DNA of 64,000 nt from Heliocybe sulcata (Eukaryota; Basidiomycota; Agaricomycetes; Gloeophyllales; Gloeophyllaceae), in contig ML213515.1 in the NCBI GenBank assembly GCA_004369045.1, positions 436,401 through 500,400 of the forward strand. Reading direction: 5' to 3'. Under the pieces are notes generated by a model. It was not told where the DNA came from. It saw only the letters and a program-made list of their open reading frames with translations, and searched no databases. Positions within the stretch are counted from its first letter, which is position 1, and every line of letters starts with the position of its first letter. Below, in pieces: positions 1 to 64,000 of the stretch. Position numbers and translations under genes: made by a program.

Positions 1-1607
1 CGACCTAGTGCGCGGACTTCGTCTATGGAAAGCGATGCGGGTTAAGATGGATTTGGGTGAACAAGTGAGAGGGATGTGAGGAAAGAAGCGGAGGGGCAGA
101 CTCACCTTTGAATAGTTCGCGCAGGGGTTCGATCAGTTTGAGCTTCATGTCTTTGAGGAGGCCGCCGACATTGTGGTGCGTCTTGATGGTTGCGCTGGGG
201 CCCTTGAAGCTGATACTTTCGATCACGTCGGGGTATAACGTCCCTTGGAGGAGCCACTCGATCTTGCCCTTCTTCTCCCCACCCGACTTGCCTAGTTCCT
301 CTTCTTTCTCGGCTTCGGCTTCGATCCTGATAGCTTGCTCCTCGAAGACGTTGATGAAAGTGTTGCCGATGATCTTACGTTTTTGTTCGGGGTCGTCGAT
401 GTCGGCGAGGCGCGAGAGGAAAAGATCTGATGCGTCCACAACCGTCAGATTCACCCCGAGGTCCTTGTTGAGCATTTCATGGACTTGGGCGGCTTCGTTC
501 AGACGGAGGACGCCGTTGTCGACCATGATTGCGTGGAATCTGTAAGATGATAACTAATCCGTGGCTTGAGAAGTATACTGTGTTGCCGTACCTATCCCCG
601 ATGGCTTCATGCATGAGCTTGGCTGCGACGGAGCTGTCAACACCACCGCTGACTGCGCCGATCACGCGTCCCTTAGGACCACAGATCTCGCGAATCCGAG
701 CAATCTCTTTCCCAATGAACTCTTCCTGGTAAAAGTATGAGATAGCGTGCATGGAAGCATTAGTATACCTACCATAGTCCAGTTTGTCCTGCATTTGCAT
801 ATGTTGAGTACAAACCGGCCAATAACTTCCTTACCCCTGGGGGAGTGGGACACTTCGGGGTGGAACTGGATGCCGTAGAAGGGCTTGGAGTTGTGTGCGA
901 TGGCGGCGTAGGGTGCAGTTTTTGTACGGCCGATAATGTGGAAGTCGGCGGGGGGTTCTGAGAGTTGATCGCCGTGCGACATCCATACCTATGACATAGT
1001 TGGATATTGCTGACTGGCAGCAGGGTATGGTAACGCACCTCCATCTCCTCTCCGAGACCTTCAAACAGTGCATCTACGGAGCTATTCTCCCCGTTGATCT
1101 TGCTGACCTGTACCTTTGCGAAGCCGTATTCTCGGTGGTCACACTTTGCGACTTTGCCGTTCAAGTTCCAGGCCATTTCCTATCGCGCTTAGATCAGATG
1201 AGTCGCGTCCTTGATGATGACTCTGCGTCACGTACTTGTAGGCCATAGCAAATACCGAGAATTGGCACACCCATTTCGAACACATCAAGATCGACATGAG
1301 GTGCATCGGTGTCATATACAGAGTACGGAGATCCGGAGAGGATTACACCTATCCTGCCCGATGAACTACAGTCAAGAAGGGTGATAAGTAATGGCTCGTA
1401 CCTTTAGGCTTCCACTTCAAATCCTTTACTTTCTGAGTGCATGGCATCAGCTCAGCGTAGACGTTCAGTTCTCGACATCTTCGAGTGATCAAGTGACTGT
1501 ACTGCAAGAAAGTCTTATACGTTGCTCAGAATAATGTTATTGGATCTAACCTGAGATCCAAAATCGAGAATAAGAATCGTATCGAACTGGTCGTGGATTT
1601 CGGCCAT
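1..1607 (-). CDS. GUA1: GMP synthase (glutamine-hydrolysing), 3' end beyond window
   Basis: Converts XMP to GMP with glutamine and ATP, the last step of guanine nucleotide synthesis, in the cytosol. The start at 1607 gives [19 protein letters not shown], the usual opening of the class I amidotransferase domain. Further exons carry [13 protein letters not shown], the nucleophile region GICYGLQ and the histidine/glutamate region [11 protein letters not shown]. The ATP-pyrophosphatase P-loop SGGVDSS lies near 600-660. The C-terminal part includes [10 protein letters not shown] and [11 protein letters not shown], and the last readable exon (about 1-23) reads DEVRALG. At least six short introns interrupt it. 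The gene leaves the left edge, so its stop is not seen. It is divergent from the gene starting at 1747. Family assignment is very secure; individual exon borders were read by eye. Confidence 0.95.
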
Positions 1608-1746
1608 CGTTTTGATATGCAGCAGTAGGAATAAAGGGAGGACTTAAGCGAAAATAGATCTCGAGATTGACTTTCCCGCGCTTAGGGCGCCTATATAACC
1701 GCCGGTTCAATCAATACGCGTCTACTCCTTCCGCCTCGAGGGTGCG
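1608..1746. promoter_or_regulatory. 139-bp divergent promoter region
   Basis: The start codons of GMP synthase (minus) and the neighbouring gene (plus) lie only 139 bp apart, so both 5' UTRs and promoters must share this segment. A TATA-like stretch (ctatataa) lies near 1691-1698, about 50 bp before the plus-strand ATG. Pyrimidine-rich sequence follows it, as is common around fungal transcription starts. Shared regulation is an inference from spacing alone. Confidence 0.5.
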
Positions 1747-4700
1747 ATGGACGCGACAGCTGCCGCCGCCACCGCACAAGACAGGAACGCTCAGATTCTC
1801 GCTACTTTGCATGAGAAGCTGAAGGTGGACAATGTGGAATCGTTCTCGGCTGCTTGTCATAAGCTAGCGCGTTGGCTCCAAGACGGCAGAGCTTATTACA
1901 AGGCGGCGAGACCGAAGGTAAGTTGCACTTGCAGTCGGTCGGTTGGGCTTAGGCTGCTGGACACAGACTGAGCTAGGCGGTTGTATACGACACCTCGAGT
2001 GACTCGGTGAAGTCTGATATAAGTTGCTATAGATAGAGGACTCAGCATTCGTCCGACTGTTGTTTACGTTCGTGCAGTTTGACGTACTTAAACCCATCGA
2101 ATCCGTCTTTCGCGACATCCACAGAACATGTTCAGACTTCTCGTGCTTATATTACACGTCTCTCGACATTTCTCTGACTTCTCTGACTTCTTGTATATAC
2201 AGATAGTCGAACTCCTAGAAACGGCTTCGGCTACGGCACGTAGAAACACCGCAAGAGAAGTGGCTAAGCGGTCTACACAGATTTCCCGATGGTGGTTAGC
2301 ATATCAGAGCCTAGTGCAGGTCATTCAAGGCCACGCTAAACTGTTTGTGGAATCTGAGCTGCAGAGTAAGCCTTTTTCTGCCTCCCCTAACACATGTTTT
2401 TAAGTGGGCATTTGTAGAACGTCTCGTTGATGTCCTTGGACAGGTTCCATCGGCATCGGAACTGTCCCCGTCATCTGGGGAAGCTCAGTCTGTTGTCACA
2501 GCGCAAGTGCAACCATCAGGAGCTGCCTCAGCGCAGCCCCAAAGGGCAGCACAAGGGACTGCAGCTAGCCAGAAGGCAGCAACAGCATCACCAGCACAGG
2601 CATCCACTATTCAGACTCATACAACGGCTACGTCGTCCACTGTTTCAAGAGAGCCTCACGGAGCTGTACCTCCTGAGTCTGCCATAACAGTACCACAACA
2701 TGTTGCGAGTAAGGCTCCTACAGCGGCTGCATCGCCCACTGTCTCCGAACAACCTCCTACTGCCCATCTGTCTGCGACTGCTGGGCCGTCCTCAGCATCG
2801 GCAATCAGATCCGCACCGTCAGCGGAGTCGAATGCTCTCAGTTCATCGCTGGCCATTCGAGACAAGCAGCGTGCAAAAATCCAAGGCTGGAATCTTCCTC
2901 AAGGACCAGGCAATAGCCTAGCTTCCTTGCCGAACTCCCAAACGAGAGGTGCGGCGCATTCTGCCACGCCTGTGACCGTGCAAGGGCTGGCTATGGCTAA
3001 CCCATATGCAACAATGCCTTATGTTCAGTCTCCACCCACCGCTTCAGCTCAGCCACATCCTGCCCCGGCCGTGACCGTGCAAGGGCTGGCTATGGCTACT
3101 CACCCTGCACCAAGGCATTATGTTCAGTCTCAACCCACTACTCCAGCTCAGCCGATCCCTACCTCGGGTCCATCTTTCCACAGCGTGTACCCATCACCAT
3201 ACCTGTACCAAGCTGGACCCCTTGATCCCAATTCATACCGCCAGGCGAATCCGTATGGCTGGACGTACGGTCAGCCGGTCTATGGTATGCCTATTATTCA
3301 AAGGGCGCCTGGTCAGCTGGTACCTGCCGCGTCTATCGAGACGTCTCAATCTATTCAAACTAGCGGAAGCATGCGCGGGCAGGGTTCCCCTCCTGCTCCT
3401 GCTCTCGCCCCTGCTCAGCCTCTCCCTCAAGCTGTACCTCAAGTTTATGCCAGCACTGCACAGCCTGAGGCTCCCCCTCCTGCTCCTGCAGCGGGCCCCT
3501 CGAGATCTTCACATGCAAAGCCTCATGGCCAGGCGAAATCTGCCAAGCGGGCGATGTCTATGGCAGAGCTCGCACAGCTCGACATGGAGTATTACAACAA
3601 GAAGCTCAAGCACACTACGGGCACAGCAACCTCAACGACGGCGAAGGCAAGTGGTACGGAAGCTGAAGCCCTTGCCTCTGCAAGTGCTACGGTGGCCTCG
3701 ACGTCTAAAAATGCTGCAACTTCATCGCCGGCTTCCACTTTGCCTTCGGTTGACGACCGGCAAGTTGGCCCGGCCACTGCCCGCCTGCTCAGCCCACGGA
3801 AGAGCGCGAGGATGGGGACGAAGCTGAAACTTCCTCCAGGGGTACGATCCTCCCCTGCTTCGAGTGGAATGTCGCTCGAGGAGACTTTGACTTCGACATC
3901 CACTGATATTGCTGCTGCACTGAATATGGCTTCGACGTCTGTCGCTTCGGTTATAGGCGACACTGTAGCTTCGCTGTCTGCTGCCGTACCAACCACCGCG
4001 AACGATACCGGGACCACAAGTACAGCGATTGTCCAGCCACAGAACGATTGGGTTAGTGCTCCCTTGGATGGCATGATCGACTATACAGGAGGGTTTGTGG
4101 AGGAGCCACAATCGGCGGAGACGCAGCCAACAGCGCAAGCTACCGAGGTGGTCGCGGATCTCACGGCTACAGCGGAGGATCCTCTGAAGGCAGTGGATAA
4201 GGAGACGGGCATCTCTTCGCTGCCAGAAACTAACAATGATGCGGCCATGAGCGACGCGGCCGTCTCAGGAATTCCAACTGCACCTCCGCATGAGGAGGCG
4301 CAGGTTGAAGGATCCGATGCAGCAGATAATAAAAACGCGCCGGCAGCGTTTCCGGAGGCTGATGGTGATGCAGCCATGGGCGATGTCACTGTCTACAGAG
4401 ACGAAAACGTTGTCGCTGAGCCGGAGACTGTTCCCGTCGCGCCACCGCGGACTGCTGCTGGTGCAACTCTGGGCGATGTGGCCGTTTCGACTGAGGGATC
4501 TATCGCTCCCGAGCAGGCGACTGCGCCAAATGCCACTGCAGATGCAGATACGACCATGGGCGATGTGGCCGTTCCTAGTGGCACGACTGTCATCACCCAG
4601 CCGGAAGTTCCCGTTTCAGAACGCAATGACCATGATGATAGGGCGGCACCTTTCATGGACACTGCAGTGTCGAATGAGCGAAAAGCCAGTGCCGCGCCTG

Positions 4701-6628
4701 CCGCTCAAATTCAGGCCCCTTCGGACACTGCTCTCTCGGAATCCGCTCAGCCTACCAAAGCCGAGGAGCCAGCGCCTTCAACGCCTGCTACTGCGGAGCC
4801 GTCGAGGTCCGTAGATGTCCAGCCACAATCTCTACCATCGGAGTCTGCGATTGAACCCTCTCCTGAACCTGCGCACAGCGGATCGATTTGGTCTGCCTTT
4901 GTGTGGCCTGCGTTACCTCTTTCGAATTTCCAGGAGCCTTCTGAAAATGAGATCCCTGCAGCTGGTATAGATGCAGCAGTAGTGGCGTCTACTGAAGCAA
5001 GTCTGCTAGAACTTGAGCCTGTCGTCCAAGTCGACGGCTCAGGTTCTGTGACACCGACATTATCGAAAGATTCCATAGCCGAGTCCTTCATGCAACCAAA
5101 TGATGAGACTGTGCCTGCGGACACAGATGCTGCCACGTACACTGCGCCAGGAGCAGAGAGTCAGGGCGTCAAAGGCGCAGTTGACGAAGATATGGGAACC
5201 GTACAAGAAAACGTCAAACCCCACGACGATGGATCCGACGCTGCGGAGGTTTTGGAAGATGTCAAAGGCGATAAGGGTGCCCAGGTTCCGACTCAGCAGA
5301 AGCCGGCATATACGGACGTCGAGCCATCAATTCCAAGCGCAGAAGAGTCTCGCAGCGCCGTAACCGAGGACATTGAGATGTCTGAAGAGGACACGAGTGG
5401 CCCCAGCCAGACTCCTGCAGAAGAGGGGACAGCAGCTGCTTATATAGACGTCGAGCCGAATTCAACGGAGCCGATCCAGGCCGTGTCTCAAGGACCTCCC
5501 ACTGAGGATGTGGAGATGGCCGAGACTGAAGTAGTCGAGACTAATCCAGCAGAAGCAGAGCTATTAGGTGAAGCGCGCGCAGATTCAGACCCTGAAGTTA
5601 CACCTGTTCATGAAGACTCGTCCCGTGAGATAACCGACGTCCTAATGGTAGCACCGGTCCTCGAGAGCCAACCGACGGCGTCACCGGTCGCTGACGTGCA
5701 CCGTGAGGATGCTATCTCTGCGCCAGGTGCTGAGCCTATAACCCTCGACATTTTGCCGCATTCAATCCCCTCCGGGAATGACAGAGAGGGATACCCGTAC
5801 CTTGCCATTTATGGCGGCGCGTCCTCTGAGCTCGGTGTTACAAAGACAGCAACTGTAGACAAAGTAGAGCCTTCTGCTGCCCAAATCGTCGATGCCGCCC
5901 TGGATGCTGAAGAGGCGCTGAAGCAAGCCCCAGATGCGCCATCAGACGCTGCTGAGCGGGCTGACGCATCTGCTGGTTCTGTGACTGAGCCAAATCCCTC
6001 GCCAGAGAGTCATTTCGTAATGCTGTACTCGATGAAATGTCTGCCTGGGCCCCGGCAGCACCAGCATGTTCTCGAATTTCACTTGAATGTCGAGCAGCAT
6101 GGGATTGTTCGTCAATGGTCAAATCGAAGGTCTATACCAGGTAACAGCTTCGAGAGTGGGCTGTGTATCAGCTTGGTGTGCTATCGGTCAACAAATCTTC
6201 CTTTGGTAGACCAGGATGCGACGGCACGTCCCAGAGCGGAGTGGCCTAACACTGGGACGATGTGGGCAGTGATCAACGAAAGCGAGGGACGCGAGTTATA
6301 CCTTGTACCGGCCTTCCACGTGAGTGTCCACGGTACGTGTTCCATGAGATTGTCTAACATCTCTCCTTAACAGATCGACAAGGACGGTTTGGTCGACATC
6401 TCTTCTTACATTAAGGAGGGCGACAACAGGATGCAAGTCTTCTACAGTGGATGCTCCTCCGACTACACTGTTGTACTGCAAGCTCACTCTCCAACACCTA
6501 CGCAAGCACAGCTTGAAAGAGATAGGCGGCGAAAGGATTTAGAGAGGGCGACTTACCTGACAAAGTTGGCAGAGCCGATAAAACTGCCCAACTTTAATTG
6601 GGATACCGGGATGTTTGAGACTGCCTGA
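1747..6628 (+). CDS. Large low-complexity protein with C-terminal PINIT/ZMIZ-like domain
   Basis: Start at 1747 (MDATAAAATAQDRNAQI). The exon-1 donor is at 1918 and exon 2 begins near 2033. Two more short introns lie near 2130-2212 and 2369-2418, then one very long exon runs to 6319. The last intron is 6320-6373 and the stop is at 6628. The N-terminal ~150 residues are helical and free of low-complexity sequence. The middle ~1,000 residues are Ala/Pro/Ser/Thr/Gln-rich and probably disordered. They contain repeats: VTVQGLAMA twice, and a (T/A)MGDV(A/T)V motif several times. The last ~200 residues are globular, with VLEFHLNVEQ, a WP motif, DISSYIKEGDNRMQV and YTVVLQAH. Their order resembles the domain that precedes the MIZ finger in ZMIZ/Tonalli proteins, but no zinc finger follows. 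The C-terminus is homologous to the product of 21225-23780. A role in SUMO or transcription is only a guess. Confidence 0.75.
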
Positions 6629-6851
6629 TGTCTTGGATCTGCGTATCAATCTAGTAGTGTAGCAAACTTGTATATATATTGTTGCTTTTCTTGGAATTCT
6701 CGCGCGTGCTTGCCACACTTCCGCACGGGATGCGTGACATGTTACACAGGCGTCCGGGCCATGTGACTGGACGTGCTCATCCAGACGCGCCTCCGTAATC
6801 GGCGCCACACTCATTCTCAACAAGTCTGTCTCCGTCTTACTGCTCTGCCTT

Positions 6852-8937
6852 ATGTCTTCTCAGGCAGCAATTGACTATCTGACGAAGAAAGTGACGATAC
6901 TAAAAGGCATTGTACGTCTCCAATGGAATCCCAATAACAACTGCTAAAGCTGCACGTAGGTCACATACCGCTCTCTGTCTCGAGGTCTTAACATCCATGT
7001 GTCGACTGCAAAGGAGTGAGGATTTCCATTCTTTGGAATAGCTTCTGTTAGTTAACGGCATTATCGCCAATCAGGGAGCTCGCAGCTTTTCACAGAGCAT
7101 CGAAGGATGCGGATCAAGCCGTCCATGCTACCTACGTCGTGACCGGAGAAGTCGATCTGAGCTCACCACCTTCAAGCCAAGATGGAAGTGGAATGGACGT
7201 TGACTATGAAGAAGGGGCATCGCGCGATAGGTCGATGAGACAGACGAAGGTGGCCTTGGTGGGAGAAGAGAATCTAGAGAGTACGTTCCGTGACATCAAA
7301 AAGTTCCAACGTAACCGAGCGGCCCTTAGAGGCAAAGTCACAGTTCTCTCGAATCTTCTCTGTCCATGTCTACAGTCTATCATCTGCACGACTACGTGTA
7401 CGTCCTCGTCCCGCATGCACGGGACCATTGCAAACTAAGATGCACTAGGATGCCGCCTTTGTATGCGAGCCCACCGAGGGCGTGCGACAAACAGATGCCA
7501 AGAAGGGCCTCGAGTTTGCTATTGCTCTGGGCAAGGTAGTCGGTGCTGACGTTCAGGTAGGCTGCGCGCTGTTCTCTATTGATCATTCTCATTCAAGTCG
7601 AACTACTTATTTTAGAAGAAACCCAAGGGTAAAGCCACCGCTGTTTCCGCATCCACTCTTGCGAAGTCAGCTTCTGCTCCCGCGTCCAAACCTATCGCTA
7701 CCAGCAAACCGGCTGAGACGAAACCCAAGGACACCGAGGAACCTGCAAAGGCCACGCAAGACAAGAAGAAGCAGCTAGAAATGAAACAAGAGGACGTCAA
7801 GCCGGAGCCGGAGAAGGAGAAACCGAAGGCCAAGGCGAAGAGTATGTCGGAATGGATGAAATCACAACCCAAGGATACGAAGAAAGCCACTAAGGCGTCC
7901 TCCGATGTCAAGGTAAAAGCAGAAGAGAAGGATATGACTATGAAAGACGAGGCGAAGGCGCCTGCTAAGGCAAGGCCTGATTGTCTTTCCCACGAATCAC
8001 CTGGAGTACTGACAATCGTGCTCCTCACAGAGAGGCGTCAAACGCAAATCAGACGTCCGCGCTGTGGAAGAAGCGGTCTCCAACTCTGACCAGGAGATGT
8101 CCACATCCACTGCCAAGTCCGCTCCCATCCCTGCGCCTCCTCCTGTATCCAAGGTGCCGTCCTCTGTGAAGGTCAAGAAAGGCGTTCTGCTATCCGACGA
8201 TGACGAAGAGGACGTCCCCAAGCCTGCTAAAGGCAAGGGCAAGGCGAAAGCAAGAACGCAAGCGGCAGACTCAGACACTGAGGCTGAGAGGAGTCTGAAG
8301 GCTATGATGGATATCGACGATGGTATGTCGGCATCCTTTGATCTGCATACAAGCAACCGGCTGACAATTAATGGCAAAGACCAAGTCATTAAAGCCTCGA
8401 CCACCCGCTCAGCACAACTCGAAGACAGAGACAAAGACGTCGACATGGCTGAACAAGAAGCAGGATCAGAAGCAGCAGAAGACGATATCCAAGAACCGGA
8501 ACCGACCAAGTCCAAGTCTCGTAGGCGAAAAGAGAAGAAAGAAATCCCCGTGGGCCGCAACGGTCTGAAGAAGAAGCGCGTCGTGAAGAGCAGAATGAAG
8601 GTGGACGAGAAGGGGTATATGGGTGAGTGTGCCTCGTCGTTGGTCTGTCAGAGTTCGTGGCACTGAAAATGTCTATTGTCTAGTCACGGAGGACTACTCT
8701 GAGTACGAATCCGTCGACGAGGAAGAACCCGAACCGGAGAAACCCAAAACCAAGTCCAGAGGCAAGGCTGCGAAGAGTGCTGAGCCCGCCTTGGAGCCGG
8801 AAGGCAAGGTAAAACCTAGTGGGCCAGCCGAAGGGGGTGCATCAAAATCCACTGGGAGTAAGTCCTCGTCGAGCGGAAAGAAGGCGAGTGGACAGCAGGG
8901 ACTGGGGAATTTCTTTCAAGCGAAGTCTAAGAAATGA
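6852..8937 (+). CDS. POL32: DNA polymerase delta subunit 3 (POLD3/Cdc27/Pol32 family)
   Basis: Accessory subunit of replicative DNA polymerase delta in the nucleus; it links the polymerase to PCNA. The start at 6852 gives MSSQAAIDYLTKKVTILKGIV, matching the helical N-terminus that binds the second subunit. The first introns are 6912-6959 and roughly 7017-7073, and several more follow. The middle is a long Lys/Glu/Pro-rich disordered region. Near the end, KGYMVTEDYSEYESVDEEE matches the conserved VTE..(Y/W)ES motif of POLD3. The extreme C-terminus has QQGLGNFF, an exact PCNA-interacting (PIP) box of the form QxxLxxFF, a few residues before the stop at 8937. The combination of N-terminus, VTE motif and terminal PIP box makes the assignment strong despite low overall conservation. 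Confidence 0.88.
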
Positions 8938-9088
8938 TCAAGACTGTTAAGTCCTGATGCTGGTTTCTTGTATGCGCATGTATTGGATTCTACCTTGTGA
9001 ATTCGGGCTTGTCGGTTCCGCTTGCTGGATGCTTCCCGAATGCGAGTCCAATGCCATGTTCGCGAAATATACCAAAATAGAAGAAAAG

Positions 9089-9214
9089 TGTCTCGACCCA
9101 GGATCGAACTGGGAACCGTGTGTGCACAGCCGTTGCAATATGCAACGTCGTAACCAAGCCTCTGTGAGCCAACTACTTGTGAGACACAAATCATAACCAT
9201 TAGACCATCGAGAC
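9089..9214 (-). tRNA. trnV-CAC: tRNA-Val (anticodon CAC) with 53-nt intron
   Basis: On the minus strand the 5' exon is 9214-9178 (37 nt) and the 3' exon is 9124-9089 (36 nt), giving a normal 73-nt tRNA. The acceptor stem GTCTCGA pairs perfectly with TCGAGAC and discriminator A follows. The D-arm contains TCTAATGGTTA. The anticodon stem TGTGT pairs with ACACA and the loop reads CTCACA followed by C38, so the anticodon is CAC (valine, codon GTG). The T-arm CCCAG/TTCGATC/CTGGG is perfect. The intron (9177-9125) sits directly after position 37, the canonical site for nuclear tRNA introns. No CCA is encoded, as expected for a eukaryote. Confidence 0.95.
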
Positions 9215-9461
9215 GATGATAAACCTCGGTTCGGGTTTTATTAGTAGCCCAGCACATGAATAAATGCTGGAGGTCGTTTTCTGAGTACACTCATCCTACA
9301 CCCCGACCACATGAATACTGCCATGGAAAGCACTTAAACCAGCTTTCCACTGCGTCACTCATCCGAACATCGCGTTGCGTGCTCTACAAGTATTCCTTTG
9401 CAAAATCAGAACGAATATGAATACACAAGAAATAAGGATACACATCAGTCATGCAGTCGTG

Positions 9462-11201
9462 TCATACCACCTCTGTAATCGCGGGCTCAGGATCCTTGAC
9501 ATCGTCCTTCGACTGCCCGTCGTCGCTCGATGCCTCCGATTGCTCTCCTGCCGCCCGCAACTCCCCGACGCTCGCGGCTCTTCTCCTTCCCAGGAAGACC
9601 TTCCCTCCCGGCGCATCCTGCAAAGCCCGGACCACCACGTCCTTCTCGAACAGATACTTAATATCCTCCAACGCGTACCCGGTTGTCTCGGGCAGCAAAC
9701 AGTACGCCCACGCCGCCATGATGATGCAGAAGACGCCAAAGAGCAGGAACGTCCCGTACGTGATCGAGTCGAGCATGATCGGCGTGATCTTCCCAATCGT
9801 GAACGCGAACAGCCAGTTGACTGCGACTGCTACGGCAAGTGCGGCGGTGCGGACATGGTTGGGGGCTACCTCGCTCGCGACGACCCACGGCACGGGTCCC
9901 CAGCCGATGCAGTAGCCCACGGCGTAGAGGTAGACGCAGACGATGGATACGTAGCTTGCGGGCACTACGGAGTCGCTGTCGTGCACAGCCTGGAAACCGC
10001 CGATCCAGAGCATCGTCACGCCTTGTATAAGAGCTCCGTAGATAAGGCAGCGCTTCCTGCCCATGCCCTCCACCGCGAGCACGAGCGTGAGGAAGACGGC
10101 TATGACCTTGACAATACCGTATACGCCGGTGGCGAGCAGACCTGACGTCGTGCCCGAGATACCGAGACCAGCGAAGATCTCGGGGCTGTAGTAATTGATC
10201 GCGTTCGTGCCCGTCCATTGTTGGAAGAACATGACCAGCGAAGGAATGAAGCACCGCAACGCTGTCCGCCATGATTCGCCCATCATGCGGAACTGCTTCC
10301 ACACCGACGTCTTCTCTTTGCCTTCGAAATCTGCTTTGATCTCCGCCATGGTTGCTTGTACAGCCGGATCGTCTGTGGCTTTGCCGGCAGCGAAGGAAAG
10401 AGACTTGGCGGCGCGTTCGTACTCGCCGTGTTCCACCAGCCATCGCGGAGACTCTGGCTGGAAGACCATGAGCAGAATGAACAGCGCCCCTGGGATAATC
10501 TGGATGATGAAGGGCATGCGCCACTGCATCTCGGCGTAAGGCATGTTCTGGTTTGATCCATAGTTAACCCAGACTATGTTAAGGGAGTCAATAAAAAGGC
10601 AGCTGCATTTTGACAAGTATACGTACAACTCAGCATGATTCCGACATTATTGGCGAGTTGGCCCATGCCCGTGCATCTGCCTCTGATAGCGCGAGGGACG
10701 GATTCTGAAATGTAGGATGGGACGAGCGCTGACTCCATGCCCACACCAACGCCTCCAAGGAAGCGGCCAAAGTATAATAGTCGCAGTGCGACCGTCTGGC
10801 TCATGCCCAGTCCGCAAATGCACTGAATGACACTTCCAATGATGTAGACCACTCCGGATACTAGCAGGACGGGCTTGCGTCCGAATACACCAGCGAAATA
10901 ACCCGTGAACAGGGCACCGAAGCTTTTCGTCCTGTCATTGAACTGCTGCGTTTATACAGCACAAGATTACTCACAAACATCCTGCTTGTAGCACCGCGAC
11001 GATGTTCCCTGATAGATTCGCCTGCGCAGACGAAGACAGACCTGTCAAGCCAAAGTACTCTTGGAAAGACGGTAACGACAGAATGCCACCAATCAGACCA
11101 GTATCCCAGCCATAGAAGACCGAACCCATAGACGCAGAGAACGCGAGAGCATAGGCATGGCGGTAGCTGTAAGCGAGAGCGAGTTCCTGCTTGACACCCA
11201 T
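9462..11201 (-). CDS. MFS sugar/quinate-type transporter
   Basis: Twelve-helix proton-coupled or facilitative transporter of the plasma membrane (sugar porter family). It starts at 11201 (MGVKQELALAYSYRHAYALA). TM1 carries FYGWDTGLIGGIL and the exon junction restores QAGCFFGAL (intron about 10969-10920). Signature motifs follow in order: GRFLGGVGVGMES, the PESPRWL motif after TM6, QQWTGTNAINYYSPEIF in TM7, an EGMGRK loop, GPVPWVVASEV, and the C-terminal PETTGYALEDI (family consensus PETKG). A second intron lies near 10575-10625. The cytoplasmic tail of about 60 residues is Ser/Asp-rich. FFGAL and the TM7 motif resemble fungal quinate/hexose permeases; the substrate cannot be told from sequence. 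Confidence 0.92.
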
Positions 11202-13708
11202 GCTGCTAGACCGATGGCTCCAACGTTGTGAAGGTTGGATTCACGACGCAAACAGAGGCCGAAGCCGCGTAGCATTTTAAGTCTGCGAGGATGCGGGGCT
11301 CCGGCAGCGCGGTGGGGTCAGCTGGCGTGATGCAAATAGGAAGCGACGAGTGCATTGGCCCGGGTAGCATTTTATGGTTTGGAAGATGCCAAGATTAGGC
11401 AAGCACATTGGGCAGAACATCCTGGAAAGCACGAAGGACCGTCACTGTATAGCAAGAGCGGGTTGAGATAGCGTATACCAGGGCTACACGCTATGTTTGT
11501 CTCCCGTCTTTCCGCGCAAAGTCTCTCACCGCGTTCCATTCGTCGTCCATCTTGCTCGAGCATTGCGAAGGAGAATAGTTCCTCGGCCGGCATCCGTATC
11601 GACACTACATACTCACCTTCGACGGCGTCAGCTTTACCGTCATTAGCAAGCTCAAGCTCAAGCCAGTGGAGTCGTGGTAGCCCTGCAGAATGTACTAATT
11701 ATATACCAGGGTGCACTGTTAGAAGAGCATCAAGGAACCCCTGTGCAGAAGTCGTACTTCGAATACTTATCCTTGTCCTTCTCAGGACTATCGAAAGGAC
11801 AGAACATCAATGAACGCCTTTGGATCATCAAGTGGACTTCTCATTCCGAGTGGCATCTTTCTGGCCGAGCCAGCCGGGTCGACAGCAAAACCCTAGGGGA
11901 GACATGGAAGATCGCACATGGTGCCTTCGAAATCCCAGCATAATCGAACCTGGGACTTTCAAAGGTTCTTCAAGCAATCCGAATACGGAGCTAGTTAACT
12001 CTCAGGTCCGCACGAAAATCGATGCCGAGCGCAAATCTGGTTCCACGAGATGGTCGGCAGCGGGAATGTATATCGCATTCCTTATCTGACAGTATCCACG
12101 GATAAGACGCATTGGAAAGCTCATCAGTCAATATGATCACTGCCTCCATGGCCAGAGACATCCAAACCTACACGATCGTTCCGTCAATCCAAACCGACCT
12201 GTGGGTAAATGTGAAACTCACCGCAGGACCAAGCGACATAGCGGCGACGAACAAAGCGATCACGCATAAGGAAGCAAGCAAAGCAGTAAGCGACGTCGCC
12301 GCCATAAGGAGCGACTACGCGGGGATGTACTGCCCTTGAACAGAGGAGCAGGATGACAGGAAAGTGAATCCAGTATATGAGAGCGTGGATGATATGTAGG
12401 TTCCAGCAGAACCCAAGCCTACAATGAAGACGTCGAGTATAGCTGCCACATCAAATAAGTAGGAGCGATGACTTTATTGGGGTAAACGGAACGCACCATC
12501 ATCAAGACAGCATCCCCAGACGCCAATCCTAACACTTCCCGCGATAAACGAATGCAAGAAACAAAACAACGACACAAATGGTACAGAGAGCGGTAAGTAC
12601 TAAGCAGAATCCTGCGAGCCATTCCCGGGTCAATTTCGAGCCTGACGGGATGGCAAGCGACACGTACAGCAACCCAACCGCACCGACCGTTATCACGAAA
12701 ACAGGGAATGCAAGTGTTGCCGTAGGCTATGAGTACGTCAACTCATAAAGTTCGTTGAAAGCTGTGCGCGTTCGTCGCAGCATGAACGAGGGCTCTTGAT
12801 CCTTCTACTGCGCGGAGGCTCAAAGGAACGAGTAAATGTTTGTGCTGGCGTGCATTCAACTGCAGTAAGCGTCCAAACGGTATTGAAAGGAGGTAATCGA
12901 GCCTGTGGCTGCGGAGGCGCGTTGCCATCAATACGTCACGTGCACACGCCACAAACGCGTTTCGAGCGCCTAATGAGCGCGCCACTCCGCTACGGACGCG
13001 TCACAGCCATGCTCACAGTGCTAGAGGCATCACAAGTGAACACTACCACACAAATCTTATCAAATCTAGTAAACACTAGCGGCGCGTAATTACGCACCTT
13101 CTCATCATTCCATCGCTTCCCGGCACGCCTCGCGTCCACCTCATGCAAAAATTTCTCAAGATATCATACTATCGTAATTACATAGTGCATATTCCATATC
13201 CTCCCCGTACCAAATCACGCCCCTCAACAGCTCATGTACATGAAAAGGACGCGTTTGGCAAAGAGAACCCTCTCAAACAACATCGCGAAAGCAAGCACTA
13301 GACACAGTCGAAGCAGCTAATGTTACACAAAAAGGGGAAACAAAATGACTCATCATATATCACTTGAAGATGGAAGCGGAAGGGGAGCATGTTCCTCGGC
13401 CTAGCGTGGGTCCATAGGTAACAAGCGCAAGGACGGCCTTGCGGTTGCAAGAATAGACGCGAATACGATGAACGGCAGGCTGATCTGAACTGTGATGCAG
13501 ATACGGGGCTACAACAGGCTGAACTTGCACTGGGGCTTCGTCGTACAACAGGGTCCATTCACCATAGTCCTTCTGTGCAAATAAAATTAACCTTGATGAT
13601 GTTGTTACGTGGTTGTGTTGTCGGAAACCGAGAATTAAATAGGCTTCTATGGATGCTTCAAGAACAGAGCTATGAGGGGACAGCCGTTTCGTCGTCGCTC
13701 TGCCCACG
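11202..13708. other. Poorly defined interval with possible small membrane-protein exons
   Basis: No confident gene. Two minus-strand stretches look membrane-like. One starts with ATG at 12305 and reads about 28 hydrophobic residues (MAATSLTALLASLCVIALF...) up to a GTGAGT donor. The other, about 12720-12517, reads through two hydrophobic segments (LAFPVFVITVGAVGLLYV and a later CTICVVVLFLAFV) to a stop. They may be parts of one or two short membrane proteins, but I could not build a full model. A plus-strand open stretch at 11674-11943 is not recognised. 13100-13700 probably contains the 3' UTR of the Whi5-like gene. Confidence 0.3.
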
Positions 13709-15497
13709 TTAGCTGTCGACGAACCCTTCAGCCAGCGGACCGCCAGCGGATGCGTCGTGGCCCCCGCTGTCCCGGCTTTCCTGTTCAAAGAGCTTCTTCG
13801 CTGGCCTGGGACTCGACGGCACAATCTTCGTCTGCACCGGCTTCCTCGGTGTCCCAGGTGAAGGCGACATATTGACAAACTCGCGCAAGTTGAAGTTACC
13901 AGGCGTAGGCGGCTGTAGCTCGCCCTGCGTCGGGAAAATCGAGAGCGAAGAAGACGGACGTGTGGGCAGAGGCGACGGTGGCGGTCGCAATAAAGTCGCT
14001 GGGGTAAATGCAGTGCCAGACGAAGCAGCTTCTTCATTCTGGCTGCTGCCCTCCGTGGACTGCGTATCCGCAGGGGTGATGACAGGTATGGTAGACGAGA
14101 AGCTCCCGTCGTCTCTGGTCAAGGACTTCGCCTTCCGCGCGGTTCGGCTGGGACTAGCGCTGAGAGTGCCGCTCGACCCACTACCGCCAAACAACGACCG
14201 CGACCCGCCACCGCCTAGCACATTGAAAGCCGCTCGATCCCTCGCGTCTCGGTCTACATGCCGAATGCGAGCAGGTGATGGCGATGTAGCAAGGATGAGC
14301 ATGTATTCCGCTGCCTCTTTGTCTGTTGGCGCCAGCCTCTTCTTCGGTGTGTCAGCAGGAGTGGCAGTCTCCTGGGATTCTGGGGGAGTCAGCGGACGTC
14401 CCGCCGAGGTCGTACTGCTCGACGACGCTTCAGCAGTCCTCGCAGAACTCTGTGCAAACTGCGAATGCGAGTGGTCTGATGCAGCCGAGAAACTAGAGCG
14501 CGCCGACGCGGTGCTGAAGGAATTCCGCGGTAGAAGGAACGAACTCAGTGTCTGAGCAGCTGCGGCAAGGTCGGGGTCATCCACAATTGTAGACGTGCTA
14601 TCGGGAGTCCCCCGCTCGTGGGCCATCTCCATCTCCTTCCCCTTCTCCTTCCCCTTGCCTTTATGAGTGTGATGTCTTTCGCGACTCCTACCTCGATGGT
14701 GACGGGATTTCTTCAGATCAGGATGGCTCTTGGGACGCGTTCTTGGGGATGCGTGCTGCGTAGGCTTACGACCTTGTTGTATCCGCGCAGGGACTGGGGC
14801 AGGTGGCGCACTAGGGTTGCGAATCGTCCTCGCGTTCTTTGACGCAGGAGGACCTAGAAGGGCTGCAAACAAGCTCTGTCCGGTCTTGGCGGGTCCGCTT
14901 GGCCCGGAGGATGGTGTACGAGGTACTGGCGGAGGGGGCGCCATCTGTCCTTGGCGGGACAATAGGCCGGGCGACTGTGTGAGGGGGTGGAGGCTGCTAC
15001 TGGTAGTGACTTTCCGCTTGGCAGGAATAGAGCGCGATATGGAAGCAACTTGAGTCTTCACTTCGAGATCATGTAAGGGAAGGTGGGGAACTTGATGACT
15101 AGCCTTGTAGGAGGCGTATGCAAGACGTGAGCGGAGCTCAAATGTGAGCTATTGGGATTGAAATCGGTCAGTAATCAGCAATCAATACGTCAACATGGCG
15201 GCGACGAAGAGGTAAAAGATGGGCTTTATTTGAATCGACTGCCATAAAGACGACAAACTTGTCGGGAGCCCAACCGCCACGACACGCGCTGGACGCGTCG
15301 CCCGCGATGTACAGATCATAAACGCATACCTTGGACACTCGTGCTCTGGCTATAAACTTATTGACAGCTGCATCCCGTTCCTGGCTGTCCGGCGCATCGG
15401 CAGTTGAACCAGTCGTCGTGGTGGAAGGCGCGGGGCTCGCCTGTAGATGGTCCAGGGATGGCGATGGCGTCGTGGCTGAAGAAGAGGGCGTCGCCAT
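13709..15497 (-). CDS. WHI5: Whi5/Nrm1-family G1/S transcriptional repressor
   Basis: Predicted nuclear repressor that binds SBF/MBF-type G1/S factors and is released by CDK phosphorylation. Exon 1 is 15497-15330 (MATPSSSATTPSPSLDHLQ) and exon 2 is 15148-13709, separated by a 181-nt intron in phase 0, giving about 535 residues. Exon 2 opens with LTFELRSRLAYASYKA, which matches the Whi5-family core (LRxRLxxAxYK). Around residues 334-348 is AAEYMLILATSPSPAR, like the (F/Y)MLxLATSPSP segment common in fungal Whi5-like proteins. The rest is Ser/Thr/Pro-rich with many SP/TP sites, fitting CDK control. A Lys/Arg/His-rich block (about residues 195-230) may be a nuclear localisation signal. Whi5 versus Nrm1 cannot be separated by eye. 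Confidence 0.72.
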
Positions 15498-16685
15498 CGG
15501 ACGCGTCGAGCGCAGCGTCGAGCAAGGTACCAGTAGATATCGGACAGTGACGAGAGGGAACGAGCGGCGGGAATGAGCCTCGCGGTCGCGTAGGACGTGT
15601 GAGCGTGGACGACGCGAAGGGGTGTATCAGCAACCCCTCTAAAGCGCGTCGAGTCGCGCGTTCCGGGTCGGCACAGTTCTTCGCCGCCCGGGTGGCCGCG
15701 CTTGGCCGTACCGGACCATAACTGCCAGGTACCGGAGTCTGACAGGAGGCAGACCTTCGACACCGTTGACCTTCTGAAGAGAATGCATGGTGCATAACCA
15801 AAGGCAGAAAGAACCAAAAATCACCTATCATTTCCAAGGACTCACCGCATGGAGGGTACTTGAAATCGGAAACGGGCGATATATCAGCGAACGGCAAAAT
15901 AGTCTCTCTGCAGCTTACAACCTATAAGATGATACTGTATGGAAGTCGGTTTATCCTATTTGGCTTGTGAGACGTAGGCGGTAGGATATTGCAATCGTCT
16001 GGTCGCTCGAACGTGATGCATGATGGTCCGAAAGAAAGAGTGCGAAGGTCAACAACGCAGTCGCTGCACTCTTTATATATGTCCGTCGACAGAGACACAG
16101 CAGAAAGCCCAAAGGAAATCGTCGAGAAGCATCTGCACCGCGATCAAAAAACCAAAATTGGCAAGCCGATAAACATAAGCAGCCGACGCGGCATTCAATG
16201 ACATCATTGGTGCTGCCACAATACAGGGACCATTGTGGCTTGTGGCTTGTGGCCGACAATAAATGTCCTCTAGCAAGCCACACCGCCGCCAGAGCGTGGA
16301 TTTCTGCGCGGGCAGTTGTGGTGCAGCTTGAGTGGTATGTGTCCGGGGCCCTAGTTTTCCCGCCACATGTCGGAGACTTGTCGCTTTCCGAGCTGCTCGG
16401 CGTATCACGTCTGGCTCTTCATCGTGACACTTGTTCTTCATCCCATCGTTAATCGTGCCGACTTCCAGGCGAACCGAGAGGCTACACTAGATTTCTACTG
16501 GCAAGTCATACCTAGCCAGGCATCCGGCGAGATACGGCGATAATTAAAGTCTAGCGCATGTGATCCTTCTCGTCTGGGTACTGTCAAAGAATTTCTGGAT
16601 TCGTCAGGATACCTGCTCCCGAACTTTCTCTGAGACTCTTACCCTGTAGGGGTTCCACAGGTTCTCAAGCACCGTTCTTTCCGGT
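15498..16685. other. Intergenic region without recognised gene
   Basis: Lies between the divergent Whi5-like gene and the PrpF gene. Open frames here are short or are shadows of the Whi5-like first exon. A short direct repeat (tgtggct) occurs near 16236-16250. It probably holds both promoters; nothing else is supported. Confidence 0.4.
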
Positions 16686-17939
16686 ATGTTTATTGTCCGA
16701 AAATCGCTTTTGTCTAGCAGCGCATTGCTCCGGACATGCACAGGCTGCCGGGCGCTATCGAGCGCCAGTAGTACTGGCAAAGCGCGTAATCCGATACCTG
16801 CCACATTCCTGCGCGGCGGCACCTCGAAAGGGATCTACCTGGACCGCTCCGACCTGCCCGCCGACAAATCGCAATGGGACCAAATATTCCTCGGTATAAT
16901 GGGCTCCCCAGACCCAGAGTACGGGCGGCAGCTCAACGGGATGGGCGGCGGCGTCTCGAGTCTGTCCAAAATATGCGTCGTCGGACGCCCCACAGAACCG
17001 CGCGACGGCATCGACGTCGAGTACACGTTCGCACAGATCGGAATCCGGGACGCCACGGTCGATTATTCGGGGAATTGCGGCAACCTCTCGAGCATGATTG
17101 GCGTCTTTGCGGTGGACCAAGGGATGTGCGGGCCGGACTTGCTCCTCCAGCGAGGCAGCCCTACGTACGATATCGCCACCGTACGCGCGTTCAATACAAA
17201 CACCGGGAAGCGCGTCGATACGTCCTTTCCTATCTCTACAAAGCAGCGCATTCCCCTGCTGGATCTCCCACAAGCTACTGTGGCTGGTGTGCCTGGCAAA
17301 GCATCGCGGATAACTCTGGATTTTGTCTCTCCCGGTGGGGCTAGGACGGGGAAGCTCCTCCCAACTGGGCATACTGTCGACGACATCGACCTGACCGGGT
17401 TTGCCTCCGCACAATCCCCAGGCATACGTACCTCCCTGGTGGATGCCACAAATCCAACTGTATTTATCTCCTCTGAAGGCTTGCGCGAAGCAGCGGGTAT
17501 AGCCGCAGATGCTTCAATCGACTATAACAGCGCGCCAGTCTCTAGTCTGATCGAATACATAAGGCAGCGGGGCGCTGAGAAGATGGGATTGGACCCTTCC
17601 GCACAAGCGCAGCCCAAAATCGCCGTGCTCTCCGCACCCACAGCCGACGACACGGGCGTAGACATCGTCGTGCACGCATACTCCATGGGTGTGCTGCACA
17701 AAGCCGTTCCTATGACACTAGGCTTGTGTCTGGGTGTCGCGGCGAAGGTCGGGGGCACGCTGGCGCGTGACATCGTATCACCCCTGGGTGGTCGGGCAAA
17801 CGAGAAAGAATTGTTGACTATACGCCATCCTGGTGGAACCGTGGACGTTGGGGCCGATATGACGCCGGAGGGAGAGGTTAGGAGCGCGAAGGTTGTAAGG
17901 ACTGGGAGGAGGCTGATGAAGGGAAATGTATGGTGGTGA
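16686..17939 (+). CDS. PrpF/3-methylitaconate isomerase family protein, probably mitochondrial
   Basis: Single-exon 417-residue protein of the PrpF (DUF453) family, a diaminopimelate-epimerase fold. Bacterial members isomerise aconitate-like or methylitaconate-like substrates. Residues 1-32 (MFIVRKSLLSSSALLRTCTGCR...) are basic and Ser/Leu-rich, like a mitochondrial targeting peptide. The family body then begins with IPATFLRGGTSKGIYLDRSDLP. Further family segments are NGMGGGVSSLSKICVV, VDYSGNCGNLSSMIGVFAVD, DVKFD-like turns, and a C-terminal block with LGLCLGVAAKVGGTLA and IRHPGGTVDVGAD. The SGNCGN segment holds the Cys typical of the fold. Length is normal and the frame intact. Lack of introns amid intron-rich neighbours and a bacterial-type family suggest, but do not prove, horizontal origin. 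Confidence 0.9.
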   Translation: MFIVRKSLLSSSALLRTCTGCRALSSASSTGKARNPIPATFLRGGTSKGIYLDRSDLPADKSQWDQIFLGIMGSPDPEYGRQLNGMGGGVSSLSKICVVGRPTEPRDGIDVEYTFAQIGIRDATVDYSGNCGNLSSMIGVFAVDQGMCGPDLLLQRGSPTYDIATVRAFNTNTGKRVDTSFPISTKQRIPLLDLPQATVAGVPGKASRITLDFVSPGGARTGKLLPTGHTVDDIDLTGFASAQSPGIRTSLVDATNPTVFISSEGLREAAGIAADASIDYNSAPVSSLIEYIRQRGAEKMGLDPSAQAQPKIAVLSAPTADDTGVDIVVHAYSMGVLHKAVPMTLGLCLGVAAKVGGTLARDIVSPLGGRANEKELLTIRHPGGTVDVGADMTPEGEVRSAKVVRTGRRLMKGNVWW

Positions 17940-20082
17940 TACTCGGCTGTCGCTCCCGTTGTTCGTATGATATTCTTCACTGTTCGAGCGGTTTCATTGA
18001 GGAAACTGCCTAGCTTTGTACGGTTTTGACGACTGGTCTCAGCATGTCCTTACCGCGCGTGAACCCAGCTGTGAGGTGCTCACTTTGCTTTTGGAGAGGA
18101 TATTCTGGCATTCAGTCCCCGCAGATAAGAAAATGTCGTAGGCCTAATCGTCCACCGAAGGATGTGAAGCAAAACCTAGCATTCGCAGGTACGGTACCAC
18201 CGCATTCCCCATAGGTACCCCGCATGGGACGTCGAAGACCAAACCGACGAGCGTGCCCATTTCATCCGAGGGATCAGCTCCTTGCACTATCAGCCTTATG
18301 CCTATATCTCCTGGCAAATTTTAGTGTATTTCCCGGCTGCTGGAACACAGCGACTCTTCGGCCTTCGCGGTCTGTCGACTCGCACGCGATACTGGAATTG
18401 ACCGATAATATGGCGCAGCTTCCGATGCGTGCGTGGGACCAAGGCTCATTCAAGATTCCCTTCGCTAATCAGTACGTCCTTAAGCTTGCTATTCTTGTTT
18501 ACGATGTCTGAGAACTGGCCAAGCACGCCTGGTGATCAAGGAGGCCTCCTGCCTTACGATGTGTTCTGGCAAAACTGAAATCATCAAAAGTACCCTAGTT
18601 TACATTGAACGAGGTCTGTGATTAGTCGTAGTACGCCTTACTCTTCGAGGCGCCGCTAATGACAGATTTTTTCAAGTTTGTTCATCGAGGGACGCTGGAA
18701 CGCCCGTTACCTGCCAGGTCTCTGGTGGAGGAACATATGCCACCATGTGCTCTGTGCACTCAGTTGGTTCAGTCTGGCCAGCGTCCATGCTCGTCGCGAC
18801 CAGTCTGCCCTTAAGTGAGCACCCCGGCGCGCAGCAGGGACCGCTGAACGACGGCGTGCTTCCATAGAACTGATTTCCCACAGATGTGAGTGCCGCCGGG
18901 ACCTGTTGAACTGTAGTGGGCCGTTCGCGGTGTTGTGACTTGGTTATGCCACAATGCCACAAGCTCCGGGTGTCGTGCGTGCCACAATATGAGTGTCGGT
19001 CACGTCTGTGACTTTTCTGTTACAATCATCGTTTCTCACGCCAAATATAGTCCCGAAGCGAACTCAGCCACGCATTTCGACGTGCGGGGCGTTACTCACT
19101 CCCAGGCATGATATTGATAATGATATTGAGCGGAGTTTCAATCCAAAATAGGGAAGTTCACGTGGCTAGTGGCGACGCGGAAACTGCCTTGCACAGAGCT
19201 TACAGAACGTGGAAACTGTTAAAAGGACCTAAAGAACCTATAAACTAAAATATTGCGAGGGCTATAATACATTCCCTAGCCTTCAGCTGGTCAGCGTGTG
19301 CGTACCGTGGCTGCTGTGAGAGCGACAACGTTGCTGGAGCACAGCGGATTTTGCCGGACTGACTTGGATAGTTCGTACTCCGCTCAATATCATAGGTGAC
19401 CCATAGGACGAGTTACAACTCGTAATAAAACGAGAAAAAAATTGGTATAGTGTTTATAGCACCTTATGTATCTAATGAATAAGATGTATGAGAATAAGCT
19501 GTGCAACAGAGCTTCATAGGAGGCATTGCACTTTCAGCCACCCTTGATATCGAGCGGGGTTCTAACCGTGGGAAGCATCGTGTCCGCCCTCTCGCCTTCC
19601 CGCTCAGAGCACCTCGAGGAGAGTTATGGAGTGCCTTTCTAGTGATATTGAGTGCCAGAAACATACTGTTGTATTTATGCAGCTTATTTTTCCCCTGGCT
19701 TTCCAGCCTCCGGCTTCTGTGAAGCTTGGGCACTGGTATGTTGCCCGGTCGAAGACCGGGAGAAAAAAATGGAAACTAGGGCCCAGAAACAAGAGTTACA
19801 GAATGCCTTGATCATATAGATTCTGAGTTCCTCAAATTACCATGGTATTACGAGCTCAAAGGCGAGGTACTGAATACTACCAGCCACAGTGGACTACATC
19901 CGGATATGCCACATGGCTCTTTGAGCCAATTCCCTTTTTTCTTTTTTCTTTTTCTTTTTCTTTTTATTTTAGTGCAGTGGTATCATTACCGTGCCCGACG
20001 TGCTGTTACTCTGGTAATCGATTTCTTGACTCTCTTCCAGACTCTCGATACTCATTCCTTACCGCTGCTCGCTGTTGGTGGT
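17940..20082. other. Gene-poor interval
   Basis: No gene recognised on either strand. Open frames at 18224-18511 and 18672-18962 show no motifs. The interval contains a perfect 17-bp inverted repeat (listed separately). A pyrimidine tract of repeated cttttt units at 19930-19970 lies just upstream of the cytochrome b5 gene, a position typical of basidiomycete core promoters. Confidence 0.4.
19120..19393. repeat. 274-bp element bounded by 17-bp perfect inverted repeats (MITE candidate)
   Basis: The sequence atgatattgagcggagt at 19120-19136 recurs as its exact reverse complement at 19377-19393. The enclosed ~240 bp have no coding potential. No clean target-site duplication is visible; a TA lies beside each end but offset by one base on the left. 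The shape fits a small non-autonomous DNA transposon, but it could also be a chance or functional inverted repeat. Confidence 0.4.
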
Positions 20083-20877
20083 ATGGCTGCTCTACGGAAC
20101 TGGTTGTGGTCGGGCTTATCAGCAGCGCCTGCTCAATCTGAGTCAGATGCCCCGAGACTCGAGGTAGTTGAGCCTCAGGACGATTCAGACGACGAGACCG
20201 TCAAGGATGAGCACTCCGATGATGACCGGCCACCTGCCTTCCCTTCTCCTGCGAGTGCTCAGCGCGCATCTTCCTCGATCCCCACTATTCTCACCGATTG
20301 CGAGCTGATGCCTCCACCACCACAACCATCGTTAGCAGCTCGAAAGCCTGGTATATCCGGCTCAGGCACGAAGTCCTCTTCGAGTGGTTTATTGGCACTG
20401 CCGCCTAGTACAACCAAGCCTCCCCTGAAGCCATCGAGGAAGAGGGACAAGGTGGCGCTCGCGCCGGGTTATGGACCGCTTGATTGGGCAAAGTTGAAGT
20501 CGTCAGGACAGAATCTGCGGGTGCGCTCCGCGGATCATGTCCTCCTATGCTTTGACGTTGACCTTCAAGTCAGGGCGTAGATGCGCTAGTCCGCGTGCCA
20601 CCGTCTGAGCTGAAGAAGCACAACAAGCGTGAGGATGCTTGGACAGCCATCAATGGCAAGGTGTACAATATATCGCATTACCTTCCCTTCCATCCTGGTG
20701 GCGAGAAGGAGCTGATGCGAGTCGCCGGTCGAGATGGGACTAAGCTGTTCAGTGAGTGTGAATGTTCTCTGCGCCGTCAACCACTCATCCCCTTCAGTGC
20801 TAACACATGCATGGGTCAACGCGGATTTCATGCTCGACTCCTGTATGGTCGGCTTCCTGACAGCAGAGCCATCGTAG
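20083..20877 (+). CDS. Cytochrome b5 heme-binding domain protein (Irc21-like)
   Basis: The start at 20083 (MAALRNWLWSGLS) is followed by about 120 Ser/Pro/acidic residues and then a cytochrome b5 fold. Introns are 20521-20573 and 20752-20797, and the stop is at 20877. The splice restores NLRGVDALVRVPPSELKKHN, then DAWTAINGKVYNISHYLPFHPGG. HPGG carries the first heme-ligand histidine. THAWVNADFMLD supplies the second in the usual place. There is no reductase domain and no C-terminal membrane anchor, so this is a soluble, Irc21-type protein rather than microsomal b5. Its redox partner is unknown. Confidence 0.88.
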
Positions 20878-21224
20878 AACGCTTTCATGGACCCTGTCTA
20901 TCGATCCATTAATGTGCTGTTGATCATGATCATGATGTAGAGATGGACGCTATATTTGCTGTTACCATTCACGTTTCTATTCGCTACTAATAATGCTTGT
21001 ATCTCTAATTGGTCCATCGCGCAGTATACATTCCGCTGTTACGTTGGATCATGCCCGCGCTTAGTACCTGCCACCGATGCTAACGCGCCCTTACGCGCGG
21101 CTCGCAATGGGCATCTGTCTCACTTGAATTCCTTCTCCATACCAACATCATATACTCAAGTATACTAGCTCAGCGTCTTCCATGCTCTTCGACCTCTACA
21201 TCCAATCTTGGAACCCTGGCAGTT

Positions 21225-23780
21225 ATGGCAAACCGCGATGACCCTTCTCATCAATATCAGTACATAGAACCCCGTTGGGAAAATCCACGTCGCTATTCCC
21301 GTCCTCCGGCATACTCTGAATGGGTCTACCCTGAACAAAGGGCCAGACGTGAAGATGACAGGTCATGGGAGCCAGATGCCAGGCAAGACCGCAATATCCA
21401 CAACCACGACGACGACTACAGGATGGACGACTACCAAGAGCCCCAGGCGAACGCTGGCGCAGCCTATCGTCGCAATTCGCTGCTAGATCGTATTGAGCCA
21501 GAGAGAAGTCAAGATCAAAGCGGACGAAGTCTGCAAGAGCGGATTGCTATGCCACCTACGACTAGCATTCCCCTCGCGCAGAGGATTGGTGTGAAGCTCG
21601 AGAGACCGGAATACGCGTCCGAGAGGGAGCCCTTGCTGGAACGTGTTGCGCACGAGCGAGAAGAGACACCGCTTCCCGAAACGGACCCAGACTGGGATTC
21701 TCAGTCCGTTATAGAAGTCATTGACCTAACTATGGCTTCCGGTTCTGAGGAAGAGGGTCAAGGTGAGGATTCATGGATGGACGCCCAATATGAGGAAGGT
21801 GAGGTGGCTGAAGGGACTTTGCAACAGGAGGTATGTCTGATAGATTCTTGCGGGATAATTGTTGCCATAAGAAGGCTTACTGGATCCGTTCAGCCTGTGG
21901 TTCACGAGATCGACGATGATGAAGAAGAGAGCACGGCTGACGAGTGTGCACCTCCCAAACCCGAGCTTTTGCAAGCCGCGGTTGGTCTGTCTCATTCGGC
22001 GCTCGAAGGGACTGCTCCGGCAGACCTTCCAAGCCGTACATCTGTCAGCCAGGCTGTAAACAACGCCCCGTCTTCGACCTCGATAGACCCTGCTGAGCAG
22101 GATGCTCTTTCTCGACTTCCGCGGCCTACCATTGTGGCAGAAGATGTTTCGGTGAATGAGTACATGCCCGACGTCGGAAATCCTCTTAACAAATCCGTGG
22201 ATCGCACACTCGAAGTAATTGGAAGTGCGCAAACTACCGAGCAACGTGCAGTTCCTGCAGATGAGGGAACTGCGGAAAATTCGATCCTGGACGATGATGT
22301 CACCGGCCCGCAGCACACTGCAGAGAGTATAGTTCAAAATATCGATAATCTCATGTCGACCCAGCTTCTACAAGAATCCGAGTCGGCCGCACCGGCTGTT
22401 ATTAAGGCGACTCGACGGGAGCTACTTGTTCTAATCGTCAAGAACGTCTCAGTTCAGCACCCCGATGCGATCCTCCACAAAGAGCATGTTGAGAAGACAG
22501 TCTTGTACGATGAACGCTGCCTTGACTTCATGAAGCAGGCCGTGACAGTTGCGCGGCAGCTGGACGATAGACAGCAGCGGCTGGATGCGGAGGAATCTCG
22601 CGTTGTAAGCTCAGCTGTCATTACGGAGACGACCAAGAGGCCGCTGGAGGAGGCCGCTGAGAATGGGGAGCCCCGTTCGAGGAAACGGACGAACTGCTCG
22701 GATGACAGCCATGCGACGCTTGTCGGCAATTTTACGCAGGCAGAGCATCAGACCTCCGGTGTAGAGAAAACTTCTGCCATGGATGTGGATGTCTCGACTG
22801 CCTCCCAACGGTCAAGCTCATCGGCAACCTGGGTACAAGCTCATGGTGGGAGAGACGATTTCTATGATCCCAACCTCCCTGCACCGAAGTTTGACCGGTT
22901 GTCACCTTCCGTTCTGTCACTTCTGGACAAAGCGAAGCATATACTCAGTTCTCCCGCCGTTCTACCTTCGTCAACGGGATTAGCGACGAAGGTCAGTCTC
23001 TCAGAAGCGCCGCTCACTGGGCGAACTGAGTATATTACGCAGTCGCGCTCGAGCACAAATGATCAAGAGACTTGTCAAGTTCCAGGTCTGTGGTTCGTTA
23101 AGCTAGGCTCGGAACATTCAGACATTCTCGAATGCCATTTCACTGTCTCCGAGGAAGTCGCTGCAGCCGCTCGCCGGTGGACCCGACGTGACGAGGAGTT
23201 CGAGTAAGTGCTTGAACTGCCATGCTAAGCCGCTGCTCTGACTATCTGCATCTTCAGCGCTGATGACACTCACGTTTGTGTCCGGCTGCTCTGCCTACCC
23301 AGGGGCTTGGTCGAGGCGGCACTGCAAGGACTGCCAGGCGATCAGGCTGTTCCCGAAGATGTCGCGAAAATAATGGCCCAGGTCGTCACAGAGTGGCCTC
23401 CGCGAGGTTCACTCATGGTTGACATGAACATGTCCCAGTCAAACAAGCACGTATGGTTTGCCGAGTCTATGGTGCGCGTGCTTCACAATCGTCTAGATCG
23501 TAGAAAATGACGCGACGTGCTTCAGAGCGAGAATGGTCCGCCTTTGGACGTGACGTCTTCTATCGTCGCGGGTGAGAACCACTTCCGAATAATCCAGCTG
23601 GCTGACTTGTCCGATCGCTTGTTCGTCCTCCACGCCGGGCCTCCCCCGGAGAACGAGATTGAGGCTGCTCGTCTTGGAGCGCAACTTGCTCGCAAGGTTG
23701 TGGACCAGCGTGAATCTTCCGCGCGCTCGACTGGGATCAACTTCAACATCCAGGTGAAGCATACTGTGCTTGCTATTTGA
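21225..23780 (+). CDS. Uncharacterised protein with C-terminal PINIT/ZMIZ-like domain (paralogue of the 1747-6628 product)
   Basis: Exons: 21225-21830, 21894-23203, 23258-23471 and 23526-23780. The N-terminal half is Arg/Asp/Glu/Pro-rich and probably disordered. A central helical stretch (about residues 370-470) holds many charged residues. The C-terminus is globular: FVKLGSEHSDILECHFTV, CVRLLCLP, EWPPRGSLMVDMN, PLDVTSSIVAGENHFRIIQL and LFVLHAGPPP. This order and spacing match the end of the 1747-6628 product (EWPNTGTMWAVIN, DISSYIKEGDNRMQV, VVLQAHSPTP) and resemble the pre-MIZ domain of ZMIZ/Tonalli proteins. No MIZ/SP-RING finger follows. The first intron (63 nt) is in frame and has no stop. 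Function unknown. Confidence 0.75.
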
Positions 23781-26700
23781 TGCAGTGCTGTCAAGGCTTC
23801 TTTTCATTGTCGTCTCGTATCTTGCGCTGTCGTCTTTCCCTGTTGTTTTGTTTTGGCACGCAGACGTCTAGATCTGTTGTATTAACTTATTGGTGGCGGG
23901 GAATACATGATTGCATTTTCTTGGATTGATCGTAACCGACGGAGGTGACATGCAGTTTTGACATCTAAGAATATGGTACGAGGGATATACCTAGTCCATC
24001 CAGCTGCGCCATATATATCCGGCGGATTGTTCTACAATGAAGCAAGTTCGAGAGGGCAGTGTCCACTCTAACATGGTCCGTGCTCGCGCTGGGAGAAAAG
24101 AAGGACACAGGGATACGACGCACACCGTACGAGGCCTTCCAGCTCAGAGCTGTAATCCAAGTCAGACTCGGATCCGATCCTCGCGCGGGCTAGAAGGTAA
24201 TGATGGGAACGAAGCAGATGCAAAGAATCCACCGATAAATTACGCCGGTGACGATGACAACAGCCCAGCGGTCCTGCGTGGAAGGTGGGAACGTCCGGTC
24301 AGGTGAAGTCGGGGACCAGCACGCTCCGTGTGAGCACGGCGAGGAAGTTGATGGTTGCGCTGGACAAGCGTCCCATCAGTGTGCCGAGCGTAAGCTAATC
24401 GGGGTTGTCGAATCGGTGTTTCATGATCACTCTAAATGTGAGTGCGCATTCTCCGGTGAGTGTCCGATAGAGGTGTTGCAGGCGAGGACTGTGAGGGTAG
24501 CCGCTCTGCCCGGCCTTGGTCTTTGCCTTGGAGGACTCGACTGTATCCTGCAGACGGGACGAGTGATAATCCTTTGTAAGGTTCAAAGGATATGTCGCCA
24601 CACCGAACATGGCATTAAGCCGAAGAAAGATGATCGGAGAGTCGAACAATGGACCGGCCGACGAGTGAAGGACCGGGACCTGTCTTCCCTTTGTCGAAGA
24701 TTTTGCGCTCTGAAGACAAAGGAGGTCGCGGTCGAGGCCTCGAGCAGCAGTCATTGGTCCATTGAGTCCTGTGTGTAGGAAGCCGGCTCGGGGCAGCCTC
24801 GCGTTGTCGGACCCAGACGGTATCCGCACGTCCGTTGGGATCTCGGGGAAGGCACTCGACGTCGTAGAGTCGACCTGCGCTAGGAAGGCACCACACGCTG
24901 CACCAGCCTGGTGAATGACGGAAAGCCCGGATGACGACTAGCTCCGGCTCGATGACGGGCATGATCTTGCTTTGTCTGGAACGCAAGCCCTGCTGCCATT
25001 GCTTGCGCAGGAGAGATATCTTCAGGTCAAGAGGAACCGAAGAACCGTCAGCGCTGCCGAAGAGCAGGCCCCTATATGGCGTCCTGCGCTGTTACGCATC
25101 GTCGCATGGACCGGGGAGTTTCCATTATCTGGAAGGTGAGCCTGCGATATCGGTGAGAGCGGCGCAGCCTGAGTAGCTCACATATGCAACATTGTCAGTA
25201 TCCGACTTGTAGGACAGCCAAGCCGAACAAGCGCTAGCGAACAGAGTATACCTGCACATGTATCACGGTGGATGCCCGGACCCGCGACCTTGTCTCGATA
25301 CCGAGCGATAGCAGCTTGTGGCATTGACAACTTTATACCAAACGAAGCTACATTGCCAGTCCACAAATACATCAGTCCCGCGCAATCACCGATGAATACA
25401 ACCTTCAACTTTGACCTCTTGTCCGCGTGATTGCAGTTGGATCGGGGTCGTACGATCGGAAGCCTGGAAAAACCGCTTACCATGTACGCAGATTTAATTA
25501 TGCTGCGTCGGAGCGAGTCAGACGCCGGGGTTCGTTTTGCTATATGTAGTGCGGGGTCAGGAACCGAGATATGCGATCCTATTCGTCCCATTATGCCATT
25601 ATGCGTCTGACATAGGTACGAGAATACGGACATACCTGTTACAGTATATGTGACCCTGGTCCTCATGGAGCAGTCTTCCATGGGTTGAACCCGACTACGA
25701 GCAAGAGCGCATTCACATGACGACCTTGACGGTTGCCTAATTCCTGACAGAAATCGTCGATGAGCAACGGTTTCATTCTAAACCAGGATGCGACGAAGCC
25801 GGCTTCGGCAGTTCTCTGCGAAAGACGCACCGAGAACATATCACGGGGATAGAGTCTTCAGTACGAATACCTAGAAACCCGTTCAATTAATGCGTGATGA
25901 ACTCAGACGTTCGTAGCGATGCACCAGTGTCTGGTTCCTACTCAGAAGCGGCGTCGGGTGCTTCCGTCCGGGATCTGCGGGATTTGCGCCTGCTACGGGC
26001 TGTGAGGGAAGCCAGTGTTACCACCCCAGTCATCGCCCCCCTCATTACCATATCTCGACAGTTCCCTGAGCCGGTCAAATATTTCCGACGAACGACATTG
26101 CCTGGAGGCTGCGGCGCGGTCGGGTAACACTGGCAGGCTCGGTGACGACTGAACCTGCTGTCTGTGGTGCCCTCCAGCCTGCGCACCTTTGTGCTCGCTG
26201 GCCCTGTGATGTCGTTGGCAGTAGATGTCATTTTTCCAGTATTTGGATGAACTCTCTACCGAAAAATCGTCTCCGTTGACTCCATGCAGCGCGCTTGGCG
26301 GATACGCCTGGGCCTGGTAAGCGAGCCTCGCTGCAGCTGCTCGAGGCTGCTCGCTAGCGACTGGTTCAGAGTCGGTGCAGAAAGGACTCCGCGCTTCTCG
26401 AAAGCTGGCGGTCATAAGTGGCCTCTATTCTTGGCAGCCAATCGGGGTGCGCCCTGCGCTCTGGCTGTGCCGCGCTGGTTACACGAGTTCTCTATTGCGA
26501 GCTTCCGTGCCTGTGCTGCCCTTGATGCGCCCCGCCGCTTAAGCGGATCCTCTCCGTTCAGTGCATATCCGTGCGTTGAATGTCGTCGCAGTCATCGGTA
26601 TGTATTTCTCCTGTAATATACAACGCGGAACCAATCTCGCACCGAATGTCCAGCCGCGACACATCCGGCATTGAAAGGACAACCGACGCCACTGTCGAGC

Positions 26701-26969
26701 GAAGCGGTGGGAACTTCCTCGGATGATCTTGCATTTGACCGATGGCATGGAAGCCTCGTTCTCCGATGGCAGAACCTACCTGGGGTCTCGAATATCGGCT
26801 ACCAAGAGCGATGACGATCTTGGATCTCGACATTTATCAGATCCAATTCTTTGTTCTGCCTTCCGTTTATAAAGGCCCCTCCGACCCACCGCTTCGCCAG
26901 GACATCCGCCCGACTGGTCTCCGGCCCTTCACCTCTTATTTCTCTTGACACTCTTCTCCGTGTAAAATT
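23781..26969. other. Gene-poor interval with degenerate coding-like stretches
   Basis: About 3.2 kb without a convincing gene. On the minus strand an open stretch 24829-24395 and a hydrophobic piece read from about 24290-24210 (WAVVIVTGVIYRWILCICF) might belong to a decayed membrane protein, but frames do not connect cleanly. A minus open frame 25681-25178 is not recognised. 26300-26960 has no coding signal and presumably contains the promoter of the gene at 26970. Confidence 0.35.
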
Positions 26970-29900
26970 ATGAACTTCAGCCCCATAATCGGTTTTGACA
27001 AAACGGACCTGGAGTACCAGTCCGAGTACAACCTGCGCTACCTCAACTCGCAGCTCAGTGCTTTACACCAAAATGCTAGGAAGGCCATCGGTCGCCTCGG
27101 TGGCCAGCTCAAGGTCGACGAGGTCGCTCGCGGCCATGTTGCTCTGGGCGAATACTACTATCTGACCGGCAACAGCACTACCACCGAGGATGCCACTTGC
27201 TACTTCCGCTTTGACACTCCCGAAATCGTCGACTTTATCACCCCCACGAAGCTGCGCCTGCGTCTGCGCGTTAACCAGGATAGTTACTATAACCCGGAGT
27301 ATAAGCTACTCCGCTCAGGGTAAGCCGATTCGTAGTCACAGAGGTTGGCATGTATTTATCGGCCTTTTTCAGCCGCAATGTGACGCCAGACTTTGTCCAT
27401 GTCGAGTTTGAGATCAACTTCGAGAGCCGTCAAGCAGGCTACGTCCCGTCCGAATTGGGTATCCACACCATCAATGTAATCATCTTGGATCTTTCTGGTA
27501 AGCATAGCGGTTGTGCGATGTATTCTAGTTGCTTACCAGCCTGCGCTCCAGGCCCCGTCATCATTTCTCCTTTGAACGAACCTCTCCGCTTCTACTTCTC
27601 CCAATACCTGAGGTACCTCCAGGACGAGGGTCACAACATGCTGTACACCCTGCAGCACTTCAAGAAGACCTCCCCCTTCAGCCCCCGCACCCCCTCCGTT
27701 CGCGCTCCCACTCCCCTCCCCGAGTTCGACGTTCGTCCCTTCAACCAGCGCCTGCGCCTCGCTTGGTTCAAGGCGACGCTGACGGCTCTCAACACCTCCC
27801 GCCCGTATGGCAAACCCACGTCCGAGTCGATCTGCTTGTCGGAGTGGTCCATCGAGGAGTACGATACGCGCCTGGACGTCAAGTTCGGCATTCCCGAGCT
27901 TTATATCTCAGGGAATGATGTGTTCCTGCGCATGGCTATCACTGAGGGTACCCTGTTCACCAAGCGCGGGCTCGCGTGGTACGTGTTTTTGTTTATGAGG
28001 GACACGTGCATCATTTTTAAACCCCCTCCAGGAGTATGATTGACCGCATCGATGGTACCTTCACCCTCAAGGTTAACGTCCGGAACCCGTCAAAGATCGA
28101 GCTTTACTTCGCCTATGAAGGTACGGCATCGATTCCATCCCTCATTATATGACGCGCTAACTAATTTTGCTCAGACCTCCACGCCAGGCTCGTAACAGTC
28201 TTCGACGCGATCCTGCACCACCGCCGGGACCGCATCATCTCCTTCCTGGAGAAATACGCCATCCTCTGCAACGACGTGATCTTGAAAGCCATGGCCGGCA
28301 TCGAAGACGTCACGCCCAGCTTCGACTCGGAAGTCTTCGGCGGGATCATCTCAAAGGACGCGCAACGCCTCGGGCTGCTCAACACGCCCCACGTGCACTC
28401 CTTCGACTACGTGCAGGTCGTCGACCGCTACTCGCTCGTGCAGCAGTTCCAGGCGCTCCAGCAGGCGGACGTGCGCGGCACGTACTCGTGGACGCACCGC
28501 CTCGCAGATGGCAGGACGTTCCAAGCGCACTTTGGCCCGATCCGCGTGCGGCTGCTGTCGGATAACAAGGCGCTCGTGTGGATTTGCCCCAAGGAGTTGA
28601 GTGGTTCGTCGCTGGCGAGGTACGCTGATTGGCCCTTATGCATGTGTAGTATGAAGTTTGACGATGGTAATCTATCTAGCTCGTTTGTGTTCAAGGACCT
28701 TGCGTTTGCGTTTGAGGTCCCGGTGAAGACTTCGGATGAGGAGGCGTGGTCGAAGATTGCGCCCCTCTCGGCCTTTAGGTTCCACGTCCCTGACACCATT
28801 CTGCACCACCTCTGCTTGGACTTTGAGCGTAAGCATCTCCTTATTGGTATGCATTGAGAGGTATCTGACTATGTGATCAGACGCCGAGTCGGTTATCGAC
28901 CTCTCCAACCTCGGAGAGCTCTTGACCTTCGCCAACGACAACGATCTCCAGACCGTCGGCGGGCTCCTGCAGAACATGTGGAGCAGCTTCTCGAAGCAGC
29001 TGGTTGAGAACGGCCAGCACGTCTTGGCTACGACGCCTGTTGCCAAGCCTGGGACGTCGCCGGCGGACTACATCCTCACCGGAGTCAAGGGCTTCACTTA
29101 CGCCAAGCTCGACGTCACGCGGTACAACTTCGACAAGGTGCCCGCGAGCGCGGAGCCTGCGCTCATCATCGTCGGCATGTGCGGCTTCAGGCCGTTCCCC
29201 ATCGACCCCGTCAAGGTCCTGTACGACCTGACATTCGAGAACGCGAACAAGAACGCGTTGTTCGTGTCGCGCAAGACGTTCTTGGAGGAGCACATCCTTC
29301 GCCTCTTTGACTCGATTAATGACAAGCTGTCCAAGATCGCGTTCCCGACTGCGGGTGGTAATTTGTGGAACCAGGCGCTGACTGCGTTCGTTGAGTCGCC
29401 TGAAGGTCGCTCCTTGCAGTTCAAGATTGAGGGTAATAACTTGTTCGCTGAGTGGACTCTGCGCAAGCAGGAGAAGATCACGGAGACTTACGACATCTCT
29501 TGTACGTCTTTATGCTTTACTTTTAATGAACGCTCGCTCATCGGTGCATGCAGGCGAGATCATCAACAAGCTCTACATCGAGATCGGCAGGCCCAATATC
29601 CAGATGTCCGGTACCCTGAGCATCAAGAGCATTCCAAAGGACGGCATTTCCGGCAGGTACGTCGCACACCGGCTCCTCGATGTGCAGAGACTAATTTGGC
29701 CTCGTAAAGCATGGAGACCCGCGCCACCTGGAGCCCTTCTCTCACCTTTGTCATGGAGAACGGCGTGCTCTCAGTCAGGTTGGACGGCTCCCTGCCCAAG
29801 GTCTACTCCTCCAACGACTCGCGCACGCGTGCGTTGGGCGAGGACCTCAAGAGCAAGGTCATCTCCAGCGTCAGCCTCGCGGACCTCGAGGAGGAGTTCC

Positions 29901-30196
29901 GCACCGAGTTCTGCACGGTCTGGCAGGCGTGCATCCCGCGCCTCGGCAACTTCACGCTCGGCAACCCCGTTATGAACACCAACGGCGACGTCGTGTTCGA
30001 GTCGTACTACTCGACGATTCCCGCCGAGAAGATCGCCAGCGCATACCCCTCCTCTGCTCGTGTACGTCCAAGGAGTGCTATGGTACTCTATGGTCATGAG
30101 TGTTGACTTGTATTGTTCTTGCAGCTCTCGCCGATCCTCATCAACGGTGGCCACAAGCGCGTGGGCACCAACGGCTCGATCCGCTCTGCGGTTTGA
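26970..30196 (+). CDS. Large uncharacterised fungal protein, ~900 aa
   Basis: Start at 26970 (MNFSPIIGFDKTDLEYQSEYN); exon 1 ends at 27319, intron 2 begins at 27498, and about nine short introns lead to the stop at 30196. No signal peptide or membrane segment is visible. Recognisable blocks are EPLRFYFSQYLRYLQDEGHNM, a Pro-rich linker near 27670-27720, DLHARLVTVFDAILHHRRDRI, and long beta-rich stretches with alternating hydrophobic residues (SLQFKIEGNNLFAEWTL, IQMSGTLSIKSIP). It ends in LSPILINGGHKRVGTNGS. Codon use is strongly GC3-biased, as in well-expressed fungal genes. I recognise no family. The extended beta-rich halves could suggest a lipid-binding TULIP-like architecture, but that is weak inference. 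Confidence 0.75.
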
Positions 30197-30627
30197 AAAG
30201 CTTTCGTAGGGGAAGACATGAAAGTGGACGAGGATGAAGATGACGCGTCTCGTCGTTCTGTTGGCTGGTTCGACGGCCGCGTTCATTTGTGTCTTTCTCT
30301 CATGTTTGGAGGTATACGCACGGATTCTCTGGACAGCATCACGTATGATCACGCTATGAGTGTACAATCTGATATGGAATAATTCTTGACGTCGTTACGT
30401 ACTTTACTAGAAAATGCGCAATAAAACCACGCGGAAGAGTCGCGACTTCCGTTCTTCACATCTTTGGCTGATCTGAGCGCTGTCTATCTCCATGTTGTTC
30501 GATCTGAGAGTTGTTAATTTCCGACCAGCCAATCTGACAGCGGTTAATCTCTCGAAGGCACACGCACGCGGAAATCTCATTTACTGTGAACGAGTAACTG
30601 GTTTGCGTACAAATTATGTATTCAAGA
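30197..30627. other. Convergent intergenic region
   Basis: Separates the plus-strand unknown gene from the minus-strand RAI1 gene. Both 3' ends face inward, so this is expected to hold two 3' UTRs and polyadenylation signals. Nothing else is visible. Confidence 0.4.
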
Positions 30628-32200
30628 TCAGATAGTCCAACCAGCGGGTAGCTCCTTACGCAGATTCGCTGATGGCGGAGGCGGAAACGCAGCGTTGTGC
30701 GCTTCGGAGGTCTGATGTCGTGTGTCTGGTTCTAGAGTAGGATCCCTCTCTTCATTTGGACCCGTCGTCGTTTCCATCTCTTGCTCCCAAAACCATTTCG
30801 GCAGAAATCCTACCCTTTCCTCGCCGGCTTCAACGTCCTTTACACCGTCCTTGTCCAACGCCGACAAGCTCACCCCTTTCCCGGGCATGAACCGAATGCG
30901 CCAGACCTGGTTAGAGTTCTCGGGCTCTTGTTGGACGACTGTCTTGAGGTGAGACAGGAACCGCTGTCCCCAGTCCAGGCACAGTTGTGGGTCCCAGGCC
31001 CCGGGTTTCCCGCGGATGAGGCGCGGGAGCTCGATGGTCTTGAAGGATTGGATGGTGGTTAGACGGCCACTTGGGGTGCGGAAGCCGACTATGATTTCCT
31101 GGTACATGCATAGGTATCAGTATCGCGGACAGAAGGCAGCAGAAGAAGCTTACAGGGACGCCAAGGAGAAAGGATTGGAAGTAGAACTTCAACAGCTTCC
31201 TGAGATTCGAATGGCGTTTAGGTATGGAAAGTCGATATGCGTTTTGATATACGCACTTTTCGAAGCGGGCTTCGTCTCTCTGATCACGGATAGATAAAGA
31301 GGTTTTAAGCTCTACGAAGGCATCTTTCCTTGTACCTGAAAACTCGTTTGAGTTATGGGGCTCGATAAACCTTCCGAACTGAGTACCTCGAATACAGTCC
31401 ACCTCCCCGCCAATGACCATTCTGATATCGCCTAGTTTTGTCTTGACAACGTTGCACCATTGGACATTCGTGTCTACATCCCCACCCCAGCCTGATGGAC
31501 GATCCGACAGAGACTCTTGACCGTCGAGTTTGGAGGAGGTGCACCACGACTCAAACGCGTAGCCGTAGTACGTCTGGGTGCGTTGTCGTGGGTTCATGTC
31601 CTCCCTACGGAAAGGTATAAATATGCGTAATCAAGTGGTGAAATGTACGCACTTCTGTTTGAGCCGCTCTTCGGATGAATGCTCTTCGAGATAGAGCGTT
31701 CCGTTGAGGTACATGACACTTAGATCCCAGCCGTCCCGCTCTTCGTACGGGGCCGTCAGTATTCTCCCTCCCATAGCTGTCAATACGAGTGTATAATACA
31801 CAATATGCTAGACCTCTGCTCACTTGGTCATTACGCCTCTCCAAGAGACCACGCCAATCTCGGGCATGCCTCCCTGCCTATCCCTCGCTCTCGTCCACGC
31901 CTTGAGCAAGCTGTCGATGCGACCTCTCTCTTCAGGCCTCTTGATCCACCTCTCATATCCGTATCCCAGTTCAGCACCGCGCGGCGGGTCCGCATAATAC
32001 CTCATTGCGGAGTCATCCCATACCAAATCATGAGATGGTGTATACGAGAACGTCAAGAGAGATGTTGGTTGCTGGAAGGGAACGGGTTTGACCTGCAATG
32101 CTTTGGAGACAGATGGATAAGCCAGTTCCTCCTTGGTCCCGCGTATCCTCTTGCTGGGAGGAATGGCCTCATCAACCTCTGCAATTTTCCGTTTGGACAT
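30628..32200 (-). CDS. RAI1: Decapping nuclease Rai1/DXO family
   Basis: Nuclear 5'-end quality-control enzyme with pyrophosphohydrolase/decapping activity; fungal Rai1 also stabilises the 5'-3' exonuclease Rat1. The ATG at 32200 gives MSKRKIAEVDEAIPPSKRIR, a basic start. Conserved blocks follow: ELGYGYERWIKRPEERGRIDSLL, EIGVVSWRGVMTK, GGRILTAPYEERDGWDLSVM, and YYGYAFESWCT. The metal-binding GGEVDCIRG precedes FVELKTS, which completes the acidic active site. Then come KFYFQSFLLGVPEIIVGFR and the Trp-rich C-terminal region WDPQLCLDWGQRFLSHL. About five short introns separate the exons. The tail (about 60 residues) is Pro/Glu-rich. All catalytic motifs are present, so the gene looks functional. 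Confidence 0.93.
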
Positions 32201-32410
32201 GAGAGTCAATTGTCGAGGATGACCGTGCCAAAGAGTTGTCGAGGAATGCGAATGCAGGATAGGTAAGAATTAAGAATAATCTAGACATGAATACGGCGCC
32301 GCGCGCACTAGCCGCCGTGCCACAACTTGTATCTTATCAACCACTACCATACTCTCCGCTGCGCCGCCCAACTGCAACACGGACTGGATTTCTCAAGGAC
32401 AGGACCGGAT

Positions 32411-34054
32411 ATGCATGCAGCTTTGAGGCAGCAAGACGTGCTGCGCCTCATCCTGTCTTTTTTCGATAATCCCCGGTGGCAGTCGACGGATGTTGGCGAC
32501 TTGGCAAATTGTTCCCGCACTACTCGGGAGCCTCCCGACCGGCGCAACACACTGCTCAGCTGTGTGCTCACCTGTCGTACGTTCAAAGACCCTTCGCTGG
32601 ATATCCTATGGAAACAGATCCATTCTCCGTTCCCGATGTTGCGCCTTCTATCCAATTTTCGCCAACTGGATGGCAAATTCGTGCGTGATGTGGATAGAAC
32701 CACCACGCTGAGGCTATACTTACCGCTACGGTAGGTGTTACGTGGTCAGATAAGCACAGAAGAGCTGCAGCGGTTCGAGTGGTATGCTGGTCGTGTCCGA
32801 CTGTTCCAATGTGCAGCAACCGACCTCCAGAACATGGACCAGTTCGTCTTCCACCGTCTGTCAGTGCTCTTAGGGACTCCGATTTTCCCTGGCCTTCGAG
32901 CTCTCAGCTGGGAGTTGGGAGCGCCAGTGGTGTTGCCTGCGCCGTTCATAGCTTCGACTCTGGAGAGTGTCAGTATTTATCTACAGTCTAGTACGGAAGC
33001 CTCGCCTTTGTCTCTACAATTGGACGCGCACGCTTTGATTTCGGGTACAGAGGTCATATTGGACAGTCTAGCCGCCTCCAGTCCGGCATTGAAGGGACTG
33101 CATTTCTATGGTCTTCGAGCCGAATTACCTATCGTCGATGCAACACCCTTCAAATCTTTGCAGTCCTTCAGTGCTTTCAAGCATCCTAGGGCCGATGTGG
33201 CTGTTTGCAGCTCTGAACTGTTGAGTTCTCTCGGAGCTCTCAATGAACTAGCACATATATGTGTTCACACCTCGCGCCTGTCTTTCAGAGATACGGTCCT
33301 GGCCCCTTTTCGTTGTCTTGCCGCGATCGGGCTCTGTGGCGTTCCCCGTGATTTGGCGAGGATATTGGCCGCTCTTCAGAACAGTTCCATAGACTGGATT
33401 AACCTGACGATCGATACTCCCGACAACTCCATGGAATCAATGTTCTGCAATGCGGCTTTCCCGCGCCTAGTGGAATTCGAAGTCGGGCCAAATCGCAAAA
33501 CTCAGATTCCGCCATCGGTGGATACGCTGCTCGAAGGACGGCGACTTCTCCTGCCCTTTACGAAATGCAAGGTCCTTGAGACCTTCAACGTCAAATTGAA
33601 GGGCTTCATTGTCTCAATAACTGATGACGAGGTATGGGCCGTCGCTCAAGCTTGGCCACGGATACGCGAGTTTACTTGGCTTTGTAAAGGTGCCCCAAGC
33701 ACCCCGACCATTGGATCTCTCGCGGCTTTCGCAACCAGCTGCCTGAAACTCACCACCCTCGCACTACCTCTCAATCTCAACGTTCAAGTGACCCGCGCTC
33801 CGCTCATCTCTGTACATCGCTTGAAACGGCTGACCGCCTACGGTCGCTGGGAGCCGATCTCTATGCTGAGGGCAGCTGAATTGCTGGTCACTATGTTCCC
33901 TTATCTCGAGACGGTTGAAGTCGCCGAAGACGAGGATAATGAGCAACGCATCGACCGAACTTTGAACGAGACCATTCGGATGCTGCAGAGAATGAAGACG
34001 GTTTTCGCGAGACAAAATTTAATGTCTTCCCGTCCCGCCGCTGCGAATACTTGA
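32411..34054 (+). CDS. F-box/LRR-type protein
   Basis: Substrate-recognition subunit of an SCF ubiquitin ligase by family. The start at 32411 gives MHAALRQQDVLRLILSFFDN, an F-box-like opening. TLLSCVLTCRTFKDPSLDILWKQI is the second half of the F-box. One intron (32681-32734) joins RQLDGKF to VLRGQISTEELQRFEWYAGRVR. The remaining ~430 residues are Leu-rich and repetitive without strict consensus (for example LKGLHFYGLRAELP, LKLTTLALPLNLNV), the degenerate LRR style of mushroom F-box proteins. The stop is at 34054. Its target cannot be predicted; such genes are highly expanded in agarics. Confidence 0.85.
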
Positions 34055-34852
34055 TGCTCGGATGAAGGCGGACGCACCTCGCTGATGTGTGGATCGTTCG
34101 AGCCGATCAATACCGGTACGTCGTCTACATACCTCTTTGTTCTATCCTACCACTGGCCGACCTCGCTACAAAGCTTGCCGTTGGGAGTCCGTGAAGAAGC
34201 CTATGCTTTGCGAAACGAATGTAGAAAATACTGATTCCTTGAAGGATGAATAGAACTCTATGTAGTGCGTCTTTCGAGCGCGAGCGTCGGTCGCCCAGAG
34301 TGCCGTACAGAAGGTCACAGATTCCCAGCTGACGCGCAGCCGATTCGACTTTCTGAGCTCTGTTCGGAAGGTAAGCCGTAGTTTAGGAACGGCAATCCTC
34401 GTATCCTCAACTTCCCTTCTCTCTTGCCGGAAAGCATTATTCAGTGAGTGCTGGATTATCGATGGGAGCCGGGGGTGAAAATGTCTCCCGCGGGTTACTC
34501 CTACTGCTTCTATAAGTTTCTAGCTTTCATCACGGCATATGCATGGAAGAGTACTTAGCTTCGAAAGACCCATCTAACCCCAACAGCGATACAATGGAGT
34601 CGCGCTTGCAAGTACAAGAGTCCGCCGGGCCGGCGCCTGCCGTCAGTCTGCGGTCGAGTCGGGAATAAGCTGAATAACCCCCATTTGTAAGTGATCCTCC
34701 CCCACTAATACTGCGACACATTGCTTACAATCCCAAGCTTGAACATACGAACGAATATCGAGAAGGCACAAAGCTTATGGGAAGGAACTCCTCGTATAAA
34801 ATGGGCATTCAATGCAGCATAATAAGTGTTGTACGAGCTCAGATCCGCGACA
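34055..34852. other. Intergenic region
   Basis: No gene recognised between the F-box gene and the NAD(P)-binding gene. A minus open frame 34721-34530 has no support. The final 100 bp are the probable promoter of the gene at 34853. Confidence 0.4.
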
Positions 34853-36346
34853 ATGACGGCAAAGACGAGCATCTTTCTGACTGGAGCGACAGGTCCGTAC
34901 GCTTTTCATCACCCATATTCTTTGCGCCATTCTAACCATCACGTGTAGGCTACCTGGGAGGCTCAGTGCTCCAGCGCCTACTTAGCCATCCCGAAGCAAG
35001 CTCGTTCGAGATCACCGCGCTTGTCCGCAGTGCTGAGAAAGCCAACTTGCTCGAGACATTCGGCGTGAAGGTCCTCTTGGGCTCGCACTCTGAGTTGGAC
35101 AAGTTGGAAGCTGCGGCGGCCTCATCGGACGTCGTCTTTGCAATTGTGCGTATGCCGCCTCTTTTATGACTGGATTGATAGCTGACCTTCAAGATGACGT
35201 CCCATGGCAGGCTGACTGCGATGACCTTCCCGCTGCTAAGGCCATCTTGAAGGGGCTTCGGAAGAGATTTACCGAGACTGGCAATGCGCCTATCCTTATC
35301 CACACGGTGGGTCCCCTTTGCATATATCACTGGTTGTTTTATACTTACGTTTCGGTCATTCTAGTCTGGGACTGGTAAGTCTCGCATCCAAACCCAGCTC
35401 ATGCATTATCTGAGACACGAGACTTACTGTTTAGGTCTCGTTGTTGATAATGCCGAGGGAAAATACGCAACTGACAATCTTTACTCGGATCTTGACATTG
35501 CCAAGATCGAAGCTCTAGACTCGAAACAACCCCACAGATGGGTTGACGAAGTCATAGCAGCAGCAGATGACGAAGGTGGATAAATCCTGGGTAGCAATCG
35601 CGATAGTTACTCATTCCACCTTTAAGGCTATGTCCGAACTCACATCATCCTGCCCTCGATGGTTTTCGGAATTGCCTCTGGCCCCCTGTTCGACAAGGGT
35701 ATCAGCAATCCACATTCGATGGGGCTACCCTGTATGCTGGCGATTGGCTGGCATAGGAGAGAAAGCGGGATGGTCGGCCCTGGAAAGAACATCTGGCCAT
35801 GCGTTGACATCGAAGACAGTATGTTGTCACCTATCGGATTGCCCCGAGTACTTGTATACTCATACTGGTATGTTCCTTTGCAGCCGCGGACCTTTACCTC
35901 ATCCTCTTTGACAAAGCGAGGAAGGACCCGAGCGTCGCTCACGGTCGCAATGGCTACTACTTTGCCGAGAACGGGCACTTTGCTTACTACGAGATTGCAC
36001 AGGTTGTAGGACAGGCATTGGTTGACTCGGGTCGAGCCACCAGCGCGGCGCCTACGCCGTTTACGAAGGATGATCTAGATAAATACTTCGCTGGAGTACG
36101 TTCTTGTTATTTCTGCCGAGCATTTCATATCTAATCACCACGGCTGCGAACTAGGCGACTTTCCTGGGCACCAACTCGTACTGTAAAGCAGAGCGGTCTC
36201 GGGCGCTCGGCTGGAAACCAATCAAGGTCAAGCAGGACTTCTTGGATAGCGTCCTACCGGAGGCATGGGCGCTGATTAAGAATGGACGGATCAACGATGC
36301 GTTCAAGATTAGAGAGGCCTTTGAGCGCTATGCGGATGTGTATTGA
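34853..36346 (+). CDS. NAD(P)-binding Rossmann protein (extended SDR/epimerase-like)
   Basis: The start at 34853 gives MTAKTSIFLTGAT, and a splice joins this to GYLGGSVLQRLLSHP, forming the GxxGxxG-type dinucleotide-binding loop of extended short-chain dehydrogenases. Next come ITALVRSAEKANLLETFGVKV and DVVFAIADCDD. Later exons carry IHTSGTGLVVDNAEGKY, VRTHIILPSMVFGIASGP and NGHFAYYEIAQVVGQAL, and the protein ends AFERYADVY at 36346. About six short introns are visible. Length (~340 aa) is normal. Fungal relatives are usually annotated NAD-dependent epimerase/dehydratase; the substrate is unknown. A truncated amidohydrolase remnant starts about 130 bp downstream. Confidence 0.85.
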
Positions 36347-36478
36347 GGCTATCTTATTGCGATCATTGAATCCGGTTACATAATACAACGCGTTGCACAG
36401 CAGGTGGGTAATCGCGACGATAATATTAATCCCATGCAGTTATTCGACTTTCGAGGTTGATCGCGACGCAGGCACCTA

Positions 36479-37161
36479 GACGTGGAGATCCCTTTGGTCG
36501 TGGAGGTTCACAGTGCCGATATCATCGCGAGGCTGATTCTGCTCGAGCAGCAGGTGAAAGCGTTGACTATCACCTGGGCGTCCGAGGCGCATATACTTGC
36601 TGCTGAGATTGCGGATGCGAATATTGGTGTCATTGTCAACCCCGCTCGGCCGTTCCCTGCGTTATGGGAGTGTGGACGGATGTGCGTTTTTTGATTGCAT
36701 GCTGCTGTCTCACATATGCACAGTCTTCCAGGACCGCCTCCGACTCATGATAGCGCCACTGTAAAACTCATCAACCATAACGTTACGGTTGGCCTCGGTA
36801 TTCAAGTGAGCATCCATCCATGCCTAAGAACATATGACTGATATTCTGCAGGAGAAATGGGATGCACGCAATTTCGCTTTCGATGTCGCATGGGTAAGTG
36901 ATAATCGCCTCCATGAAGGCATCTGACGAGAACGGACATCATCCACAGGCTGCTTTGGAAACGGGCATCGATAAGGCGCAAGCCATCGAGCCTGGATCCA
37001 CCGATGTAGAGAAGCTCCTCGGCCGAGACGTGGCAACAGAAAGGGCGCCTCAACTCGTGGCCAGGCAGGGTGGAGACATGCTTGACATTATGACGAGCAA
37101 AGTGGCCAGCAAAGTGGTAGCGGTCATCTCACTGCGGAAGAGATTGGTGCATGCGTTATAA
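36479..37161 (+). pseudogene. C-terminal remnant of an amidohydrolase (annotated CE9-like in fungi)
   Basis: Only the last ~200 residues of a normally ~900-residue amidohydrolase are present. The piece opens with HLDVEIPLVVEVHSADIIARL, then ITWASEAHILAAEIADANIGV. After an intron come LPGPPPTHDSATVKLINHNV and VGLGIQ, then EKWDARNFAFDVAWAALETG and GRDVATERAPQLVARQGGDM, ending VVAVISLRKRLVHAL at 37161. Three introns keep good borders, so the fragment decayed little after truncation. The region encoding the signal/transmembrane N-terminus and the main metal ligands is missing: only ~130 bp separate the remnant from the previous gene's stop. No in-frame ATG with context begins it. Confidence 0.7.
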
Positions 37162-37967
37162 TGCCGAAGACTCAAGCCACTCTTGTACTAGCTGCGTCTA
37201 TAGTACAAATGTGCATCATAAACTTGCAGGCAATGTACGAAACCCGGTCGACGGATCCTTGCAGGGTCTCAAGGACCGATGGTTGCTGATTCTGCCTTCT
37301 ATACTCCTTCACCATGCACTCTTTGCTCACTGAAACAACCCTTACATTTCGGCGCTCGTAACTCATCAATTGATACCGCAGTTCGAGGAGCGTACGTCAG
37401 CTACATGAGCAACCAGAGATATCGTTCGTAAATTCTTTCTTTCATTACATAAATAAGACACGATTGAACCCGACTGACGACTATCTAATGTACGGACTAA
37501 TACGCTACAATGTCAAGGCCGGGAGAGCAAGACTATACAATATAGATACGTTTACGCAGCCAAGCAGGGAACAAGAGATCGTGGAAGGAAACAAGCAACA
37601 GCAATAAACAGGGAGTCAAAGTGGACGCAGGAGCAGAGAGATAACAAGGATACTCGTCAACGAGCCGCACTAAGGTAAACAAAAGACTCGCCCGAGCATG
37701 GAGCGTCCCAGTGAATATGTACTGTAAAGCGAAGAGACCAAAGAACCAAAGCCCGAAAGCGATGCAGTCCATCAAGAGCTGATGTGAAGATTGCGAGAAA
37801 GCATTGACATGGAAGATTGTAGTGTGTGTTGTACAATAGCGGGAGCGTGTGGCAGCGACCTCCAGTACCGAACCTTGAAGCACACGTCAGCGAGCAGCAC
37901 TACGAGGCGAGGTAAGCGGACGTACTCATGATGAACACAGATAACCAGGGTACATCGACAACATAGA
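37162..37967. other. Intergenic region / 3' UTRs
   Basis: Holds no recognised gene. A minus-strand open frame (37883-37533) with a hydrophobic segment lies just downstream of the zinc-finger gene and is more likely its 3' UTR. No motif supports it as a gene. Confidence 0.35.
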
Positions 37968-40900
37968 TCACATTATGATCCCGCCCATCCCAGACCATGC
38001 ATCGGTAGGCTCAGACTTCGGGAACGCAGCCTTCAGCCGCTCCCTCTCTTCCTGCGCTTCTTGGTGCAGCTTCTGGCACTCGGCACCGCCCTCAGAACGG
38101 ACTACAGACATCATTGAGTACGGCTGGTCATGAAGGCAAGATGACCATACACTCACGATGTCGGTTGAGGGCGTCCATTCTAGCGAATTCCTTCTGGCAG
38201 CCACCGCACTTGAAGTCGCGGACACCCAGGTGAAGGGCCTCGTGCCTCTTGCAGTCATGCTGTCGCGCAAAGCTCTTCTCACATCCAGGCCACTTGCACT
38301 GGAACGGCCGATCATCCGTGTGCGACCGTAGATGTCCTAGATGCAATGGATAAGAAACAGCATGATCAAAGAAAGAAGGCTAAGAACATACCTTTGAGGT
38401 TGAACCCTCTCGTAAAGGTACTCCCACACCCAGGAATAGGGCACACGAAATTCGCCTCCCCCTTCCTCCGACGCTCACTTGCATCCTTCGTCGCATGCGT
38501 CGTCACATTCTGCTTCGCGACCGGCATCGCCCCGTTCCCGCTCTTGCCAGGGCCCACCAGCCCCAGCTCATTCCCACCCACCTCCCTCGCCAACCTACTC
38601 ACATTGCCCACGCCGTCGTCGTAACCCTCGTACCCGTCATACGAGTCGTAGCCGTTGCCGAGGGCGTTGACAGGCAGTCGCGGGCTCGCCGACGGGGACG
38701 GATACGGACTCCTCCCGCTCCTGCTCCCTGAGCTTGCTCGTCTACTATGCCCGCTTACCACGCGTCCCCCACCGCGGCCGCGCCCGCCGATGCTGGGGAG
38801 CGGTAGTTGCAGACCGCCGTTGGGGGAGGGTAGATTAAGGCTGTCGCCCCGCGTGTGATTCGGATGGAGGAACTGGCTCGGCTTCTGTTGCTGGAGGGAG
38901 ATGAATTCTTGGTGCGAGCTCGGCGGGAACATCCCCATGTTCATATTGTTCATCCCGCCGCCCATCCCCATCCCCATCCCGCCTATATCCATACCCATGT
39001 TCATCCCGCTGCCGAGCATATCATCCATGCCCATCCCCGTTCTGCGCCCGGAAGAGTAGTCCTCGCTCCGCACCATCCGGTGGCCCATCCTACTCCCACT
39101 ATCACTCTTCGCCCTCCTCAAGTTCGCCGCCCCGATCCCCATGTCGGGAGACAGGAACGCCGGACTCCCCTGGCTCTGCATCATACTCCCCACACTGCTC
39201 GACGTCGGCGGGCCATACGAGTATCCATGCGGCATACCCTGCTGCTGTGATGGATGAAGGATATTGCCAAACGAGCTATGCGTAGGCTCAGGCGAGTGTT
39301 GTGGAGAAACGTCTGACATGCGAATCGCACCGCCCCCCTGTCCCTCGCTTAAATCCAAGTCGATATCCAGATCAACCGCCGACCCGTCACCTCCCTGCTG
39401 CGGCATGTGCTGACTCATACGTGATGATGGCCCGACTCCTTGATACTGCTGTTGCTGTTGCTGCTGCTGCATATACCCACCAGCAGCCCAGATCGGCGGC
39501 CTCAAGCTCGTATCGCTCTTGCTCCGCACCCGGCTCGGGCTTTGAGGTATGAGATAATTATTTGACGACGACGCGCCGAGGTTGGACGTGTTAATACCTG
39601 ATGTTGAGGGCTGTGGCTGCGCGTCGGAGGTGTTGACAGTTAATTTCGCAGAGGCTGTCCCGGGCGACGGCTGTGTCCTGGGGAAGACGAACGCACTGCC
39701 CCCGTTAGAGGCGGTGCCGAATGGAACACTGAGACCTGTTCCCGGGTCGGAGGACGCGTCCTGCGGGGGCGTCGTCTGGGATCGCCAGGTGCCGTTGATG
39801 CTGGGGTTACCACCTGCAGGTTGCGAATAGGGTATTTGTACGTGGCCACGACACGACATGGTAACGTCGCAATGATCGTTTCAGTTTCATGTTTAGATTT
39901 GTTTGAAGGCGAATTAGGGAAGGGAGTCGGAGGAGTTTGATATATCCGGACCCAGATCAGAGATCAGCGAGCGAATCAGATCCAGAGATGGATGGGAATG
40001 GCGGGTCCAGGAAGGTCGACCGAAGAGGGAGAGAATTCAGTTAGCGCGTGATCCCCACACAACACACGGAGAAACGGAGCAAGTGAGGCAAACAAACAAG
40101 GAAACCCGACAATGCGCCAACCCGCCCCCGCACCGCTTCGGGCTATGCACCAGTGCAGACTGTCAATGTCCTAAGATACACGAAGATGCACATGGTAACA
40201 CGCCTCCGCGTTCACGGCTTGTTCTTGGACAAATGTCGATCCACTCCGAGAATGAAGCAAATCAGTCCATACTCCGTGAAGTGACCTCAGGTCACACAGG
40301 AGCTGGCATGTCAGATTAACCCTTCATGCCTTCCACGCCACAAACAGGCAGCGAACGGCCGGGGCGCGCGGATGCGGACATGGAACACAACGAACCACGA
40401 ATCATAAAACTGAAAACAGACACTCACCCTTGCTCAAGCTCTCAAGCGTTTCCTGGAATCCGTTCACGACCGCACCGACTCCACCTCCGCTAACTGGTGT
40501 CGCTGGAACGATATGCAATTGCGGTCCGCCCATGCCACCGCCCTCGCCGTCGGGCGCGTTAATCGTCGGCATTCCCAAGCCAGTCGGCATATTGGGCGAT
40601 TGGTCCGGAATCAGTAATTGGGGCGGGCTCTGTGGCTTGTTGGGTGGGGGAGATGGGCGCTGGTCGTACAGTGTGTTCTGCTGGAATGAGTCGAATTGCT
40701 GGTGATGGTGTCCCTGCGACGAGACTGACGAGGCCCGACTGCGGTTTCCGTCGCCGTATGATGACGCGGGCGAAGAGTGGTCGTATGAATGCGGGGAGCC
40801 CTGGTCCATGGGCGGGGTCACTGCGACCGACACGCCGCTCGGATCTCCATTATCGAGGGAGCTACCGAACTCGGCTCCAAAGGAGAGCAGGAGTCCTCCA

Positions 40901-41301
40901 TTGCCGCCGGGACCATCGTAATCGTTCGGGTCATACTCCTGGTAGACGCCCGCGTCGGGGCCCTCGACAGTGATGCCTACACCAGAGTCCATGCCCTCAA
41001 AGAGCGCACCGCTGCCCGACCCAGCGCCGTGCATGAATTGGAGGTCGAGATTGAGGTCGTTGGGGTCGTAGGAGAGATCCGAGTGGGCGTCGCTGTAGGG
41101 GGAGTTCTGATACGAACCGTTGTAGGAGGGTGTGTGGGGAAAGTGATGGGCGCTCGGGCTGTTTGGCGTCGCGTCGATGCCAGAGAAGTCGTAAGGGTCG
41201 TACGGCGGAAATGCAGACTGGGTGGGTGGCGGAGAGTGCATGTCTGATATATATTGCTCCTGCTGGATGAGCACCCCGGCGTCGAGCACCCCCGCGTCCA
41301 T
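37968..41301 (-). CDS. CRZ1: C2H2 zinc-finger transcription factor, Crz1/CrzA-like
   Basis: Likely calcineurin-responsive regulator shuttling to the nucleus under Ca2+ or stress. Exon 1 (41301-40428) starts MDAGVLDAGVLIQQEQYI and is Ser/Pro/Gly-rich, ending ESLSKG. A 614-nt intron (40427-39814) leads in frame to GGNPSINGTWRSQ. Exon 2 contains VRSKSDTSLRPP and a run of eight Gln near 39450. The DNA-binding end has three fingers: CPIPGCGSTFTRGFNLKGHLRSH, CKWPGCEKSFARQHDCKRHE.LH and CGGCQKEFARMDALNRH, followed by RSEGGAEC. FTR.(Y/F)NLK.HLR.H and FARQHD.KRHE are hallmarks of Crz1 fingers. The stop is at 37968. No clear PxIxIT calcineurin site was found by eye, so Crz1 identity rests on the fingers. 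Confidence 0.75.
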
Positions 41302-43661
41302 TACGATCGTGGCTGTAGCCTTGAAGTGGTACAGTAAGTCGGGAAGGCTGTGGCGACCGAGGCTGTGTTTGCGGGAGAGGACGCGCAGGCGACACGGACT
41401 TATGAGGAGCACTCAAAGCTTCGCGAGGGGAAGACAACGGCGGTCGCTTTGAGACTCCGATGCACGCTCAAGATGACAAAAACACCGTGATCCATTCTCC
41501 TCCTACTTTCGGCTATTTACGGCAGAATGTCGGGGGTCCTATGCAGAATATGATTAAACAATAAACTAAAGGGGCTGAACACTAGCGCGAAAGCTCGGAG
41601 GAGATGATACTACTCGTAGAAGGCAAGTTGGAGGAGAGGGCGAGGAGGCGAGGCCGGAGAGCCTACCGGAGTCGGGTCTGAAGCTCAGCACTCAGCGCTC
41701 AAAGTCCGACCACACCGACCGTTATTTTTACTCTTGCTAGATGATCATGAGAAAGGCGCCTGAGAGCAAAGATGCGAGAGGATTGACGTCTTCTCCGCAT
41801 GTCTCCCAGCCTCGCTAATTCGCTGTCCACCAGCGCTCCGTCTGCACTATGCCTGCGGCTCCGCTGTCAATCTTCCACCCGAGCTGTACACGCCGTTCAT
41901 CTGCCAAGACGTCCACACGCGTTCCGTCCACAGCCTGAGGTCCGTCGCGCACAGCTTCGACGGATCACCTCAGAAATAGCTCACATCTCGGCTAAGTTCA
42001 TGCTGATGTAGCTGGAATAGCGCTGGCGTGCTTGTGTTCGGCCGGCGCCAGCCATACTGTTCCCCGTCGACGTGATAGATGTCTACGGAGAAGGGTGATG
42101 AACATGATGGTTCGGCAGGAGCGACTCACGATTACTGTCCACGAGGATAGCGTGCTGTTGACGATGTGATATATTGCTGTTGGATCTGGAAGTGGAGAAC
42201 CTGAAAAGGACAGCTCGTCTTGTTCGCGAAAGAATGAGACCGACGTGGGTTGGGAGCTCTCTACGGTCAGAATCCCTCAGACCATCAAGCGAGGAGACGT
42301 AGATCCTGACGGGTAATCAGACGTCAGGATAGTACATCATAAAGTACTGTTGATATCAGTCTGGAGAATAATACAACTCACCTTGTTCGAGAAGATGTAC
42401 CCCCGCAATTTCGGTGGTCGAGAGACATCCCATCGAGTGGCCATTCTGGGGTCAGATAGAGAAAAGCGTGGTATATCACGGATCGCAGGCCAACGACAGA
42501 TGATGACAAGGCCCGTAATATCACAAATCAGCTCACAGTAACTGAGAAGATGGACAGAGACGGGATGGACAGCCGTATGCAGCGGCTCCGATTAAGATCC
42601 TGCACCGCGCTAGTGTATATCTCGGAAATAAGCACCTAATCCTGTACCGAGAGCTGCGATGAATACTCACTGGGTTATCATCCCACCCTGCATCGTCAGC
42701 GCAGAGGCAGGGACTTGCGCATAGGTGCTTGCAATGGCGTTGTGTCGAATACGGGAGCCGGTACCTCTGCATCTGTTCCTAATGTTCAAAGTGATGATCA
42801 GGGCGGGCAAGGGGGTGAGCCACATTATCTTGCTCGGCCGAGCCTCGATACGCGTAGACCGTTGATGATCATACCTTCGATGCATTCGAGTCGCTCATAA
42901 TTTATTAACTGAATAAGCCTTGCACAGTTCAATCACAGTATCTATACAGACGAGCCATTAATTAGTCTTAATTCCTCAGGCATAAGTAGTATTAGCCGTA
43001 CCTGACTGGGACGGTGTATTATCCATGCCCTGCCTCAATTAATCACGAGAAGAAATGAACGCATGCCCGCGACTCGTGCAAGTGAAAGTCGCTCACCTCA
43101 AATGTCCTTTAGCCGCACTGCTTGGCACGGGCATAAATCCCAATGCTGAGAGACTACCACTGCAATTACAGAGTTCTCCCGCTCTTGCCGGTGATGTCAT
43201 CATCTGAAATATTGATACGCGTAAGGTTGGCGCAAGACGCACAGCTGAAGAAGGAACGACGGGCGATCGAGAAGAAATGCGATCAATGCGGCTGTACAAC
43301 TAATACGACTCGGCTAGCTCGGCTATAATTCTGGTCAGCGAAGGCGGTACGCAGGGGAGCATATCGCCAAATACGTTGTTGACGAGCCATGCAGAACCAA
43401 AGTTGTAGAAACGTCCGAGCGACCACAAACTGTGGCATCGATGCAGGTCAACTCGGAGTCTTGCAAGGCGCAGCCCTTTTGCATTTTCCAAAGGATCAGA
43501 GTCGACTGCACGATGCGTTATCGGCGTACACATGGGCAAATAGCCGGCATACATCCCCGTTTCATGAGAAGTCGCATAATGTCGCACTCCGATGGAGAAG
43601 ATGGAGTAAAGCATAGTCTGAGTAGTAACTAGTAAACGAAGGACGGACGCAAACAAGGAGC
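41302..43661. other. Long upstream region and gene-poor interval
   Basis: 41302-41780 is the probable promoter and 5' UTR of the Crz1-like gene. From 41.8 to 43.65 kb no gene is supported. A minus open stretch (42885-42667) and short frames around 43.1-43.3 kb show no recognised motif. A minus open frame 43677-43300 ends at the palindromic insertion and is not recognised either. The interval looks like decayed or non-coding accessory DNA. Confidence 0.4.
43654..43661 (+). repeat. Left target-site duplication (caaggagc)
   Basis: Eight bases immediately outside the left end of the palindromic element, repeated exactly at 45835-45842 just outside its right end. This marks insertion with an 8-bp staggered cut. 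Confidence 0.88.
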
Positions 43662-43840
43662 CACCTGGGCTGCCCAAATGAGCGGTCTTATAATACTGGA
43701 CATACGACCCACTGACCCAGTATTGTAAGACTTAATACGCCAGGTTCCTAACTCCGGCGGAAGAGCCAGCGGAACCGCCAGCGTTAGTAACCAGAGGCCC
43801 AGCAGCACCGCCGGAGCCTCGTTGATGACTCCGGCGGTAC

Positions 43841-44326
43841 CTACGTGCGAATAAGCAAGCCGCGTGCCATCCAAATTGAGCTGTGTGGCGGGCGCTCCGG
43901 ACGGCGCGATCGGCATATCATTGTCGTTGTCGCGCACGACGTGGACGAGCATACACTGTCTGCTGGGGAGAGAAATTGATAATAAGGGTATAAAATCGTT
44001 ATATATTGCCTCCATGCATTGGAGAGGATGCACTTGGCAAATGCTTCCGCGGCTTCGCCATGACAGACGTTGTAACCCGGTATGGGACTGTGGGAAAAAC
44101 ATATGGGTATGGAAAATGGTGGTAGAATGGCTCCTAGAAAATCGCAAGAATGTCCAATAAATGGGAGGATATTTAGAGAGACTTTTGGTATATGCCTGTA
44201 TGCATTTGCAGCCCAATATCTTTCCAGGCTTCCTACACCTTCCAGAATAAGTTTATCTTCATCCTCAGCTGCAGGAATAGTGAATCGAAATTTGTGTCCC
44301 TCAGAAACATCCTGAACCACTGACAC
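43841..44326 (-). CDS. Left-arm open reading frame of the palindromic element (161 aa)
   Basis: Runs outward from the centre: MSVVQDVSEGHKFRF, then EDEDKLILEGVGSLERYWA and hydrophobic or aromatic-rich sequence, with a different character in the last ~40 residues. It is mirrored in the right arm at 45170-45655 with one residue difference. I recognise no transposase motif and no known domain. It may be a captured gene fragment or an open frame kept only because the two arms are homogenised. Confidence that it is a real protein is low. Confidence 0.25.
   Translation of the reverse strand: MSVVQDVSEGHKFRFTIPAAEDEDKLILEGVGSLERYWAANAYRHIPKVSLNILPFIGHSCDFLGAILPPFSIPICFSHSPIPGYNVCHGEAAEAFAKCILSNAWRQYITILYPYYQFLSPADSVCSSTSCATTTMICRSRRPERPPHSSIWMARGLLIRT
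43845..43959 (-). other. GC-rich exon-like island in the left arm
   Basis: Within otherwise AT-rich arm sequence, 115 bp are GC-rich and bounded on the minus strand by CAG (43962-43960) and GTAGGTA (from 43844), as a spliced exon would be. One frame reads MLVHVVRDNDNDMPIAPSGA and continues to TRLAYSH. The mirror copy is 45537-45651. It looks like a host exon captured by the element; the source gene is unknown. Confidence 0.35.
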
Positions 44327-45169
44327 TCTGTATTAACCATATTCTAATGCATCTCTACAGGTTTACTTAGTACCCCTGAGAATTATATCCACTGCATCCC
44401 CAGATACCACCTCTGCATGGTACCCCTCCTGCTACTTATGCACGCACAAGGGAGTAGTATTTAAACAATATACCACCGGATACAGCATAACTAGCTATAT
44501 AAAAGCCTTAGCTGGCCATCCAAACACCCCTAGGATATCCCCAGGCTTCAATATGATACATGCCACTCATAGTGCCTATCACAGGCACACCTCCTACCAT
44601 AGGGATGGACCCACTGAGCTTGGTGGCATAAAAACATGGTACAACACTCCCAATTTAACTATACTCAACAATAATAACTTGTCCCAGAGAATACCAGCCA
44701 TTAGTGGTACCACCATGGACAGCGAGTGCCCTCAAGAGAACGGCATTAAAGCAACAACCCAGAAACACACCACAACGACATACCAGCACAAACAAAGAAA
44801 AAGAACACACCGGACAAGTTATGAGAATTAACTATACATAAAATGAAAGTATTGTACCATATTTTCATGCCACCAAACCCAGTAGCTCCATACCTATGGC
44901 AGGAGGTGTACCTGTGATAGGCACTATGAGTGGCATGTATCATATTGAAGCATGGGGATATCCCAGGAGTGTTTGGATGGCCAGCAAAGGCTTATATATA
45001 GCTAGTAATGCTGTATCCAGTGGTATATTGTTTAAATAATACCCCCTTGTGCGTGCATAAGTAGCAGGAGGGGTACCATACAGAGGTGGTATCTGGGGAT
45101 GCAGTGGATATAATTCTCAGGGGTACTAAGTAAACCTGTAGAGATGCATTAGAATATGGTTAATACAGA

Positions 45170-45655
45170 GTGTCAGTGGTTCAGGATGTTTCTGAGGGAC
45201 ACAAATTTCGATTCACTCTTCCTGCAGCTGAGGATGAAGATAAACTTATTCTGGAAGGTGTAGGAAGCCTGGAAAGATATTGGGCTGCAAATGCATACAG
45301 GCATATACCAAAAGTCTCTCTAAATATCCTCCCATTTATTGGACATTCTTGCGATTTTCTAGGAGCCATTCTACCACCATTTTCCATACCCATATGTTTT
45401 TCCCACAGTCCCATACCGGGTTACAACGTCTGTCATGGCGAAGCCGCGGAAGCATTTGCCAAGTGCATCCTCTCCAATGCATGGAGGCAATATATAACGA
45501 TTTTATACCCTTATTATCAATTTCTCTCCCCAGCAGACAGTGTATGCTCGTCCACGTCGTGCGCGACAACGACAATGATATGCCGATCGCGCCGTCCGGA
45601 GCGCCCGCCACACAGCTCAATTTGGATGGCACGCGGCTTGCTTATTCGCACGTAG
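45170..45655 (+). CDS. Right-arm open reading frame of the palindromic element (161 aa)
   Basis: Mirror copy of the left-arm frame, reading away from the centre. It differs at one residue (FTLPAAEDED here, FTIPAAEDED on the left). No domain recognised. Since both frames are read outward from a common core, any promoter activity in the core would transcribe both; convergent read-through of the whole element would give a long hairpin RNA. Confidence 0.25.
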   Translation: MSVVQDVSEGHKFRFTLPAAEDEDKLILEGVGSLERYWAANAYRHIPKVSLNILPFIGHSCDFLGAILPPFSIPICFSHSPIPGYNVCHGEAAEAFAKCILSNAWRQYITILYPYYQFLSPADSVCSSTSCATTTMICRSRRPERPPHSSIWMARGLLIRT

Positions 45656-45834
45656 GTACCGCCGGAGTCATCAGCGAGGCTCCGGCGGTGCTGCTGGGCC
45701 TCTGGTTACTAACGCTGGCGGTTCCGCTGGCTCTTCCGCCGGAGTTAGGAACCTGGCGTATTAAGTCTTACAATACTGGGTCAGTGGGTCGTATGTCCAG
45801 TATTATAAGACCGCTCATTTGGGAAGCCCAGGTG

Positions 45835-45842
45835 CAAGGAGC
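45835..45842 (+). repeat. Right target-site duplication (caaggagc)
   Basis: Exact copy of 43654-43661, directly adjoining the right end of the palindromic element. Confidence 0.88.
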
Positions 45843-47901
45843 GCGTCTGATCTGATTTAGAGACCCCGTGCACCTATATTTCGGAAAGTGCCGAAACTGC
45901 CGTCGGGATTGGCTGGCTCCGGCCGACGCTGACAAATCACATTCCCCGCCGATACTCAAGTGGACCACGTACGTATGACTCGACGTTATGCTTCAGTCTG
46001 CTACGATACAGAGGAAGGATCGTGGCGTGTCTGTGTGAGTAGGCGATAGATTCGTTCGAACTTGCAGGCTCACTGAGCAAGACAGATTAATATCATAGAC
46101 GTGGCCATTGCCGAGACCAGTTTCGGTCAATTGCCGTTGCGTTCCGGTTTCATATTCTCTTCTCAGCTAGCCTCTCTGTCCGACAAACGCTTTCCCTGGG
46201 GGCAGTCATATCAGCCGAACGTTGATGCAAGGATCATGGGCGCTAGATTTAGGTTCCCTCAGGCATCCTCAGTATAGCAAGTCGAGTCCCTGTAGGCTCT
46301 TAAAATACGCCCTTGGGATCATTTCCATCAAGGCGACGCTGATCATCTCCACCACCAGAGCACCTTAGTTCGTCTACTTTACGTTTCGCCCTGAGCTTCA
46401 CTCACATTACGCTTACCTCTCCCCATGGTTGCCAGGGACAGGCGAAAGGAAGTATTCAATCCGACGTCTCCAGCGCCGAGTGCGGATGGGCGAGTCAGGG
46501 TCGGATGTACGGACAAATTCCGTGACTCGCAGAGAGCCGGCGGCCTCGGGAACAGCGATAACGACTCCCGATGAAGAGTGCGCTGAACCCCTATAATCGG
46601 AGACTTCCTAATCGCCACTGACTTTCCGGGCGATATGTCGGGACTCCTGATGCGAACAACCCTAACCCGACTGGCCTCCTCTCGTCGGCGGCCATCGCGA
46701 CTTGATCCAGTATCCTTTCTTAATTTGGACCCTAGTGCAAGGCACCAGGTACCTTTACTGTACCACTTAAGCTGACGCTTAAGTTTAGCAGACGTCGTTA
46801 CACTATATCTTCTGTATTCACGACTGACTCGCCCTCGCCGTCGGATAATGCATGGATCGCCAAAACCTCTTAGCTTCCTTCTTGGCAGCAGTGACGGCCT
46901 GCATCATCTTGGAAACGCGGTCATATTAAATGATTCCGGTGAGCAGTCGCCGTCTCTCAGAATACCCGGATGATGTATGGCACGGCTAATGCATCTCACC
47001 TATCCATGCACGGCATATCAAGTGTGATACAAGATGCTAAGGACGTGTAGACCGCGGTGTGAATCGGAAGGCATTCTGTCATTCAGCTGTATACCCGCCT
47101 TTAGCGTCGAGCATCGCGATGAGACGGAAGAGCATCTTTCATCTGTTGACTTTGTCGAGAGCGCGTATGGTGGTATTGTTTTCGAGTAGGTGCATTGGGA
47201 TCCAGTACCATTAGATATCCCTGGCGCTCGTCAGGCAGGTCCGTACTTTTCACAAACGGGTCAGTGGATGAGTACCGGCGTGCTTGAGGGATTGTCTGAC
47301 ATTCCAACCTGCTGTCCCTTCATGGTCTACCACGTTTTCCATTGCGCCCGCTCAGATAGCCACAGGCAAATGCAGACAATCACAACCTGATCCCGAAAGA
47401 TATATAGGCGGCCTCCGATGATTCAGCGCTACTGCACGGCCGTCCAGAGCGGACCAGCTGATATACCTTTAAGGGAGATATCCGTTGCAGGGCAGGAATG
47501 CTATGAAGGCATATATGACAAGTTGGCAATACAAGGAATCCGCTGGCGGAATGGGATCACTTGATACAGGTGGTGGCTTCTTGCTCTTGACGCATTCGCA
47601 TTTTTACGACATTTCCCCGCAGAAATCGAATCTCACAAGGAGGGCACAACATACCACTGAGCATGCAATTTGCCTGGGACGAGAATACAGGTGTCGACCG
47701 CTTCCGCGTGGCACGCATGACATCGCACTGGAGGCCGCTGAGACAGTCCCAGTTGTATCTTCTGTGCTCTGCGGCGTAGACCATATCGATTATATCAGTT
47801 GGCAAGAATGCCCACTCTCGCCTTTGATATCACGTACGGCAAAACTACCCTAGGATGTCCGACCATACTTATAGTCTTCGCTCTCTGTCGAACCCCCTAG
47901 G
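45843..47901. other. Gene-poor interval
   Basis: About 2 kb with no gene recognised on either strand. Short open frames at 46618-46379 and 47307-47101 (minus) and 47485-47853 (plus) carry no motifs. The last ~100 bp before 47902 form the probable promoter of the pantothenate-pathway gene. Confidence 0.4.
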
Positions 47902-48949
47902 ATGGCGACCCTCATGGTCAAGACACAAAGTCTGCGCCCCGCTCTTAAACCTTTTCCTTCTATATCCGCGGCGCGGAGATGGATGAGCGTACGACCTCCA
48001 GATGCTAGCGATAATAACGAGGTCGGAGCAACCCCTTCACGTGCGTAGTGTTTAAGACTTTGCTCGTGATAACCAATACTAACATACAGTGGCCTTTGTA
48101 GGCAGAAAGAAGGTTACCATACAGCACCTTCGCCAGATGAAACAATCCGAGACCCCCATTGCAATGGTCACCGCATACGACTTTCCTACTGGTCGAGCCT
48201 GCGAAGCTAGCGGAGTCGATATCACCTTTGTGGGAGATTCCTTGGCCCAAGTCTGCCTCGGGTACGACTCGACTACGAAGCTATCCCTAGATGAAATTAT
48301 CCATCACGCCCGTGCCGTTGCCCGAGGGAGTAAGAACCCTTTCCTGGTGGTGGACATGCCATTCGGGTCCTATCACGTCAGCTGCGAAGACGCAGTCCGC
48401 AATGCCGTGCGTCTGATACAAGAAGGCGGCGCTGAATGCGTCAAGATGGAAGGTGGCGAGGAGCTCGCGCCCACCGTGCGCGAGCTGACCAGGATGGGTA
48501 TCCCCGTCATGGCGCACCTCGGTCTCCTCCCTCAGCGAGTTTCGTCTCTGTCGGGATATCGCGTCCAGGGCAAGGACGCCGCATCAGCGCGAGCCGTGTA
48601 CAACTCAGCCTTGGCTTTGGAGGACGCAGGAGCTTGTTCTATCGTCTTGGAGGCGATACCCCACCTCCTCGGGACGCACATTACGAACAAGCTGTCTGTG
48701 CCTACGATCGGCATCGGCGCAGGCCCTAATACGAATGGGCAAGTTCTGGTGTGGGACGACCTTATGACGAGGTGGGAAGGGCGCAAGGCGAAGTTTGTGC
48801 GGCGGTTTGCTGATGTGCGAAAGGAGGAGACGAAGGGTCTGTCGGAGTACGTGAACGCGGTTAAGGCGAGGGCCTTTCCGGATATAGCAAACGAGAGTTA
48901 CGAGATGGACGAAGCGGAGTGGAGACAGTTCCTTGCAGGACTCGACTGA
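47902..48949 (+). CDS. ECM31: 3-methyl-2-oxobutanoate hydroxymethyltransferase (ketopantoate synthase)
   Basis: Catalyses transfer of a hydroxymethyl group from methylene-tetrahydrofolate to 2-oxoisovalerate, the first committed step to pantothenate and CoA. The start at 47902 gives MATLMVKTQSLRPALKPFPS, an Arg/Ser-rich leader consistent with mitochondrial import. One intron (48041-48089), with a clear actaac branch site, joins it to the enzyme. KVTIQHLRQMK and ITMVTAYD-like PIAMVTAYDF begin the TIM barrel. GDSLAQVCLGYDSTTKLSLDE, PFLVVDMPFGSY, GGAECVKMEGGEE, PVMAHLGLLPQ and PTIGIGAGPNTNGQVLVWDD follow, covering the metal and ketopantoate sites. The stop is at 48949. Length and motifs are complete. 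Confidence 0.96.
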
Positions 48950-49223
48950 TCCATTCCTCTTCAATCCAGTACCCTTGTAGAAGATAATAGAATATATACT
49001 TAAACATGTGCGTATCCGTTAGAATCGCGATATTTCTTCTCTGTGAATCCGATAGGCGAATAAGAAAGCTCGCTCAACTGGACGCAAACGCCAGGCATTC
49101 AAGTAATTGCTCACCAGGATTGTCTTGGAGGCATCAGGCATCGCATCAGGTACTATGGACGGAAGCAATTCAGCAGGACACGTCAGCTACACGTGATATT
49201 AATATTTGAATGACTCCTTCATG

Positions 49224-49475
49224 GCCACGTCGTTGGCAGCGTGGATGGCTGATGCAGTCAGGCATATCAAGCTTGCATTAGCTGATGCTTGGGTATCTAG
49301 GCAGACTAGTGTTTTCTATCCCCAGCGAGACTGCGTTTCGACAGATCAATCCTGTCCGTCTTGCGGCGCTCATATACCGGTCCTAGGTACGCCTGTTGAT
49401 CACGTCCGTCGTACGTTGCAGTGTCATGTCGATTTCGCAGAGAAGATTGGTACATTGGTTCCTCCCAATAGATAG
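49224..49475 (+). CDS. Possible small zinc-binding protein or fragment
   Basis: A plus-strand open frame from ATG 49224 (MATSLAAWMADAVRHIKLAL) to a stop at 49475, about 83 residues. Its second half has CPSCGAHIPVLGTPVDHVRR and then CH, a spacing that could bind one zinc ion. No family recognised and no introns needed. It may be a real small gene, an exon of a larger decayed gene, or chance. Confidence 0.25.
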   Translation, partial: ATSLAAWMADAVRHIKLALADAWVSRQTSVFYPQRDCVSTDQSCPSCGAHIPVLGTPVDHVRRTLQCHVDFAEKIGTLVPPNR

Positions 49476-49721
49476 GTATAGGCGAGTGAGGCTATCAGCC
49501 TAATTAACTGGCCTTCGGCTACTCCAGACTAGTAGTCTGCACGTACAAACTCATCGAAAAGCCTGAAACGAAAAGCCTGAAACGCATACAATCAATCTCC
49601 CATCACGACACCGTGTCCGGAGGAAGTGTGTAGCTTGCGACAAAGACCGCGAGGAAGAAGCTCCCTCCATCTTACAGCGACGCAGTTCGCAACAAATACC
49701 TCCAGACATCCGCGCCGTCCC

Positions 49722-50453
49722 ATGGTAAATCAGGAGGCTCTGGGGCTCTTTCCCGCCCTCGATTGTAGGGGGTGGTATGCTCGTGCCACGCCTCATCCAG
49801 ACCCCGGGGCGTTCGTCCCAACGTATGAAGCCCTCAATTTTGCCCTCGACCTCAATGCCTTAATCTATTCCGGCTTTGTCATGGCCCTCTTCGAACCGAA
49901 CATCGCAGTGAACAAGTTCGGTCATATCCTGTCCTTGCAAGACTCCGACGCGCAGTGCATAAAGCACGCCGTGTCACGCGTTTTGGATCTGCCTTATGCT
50001 CCGTTCTGGAACGTGGACACCGAATGGACCTGTCAAAGCCAGTTCAGAGCATTCATCCAGAGCAGAGCGAGGGGGACAGTGCTGCCTTTCTACGTGTATG
50101 CGGCCTACAGAGGGGCGAAGTTGGAACAAGTGACAGGAGGATATGAAGTGCTTCCGGACGCGTTGTATGAGTTGGGCGAATTGGCGATGGAACTGCCAAT
50201 GTGGGACGAGGGAGCTGCTTGGGGAAACCGGAGTTTCGCCAAGTCGGTTATGAAGCTGGCTGAGGACCATTGCCAATGGCCGGAATGGCCAGATGAAGAT
50301 CTGTATGATGTCGACTTGGACGAGGATACCCGATGGAGAGGAGTTTCGACCAGCCTGGGGCTAGCGGTATGCTTACTGGTGGCAGTTATGACTGTCCTTT
50401 TGATTCGGACGTGGCCAAGACCGGCGCGTCGCCGCGACCATCCGCCCATATAA
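49722..50453 (+). CDS. Uncharacterised protein with C-terminal membrane anchor
   Basis: Single-exon 243-residue protein. ATG at 49722 (MVNQEALGLFPALDCRGWYA). The body is rich in Trp, Tyr and acidic residues (for example PYAPFWNVDTEWTCQSQF, LPMWDEGAAWGNRSFAKSVM). Residues about 212-232 (STSLGLAVCLLVAVMTVLLI) form one hydrophobic helix, followed by a basic tail (RTWPRPARRRDHPPI). With no signal peptide, this is the layout of a tail-anchored protein whose body faces the cytosol. I do not recognise the family; it looks like a lineage-restricted mushroom protein. Confidence 0.6.
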   Translation: MVNQEALGLFPALDCRGWYARATPHPDPGAFVPTYEALNFALDLNALIYSGFVMALFEPNIAVNKFGHILSLQDSDAQCIKHAVSRVLDLPYAPFWNVDTEWTCQSQFRAFIQSRARGTVLPFYVYAAYRGAKLEQVTGGYEVLPDALYELGELAMELPMWDEGAAWGNRSFAKSVMKLAEDHCQWPEWPDEDLYDVDLDEDTRWRGVSTSLGLAVCLLVAVMTVLLIRTWPRPARRRDHPPI

Positions 50454-50587
50454 TATCACGACCTTCATATTTTCGATATGTTCATCCAAGTTATGCAGCT
50501 CGGGACGTGACGTCGACAGCAAATGAACAATCCAAAGGCCAGTGATTCGCCTATCGATGCACAACCGCTTTGTCCTCGAGCATGGCA

Positions 50588-51528
50588 TCAAAGATCCTGA
50601 TGGCCGAAAGGCGGAAGCATCGAGAACGCCAGTCCACGCTGCTCTGCTGCCTCCTTCGCTAAGTCCTGCAGACGAGCCTGAATGCTGTCCGCCTCCCTAA
50701 AATCCGCCCTGTTCATGCTGGATGGACGTATAGTGATGACGAACTCTTTGACACAAGGAGGGAGAGGCAGCAGATCAGCCTCGCCGATGCTATCGAGAAA
50801 CTCAGGAGGTGCCAGACCCAACACAAAACGGAGGAGACCCCAGAACGAAGGAGTGAACGCTACGTCGACTTGCAGAAGTCTGACGTGGGATAGGGACGTC
50901 TGTGAAGTTGCAGCGATTATAGATTGTGCTGTTTTATGCACGGGACCCAGTCTGTTGAAGGAGAGAAAGCTGAGGTGCAGAGATTTCAAGAGGGGGAAGA
51001 GGCACGCTTTGTCGGGGGATAATACGAGGTGATCTACGGCAGACAGTCCTCCCATAGACAAGTCCGTGAGTTGAGGGAATTGGATGCTGCACGAGAGCCA
51101 ATGCCTGAAGTCTTCGATGAATCCTGCCGGCAGTTGGTAGTAGATATCGGCCGTTCTAAGCGTCGGTGCGGCGAGCGTAATGAGCTCGCTAACATCTACT
51201 CCCAACCGCATGAAATGCGTGCACTTAGTAATACTATCCAACGCAAACATCATGATGATGTCTTCTTACTCTCGTAATGGCGCACGAAGATAGCCAGATG
51301 GCGTATACCACCTCTCTGGGATGCACTTGAAGCAGCCTTGAAGATCGCAAGAAATCGCGCAACACCTTCAATACTCCATTGAATGCCTGCTATATGATAG
51401 AACCGAAAGGGTTCCATCAGGGCGCACATCGACTTGGACACGGAGCGGAGGTTGCATGCAGAGCGTCCTCCGTCCATCAGAGCCTCGGAAAAGATAGCTT
51501 CCAGCAGCTCATAGGGTAATCGGTCCAT
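50588..51528 (-). CDS. F-box protein
   Basis: Start at 51528 gives MDRLPYELLEAIFSEALMDG, a clear F-box, continuing SACNLRSVSKSMCALMEPFRF. An intron of 74 nt (51269-51196, with a ttactaag branch-like site) can join RHYE to NVSELITLAAPTLRTADIYY in frame. The alternative of reading straight through needs a frame change. The rest is Leu-rich (LKSLHLSFLSFNRLG), ending GHQDL at 50588. A possible 5' exon is suggested by an acceptor-like ttgcag just upstream of the ATG. Likely an SCF substrate adaptor of the expanded mushroom F-box group. Confidence 0.72.
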
Positions 51529-52159
51529 ATCCTGCAAGGCAGGGAGATGATGAGTGGATGGCGTGTGATGCCACAGTGAGGAAGACGAACGTTACCCTAG
51601 GCTTGAGCGCCACAAGTGACGATAAGCACGACCAAATAACTAGCCACCATCGGAAAGGCTGTAAGAGCTAAGCTGCAGAATCGTTATCGCCGCTGTTCTG
51701 GAACCATACCACGTAGACAGAGATTGGAATGGAATATACTAAAGGAGTGCCTTGTCAAGGATCCTCAATATTGTACCCACGCTGCTGCTCGTGGCGTCAC
51801 AGCTTACGCCGTTGCACATGCTCTGTTAGGCGATGCACGGCTTTATGATGCTGGCAGAAGAACTGGTAGGAAGTGAGATTAAGTAGTATTAGTACTGAAT
51901 AACGCATGCAAGTGTCCGTTTAACTGCCCGAAACGAATAAGATTTGGATTGAGCTAGACTCCGCCCGCAACGTACGCGACTACTAGGGCGGATCCAGAAG
52001 GATACCGGGAGTGCGCGCCGTCAGAAGGCACGCTATGGTAACGCTCACTGCCCATCACAGTATTTCATCCCAGTTAGACTGGTCACGAGCTTGAGACAAA
52101 GCCCGAGTATGACTCATAAGTTACAATACTGAGACGGTAACGGTCTAAAGGAGCGTTAT
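51529..52159. other. Intergenic region
   Basis: No gene seen. It holds the promoter of the F-box gene and the 3' region of the secreted-protein gene, both on the minus strand. Confidence 0.4.
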
Positions 52160-53285
52160 TCAGACACGGTGCGAATGAACACGGCAGAAAGTACCCACCA
52201 CATCTGAGTAATTCACATTAGGATACCTCGCCTTGAAGGCTTCAGTATCTCCAACCGGAACGAGAGAGTAAGTGGTATGGCCGGCGACAGTCATGGTTCC
52301 CAGGAGGAAGTAGACCGGGACCGTGGATCCATCAGGGTTGACCCAATGGGCTCCGACAGCGCCAGTACTGGGATCGATGGACCACTGGTCGCGTACAGCA
52401 TCGGTATACAAGAAATACGGGCAGAAGACGAGTACGTACGATGGTGGACTCAGAGTACTGGGTGGGGCCCTTTGTAAGGTCCCCTTGCTGCCTGCTGCCG
52501 GCAGGAGCTAGAGCGGTATGTAAGCATGAGAAAAGTGTAAGTTTGAAGACGCCCACTTGAAAGAGTTGTAATAGCCCATGTGAGATAGCTGGATTCAAAC
52601 ATGGTGTTAGCATGTTGGATCGCACTGATTATAAATTCTGGCACGTACTTTGTAGACCCAGAACCCATAGTGTAGCCGTCACTATATGACATAAGAACAG
52701 TACGCGTGCTCGTTCCCTAGTAGACCCTGTTAGTGAAGGTTGAAGAAGAACTTTCGTACAAGTAGCATACGGCAGTGATCAGTTCGACAACGTCTGACGC
52801 GGATGAGGGGTTCCTGAACGAAAATGTAGTGATGGAACTTTGGGTTGTCGCTACGGTTCCCTGGTTGGTCAAGTAGCCTAAACTAGTGCCGTCCTTCTTG
52901 AAGATGCCGATATTCGCCGTGAGGCTGGTGTGGAGAATCTCTGTAAATCTCAGTGCGGATGAGGATATCAGGAGTAGAACGCACGTAGGCGAAGAGGAGG
53001 GCAGCTGACGGCGGACTCCTATTGTAGATGCATGCCAGTTAGCGTCTGTGTCCCATGATAGGTGGTAATATGGTAATCACGAGTGGGCGTGAACAAATTC
53101 TTCGGCACAAGAGGGGTCAGTCCGCGCGCAAGACGCTGCGCATTTGTTGCGGCTCTAGCTGAACCAGCACGTAGGGCAGCGCCAGAGTAAGATCGTGTCG
53201 CAAGCAGACCAGGATTGGCGGGAGATGCGAGGACTACACTAGCAGCAATAGCAAGGAGCGAAAGGAGGTGAAGGAGCGAATGCAT
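52160..53285 (-). CDS. Small secreted protein of an agaric family
   Basis: Start at 53285 gives MHSLLHLLSLLAIAASVVLA, a typical signal peptide, with SPANPGLLATR beyond it and then a segment ending NAQRLARGLTPLVPKN. Later exons read GIFKKDGTSLGYLTN, and the last exon reads WSIDPSTGAVGAHWVNPDGS, then VPVYFLLGTMTVAGHTTYSL and YPNVNYSDVVGTFCRVHSHRV, with the stop at 52160. The arrangement of an NARRLARGLPPL-like segment, a GxxLGY(V/L)xN strand and a W(S)xDxxTGAxxxxWVNxDG strand is one I associate with abundant secreted proteins of mushrooms with no known function. Four or five short introns are needed; middle exons were not all resolved. Confidence 0.65.
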
Positions 53286-53764
53286 CTTGACGGCCGTCTA
53301 GGTACGGACATCTATGGCTGAGGGAAGAAGGAAAAGAGAGAGTAGCCAAGCGTCCTTTTCGTCTACTCCTTCGGCTTTTATCCCCCCTCCTCAAGATTTA
53401 TTATCCACTAATTTGTGCCTGCAACTTGACAGCTCGGATTCCGCCAATTAGGGCCTACAACATATTGACTGAACAACTCCGGATAGGCTCGCTTTTGTAG
53501 AACGGCATTGTCAATGGAATCAGGTATCCCTCAACTGGAGCAATGCTAGTTTGTTGTGGATGAGAGGACGTAGAAAGGAGAAGAAATTCAGAGCCTGAAG
53601 TGATGTGTGGCAGTGCCACTTGCCTTACTGGTCATATACAAAGATGCGCACTGCCCCTCTCAGTAGCGCCCTCGGAAATATACTCAGCGGACAGATGACA
53701 GCGCCCGCGCACGTGTAGCCAGCGCCTTGCTCTTTACCACCACCGACGCCCACACCCGCTGACC
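53286..53764. other. Divergent intergenic region
   Basis: 479 bp between the start codons of the secreted-protein gene (minus) and the membrane-protein gene (plus); presumably both promoters. No other feature seen. Confidence 0.4.
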
Positions 53765-54328
53765 ATGGCCAGTAAACAGACGTACGACCGTGGCCTGCTA
53801 GAAAGTGCACCGGCGGCCACACGCCAGGAGAGACAGGTGAGTAAGCTCATGTCCGGTCTCGTTGTCGGAGACCTGACTCGGTTATCTCTCGCGCTCGTAT
53901 AGGAAGGCTACAATGTCGACTTGCTGGAGAAGGGCGACGCCCCTGTGCGCACACCGTCCGCGCGGGCTAGCCCGGCATTGAATGAACGGTCGGTACCCAC
54001 ACCCCAGAGGAGAACCACGGACGAGACATCGTCGCCATCGTTGAAGCGCTCGACGCCGTTTTGGCGGACAGGGAAGGGAATCGCGCTGATTGCCATTGCC
54101 ACTATTGTCATTTTGGGAGCGGTGATAGGAGGTTCAGTGGGAGGGACGGTGGGGAAGAGTCACCATTCAGAAGCGGCGAACACGACAAGTTCAGCCTCGC
54201 CGAGTGCGACGAATGGAAGCGGTCAGTCGCAGGGTGTTGGTTCAGATGGAGGATCCGGTGCCCCCATTGCTAGTGGTGTGCCAAGTCCTACCGCTACCAA
54301 TTCAGCGCCTATCGCTATGGGGAGATAG
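53765..54328 (+). CDS. Single-pass membrane protein, unknown function
   Basis: Exon 1 is 53765-53836 (MASKQTYDRGLLESAPAATR), the intron 53837-53902, and exon 2 runs 53903-54328. The product is ~165 residues. A cytoplasmic-looking Ser/Thr/Pro/Arg segment precedes one hydrophobic helix (GIALIAIATIVILGAVIGGS), which is followed by a Ser/Gly/Thr/Asn-rich tail likely to be O-glycosylated. Without a signal peptide this fits a type II or III single-pass topology. Proteins with this layout (a linker, one helix, a Ser/Thr-rich tail) are common in mushroom genomes; no domain is recognised. Confidence 0.6.
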
Positions 54329-54939
54329 CGTCATGCGTCGACGGTCCGAGGTAAGTGTTACGCGTTATGGTGATGGATGGGACACTGTTCTGATACATGT
54401 CTCTTCATTATTGTATTATGCTAGATGTGTACCCGTCGCATCTCTTACATCACGTTTTCACTTTCCGAAGACTCCGGGCTGTAGGATGGATATATGGTTG
54501 AACGGACTGCTCTCTAGGTATATTTTATAGTATATTTTATCCACTACCGTGTGCTTGGATATCTCATTCTGTTCCCTACTGAGAAGAAGCCTCGGAGTCG
54601 TCTCGAAAATTGCGGCCGTACACCCCTTCCCCTGACTTGTGCCATGGTCGGAGCCTGTGGGCGCCTAATCATCAGGAATAGAAAGCATGGTACATTCCAA
54701 TGAGACTACTATCCACATAAACCCTCTTTATCGACAGACGCAGACTGATACTCTCCCTCGATGATGGTCATGAGCCGCGACACAAACCCTCCCTCGCTAT
54801 CATACAAGCACGTCCATGACATCGGAAATTGCTAGCTCGGTCGCCCGCACTCTCCCGTCCTCAAATCTGATGGAGACTCAGATCCTGTGATAAGTCCGTC
54901 AGTAATGCTAACGGACGGAGACTCAATCTACCCGACTAC
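54329..54939. other. Convergent intergenic region
   Basis: Lies between the 3' ends of the membrane-protein gene and the minus-strand gene at 54940-55521; expected to hold their 3' UTRs. No gene recognised. Confidence 0.4.
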
Positions 54940-55521
54940 TCACCATCTCTGGCGTACCTTCTTCTCCGGGTACAGCTTCTGCTCAATCTGGTCCTCCAGA
55001 TGCTCCTGCGCCTTCCTGGTCTTGTCATCATCCCCGTCCTCATCCCAAGCCATCTCAGAAAACTTGAAGAAACTCCTCTGCGGCACATGCACGGACCCAA
55101 ACCGCCTATCTCCCATCGTCGGCCTTTTCACCCGCCTCTCCCTATGTGCATTCTCATCCTTCTCTTTCGTAGGCACTCCCAACATCACCGCTTCCCTCCT
55201 CGCCCTGAACACCTGCCTGTAATACTCGTCCGCCTTCCTCGCCATGCGCCCAGTGACCACGTACGTCCCCTCGCATAAGTGTCCCTGGCATACGAACACG
55301 CCCTTGACCGGCTGGGGCGGGTTCGCGTACGCACAGGTCGATAGCGGCTCGCTGCACTTGTTGTGATATGGCGAAGGCCAAGTCGGAGGCAGGCGCGTGG
55401 ACCGGGAGCGCCTCAGGGCGCGCAAGGTCCGTATTGGGTGAGACGGGGAGGGAGGGGCGGGTGGAGTACGGAGCATTTTGGGTACGGTATCGGGACAGAG
55501 GGACAGGGGGGAGGCGCACAT
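54940..55521 (-). CDS. Uncharacterised Cys-containing protein
   Basis: Open from 55521 to a stop at 54940 (193 residues). The N-terminal third is Pro/Arg-rich (MLRTPPAPPSPSHPIRTLR). The core reads CSEPLSTCAYANPPQPVKGV, then FVCQGHLCEGTYVVTGRMAR. Four cysteines and a histidine in this block could bind zinc. It continues DEYYRQVFRARREAVMLG, RRVKRPTMGDRRFGSVHVPQ and SFFKFSEMAWDEDGDDDK, ending with a charged helix. The core has a constrained, protein-like look and probably represents a conserved fungal family, but I cannot name it. The true start may be the second Met (MLRTPP). Confidence 0.5.
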   Translation of the reverse strand: MCASPLSLCPDTVPKMLRTPPAPPSPSHPIRTLRALRRSRSTRLPPTWPSPYHNKCSEPLSTCAYANPPQPVKGVFVCQGHLCEGTYVVTGRMARKADEYYRQVFRARREAVMLGVPTKEKDENAHRERRVKRPTMGDRRFGSVHVPQRSFFKFSEMAWDEDGDDDKTRKAQEHLEDQIEQKLYPEKKVRQRW

Positions 55522-57835
55522 CGCCGGCTCGAGCTCTCAGTCCTTGCAGGGCATGAAAGCTGGAGAAGACGAAGCTAGCCAAAGATAGTCTTATATATGC
55601 TCTGTTGGCTGCGCAAGAACAAACGGACATGGGACAAAGAGCCACTGCTTAATCTCCGGTCTCATTGGTGCACCGCCATCTGACCAGTTCGGGGTCGTAG
55701 AAGTCGGTTCCATCTTATGAACATGGATACAGCCGCGATGCTGGGTATGGGTACTCACACCGCAGGTCCCTCTTCACGAAGTGAAAGGGCAAGATGGTGG
55801 TGTAATGAGAATCGGCTAGCATGCATAGGACGCAATGCCTACAGAGTGGATCCGACACGCGAGGGTTGAAAGAGATGGCTTCATGCTCCGACGCGGGTGG
55901 GGTAGACCAAGATCGCGGAAAGGGCAGACTACGCCGCAGTCGAGTGGAAACCGGAACGTGTACCTGGCATGCTGGCTATGACGAAGGTACTCAGCGGGTT
56001 TTGAACCTAAGATTGCTCCAGTGATACTGACAGGGATGTAAGTCAGGTCCGGGAAAAGGCGTAGAGGTGCCGCGTCCGATGATTCAATTTAAGTATTGGA
56101 TCAGATGCCGTCCCGACTGCTCCGGAGGCTGTTGAGACGGAGGGTGAATATGCGTGAAGGCTCCTAGCTGGCACTGCGAGGGCAGTATAGCCATCGTAAG
56201 CCAGCCAAGGCTTTAGTTGTTAATGCATAGTCATCCCATAGGAGCATCCAATCCGGAAAGATTCACTGCAAAGGCCGTAGAGTAGATTTGACTACTCTCC
56301 AACTTCTTCCGTTCCCGCTCCGAAGGGATCAACTCGAAGTTCGAACGCTCCAAGAGCGGCGCGCACCATTCTCGCGTTTCTTCCAAGGTACAGAATGCGT
56401 CGTCGCTGATCCGACACTCGAAGGGATCATCCCGCTATTGCTGGAACGCACCTTCGAAAGACGCCGTATCCACATCACATCTGTGTGATTTTCGAGGTGC
56501 ACATCTGGGTGCGGGAGCCAGGACAAATGTATGGCGGGCGGAGTACACTCCCATGAGCTCCAGACAGTCTCCCGCATATGCGTCAGCGACAGTCGGATGC
56601 TATCCAGGAGTCAATACGTTCACAACATTGAAACCGTATTCCAGTAGTGATCGGTATACAATACCCGAGATTTCGTATCCAGACCGAGAAAATTGCTGGC
56701 GAGGACATGCGTACTGGGAAGCGTGCAGTTTCTGCAGCTGCGAAGCTCCTTCCGAGAAAAGTGACCAGGGAGATTGGTATGCTCTCGCTTGCCACTGTTA
56801 AAAGTGACGAGAAATCAGCTATGTCTGATGCCACGCAAGGGTCAGATCCGATTTCTCGTGGGGTGGCCGTCAGGTCACGTGGCCGGTTAAGTGGACGCGC
56901 GAGAGCCACTGACAAGGCCGGATGTGGCAAAATGTGGCGCAACTGGACGTCGCACCGGAGAGTCACCGCATGCAGCGAGATCTCCAACCTCAGTTGCAGC
57001 ACTAAGAAGGACTAGTGGCGCGGCGGGCGGGTCAGAAATAAACCCAGAATGACGAAGATGAGGTAGAAATGACGAACTAGCTCTCCGCGTGGCAAGCACA
57101 CGCATCAGCGCTCGCATGCTCGCTTATGCTGCTCATACAAGTCTTCTTTCCTTATCGGCCGTGAAGCTTTAAGGAGATCAACTCCAGACATGCCGTAGAT
57201 TCCGATAAGAGTGGTATTAAAATGGTCACCGGTTTGTCCAATTTCGCGTCGCGGGTCGTATAGGACTCGTGAAGGAGTGCGGAGCGTATATCGACAAGGC
57301 GTGGAAAGATTTCAATCTCGAGAGCCGTATATCAAGCCATTGAAAGGACGTCGATGAGGTCACAGTGATACAAGACAATAAACTAGGAATATTCAGTGCC
57401 GGCGTCGTCCAGCGGTTGTTGAGACAAACGACTAGGTAGAGACTCCCAAATGCGAAGCAGTAGCTCGCTGAGTTGGTGCTGAGCTAAGTACTAGTTCTGC
57501 AGCAGTTCTAGGAGAACAGTCGTAGCGGATATAAGTCTCCGCATATGCCATGACTGCCATGACCATGACCGTTTCGACCTTGGAATTAAATTTGCTCTTG
57601 TTTGGTTACGTGGCATTCCGTTGTGACTGCCTCGGGTGCAGTCTGCAGATGATAGCGGCACCAGGGATAAGGACGAATACTTAATCCGCACTACTTCCGA
57701 ACGAATTCCGACACTATGTGGTAAACAACGGTATATGTAATGAACGGAAGGCTGTGGCTTCCACTTCGTCTGGAAGTGGACCACGGTAACGTTGCTGCTT
57801 CCCTTGAAATGAGAGTAGAAACGGGCGTAACTAGG
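55522..57835. other. Gene-poor interval
   Basis: About 2.3 kb with no recognisable gene on either strand. Several short open frames (for example 56288-56488 plus, 57002-56583 minus) lack motifs. No inverted repeats or element ends were found by eye. Confidence 0.4.
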
Positions 57836-59451
57836 CTAAGACATTCTCATTCTTTTGCTGGATGCATTCCCACTGCTCGCTGCTTCCTCAGAGCCCTTCC
57901 ATCTCTCCTCTATAACAGACCCGAGGTAGTCAAAGAGCTCCTGCATCTCGTAGATACCCCGCGTATCCTTTTGATTCGCATCACCTATATTATCCGGCGG
58001 ATAGAACCAGTAATTGAACGCCATATGGACATCCGCCAAATCACCTCCAGCACACTCGGCCCTAGACCTTTTCTGGAATGGGGCTGAGACGCGAGGCCGC
58101 GAAGCTGAAGAAACCTCGTGTATCCAGCTGGCGGGAAGATAGAGCATTTGCCCAGGTTCGAGATAGACGACAATGGGCTTCAGAGACTTCAGGTCGGCGT
58201 CCTCATAGCCGATTGACCCCTCCTCGCTCTTAGATACAGGTACGGACCCGGATGGAAGCCCGAGTTTAGTATGCAGAACATAGGCGGGTATTTTTGAGAA
58301 GGAAGGCGGTTCGGTGACGCCATCCACCTCTCTGGCCTTGCTCTTACCTTTGCCAGTTGTTCGGGAAGACGTGCTGCCAGCTACAGAGGCAGTTTCAGCT
58401 ACGCTGCTGGCGTCATCCATGCCATCTCCGCTCGCGGTAAGCCCTTCATCTGCTCCTCCAAGCATGTCGCCGAGGGCGTCAAAGTCGTCTTTCATATCCG
58501 CTCCGTCGAGCGCTTCTTCACCGATTGCGTCGAGATACTTGTCCTCAGCATCTTCCAGCGCCTGCTCGGCGATTTCGAGCTCCATCTCAAGCGCAGTCTT
58601 CTGCCTGCCGATACCTTTGAGCTTGAATTTCAAGTTGCCTTTGGTGGCGGCCTTCTCCTTTTTCCGTTTCTTCTTCAATTCATTGACAACGCGTTGCAAC
58701 CTGCGTGTCTCCCATCCCCACCGGTCGCGCGCGCTTAGGGCATCTGGCCCCATACAATCACCCTCATAGGCGACTACGCCGTTAGCGTAAACCTGGGCGC
58801 CTGAGGCTGAGCCATAGAATGCGAGGTGCGGATGGGCGGATGGCGGAAAGAGGACGAAGCGCTTGAAGCCTGAAAGGAGGACGTAAAGGTTATCGTGATG
58901 GTCATGATGCAAACCGGAGGAATGTGACTGAGTCCAGTCGATCGCTTCATCGGATGAGCTGGCTTTCGAACTCTGAGCACGACTGCGCCCAAGCCACAGG
59001 TTAACTTGATGAGGAACGAGGCTCTGTAGGATACTTGGCCTCAACGGAAAATCGTCTTTCAGGGCGTTACACGGCGGCGGGCAGGTGAAGAGCTCTGGTA
59101 AGTTGTCTTTCGATGTTTCGGCCTCCTCGTCATATTGCGTAGTCAGATACATTTCCACCTCCTCGCCCTCTGCTTTAAGTTTGGCAAGGAACTCGCGGAA
59201 CGGCATCTCCAGCCGAGGGAGGCCGCTACCGAATCCGCCTGTTGAGGTGTCCAACCGCTCAACCTTCACGATCGAAGAGCCGGCTTTGTCATTTAGATAA
59301 TCCAAGTCTGTCCAGCGACATAGCGAGTCGGTGAAGTGAGATGTGAAGACAGCGGGTTTACGACCAAGGACATAGGATGATAGGAAGTCAGCGTGTGCAA
59401 TGGAAGGAGAGATGCGATCCAAGCCGTCCTCGGCCGTAGTTAGCGTCCAAC
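57836..59451 (-). CDS. JmjC/cupin-type Fe(II)/2-oxoglutarate oxygenase with large internal insertion
   Basis: Predicted hydroxylase or demethylase. The main exon ends at 57836 and begins at an acceptor near 59452. No in-frame ATG exists near its start (GWTLTTAEDGLDRISPSI), so a 5' exon upstream is needed and was not resolved. The N-terminal part has FLSSYVLGRKPAVFTSHFTD, like the entry to cupin-8/JmjC domains. The iron site is in SSGLHHDHHDNLYVLLSGFKR (HxD), followed by FVLFPPSAHPHL. The distal half has VVYLEPGQMLYLPASWIHEV, where the His of WIHEV is the third ligand, and FNYWFYPPDN. About 170 residues of charged coiled-coil and acidic, Ser-rich sequence separate the two halves. The C-terminus is KRMRMS. 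The substrate is unknown. Confidence 0.8.
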
Positions 59452-60126
59452 CTGGACAGCCAAGGTGTACAGTCAGTCCTACCAGGCAGAGGTAACAGTG
59501 TTAACAGAACTTGCCCTGATAGCCGGCTTGCGCCATAATGCAAATGGGTGCTTTCGAATTGTCGAGCGTGGCTTGTGCCACAATTTTCCTTTGGCTACCA
59601 AATCGGCTGGGTACGTACCTAATAACCATATTTGGAAATGTTGCACCAGGGCTAATGTTGGTCCGAGTTCCAACTATAAGTGCATGCATGAACGAATTGA
59701 GGCCGAAAATTGCAGGACTCGCCTTTCCTGTGCTGTATAGTGCTGGTCTTTAACGAGGAAAAACCGTTGGGAATCGATTGCAATCCGTGGTTCGTATGTT
59801 ACAAGTCGTGAACGTGACGAAGCTAGTGACGCTGTATGTCTCTCATCCAACCTTTCGAAGACTCCTTGGAGAGTCAATTGGCTCCATATTTCGTGCGTGG
59901 CCTACATGTGTCTCGCGCTCTCTACATAAGACATTTGATTACCCGCCGGATATATCTCTAGACGGGGACAGGTAGGGTTTCCAAAACAAGTTTATGTCAA
60001 GTCTTGTATGCATCCAATAGGAAGGCGTGGGGATCATAGAGTGCGCGGAGACAAGGACTCCCTCCCCCCGTATCTTTTCATCTAAGTCGCACCCAAGACG
60101 GTCCAGTGGACCTGGCCTCGTTTACC
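59452..60126. other. Divergent intergenic region, may contain a 5' exon
   Basis: Holds the missing first exon and promoter of the oxygenase gene (minus) and the promoter of the Zn2Cys6 gene (plus). A minus open frame 59673-59479 is the main candidate stretch but could not be joined with a normal-length intron. Confidence 0.35.
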
Positions 60127-63100
60127 ATGTCTGAAGCCTCCCTTCAAGATGACCCCATGGCGAGCAGCTCTAAAAGGCGCAGTCTTCGAGGTATGTCTTC
60201 CTCGCTACTGCATTGAAAAAGTCTTGAGACGCCTTCCAGCCTGCGACTTGTGTCGAAGGGCGAAGTCTCGCTGCGAGCGTCCGCTCGAAAATGCCCCATG
60301 TACAGCTTGCGCTGCAGCCGGTGTCGGTGGGTTCTCTGCCTTCGGATTTCTTTCACTTTTTTTAATCCTATTTCTCTCCAACAGAATGCGTGTTCTCAGG
60401 TACGACTAATCGATCAGATCGCTGCTATATCTAGTCATTCACTACCCCGGTGCAGGTCCTAGCTTCAAGCGAGGCCCGCCGAAGGGATACATTCAAGCGC
60501 TTGAGCAGAGGTGGTATCGCTCAGAGTCTGTCATAGCTGTTTTGCTGTCCTCTCCCAACCCTGCTGCGCAAGCCGTCATGGCAGCTATGCAGCAGGACCC
60601 TCTGGCACGAGAAGTCCTTCACAGTGTGAACGTCGGTCCCTTGGTACGTCGTACTCGGCAGCCCATTCACATACCGACAGTATAAATCTGTGGTAGGGTT
60701 TAGCAGGGCGATCCGCCCTGTCAGAGAAAACAACTATGGACGAGCTTTTACAATACTTTGCGGATAGTCAGCCTCCCCCGGAAGTCCCTGGTTCTGGCCG
60801 TCGACCCGGGAAACAGCCACGAGCCTCAAGAGAGGAAGTCTCAAGCCAAAGTTAGCTGCTCTTTAGCAGCTCGAATGACTTATCGAATTATTGCTCCAGC
60901 CACCGCCATGTCCTTCCAGGAGCTGAGACTGTGGCAGGATCGCCTCTCGTCCTATCTCGGCACCCAGCCAGATTCGGCGCCCCCCGCCCTATCTTCAATG
61001 CCGCCAGCGCAAGGTTTCTCTGGCCAGCCAGCTGTGTTTCAACCGCCCTTGGACCTCAGTCAGCTATACCCAATGGATCCATCGTCATTGGGTGCGTCGG
61101 TATACCGCATTACACAGAGTCACAGCTGAAGTACTGTAAAGCAGAGGACGACGGTTCAGAGGGTGATCTATCGGAGGCTGTCAATGCGTTTGGACATCTA
61201 TCTGTGGATGAGAATCATCAGGTTCGTCGACGAGTAGTGGTTCTTCACGCTGACTTATCTGTTTGCATCAGTACCGTTACCATGGAAGCACGAGCGGATT
61301 CAATCTTATCAGCGGTGAAGATCGTAATGACCAACGTAACGAGAGAGGCGTTTGGTACCTGCGTTTCTGCATGCAAAAGCTACTCGACGTCTGATTGTAT
61401 TATTCCAGGAAGCTTCCTATGTCGCGAGTCTGGCCTGCCGCTTTGGAGGGAAAGCTCAACTATCCTGAAGAACAAGACATAATAGTCGAGATGCCTACGC
61501 GCGAATATCAAGAACACCTGATCAACGTATACTTCACGTACATTCACCCGTGGTTTCCCATAGTCCACAAGCGACGGTTTCTGGAGCAGTTCAGGTCAAA
61601 GTGAGCTCCGCTTCATCTGATCAGTCCGTCCGACTCACCTGCAATTGTTTCTCGAAGCCCAAACCTTCCAGAGTAGGCACACAGGAAGAATTTTCCCCTG
61701 GGGATGACTCCTGATGACGCTTGACAGAAACCCGTCTTCAGTCACATCAACACAGACAGTTTCTAAGGCACTCTTGCTCACTATGCTCGCGACGGCTGAA
61801 CGGTACTACGGAACTCAGGGATCACCTCCTCCTGCTGGTGTCATGTCGGAAGCAGGGTGCGATATTGCAGGGGCTGGTCGTGAAGTTATCAGTGCGTCTT
61901 CCGTAATCTTTGTGATTGTATACACTCATCGTCCTTCAGTGAGAACAATCCACCACAGCCACCCTTCAATCTGCCAATCCCTTCTACTGCTTGGCATCAG
62001 GGAGTTCGCCATCGGTACCGAGTTCATGCTTGACTTCTGATTGTTAACTGAAGCGTTGCGACAGGATCGACTGAACAGGGTTGGTTGTACACCGGTCTGT
62101 GGAGCAGCTGATCGGTGCCCTCGATAAACTGACACGTACCAGGCATGGCCATTCGCATGGTAAGTTCCGTACTCAGTGACATGCTCGAATAGAAGCGAAC
62201 ATTGGACTGCAGGCCTACGATCTGGGTTTAAATCGGGAGCCAGATAACTGGAAGTTCGACGATTGGGAAATGTTCGACGACGACGACAAAGCGACGAGAC
62301 GAGCAATATGGTGGGCATGCCTAATGGTTGACAGGTATGTTATTCCTTGTCTTTCCTGAGTCTATTGCTGACCACAGAGTTACTAGACATATGAGCGCAT
62401 TTCTAGGTGAGCGGGACTGCTAATTTGGTGCCTCTTGGGCTTACTGTCGTACAGGACGTCCTGTTTCCATTCAAGCAGAGGATTATGATGTGGCATTACC
62501 GGATGCTGCTGGTGTAAGCTTCATGTTTATTCTAAGAGCACGAGTCAGATTGATGCCTGTCGCTGCAGGCTGATGAGGCCGAGTTATGGCAGCCTATACA
62601 GGGCGATCCATTTCCTGGGTCCTTTGTTCCTGTTCGAGCAAGTGTGATGGAGTGTTTCAACTGCGCTGCCTCTTTATGTACGTCACGACTTGATTCAAGT
62701 CGAAACATTGCCTCACAGATCAAAACTCGCAGCTACGATTATGGGCGAGATCGTGAAGGAATTGTACCCTGTTAGGAGAAGGACCACGGCAGAAGTCGGA
62801 ACTTTCCAGACGCTCGATAACAGACTCCAACAGCTGTATAACGGATTATCAATAGGTCTACGGTATGGATCACCAAGCGCGCTCAGGGCAGCACCTCCGC
62901 ATATCATGTCGCTGCATGTGCAGTACTGGTACGCCGTCCTGCTTCTCCATCGAGCATTGTAAGGGGTCCTGCGTTCGCGGAGGGATATTTTTCTAACGCC
63001 GTTCCTCTTCTAGTCTTCCGGCAATCGTGCGGTAAGCATATGCTCGTCGAAACGGATAGTTAGCTGCTACAACAACGCATGCTCCATAGACCTGAGGCGG

Positions 63101-64000
63101 CTTTGCATGCGCCGGTGATGAATCAAGAGAGGCTCAAACACATTGAGAGATGCGAGACAGCGGCTGGGAAGATCAGCGAGATAGGTATGCTCTTGCCTTT
63201 ATGTAAGCGCCGGAGCCTGACATGGGTTTATGGAGTCGACGTATATCGGGAGGCAGGAGGTCTCCAATTTAGTCCACCCTTCCTCCCGTCTTATGTGTTA
63301 GGTGCTGGGTGAGTATGTTCGATTCTTATCGGTGGCATAGACGCTGACCACGTTGATCCTTTTCGCAATAATTAGGGTTTCGCACATATTATTACGTGAG
63401 CTTTCTATCGTATCGTGGCACTGCGCCTATAACTGACGCGTGATATCTCTCCCGTGACAGTGAGTCTTCGTCCATTGCATGACGTGGCATCGCGGCGACT
63501 CTTCCAATGTTTGTCAGCACTTCAAGCCATGAAGGTAGGCCTTTTGTTCAGCCGATTCTGGGCTTTGCCGACGTCGATGCAAAGGTCTGCTGGCCTGGGG
63601 CGGAGCTCGCGTATGTTCTCCTCGATGGCGTGAAACTTCGATTCCTCCATGAAGCTCCCTTGACTTCCTCCCCAAATCAGCCTTCAAGCTTCACGACAAT
63701 GCTTGGTCCAAGTCAAGGCCCTTCTGCATCGCAAAATGTGGCTGATCCATTTGCGGTGGGCTACGCTTCCGACCCGCTCCAGATGTACACGATGGCCCAA
63801 ATGCTCGGCATCGAGACACCTGGCCTGGATACCGGACCATTGGGATACAGGGCGGATCAGGGACAGTATGGTTATGGTGCTTCAACGTCGCAGGAGCCGG
63901 CCAGTCTACCTGGCGCGGCCGGTCCCTTCCCACGTCCCGAGGCTTATTTTGGCCCACCTGGCGGTGGCATGGAGCCGTATCTGGAGGCAGAGTCTCAGTT
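60127..64000 (+). CDS. Zn2Cys6 transcription factor with fungal-specific regulatory domain, 3' end beyond window
   Basis: Start at 60127 gives MSEASLQDDPMASSSKRR. An intron (60191-60239) joins SLR to ACDLCRRAKSRCERPLENAP and then CTACAAAG, giving the six-Cys binuclear zinc cluster with ECVFSG soon after. GPSFKRGPPKGYIQALEQRW is the usual linker and dimerisation entry. The regulatory (Fungal_trans) domain follows over many short exons: INVYFTYIHPWFPIVHKRRF, KALLLTMLATAERYYG, LLLGIREFAIG, EQGWLYTGMAIRM, YDLGLNREPDNW, KATRRAIWWACLMVDR and GRPVSIQAEDYDVALP. The C-terminal part is Gly/Pro/Tyr-rich (GPLGYRADQGQYGYGAS) and continues past the edge. All conserved blocks are present, so it looks intact. 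Layout resembles XlnR-like regulators; the regulon is unknown. Confidence 0.88.

Follow-up and report, generated by a model that had tools for sequence, protein, structure and literature searches.

The 2.2-kb near-perfect palindrome found in Heliocybe sulcata raises the question of how such a structure was inserted, by which kind of transposase, and what the differences between its two halves record. In the 64,000-nucleotide stretch analysed here (the window), the inverted repeat occupies positions 43662-44684 (left arm, + strand) and 44812-45834 (right arm, − strand), with 1023 nt in each arm and 127 nt between them. As the initial annotation had described, there is no net length difference, and the arms align with 34 mismatches over 1023 positions and zero indels within the arms. 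The inverted repeats thus make up 2046 of the 2173 bp of the element, the TIR-dominated organisation that characterises foldback-type elements, and the termini, CACCTGGG..CCCAGGTG, are of the CA..TG type. The word CAAGGAGC was found at 43654-43661 and again, as an exact repeat, at 45835-45842, in both cases immediately next to the terminal base pair of the palindrome. Since the bases adjoining the two copies differ, the duplication is exactly 8 bp, as had been claimed.

The word CAAGGAGC is not itself rare, with five occurrences in the window, both strands considered, against 2.8 expected, and the weight of this evidence lies in the exact placement of its two copies. When pairs of 8-mers with the same start-to-start spacing of 2181 bp were drawn at random 200,000 times, the two words were identical in 8 cases. 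The terminal 24-mer, with up to three mismatches allowed, was found in the window only at both ends of the element and in 0 of 100 shuffles, and the copy number of the element within the 64-kb window is one. The duplication had been regarded as proof-level evidence of transposition by a cut of 8-bp stagger; the insertion is well supported as a unit, but that wording is slightly overstated for a single, occupied site. When the insertion site is rejoined, a 130-aa minus-strand frame spans it.

Within each arm, further self-complementarity was observed near the terminus. Arm positions 2-84 (43663-43745 on the left, mirrored at 45751-45833 on the right, the arms being identical here except at arm position 11) present the motifs ACCTGG..CCAGGT enclosing a 16-pair stem in a fold with RNA parameters, which was rechecked; with DNA parameters (z -3.37), the inner stem was retained and the outermost six pairs were lost. 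The folds also revealed a second, imperfect inverted repeat at arm positions 82-131, with 68% identity (43743-43792, and 45704-45753 in the right arm, identical in both). Between the arms, the 127-bp core (44685-44811) is rich in A and C on the + strand (94 of 127 bases). The idea that this core is a decayed extension of the palindrome was unsupported (p 0.53 by base and 0.27 by purine/pyrimidine, 2000 shuffles).

Regarding coding content, the arm frames and pieces searched, which included three of the six arm read-through translations, returned no significant match in Pfam, NCBIfam or PDB, and for these pieces the earlier statement that no transposase is recognisable holds. A decayed transposase in the inner arm was rejected, since searches up to E 10 with three read-through frames and a 125-aa piece drew no match. 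A captured host gene was also considered and dropped: an outward frame in the CpG-normal part, opening with the ATG at 45580 and mirrored in the other arm, resembled an alpha/beta hydrolase start, and nothing was found for it up to E 10 in Pfam, NCBIfam, PDB or plasmid searches. Its best codon score was 0.08; for the best-of-six scores of the window, the median is 0.04 and the 75th percentile 0.097. A match to a Kazal-type Pfam model at E 0.2 was discarded, and nine plasmid records retrieved with the inner arm at E 0.1 or worse, seven of them under a gluconokinase gene, were taken as chance. Rfam gave zero matches up to E 1. In viral_contigs and genome_contigs, which are viral and prokaryotic collections and therefore weakly informative for a fungal element, 4 and 13 candidate stretches and 55 candidate stretches, respectively, were obtained, none of which was confirmed by tblastn at E 1e-3, and viral_contigs contained neither of two end patterns searched as exact strings.

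The differences between the arms are graded along their length, with 2 mismatches in arm positions 1-616 and 32 in 617-1023 (Fisher p 1.6e-11), and one identical run spans 455 bases. Base composition is layered as well. A change point in CpG content near arm position 417 makes each arm a composition mosaic, in which the outer ~417 bp (43662-44078 and 45418-45834) are normal and the inner ~600 bp (44079-44684 and 44812-45417) have the lowest CpG content of the window. The observed/expected CpG ratio was 1.10 in arm positions 1-440 and 0.16 in 441-1023, the latter being lower than in all 1212 583-bp windows outside the element. These layers could alternatively have arisen by capture of unrelated sequence. 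CpG deamination was rejected as the origin of the arm mismatches, since both arms have their CpG sites in common except at position 816. The lack of indels among the 34 differences is itself below the expectation for freely decaying DNA.

It could be argued that the palindrome was produced by assembly or polishing, through inverted duplication of one true arm or through equalisation of the outer arms by short reads, which would be unable to distinguish the two sides of the 455-base identical run. Nevertheless, a simple duplication would explain neither why the mismatches are graded and strand-biased nor why 8 bp outside the arms are exactly duplicated, and an artefact is highly improbable. Polishing could still have removed real outer mismatches, creating or sharpening the gradient.

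The inner mismatches are also biased by strand, a pattern spotted after the fact and not predicted beforehand. Among the 62 plus-strand bases involved in 31 inner mismatches, T was never found. Over the whole arms, both + strand sides were A or C in 26 of the 34 mismatches and G or T in a single one, and by type A.C mismatches numbered 17 against one G.T. In the inner part, the difference between A/C and G/T mismatches was 26, and the largest value in 20,000 strand-symmetric simulations was 18. This asymmetry is consistent with transcription in which the minus strand would be the sense strand, and the strand-asymmetric mutation process that the centre seems to record was perhaps transcription-linked. 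The same bias might instead reflect selection for a minus-strand RNA hairpin, in which 17 of the 34 mismatches become G.U pairs; A.C exceeds G.T on the + strand, and RNA of 44400-45100 folds at -521.9 kcal/mol from the minus strand against -439.3 from the plus strand. However, of the remaining 17 mismatches, 15 read on the minus strand as C.U, U.U or G.G, which pairing selection should purge, and the unpaired core is equally biased, so that selection on pairing is an unlikely source of the pattern. Taken together, gradient, CpG layers and strand bias suggest a layered element whose arms were homogenised from the ends inward and whose centre kept strand-asymmetric mutations.

As for parentage, the 8-bp duplication and the CA..TG ends allow a KDZ (Kyakuja/Dileera/Zisupton), hAT or P-like origin, and Mutator fits less well. 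A non-autonomous Zisupton/Dileera-like element, mobilised by the KDZ transposase of an autonomous relative, is a tentative candidate at somewhat less than even odds. Among basidiomycetes, 8-bp duplications were reported for Dileera of Puccinia and CA..TG ends for Kyakuja (PMC12730594), whereas Kyakuja itself is described there with 7-bp duplications and without TIRs. In Cryptococcus, KDZ1 has TIRs of 241 bp and 8-bp duplications, and KDZ2 and KDZ3 have TIRs of 139 and 169 bp, respectively, with duplications of 4-8 bp (PMC12810828); these repeats are a likeness to the present arms, yet they are far shorter than 1 kb, and the elements described in that work are transposase-bearing and 9-11 kb long. 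KDZ likeness was judged here by such published descriptions. The KDZ transposase (PF18758) was absent from the arm frames searched and from the 30 window frames scanned, out of 62 with at least 150 aa.

A non-autonomous hAT element, as the duplication length had led the initial annotation to propose, is possible, albeit doubtful. The CA..TG ends were counted in its favour, and the element ends, which we take to be unlike the usual hAT ends, against it. The target preference reported for Hermes, nTnnnnAn, is not matched by CAAGGAGC, with A at position 2 and G at position 7, nor by its reverse complement GCTCCTTG, with C and T; Ac, unlike Hermes, is without this specificity according to a review, and the preference is not universal in hAT. 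The length does fit, 8 bp being the usual hAT duplication in the cited account (PMC12730594), but it is shared with the basidiomycete KDZ elements. Active non-autonomous hAT members were also reported in a mushroom (PMC9674265).

The long arms had been attributed to foldback or Mutator-like elements, and the first attribution agrees with the architecture described above; a Mutator-like foldback is permitted and not favoured, and was considered rather unlikely. Mutator duplications are of about 9 bp (range 8-11) compared with 8 bp here. The CA..TG ends, atypical of MULEs, were counted against this origin. Plant MULEs typically carry long TIRs (PMC3310237), which was counted in its favour. Tm1, a Mutator/Foldback element of root-knot nematodes, resembles the present element in its composite TIRs, its MITE-like members and a within-element TIR identity of 93.15% on average; as described, it differs by duplications most often of 9 bp (8-10 bp in 45 of 53), short tandem motifs in its TIRs and transposase-bearing members (PMC3169594). 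Tetris of Drosophila virilis, a foldback-type element of animals described without a known transposase of its own, shares long inverted repeats on either side of a variable central part, the lack of a conserved ORF in the cited description and 8-10 bp duplications, and differs by tandem repeats within its TIRs, several known copies and an animal host (PMC4079207). Galileo, a foldback-like member of the P superfamily, has TIRs of about 1 kb or more (up to 1.2 kb, and above 4 kb in one copy), TIR-only copies without transposase, and duplications mostly of 7 and sometimes of 8 bp (PMC4168063, PMC2775673). Its relatives, however, carry transposase segments, it is known in the cited work from Drosophila, and its target consensus GTATTAC is unlike CAAGGAGC, so that the length fits and the sequence does not; a Galileo-like origin is very unlikely. 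In a mushroom, the TSD-TIR-loop-TIR-TSD element of the Agaricus bisporus A locus has no intact transposase as described, and an empty site was demonstrated in another strain; it differs by a 9-bp duplication, TIRs of 93-96 bp and a loop of 972 bp (PMC10051438).

The preferred reading, to which a probability of about 0.88 is given as a whole, is that of one copy of a foldback-type DNA transposon, 2173 bp long, non-autonomous and moved by cut and paste, involving one insertion, a borrowed transposase, arm elongation, outer homogenisation and a strand-asymmetric centre. A transposase encoded elsewhere in the host genome would recognise the CACCTGGG..CCCAGGTG ends and insert the element through an 8-bp staggered cut, to which the exact duplication points indirectly. 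The long arms would have grown from terminal repeats that were once shorter, probably as one end was copied from the other during repair. The break in composition and the gradient of mismatches suggest that this elongation enclosed an inner palindrome, older and depleted of CpG, in outer sequence with normal CpG content. The outer arms may thereafter have been held alike by conversion or recent copying, and the less converted centre would gather strand-asymmetric changes.

Foldback elements are already known, and in other respects this isolated copy, which has no known parent, is an unexceptional transposon insertion, most likely made by the ordinary cut-and-paste mechanism with a borrowed enzyme; the interest lies in the mismatch gradient and the strand bias. 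To our knowledge, the origin and upkeep of the kilobase arms of foldback elements are unsettled. A palindrome sets both strands of one sequence against each other, and its mismatches reveal strand-asymmetric mutation directly, while the gradient may show the reach of conversion; the differences between the halves may be a record of the element's copying and mutation since insertion. Any transcript across the element would fold into a long hairpin, from which small RNAs might be made. More speculatively, the palindrome might act as a natural recorder, in which end-initiated conversion erases outer changes, the centre keeps a strand-asymmetric, transcription-linked signature, and younger ends are layered around an older, formerly methylated palindrome. 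If this were true, the arms of foldback elements would grow outward at their ends.

The element consists of two inverted-repeat arms of 1023 nt, located at 43662-44684 (left) and 44812-45834 (right) and separated by a core of 127 nt, an architecture that had been described in the initial annotation and that was confirmed here as ungapped, though 34 of the 1023 positions are unlike between the arms. Its termini are CACCTGGG..CCCAGGTG, and the sequence CAAGGAGC adjoins the left end at 43654-43661 and the right end at 45835-45842, so that the exact 8-bp flanking duplication previously noticed also held. The argument from this duplication rests on position, since CAAGGAGC is not a rare word (five occurrences in the window versus 2.8 expected); 8-mer pairs placed at the same spacing were identical in 8 of 200,000 random draws. 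The 24-base end, with up to three mismatches allowed, was matched in the window only at both ends of the element, and in none of 100 shuffles. No further copy of the arm was found by self-comparison of the 64-kb window (E 1e-3), in which a direct repeat of 101 bp near 3 kb was the sole other self-match, and the rest of the window yielded a single weak inverted pair of 30 bp at the settings used. Two adjacent ~98-bp copies, 83% identical, were observed at 2957-3153, within a Pro/Ala/Ser-rich reading frame of 1351 aa (2315-6370) that had no Pfam match. When the empty site was rejoined (42500-43661 with 45843-47100), a 130-aa minus-strand frame spanned the insertion point.

The frames of the right arm (45170-45655 and 45283-45855) and of the left inner arm and core (44337-44831), together with shorter pieces and three of the six read-through frames of the core plus right arm, presented no significant match in Pfam; a Kazal-type match was discarded (E 0.2). 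The pieces had no match in NCBIfam, nor in the PDB up to E 10, and thus the earlier statement that no transposase is recognisable was borne out for the frames and pieces searched. Rfam likewise gave no match to the element up to E 1. The window contains 62 unspliced frames of at least 150 aa, and a Pfam scan of 30 of these, excluding those of the element, found matches in five, none of them a transposase: a sugar transporter, PrpF (16650-17939, E 4e-78), a partial RAI1-like nuclease domain (30911-31630, minus strand, E 4.2e-38), ketopantoate hydroxymethyltransferase (48083-48949, E 4.6e-106), which was the closest Pfam-matching frame downstream of the element among those scanned, and Cupin_8.

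The exact duplication, the matching ends and the lack of recognisable coding sequence fit a single insertion of a non-autonomous cut-and-paste transposon with foldback structure. Its superfamily may be ranked with KDZ (Kyakuja/Dileera/Zisupton) and hAT first, Mutator third and P fourth, no evidence being decisive. Duplications of 8 bp are reported for hAT, for one Dileera and for Cryptococcus KDZ1, and for three copies of Galileo, a P-superfamily foldback element. The hAT assignment initially suggested agrees with the duplication length; however, the duplication does not fit nTnnnnAn, the target preference reported for the hAT element Hermes, and KDZ ranks alongside. Kyakuja is described as having CA..TG ends, as in the element, but 7-bp duplications and no TIRs, unlike the element. 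As to the Mutator suggestion, 8 bp lies within the 8-10 bp described for the Drosophila virilis foldback element Tetris, which its authors put in Mutator from duplication length and analogy. No relative was confirmed in the viral, prokaryotic and plasmid collections searched, which are poor places for a fungal element.

The mismatches between the arms were strongly graded, with two in arm positions 1-616 (counted from the outer end inward) versus 32 in 617-1023 (Fisher p 1.6e-11). From outside to inside, the counts per 100 bp were 1, 1, 0, 0, 0, 0, 1, 3, 7 and 15, followed by 6 in the last 23; the longest run of identity was 455 bp (arm 162-616), and the mean mismatch position, arm 871, was reached in none of 100,000 permutations. 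No trace of pairing was found in the 127-bp core. A need to conserve the ends bound by a transposase would probably not have guarded 600 bp, which argues that the outer arms were copied recently or converted more often than the centre.

A second layering, common to both arms, was observed in composition: CpG observed/expected was 1.10 and G+C 0.545 in arm 1-440, versus 0.16 and 0.425 in arm 441-1023, the CpG ratio of the inner part being lower than in all 1212 583-bp windows outside the element (minimum 0.59). The best change point lay at arm 417 (log-likelihood gain 22.2 versus at most 9.6 in 500 shuffles). At each end, arm 2-84 is self-complementary and is predicted to form a nested hairpin, with a second, imperfect hairpin predicted at 82-131; under DNA parameters the inner stem and second hairpin were kept and the outermost six pairs lost, and 43662-43800 had a stability z of -3.37, equalled in none of 200 shuffles.

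The two arms set a single sequence against its own complement, and if mutation were strand-symmetric, plus-strand mismatches of the A/C-A/C and G/T-G/T classes should therefore be about equally frequent. The observed classes were 26 and 1, with 7 mixed (sign test 4e-7), and in arm 751-1023 the 31 mismatches had no T on the plus strand, their bases there being A (34), C (23) and G (5), with a class difference of 26 versus a largest value of 18 in 20,000 strand-symmetric simulations; the bias was spotted upon inspection of the mismatches, and neither value is that of a preset test. The same bias is seen independently in the core, where A+C accounts for 94 of 127 bases; windows of this length taken every 20 bp across the 64 kb all had less (at most 0.732). 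A competing explanation for the mismatches is that selection favours an RNA hairpin of the minus strand in which G.U pairs form, but it would leave the equally biased unpaired core unexplained. Read on the minus strand, the mismatches are consistent with A and C having changed to other bases, if that direction is assumed. For the vertebrate non-transcribed strand, PMC2927911 reports A to G above T to C, and likewise A to T above T to A, in mammalian introns, where T and G are in excess at equilibrium; a surplus of A to C that is small or absent; and, in fish, C to T above G to A along whole transcripts. The match with this direction, in data that are vertebrate rather than fungal, suggests that the element may be transcribed with the minus strand as sense.

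The observed structure, duplication, composition layers, gradient and bias could be brought together in a mechanism in which a transposase borrowed from elsewhere would cut at the CACCTGGG ends, and one end would be copied from the other during repair, lengthening and equalising the arms from outside inward. The inner CpG-depleted palindrome would be older and formerly methylated, and the centre would escape conversion, retaining its strand-specific changes.
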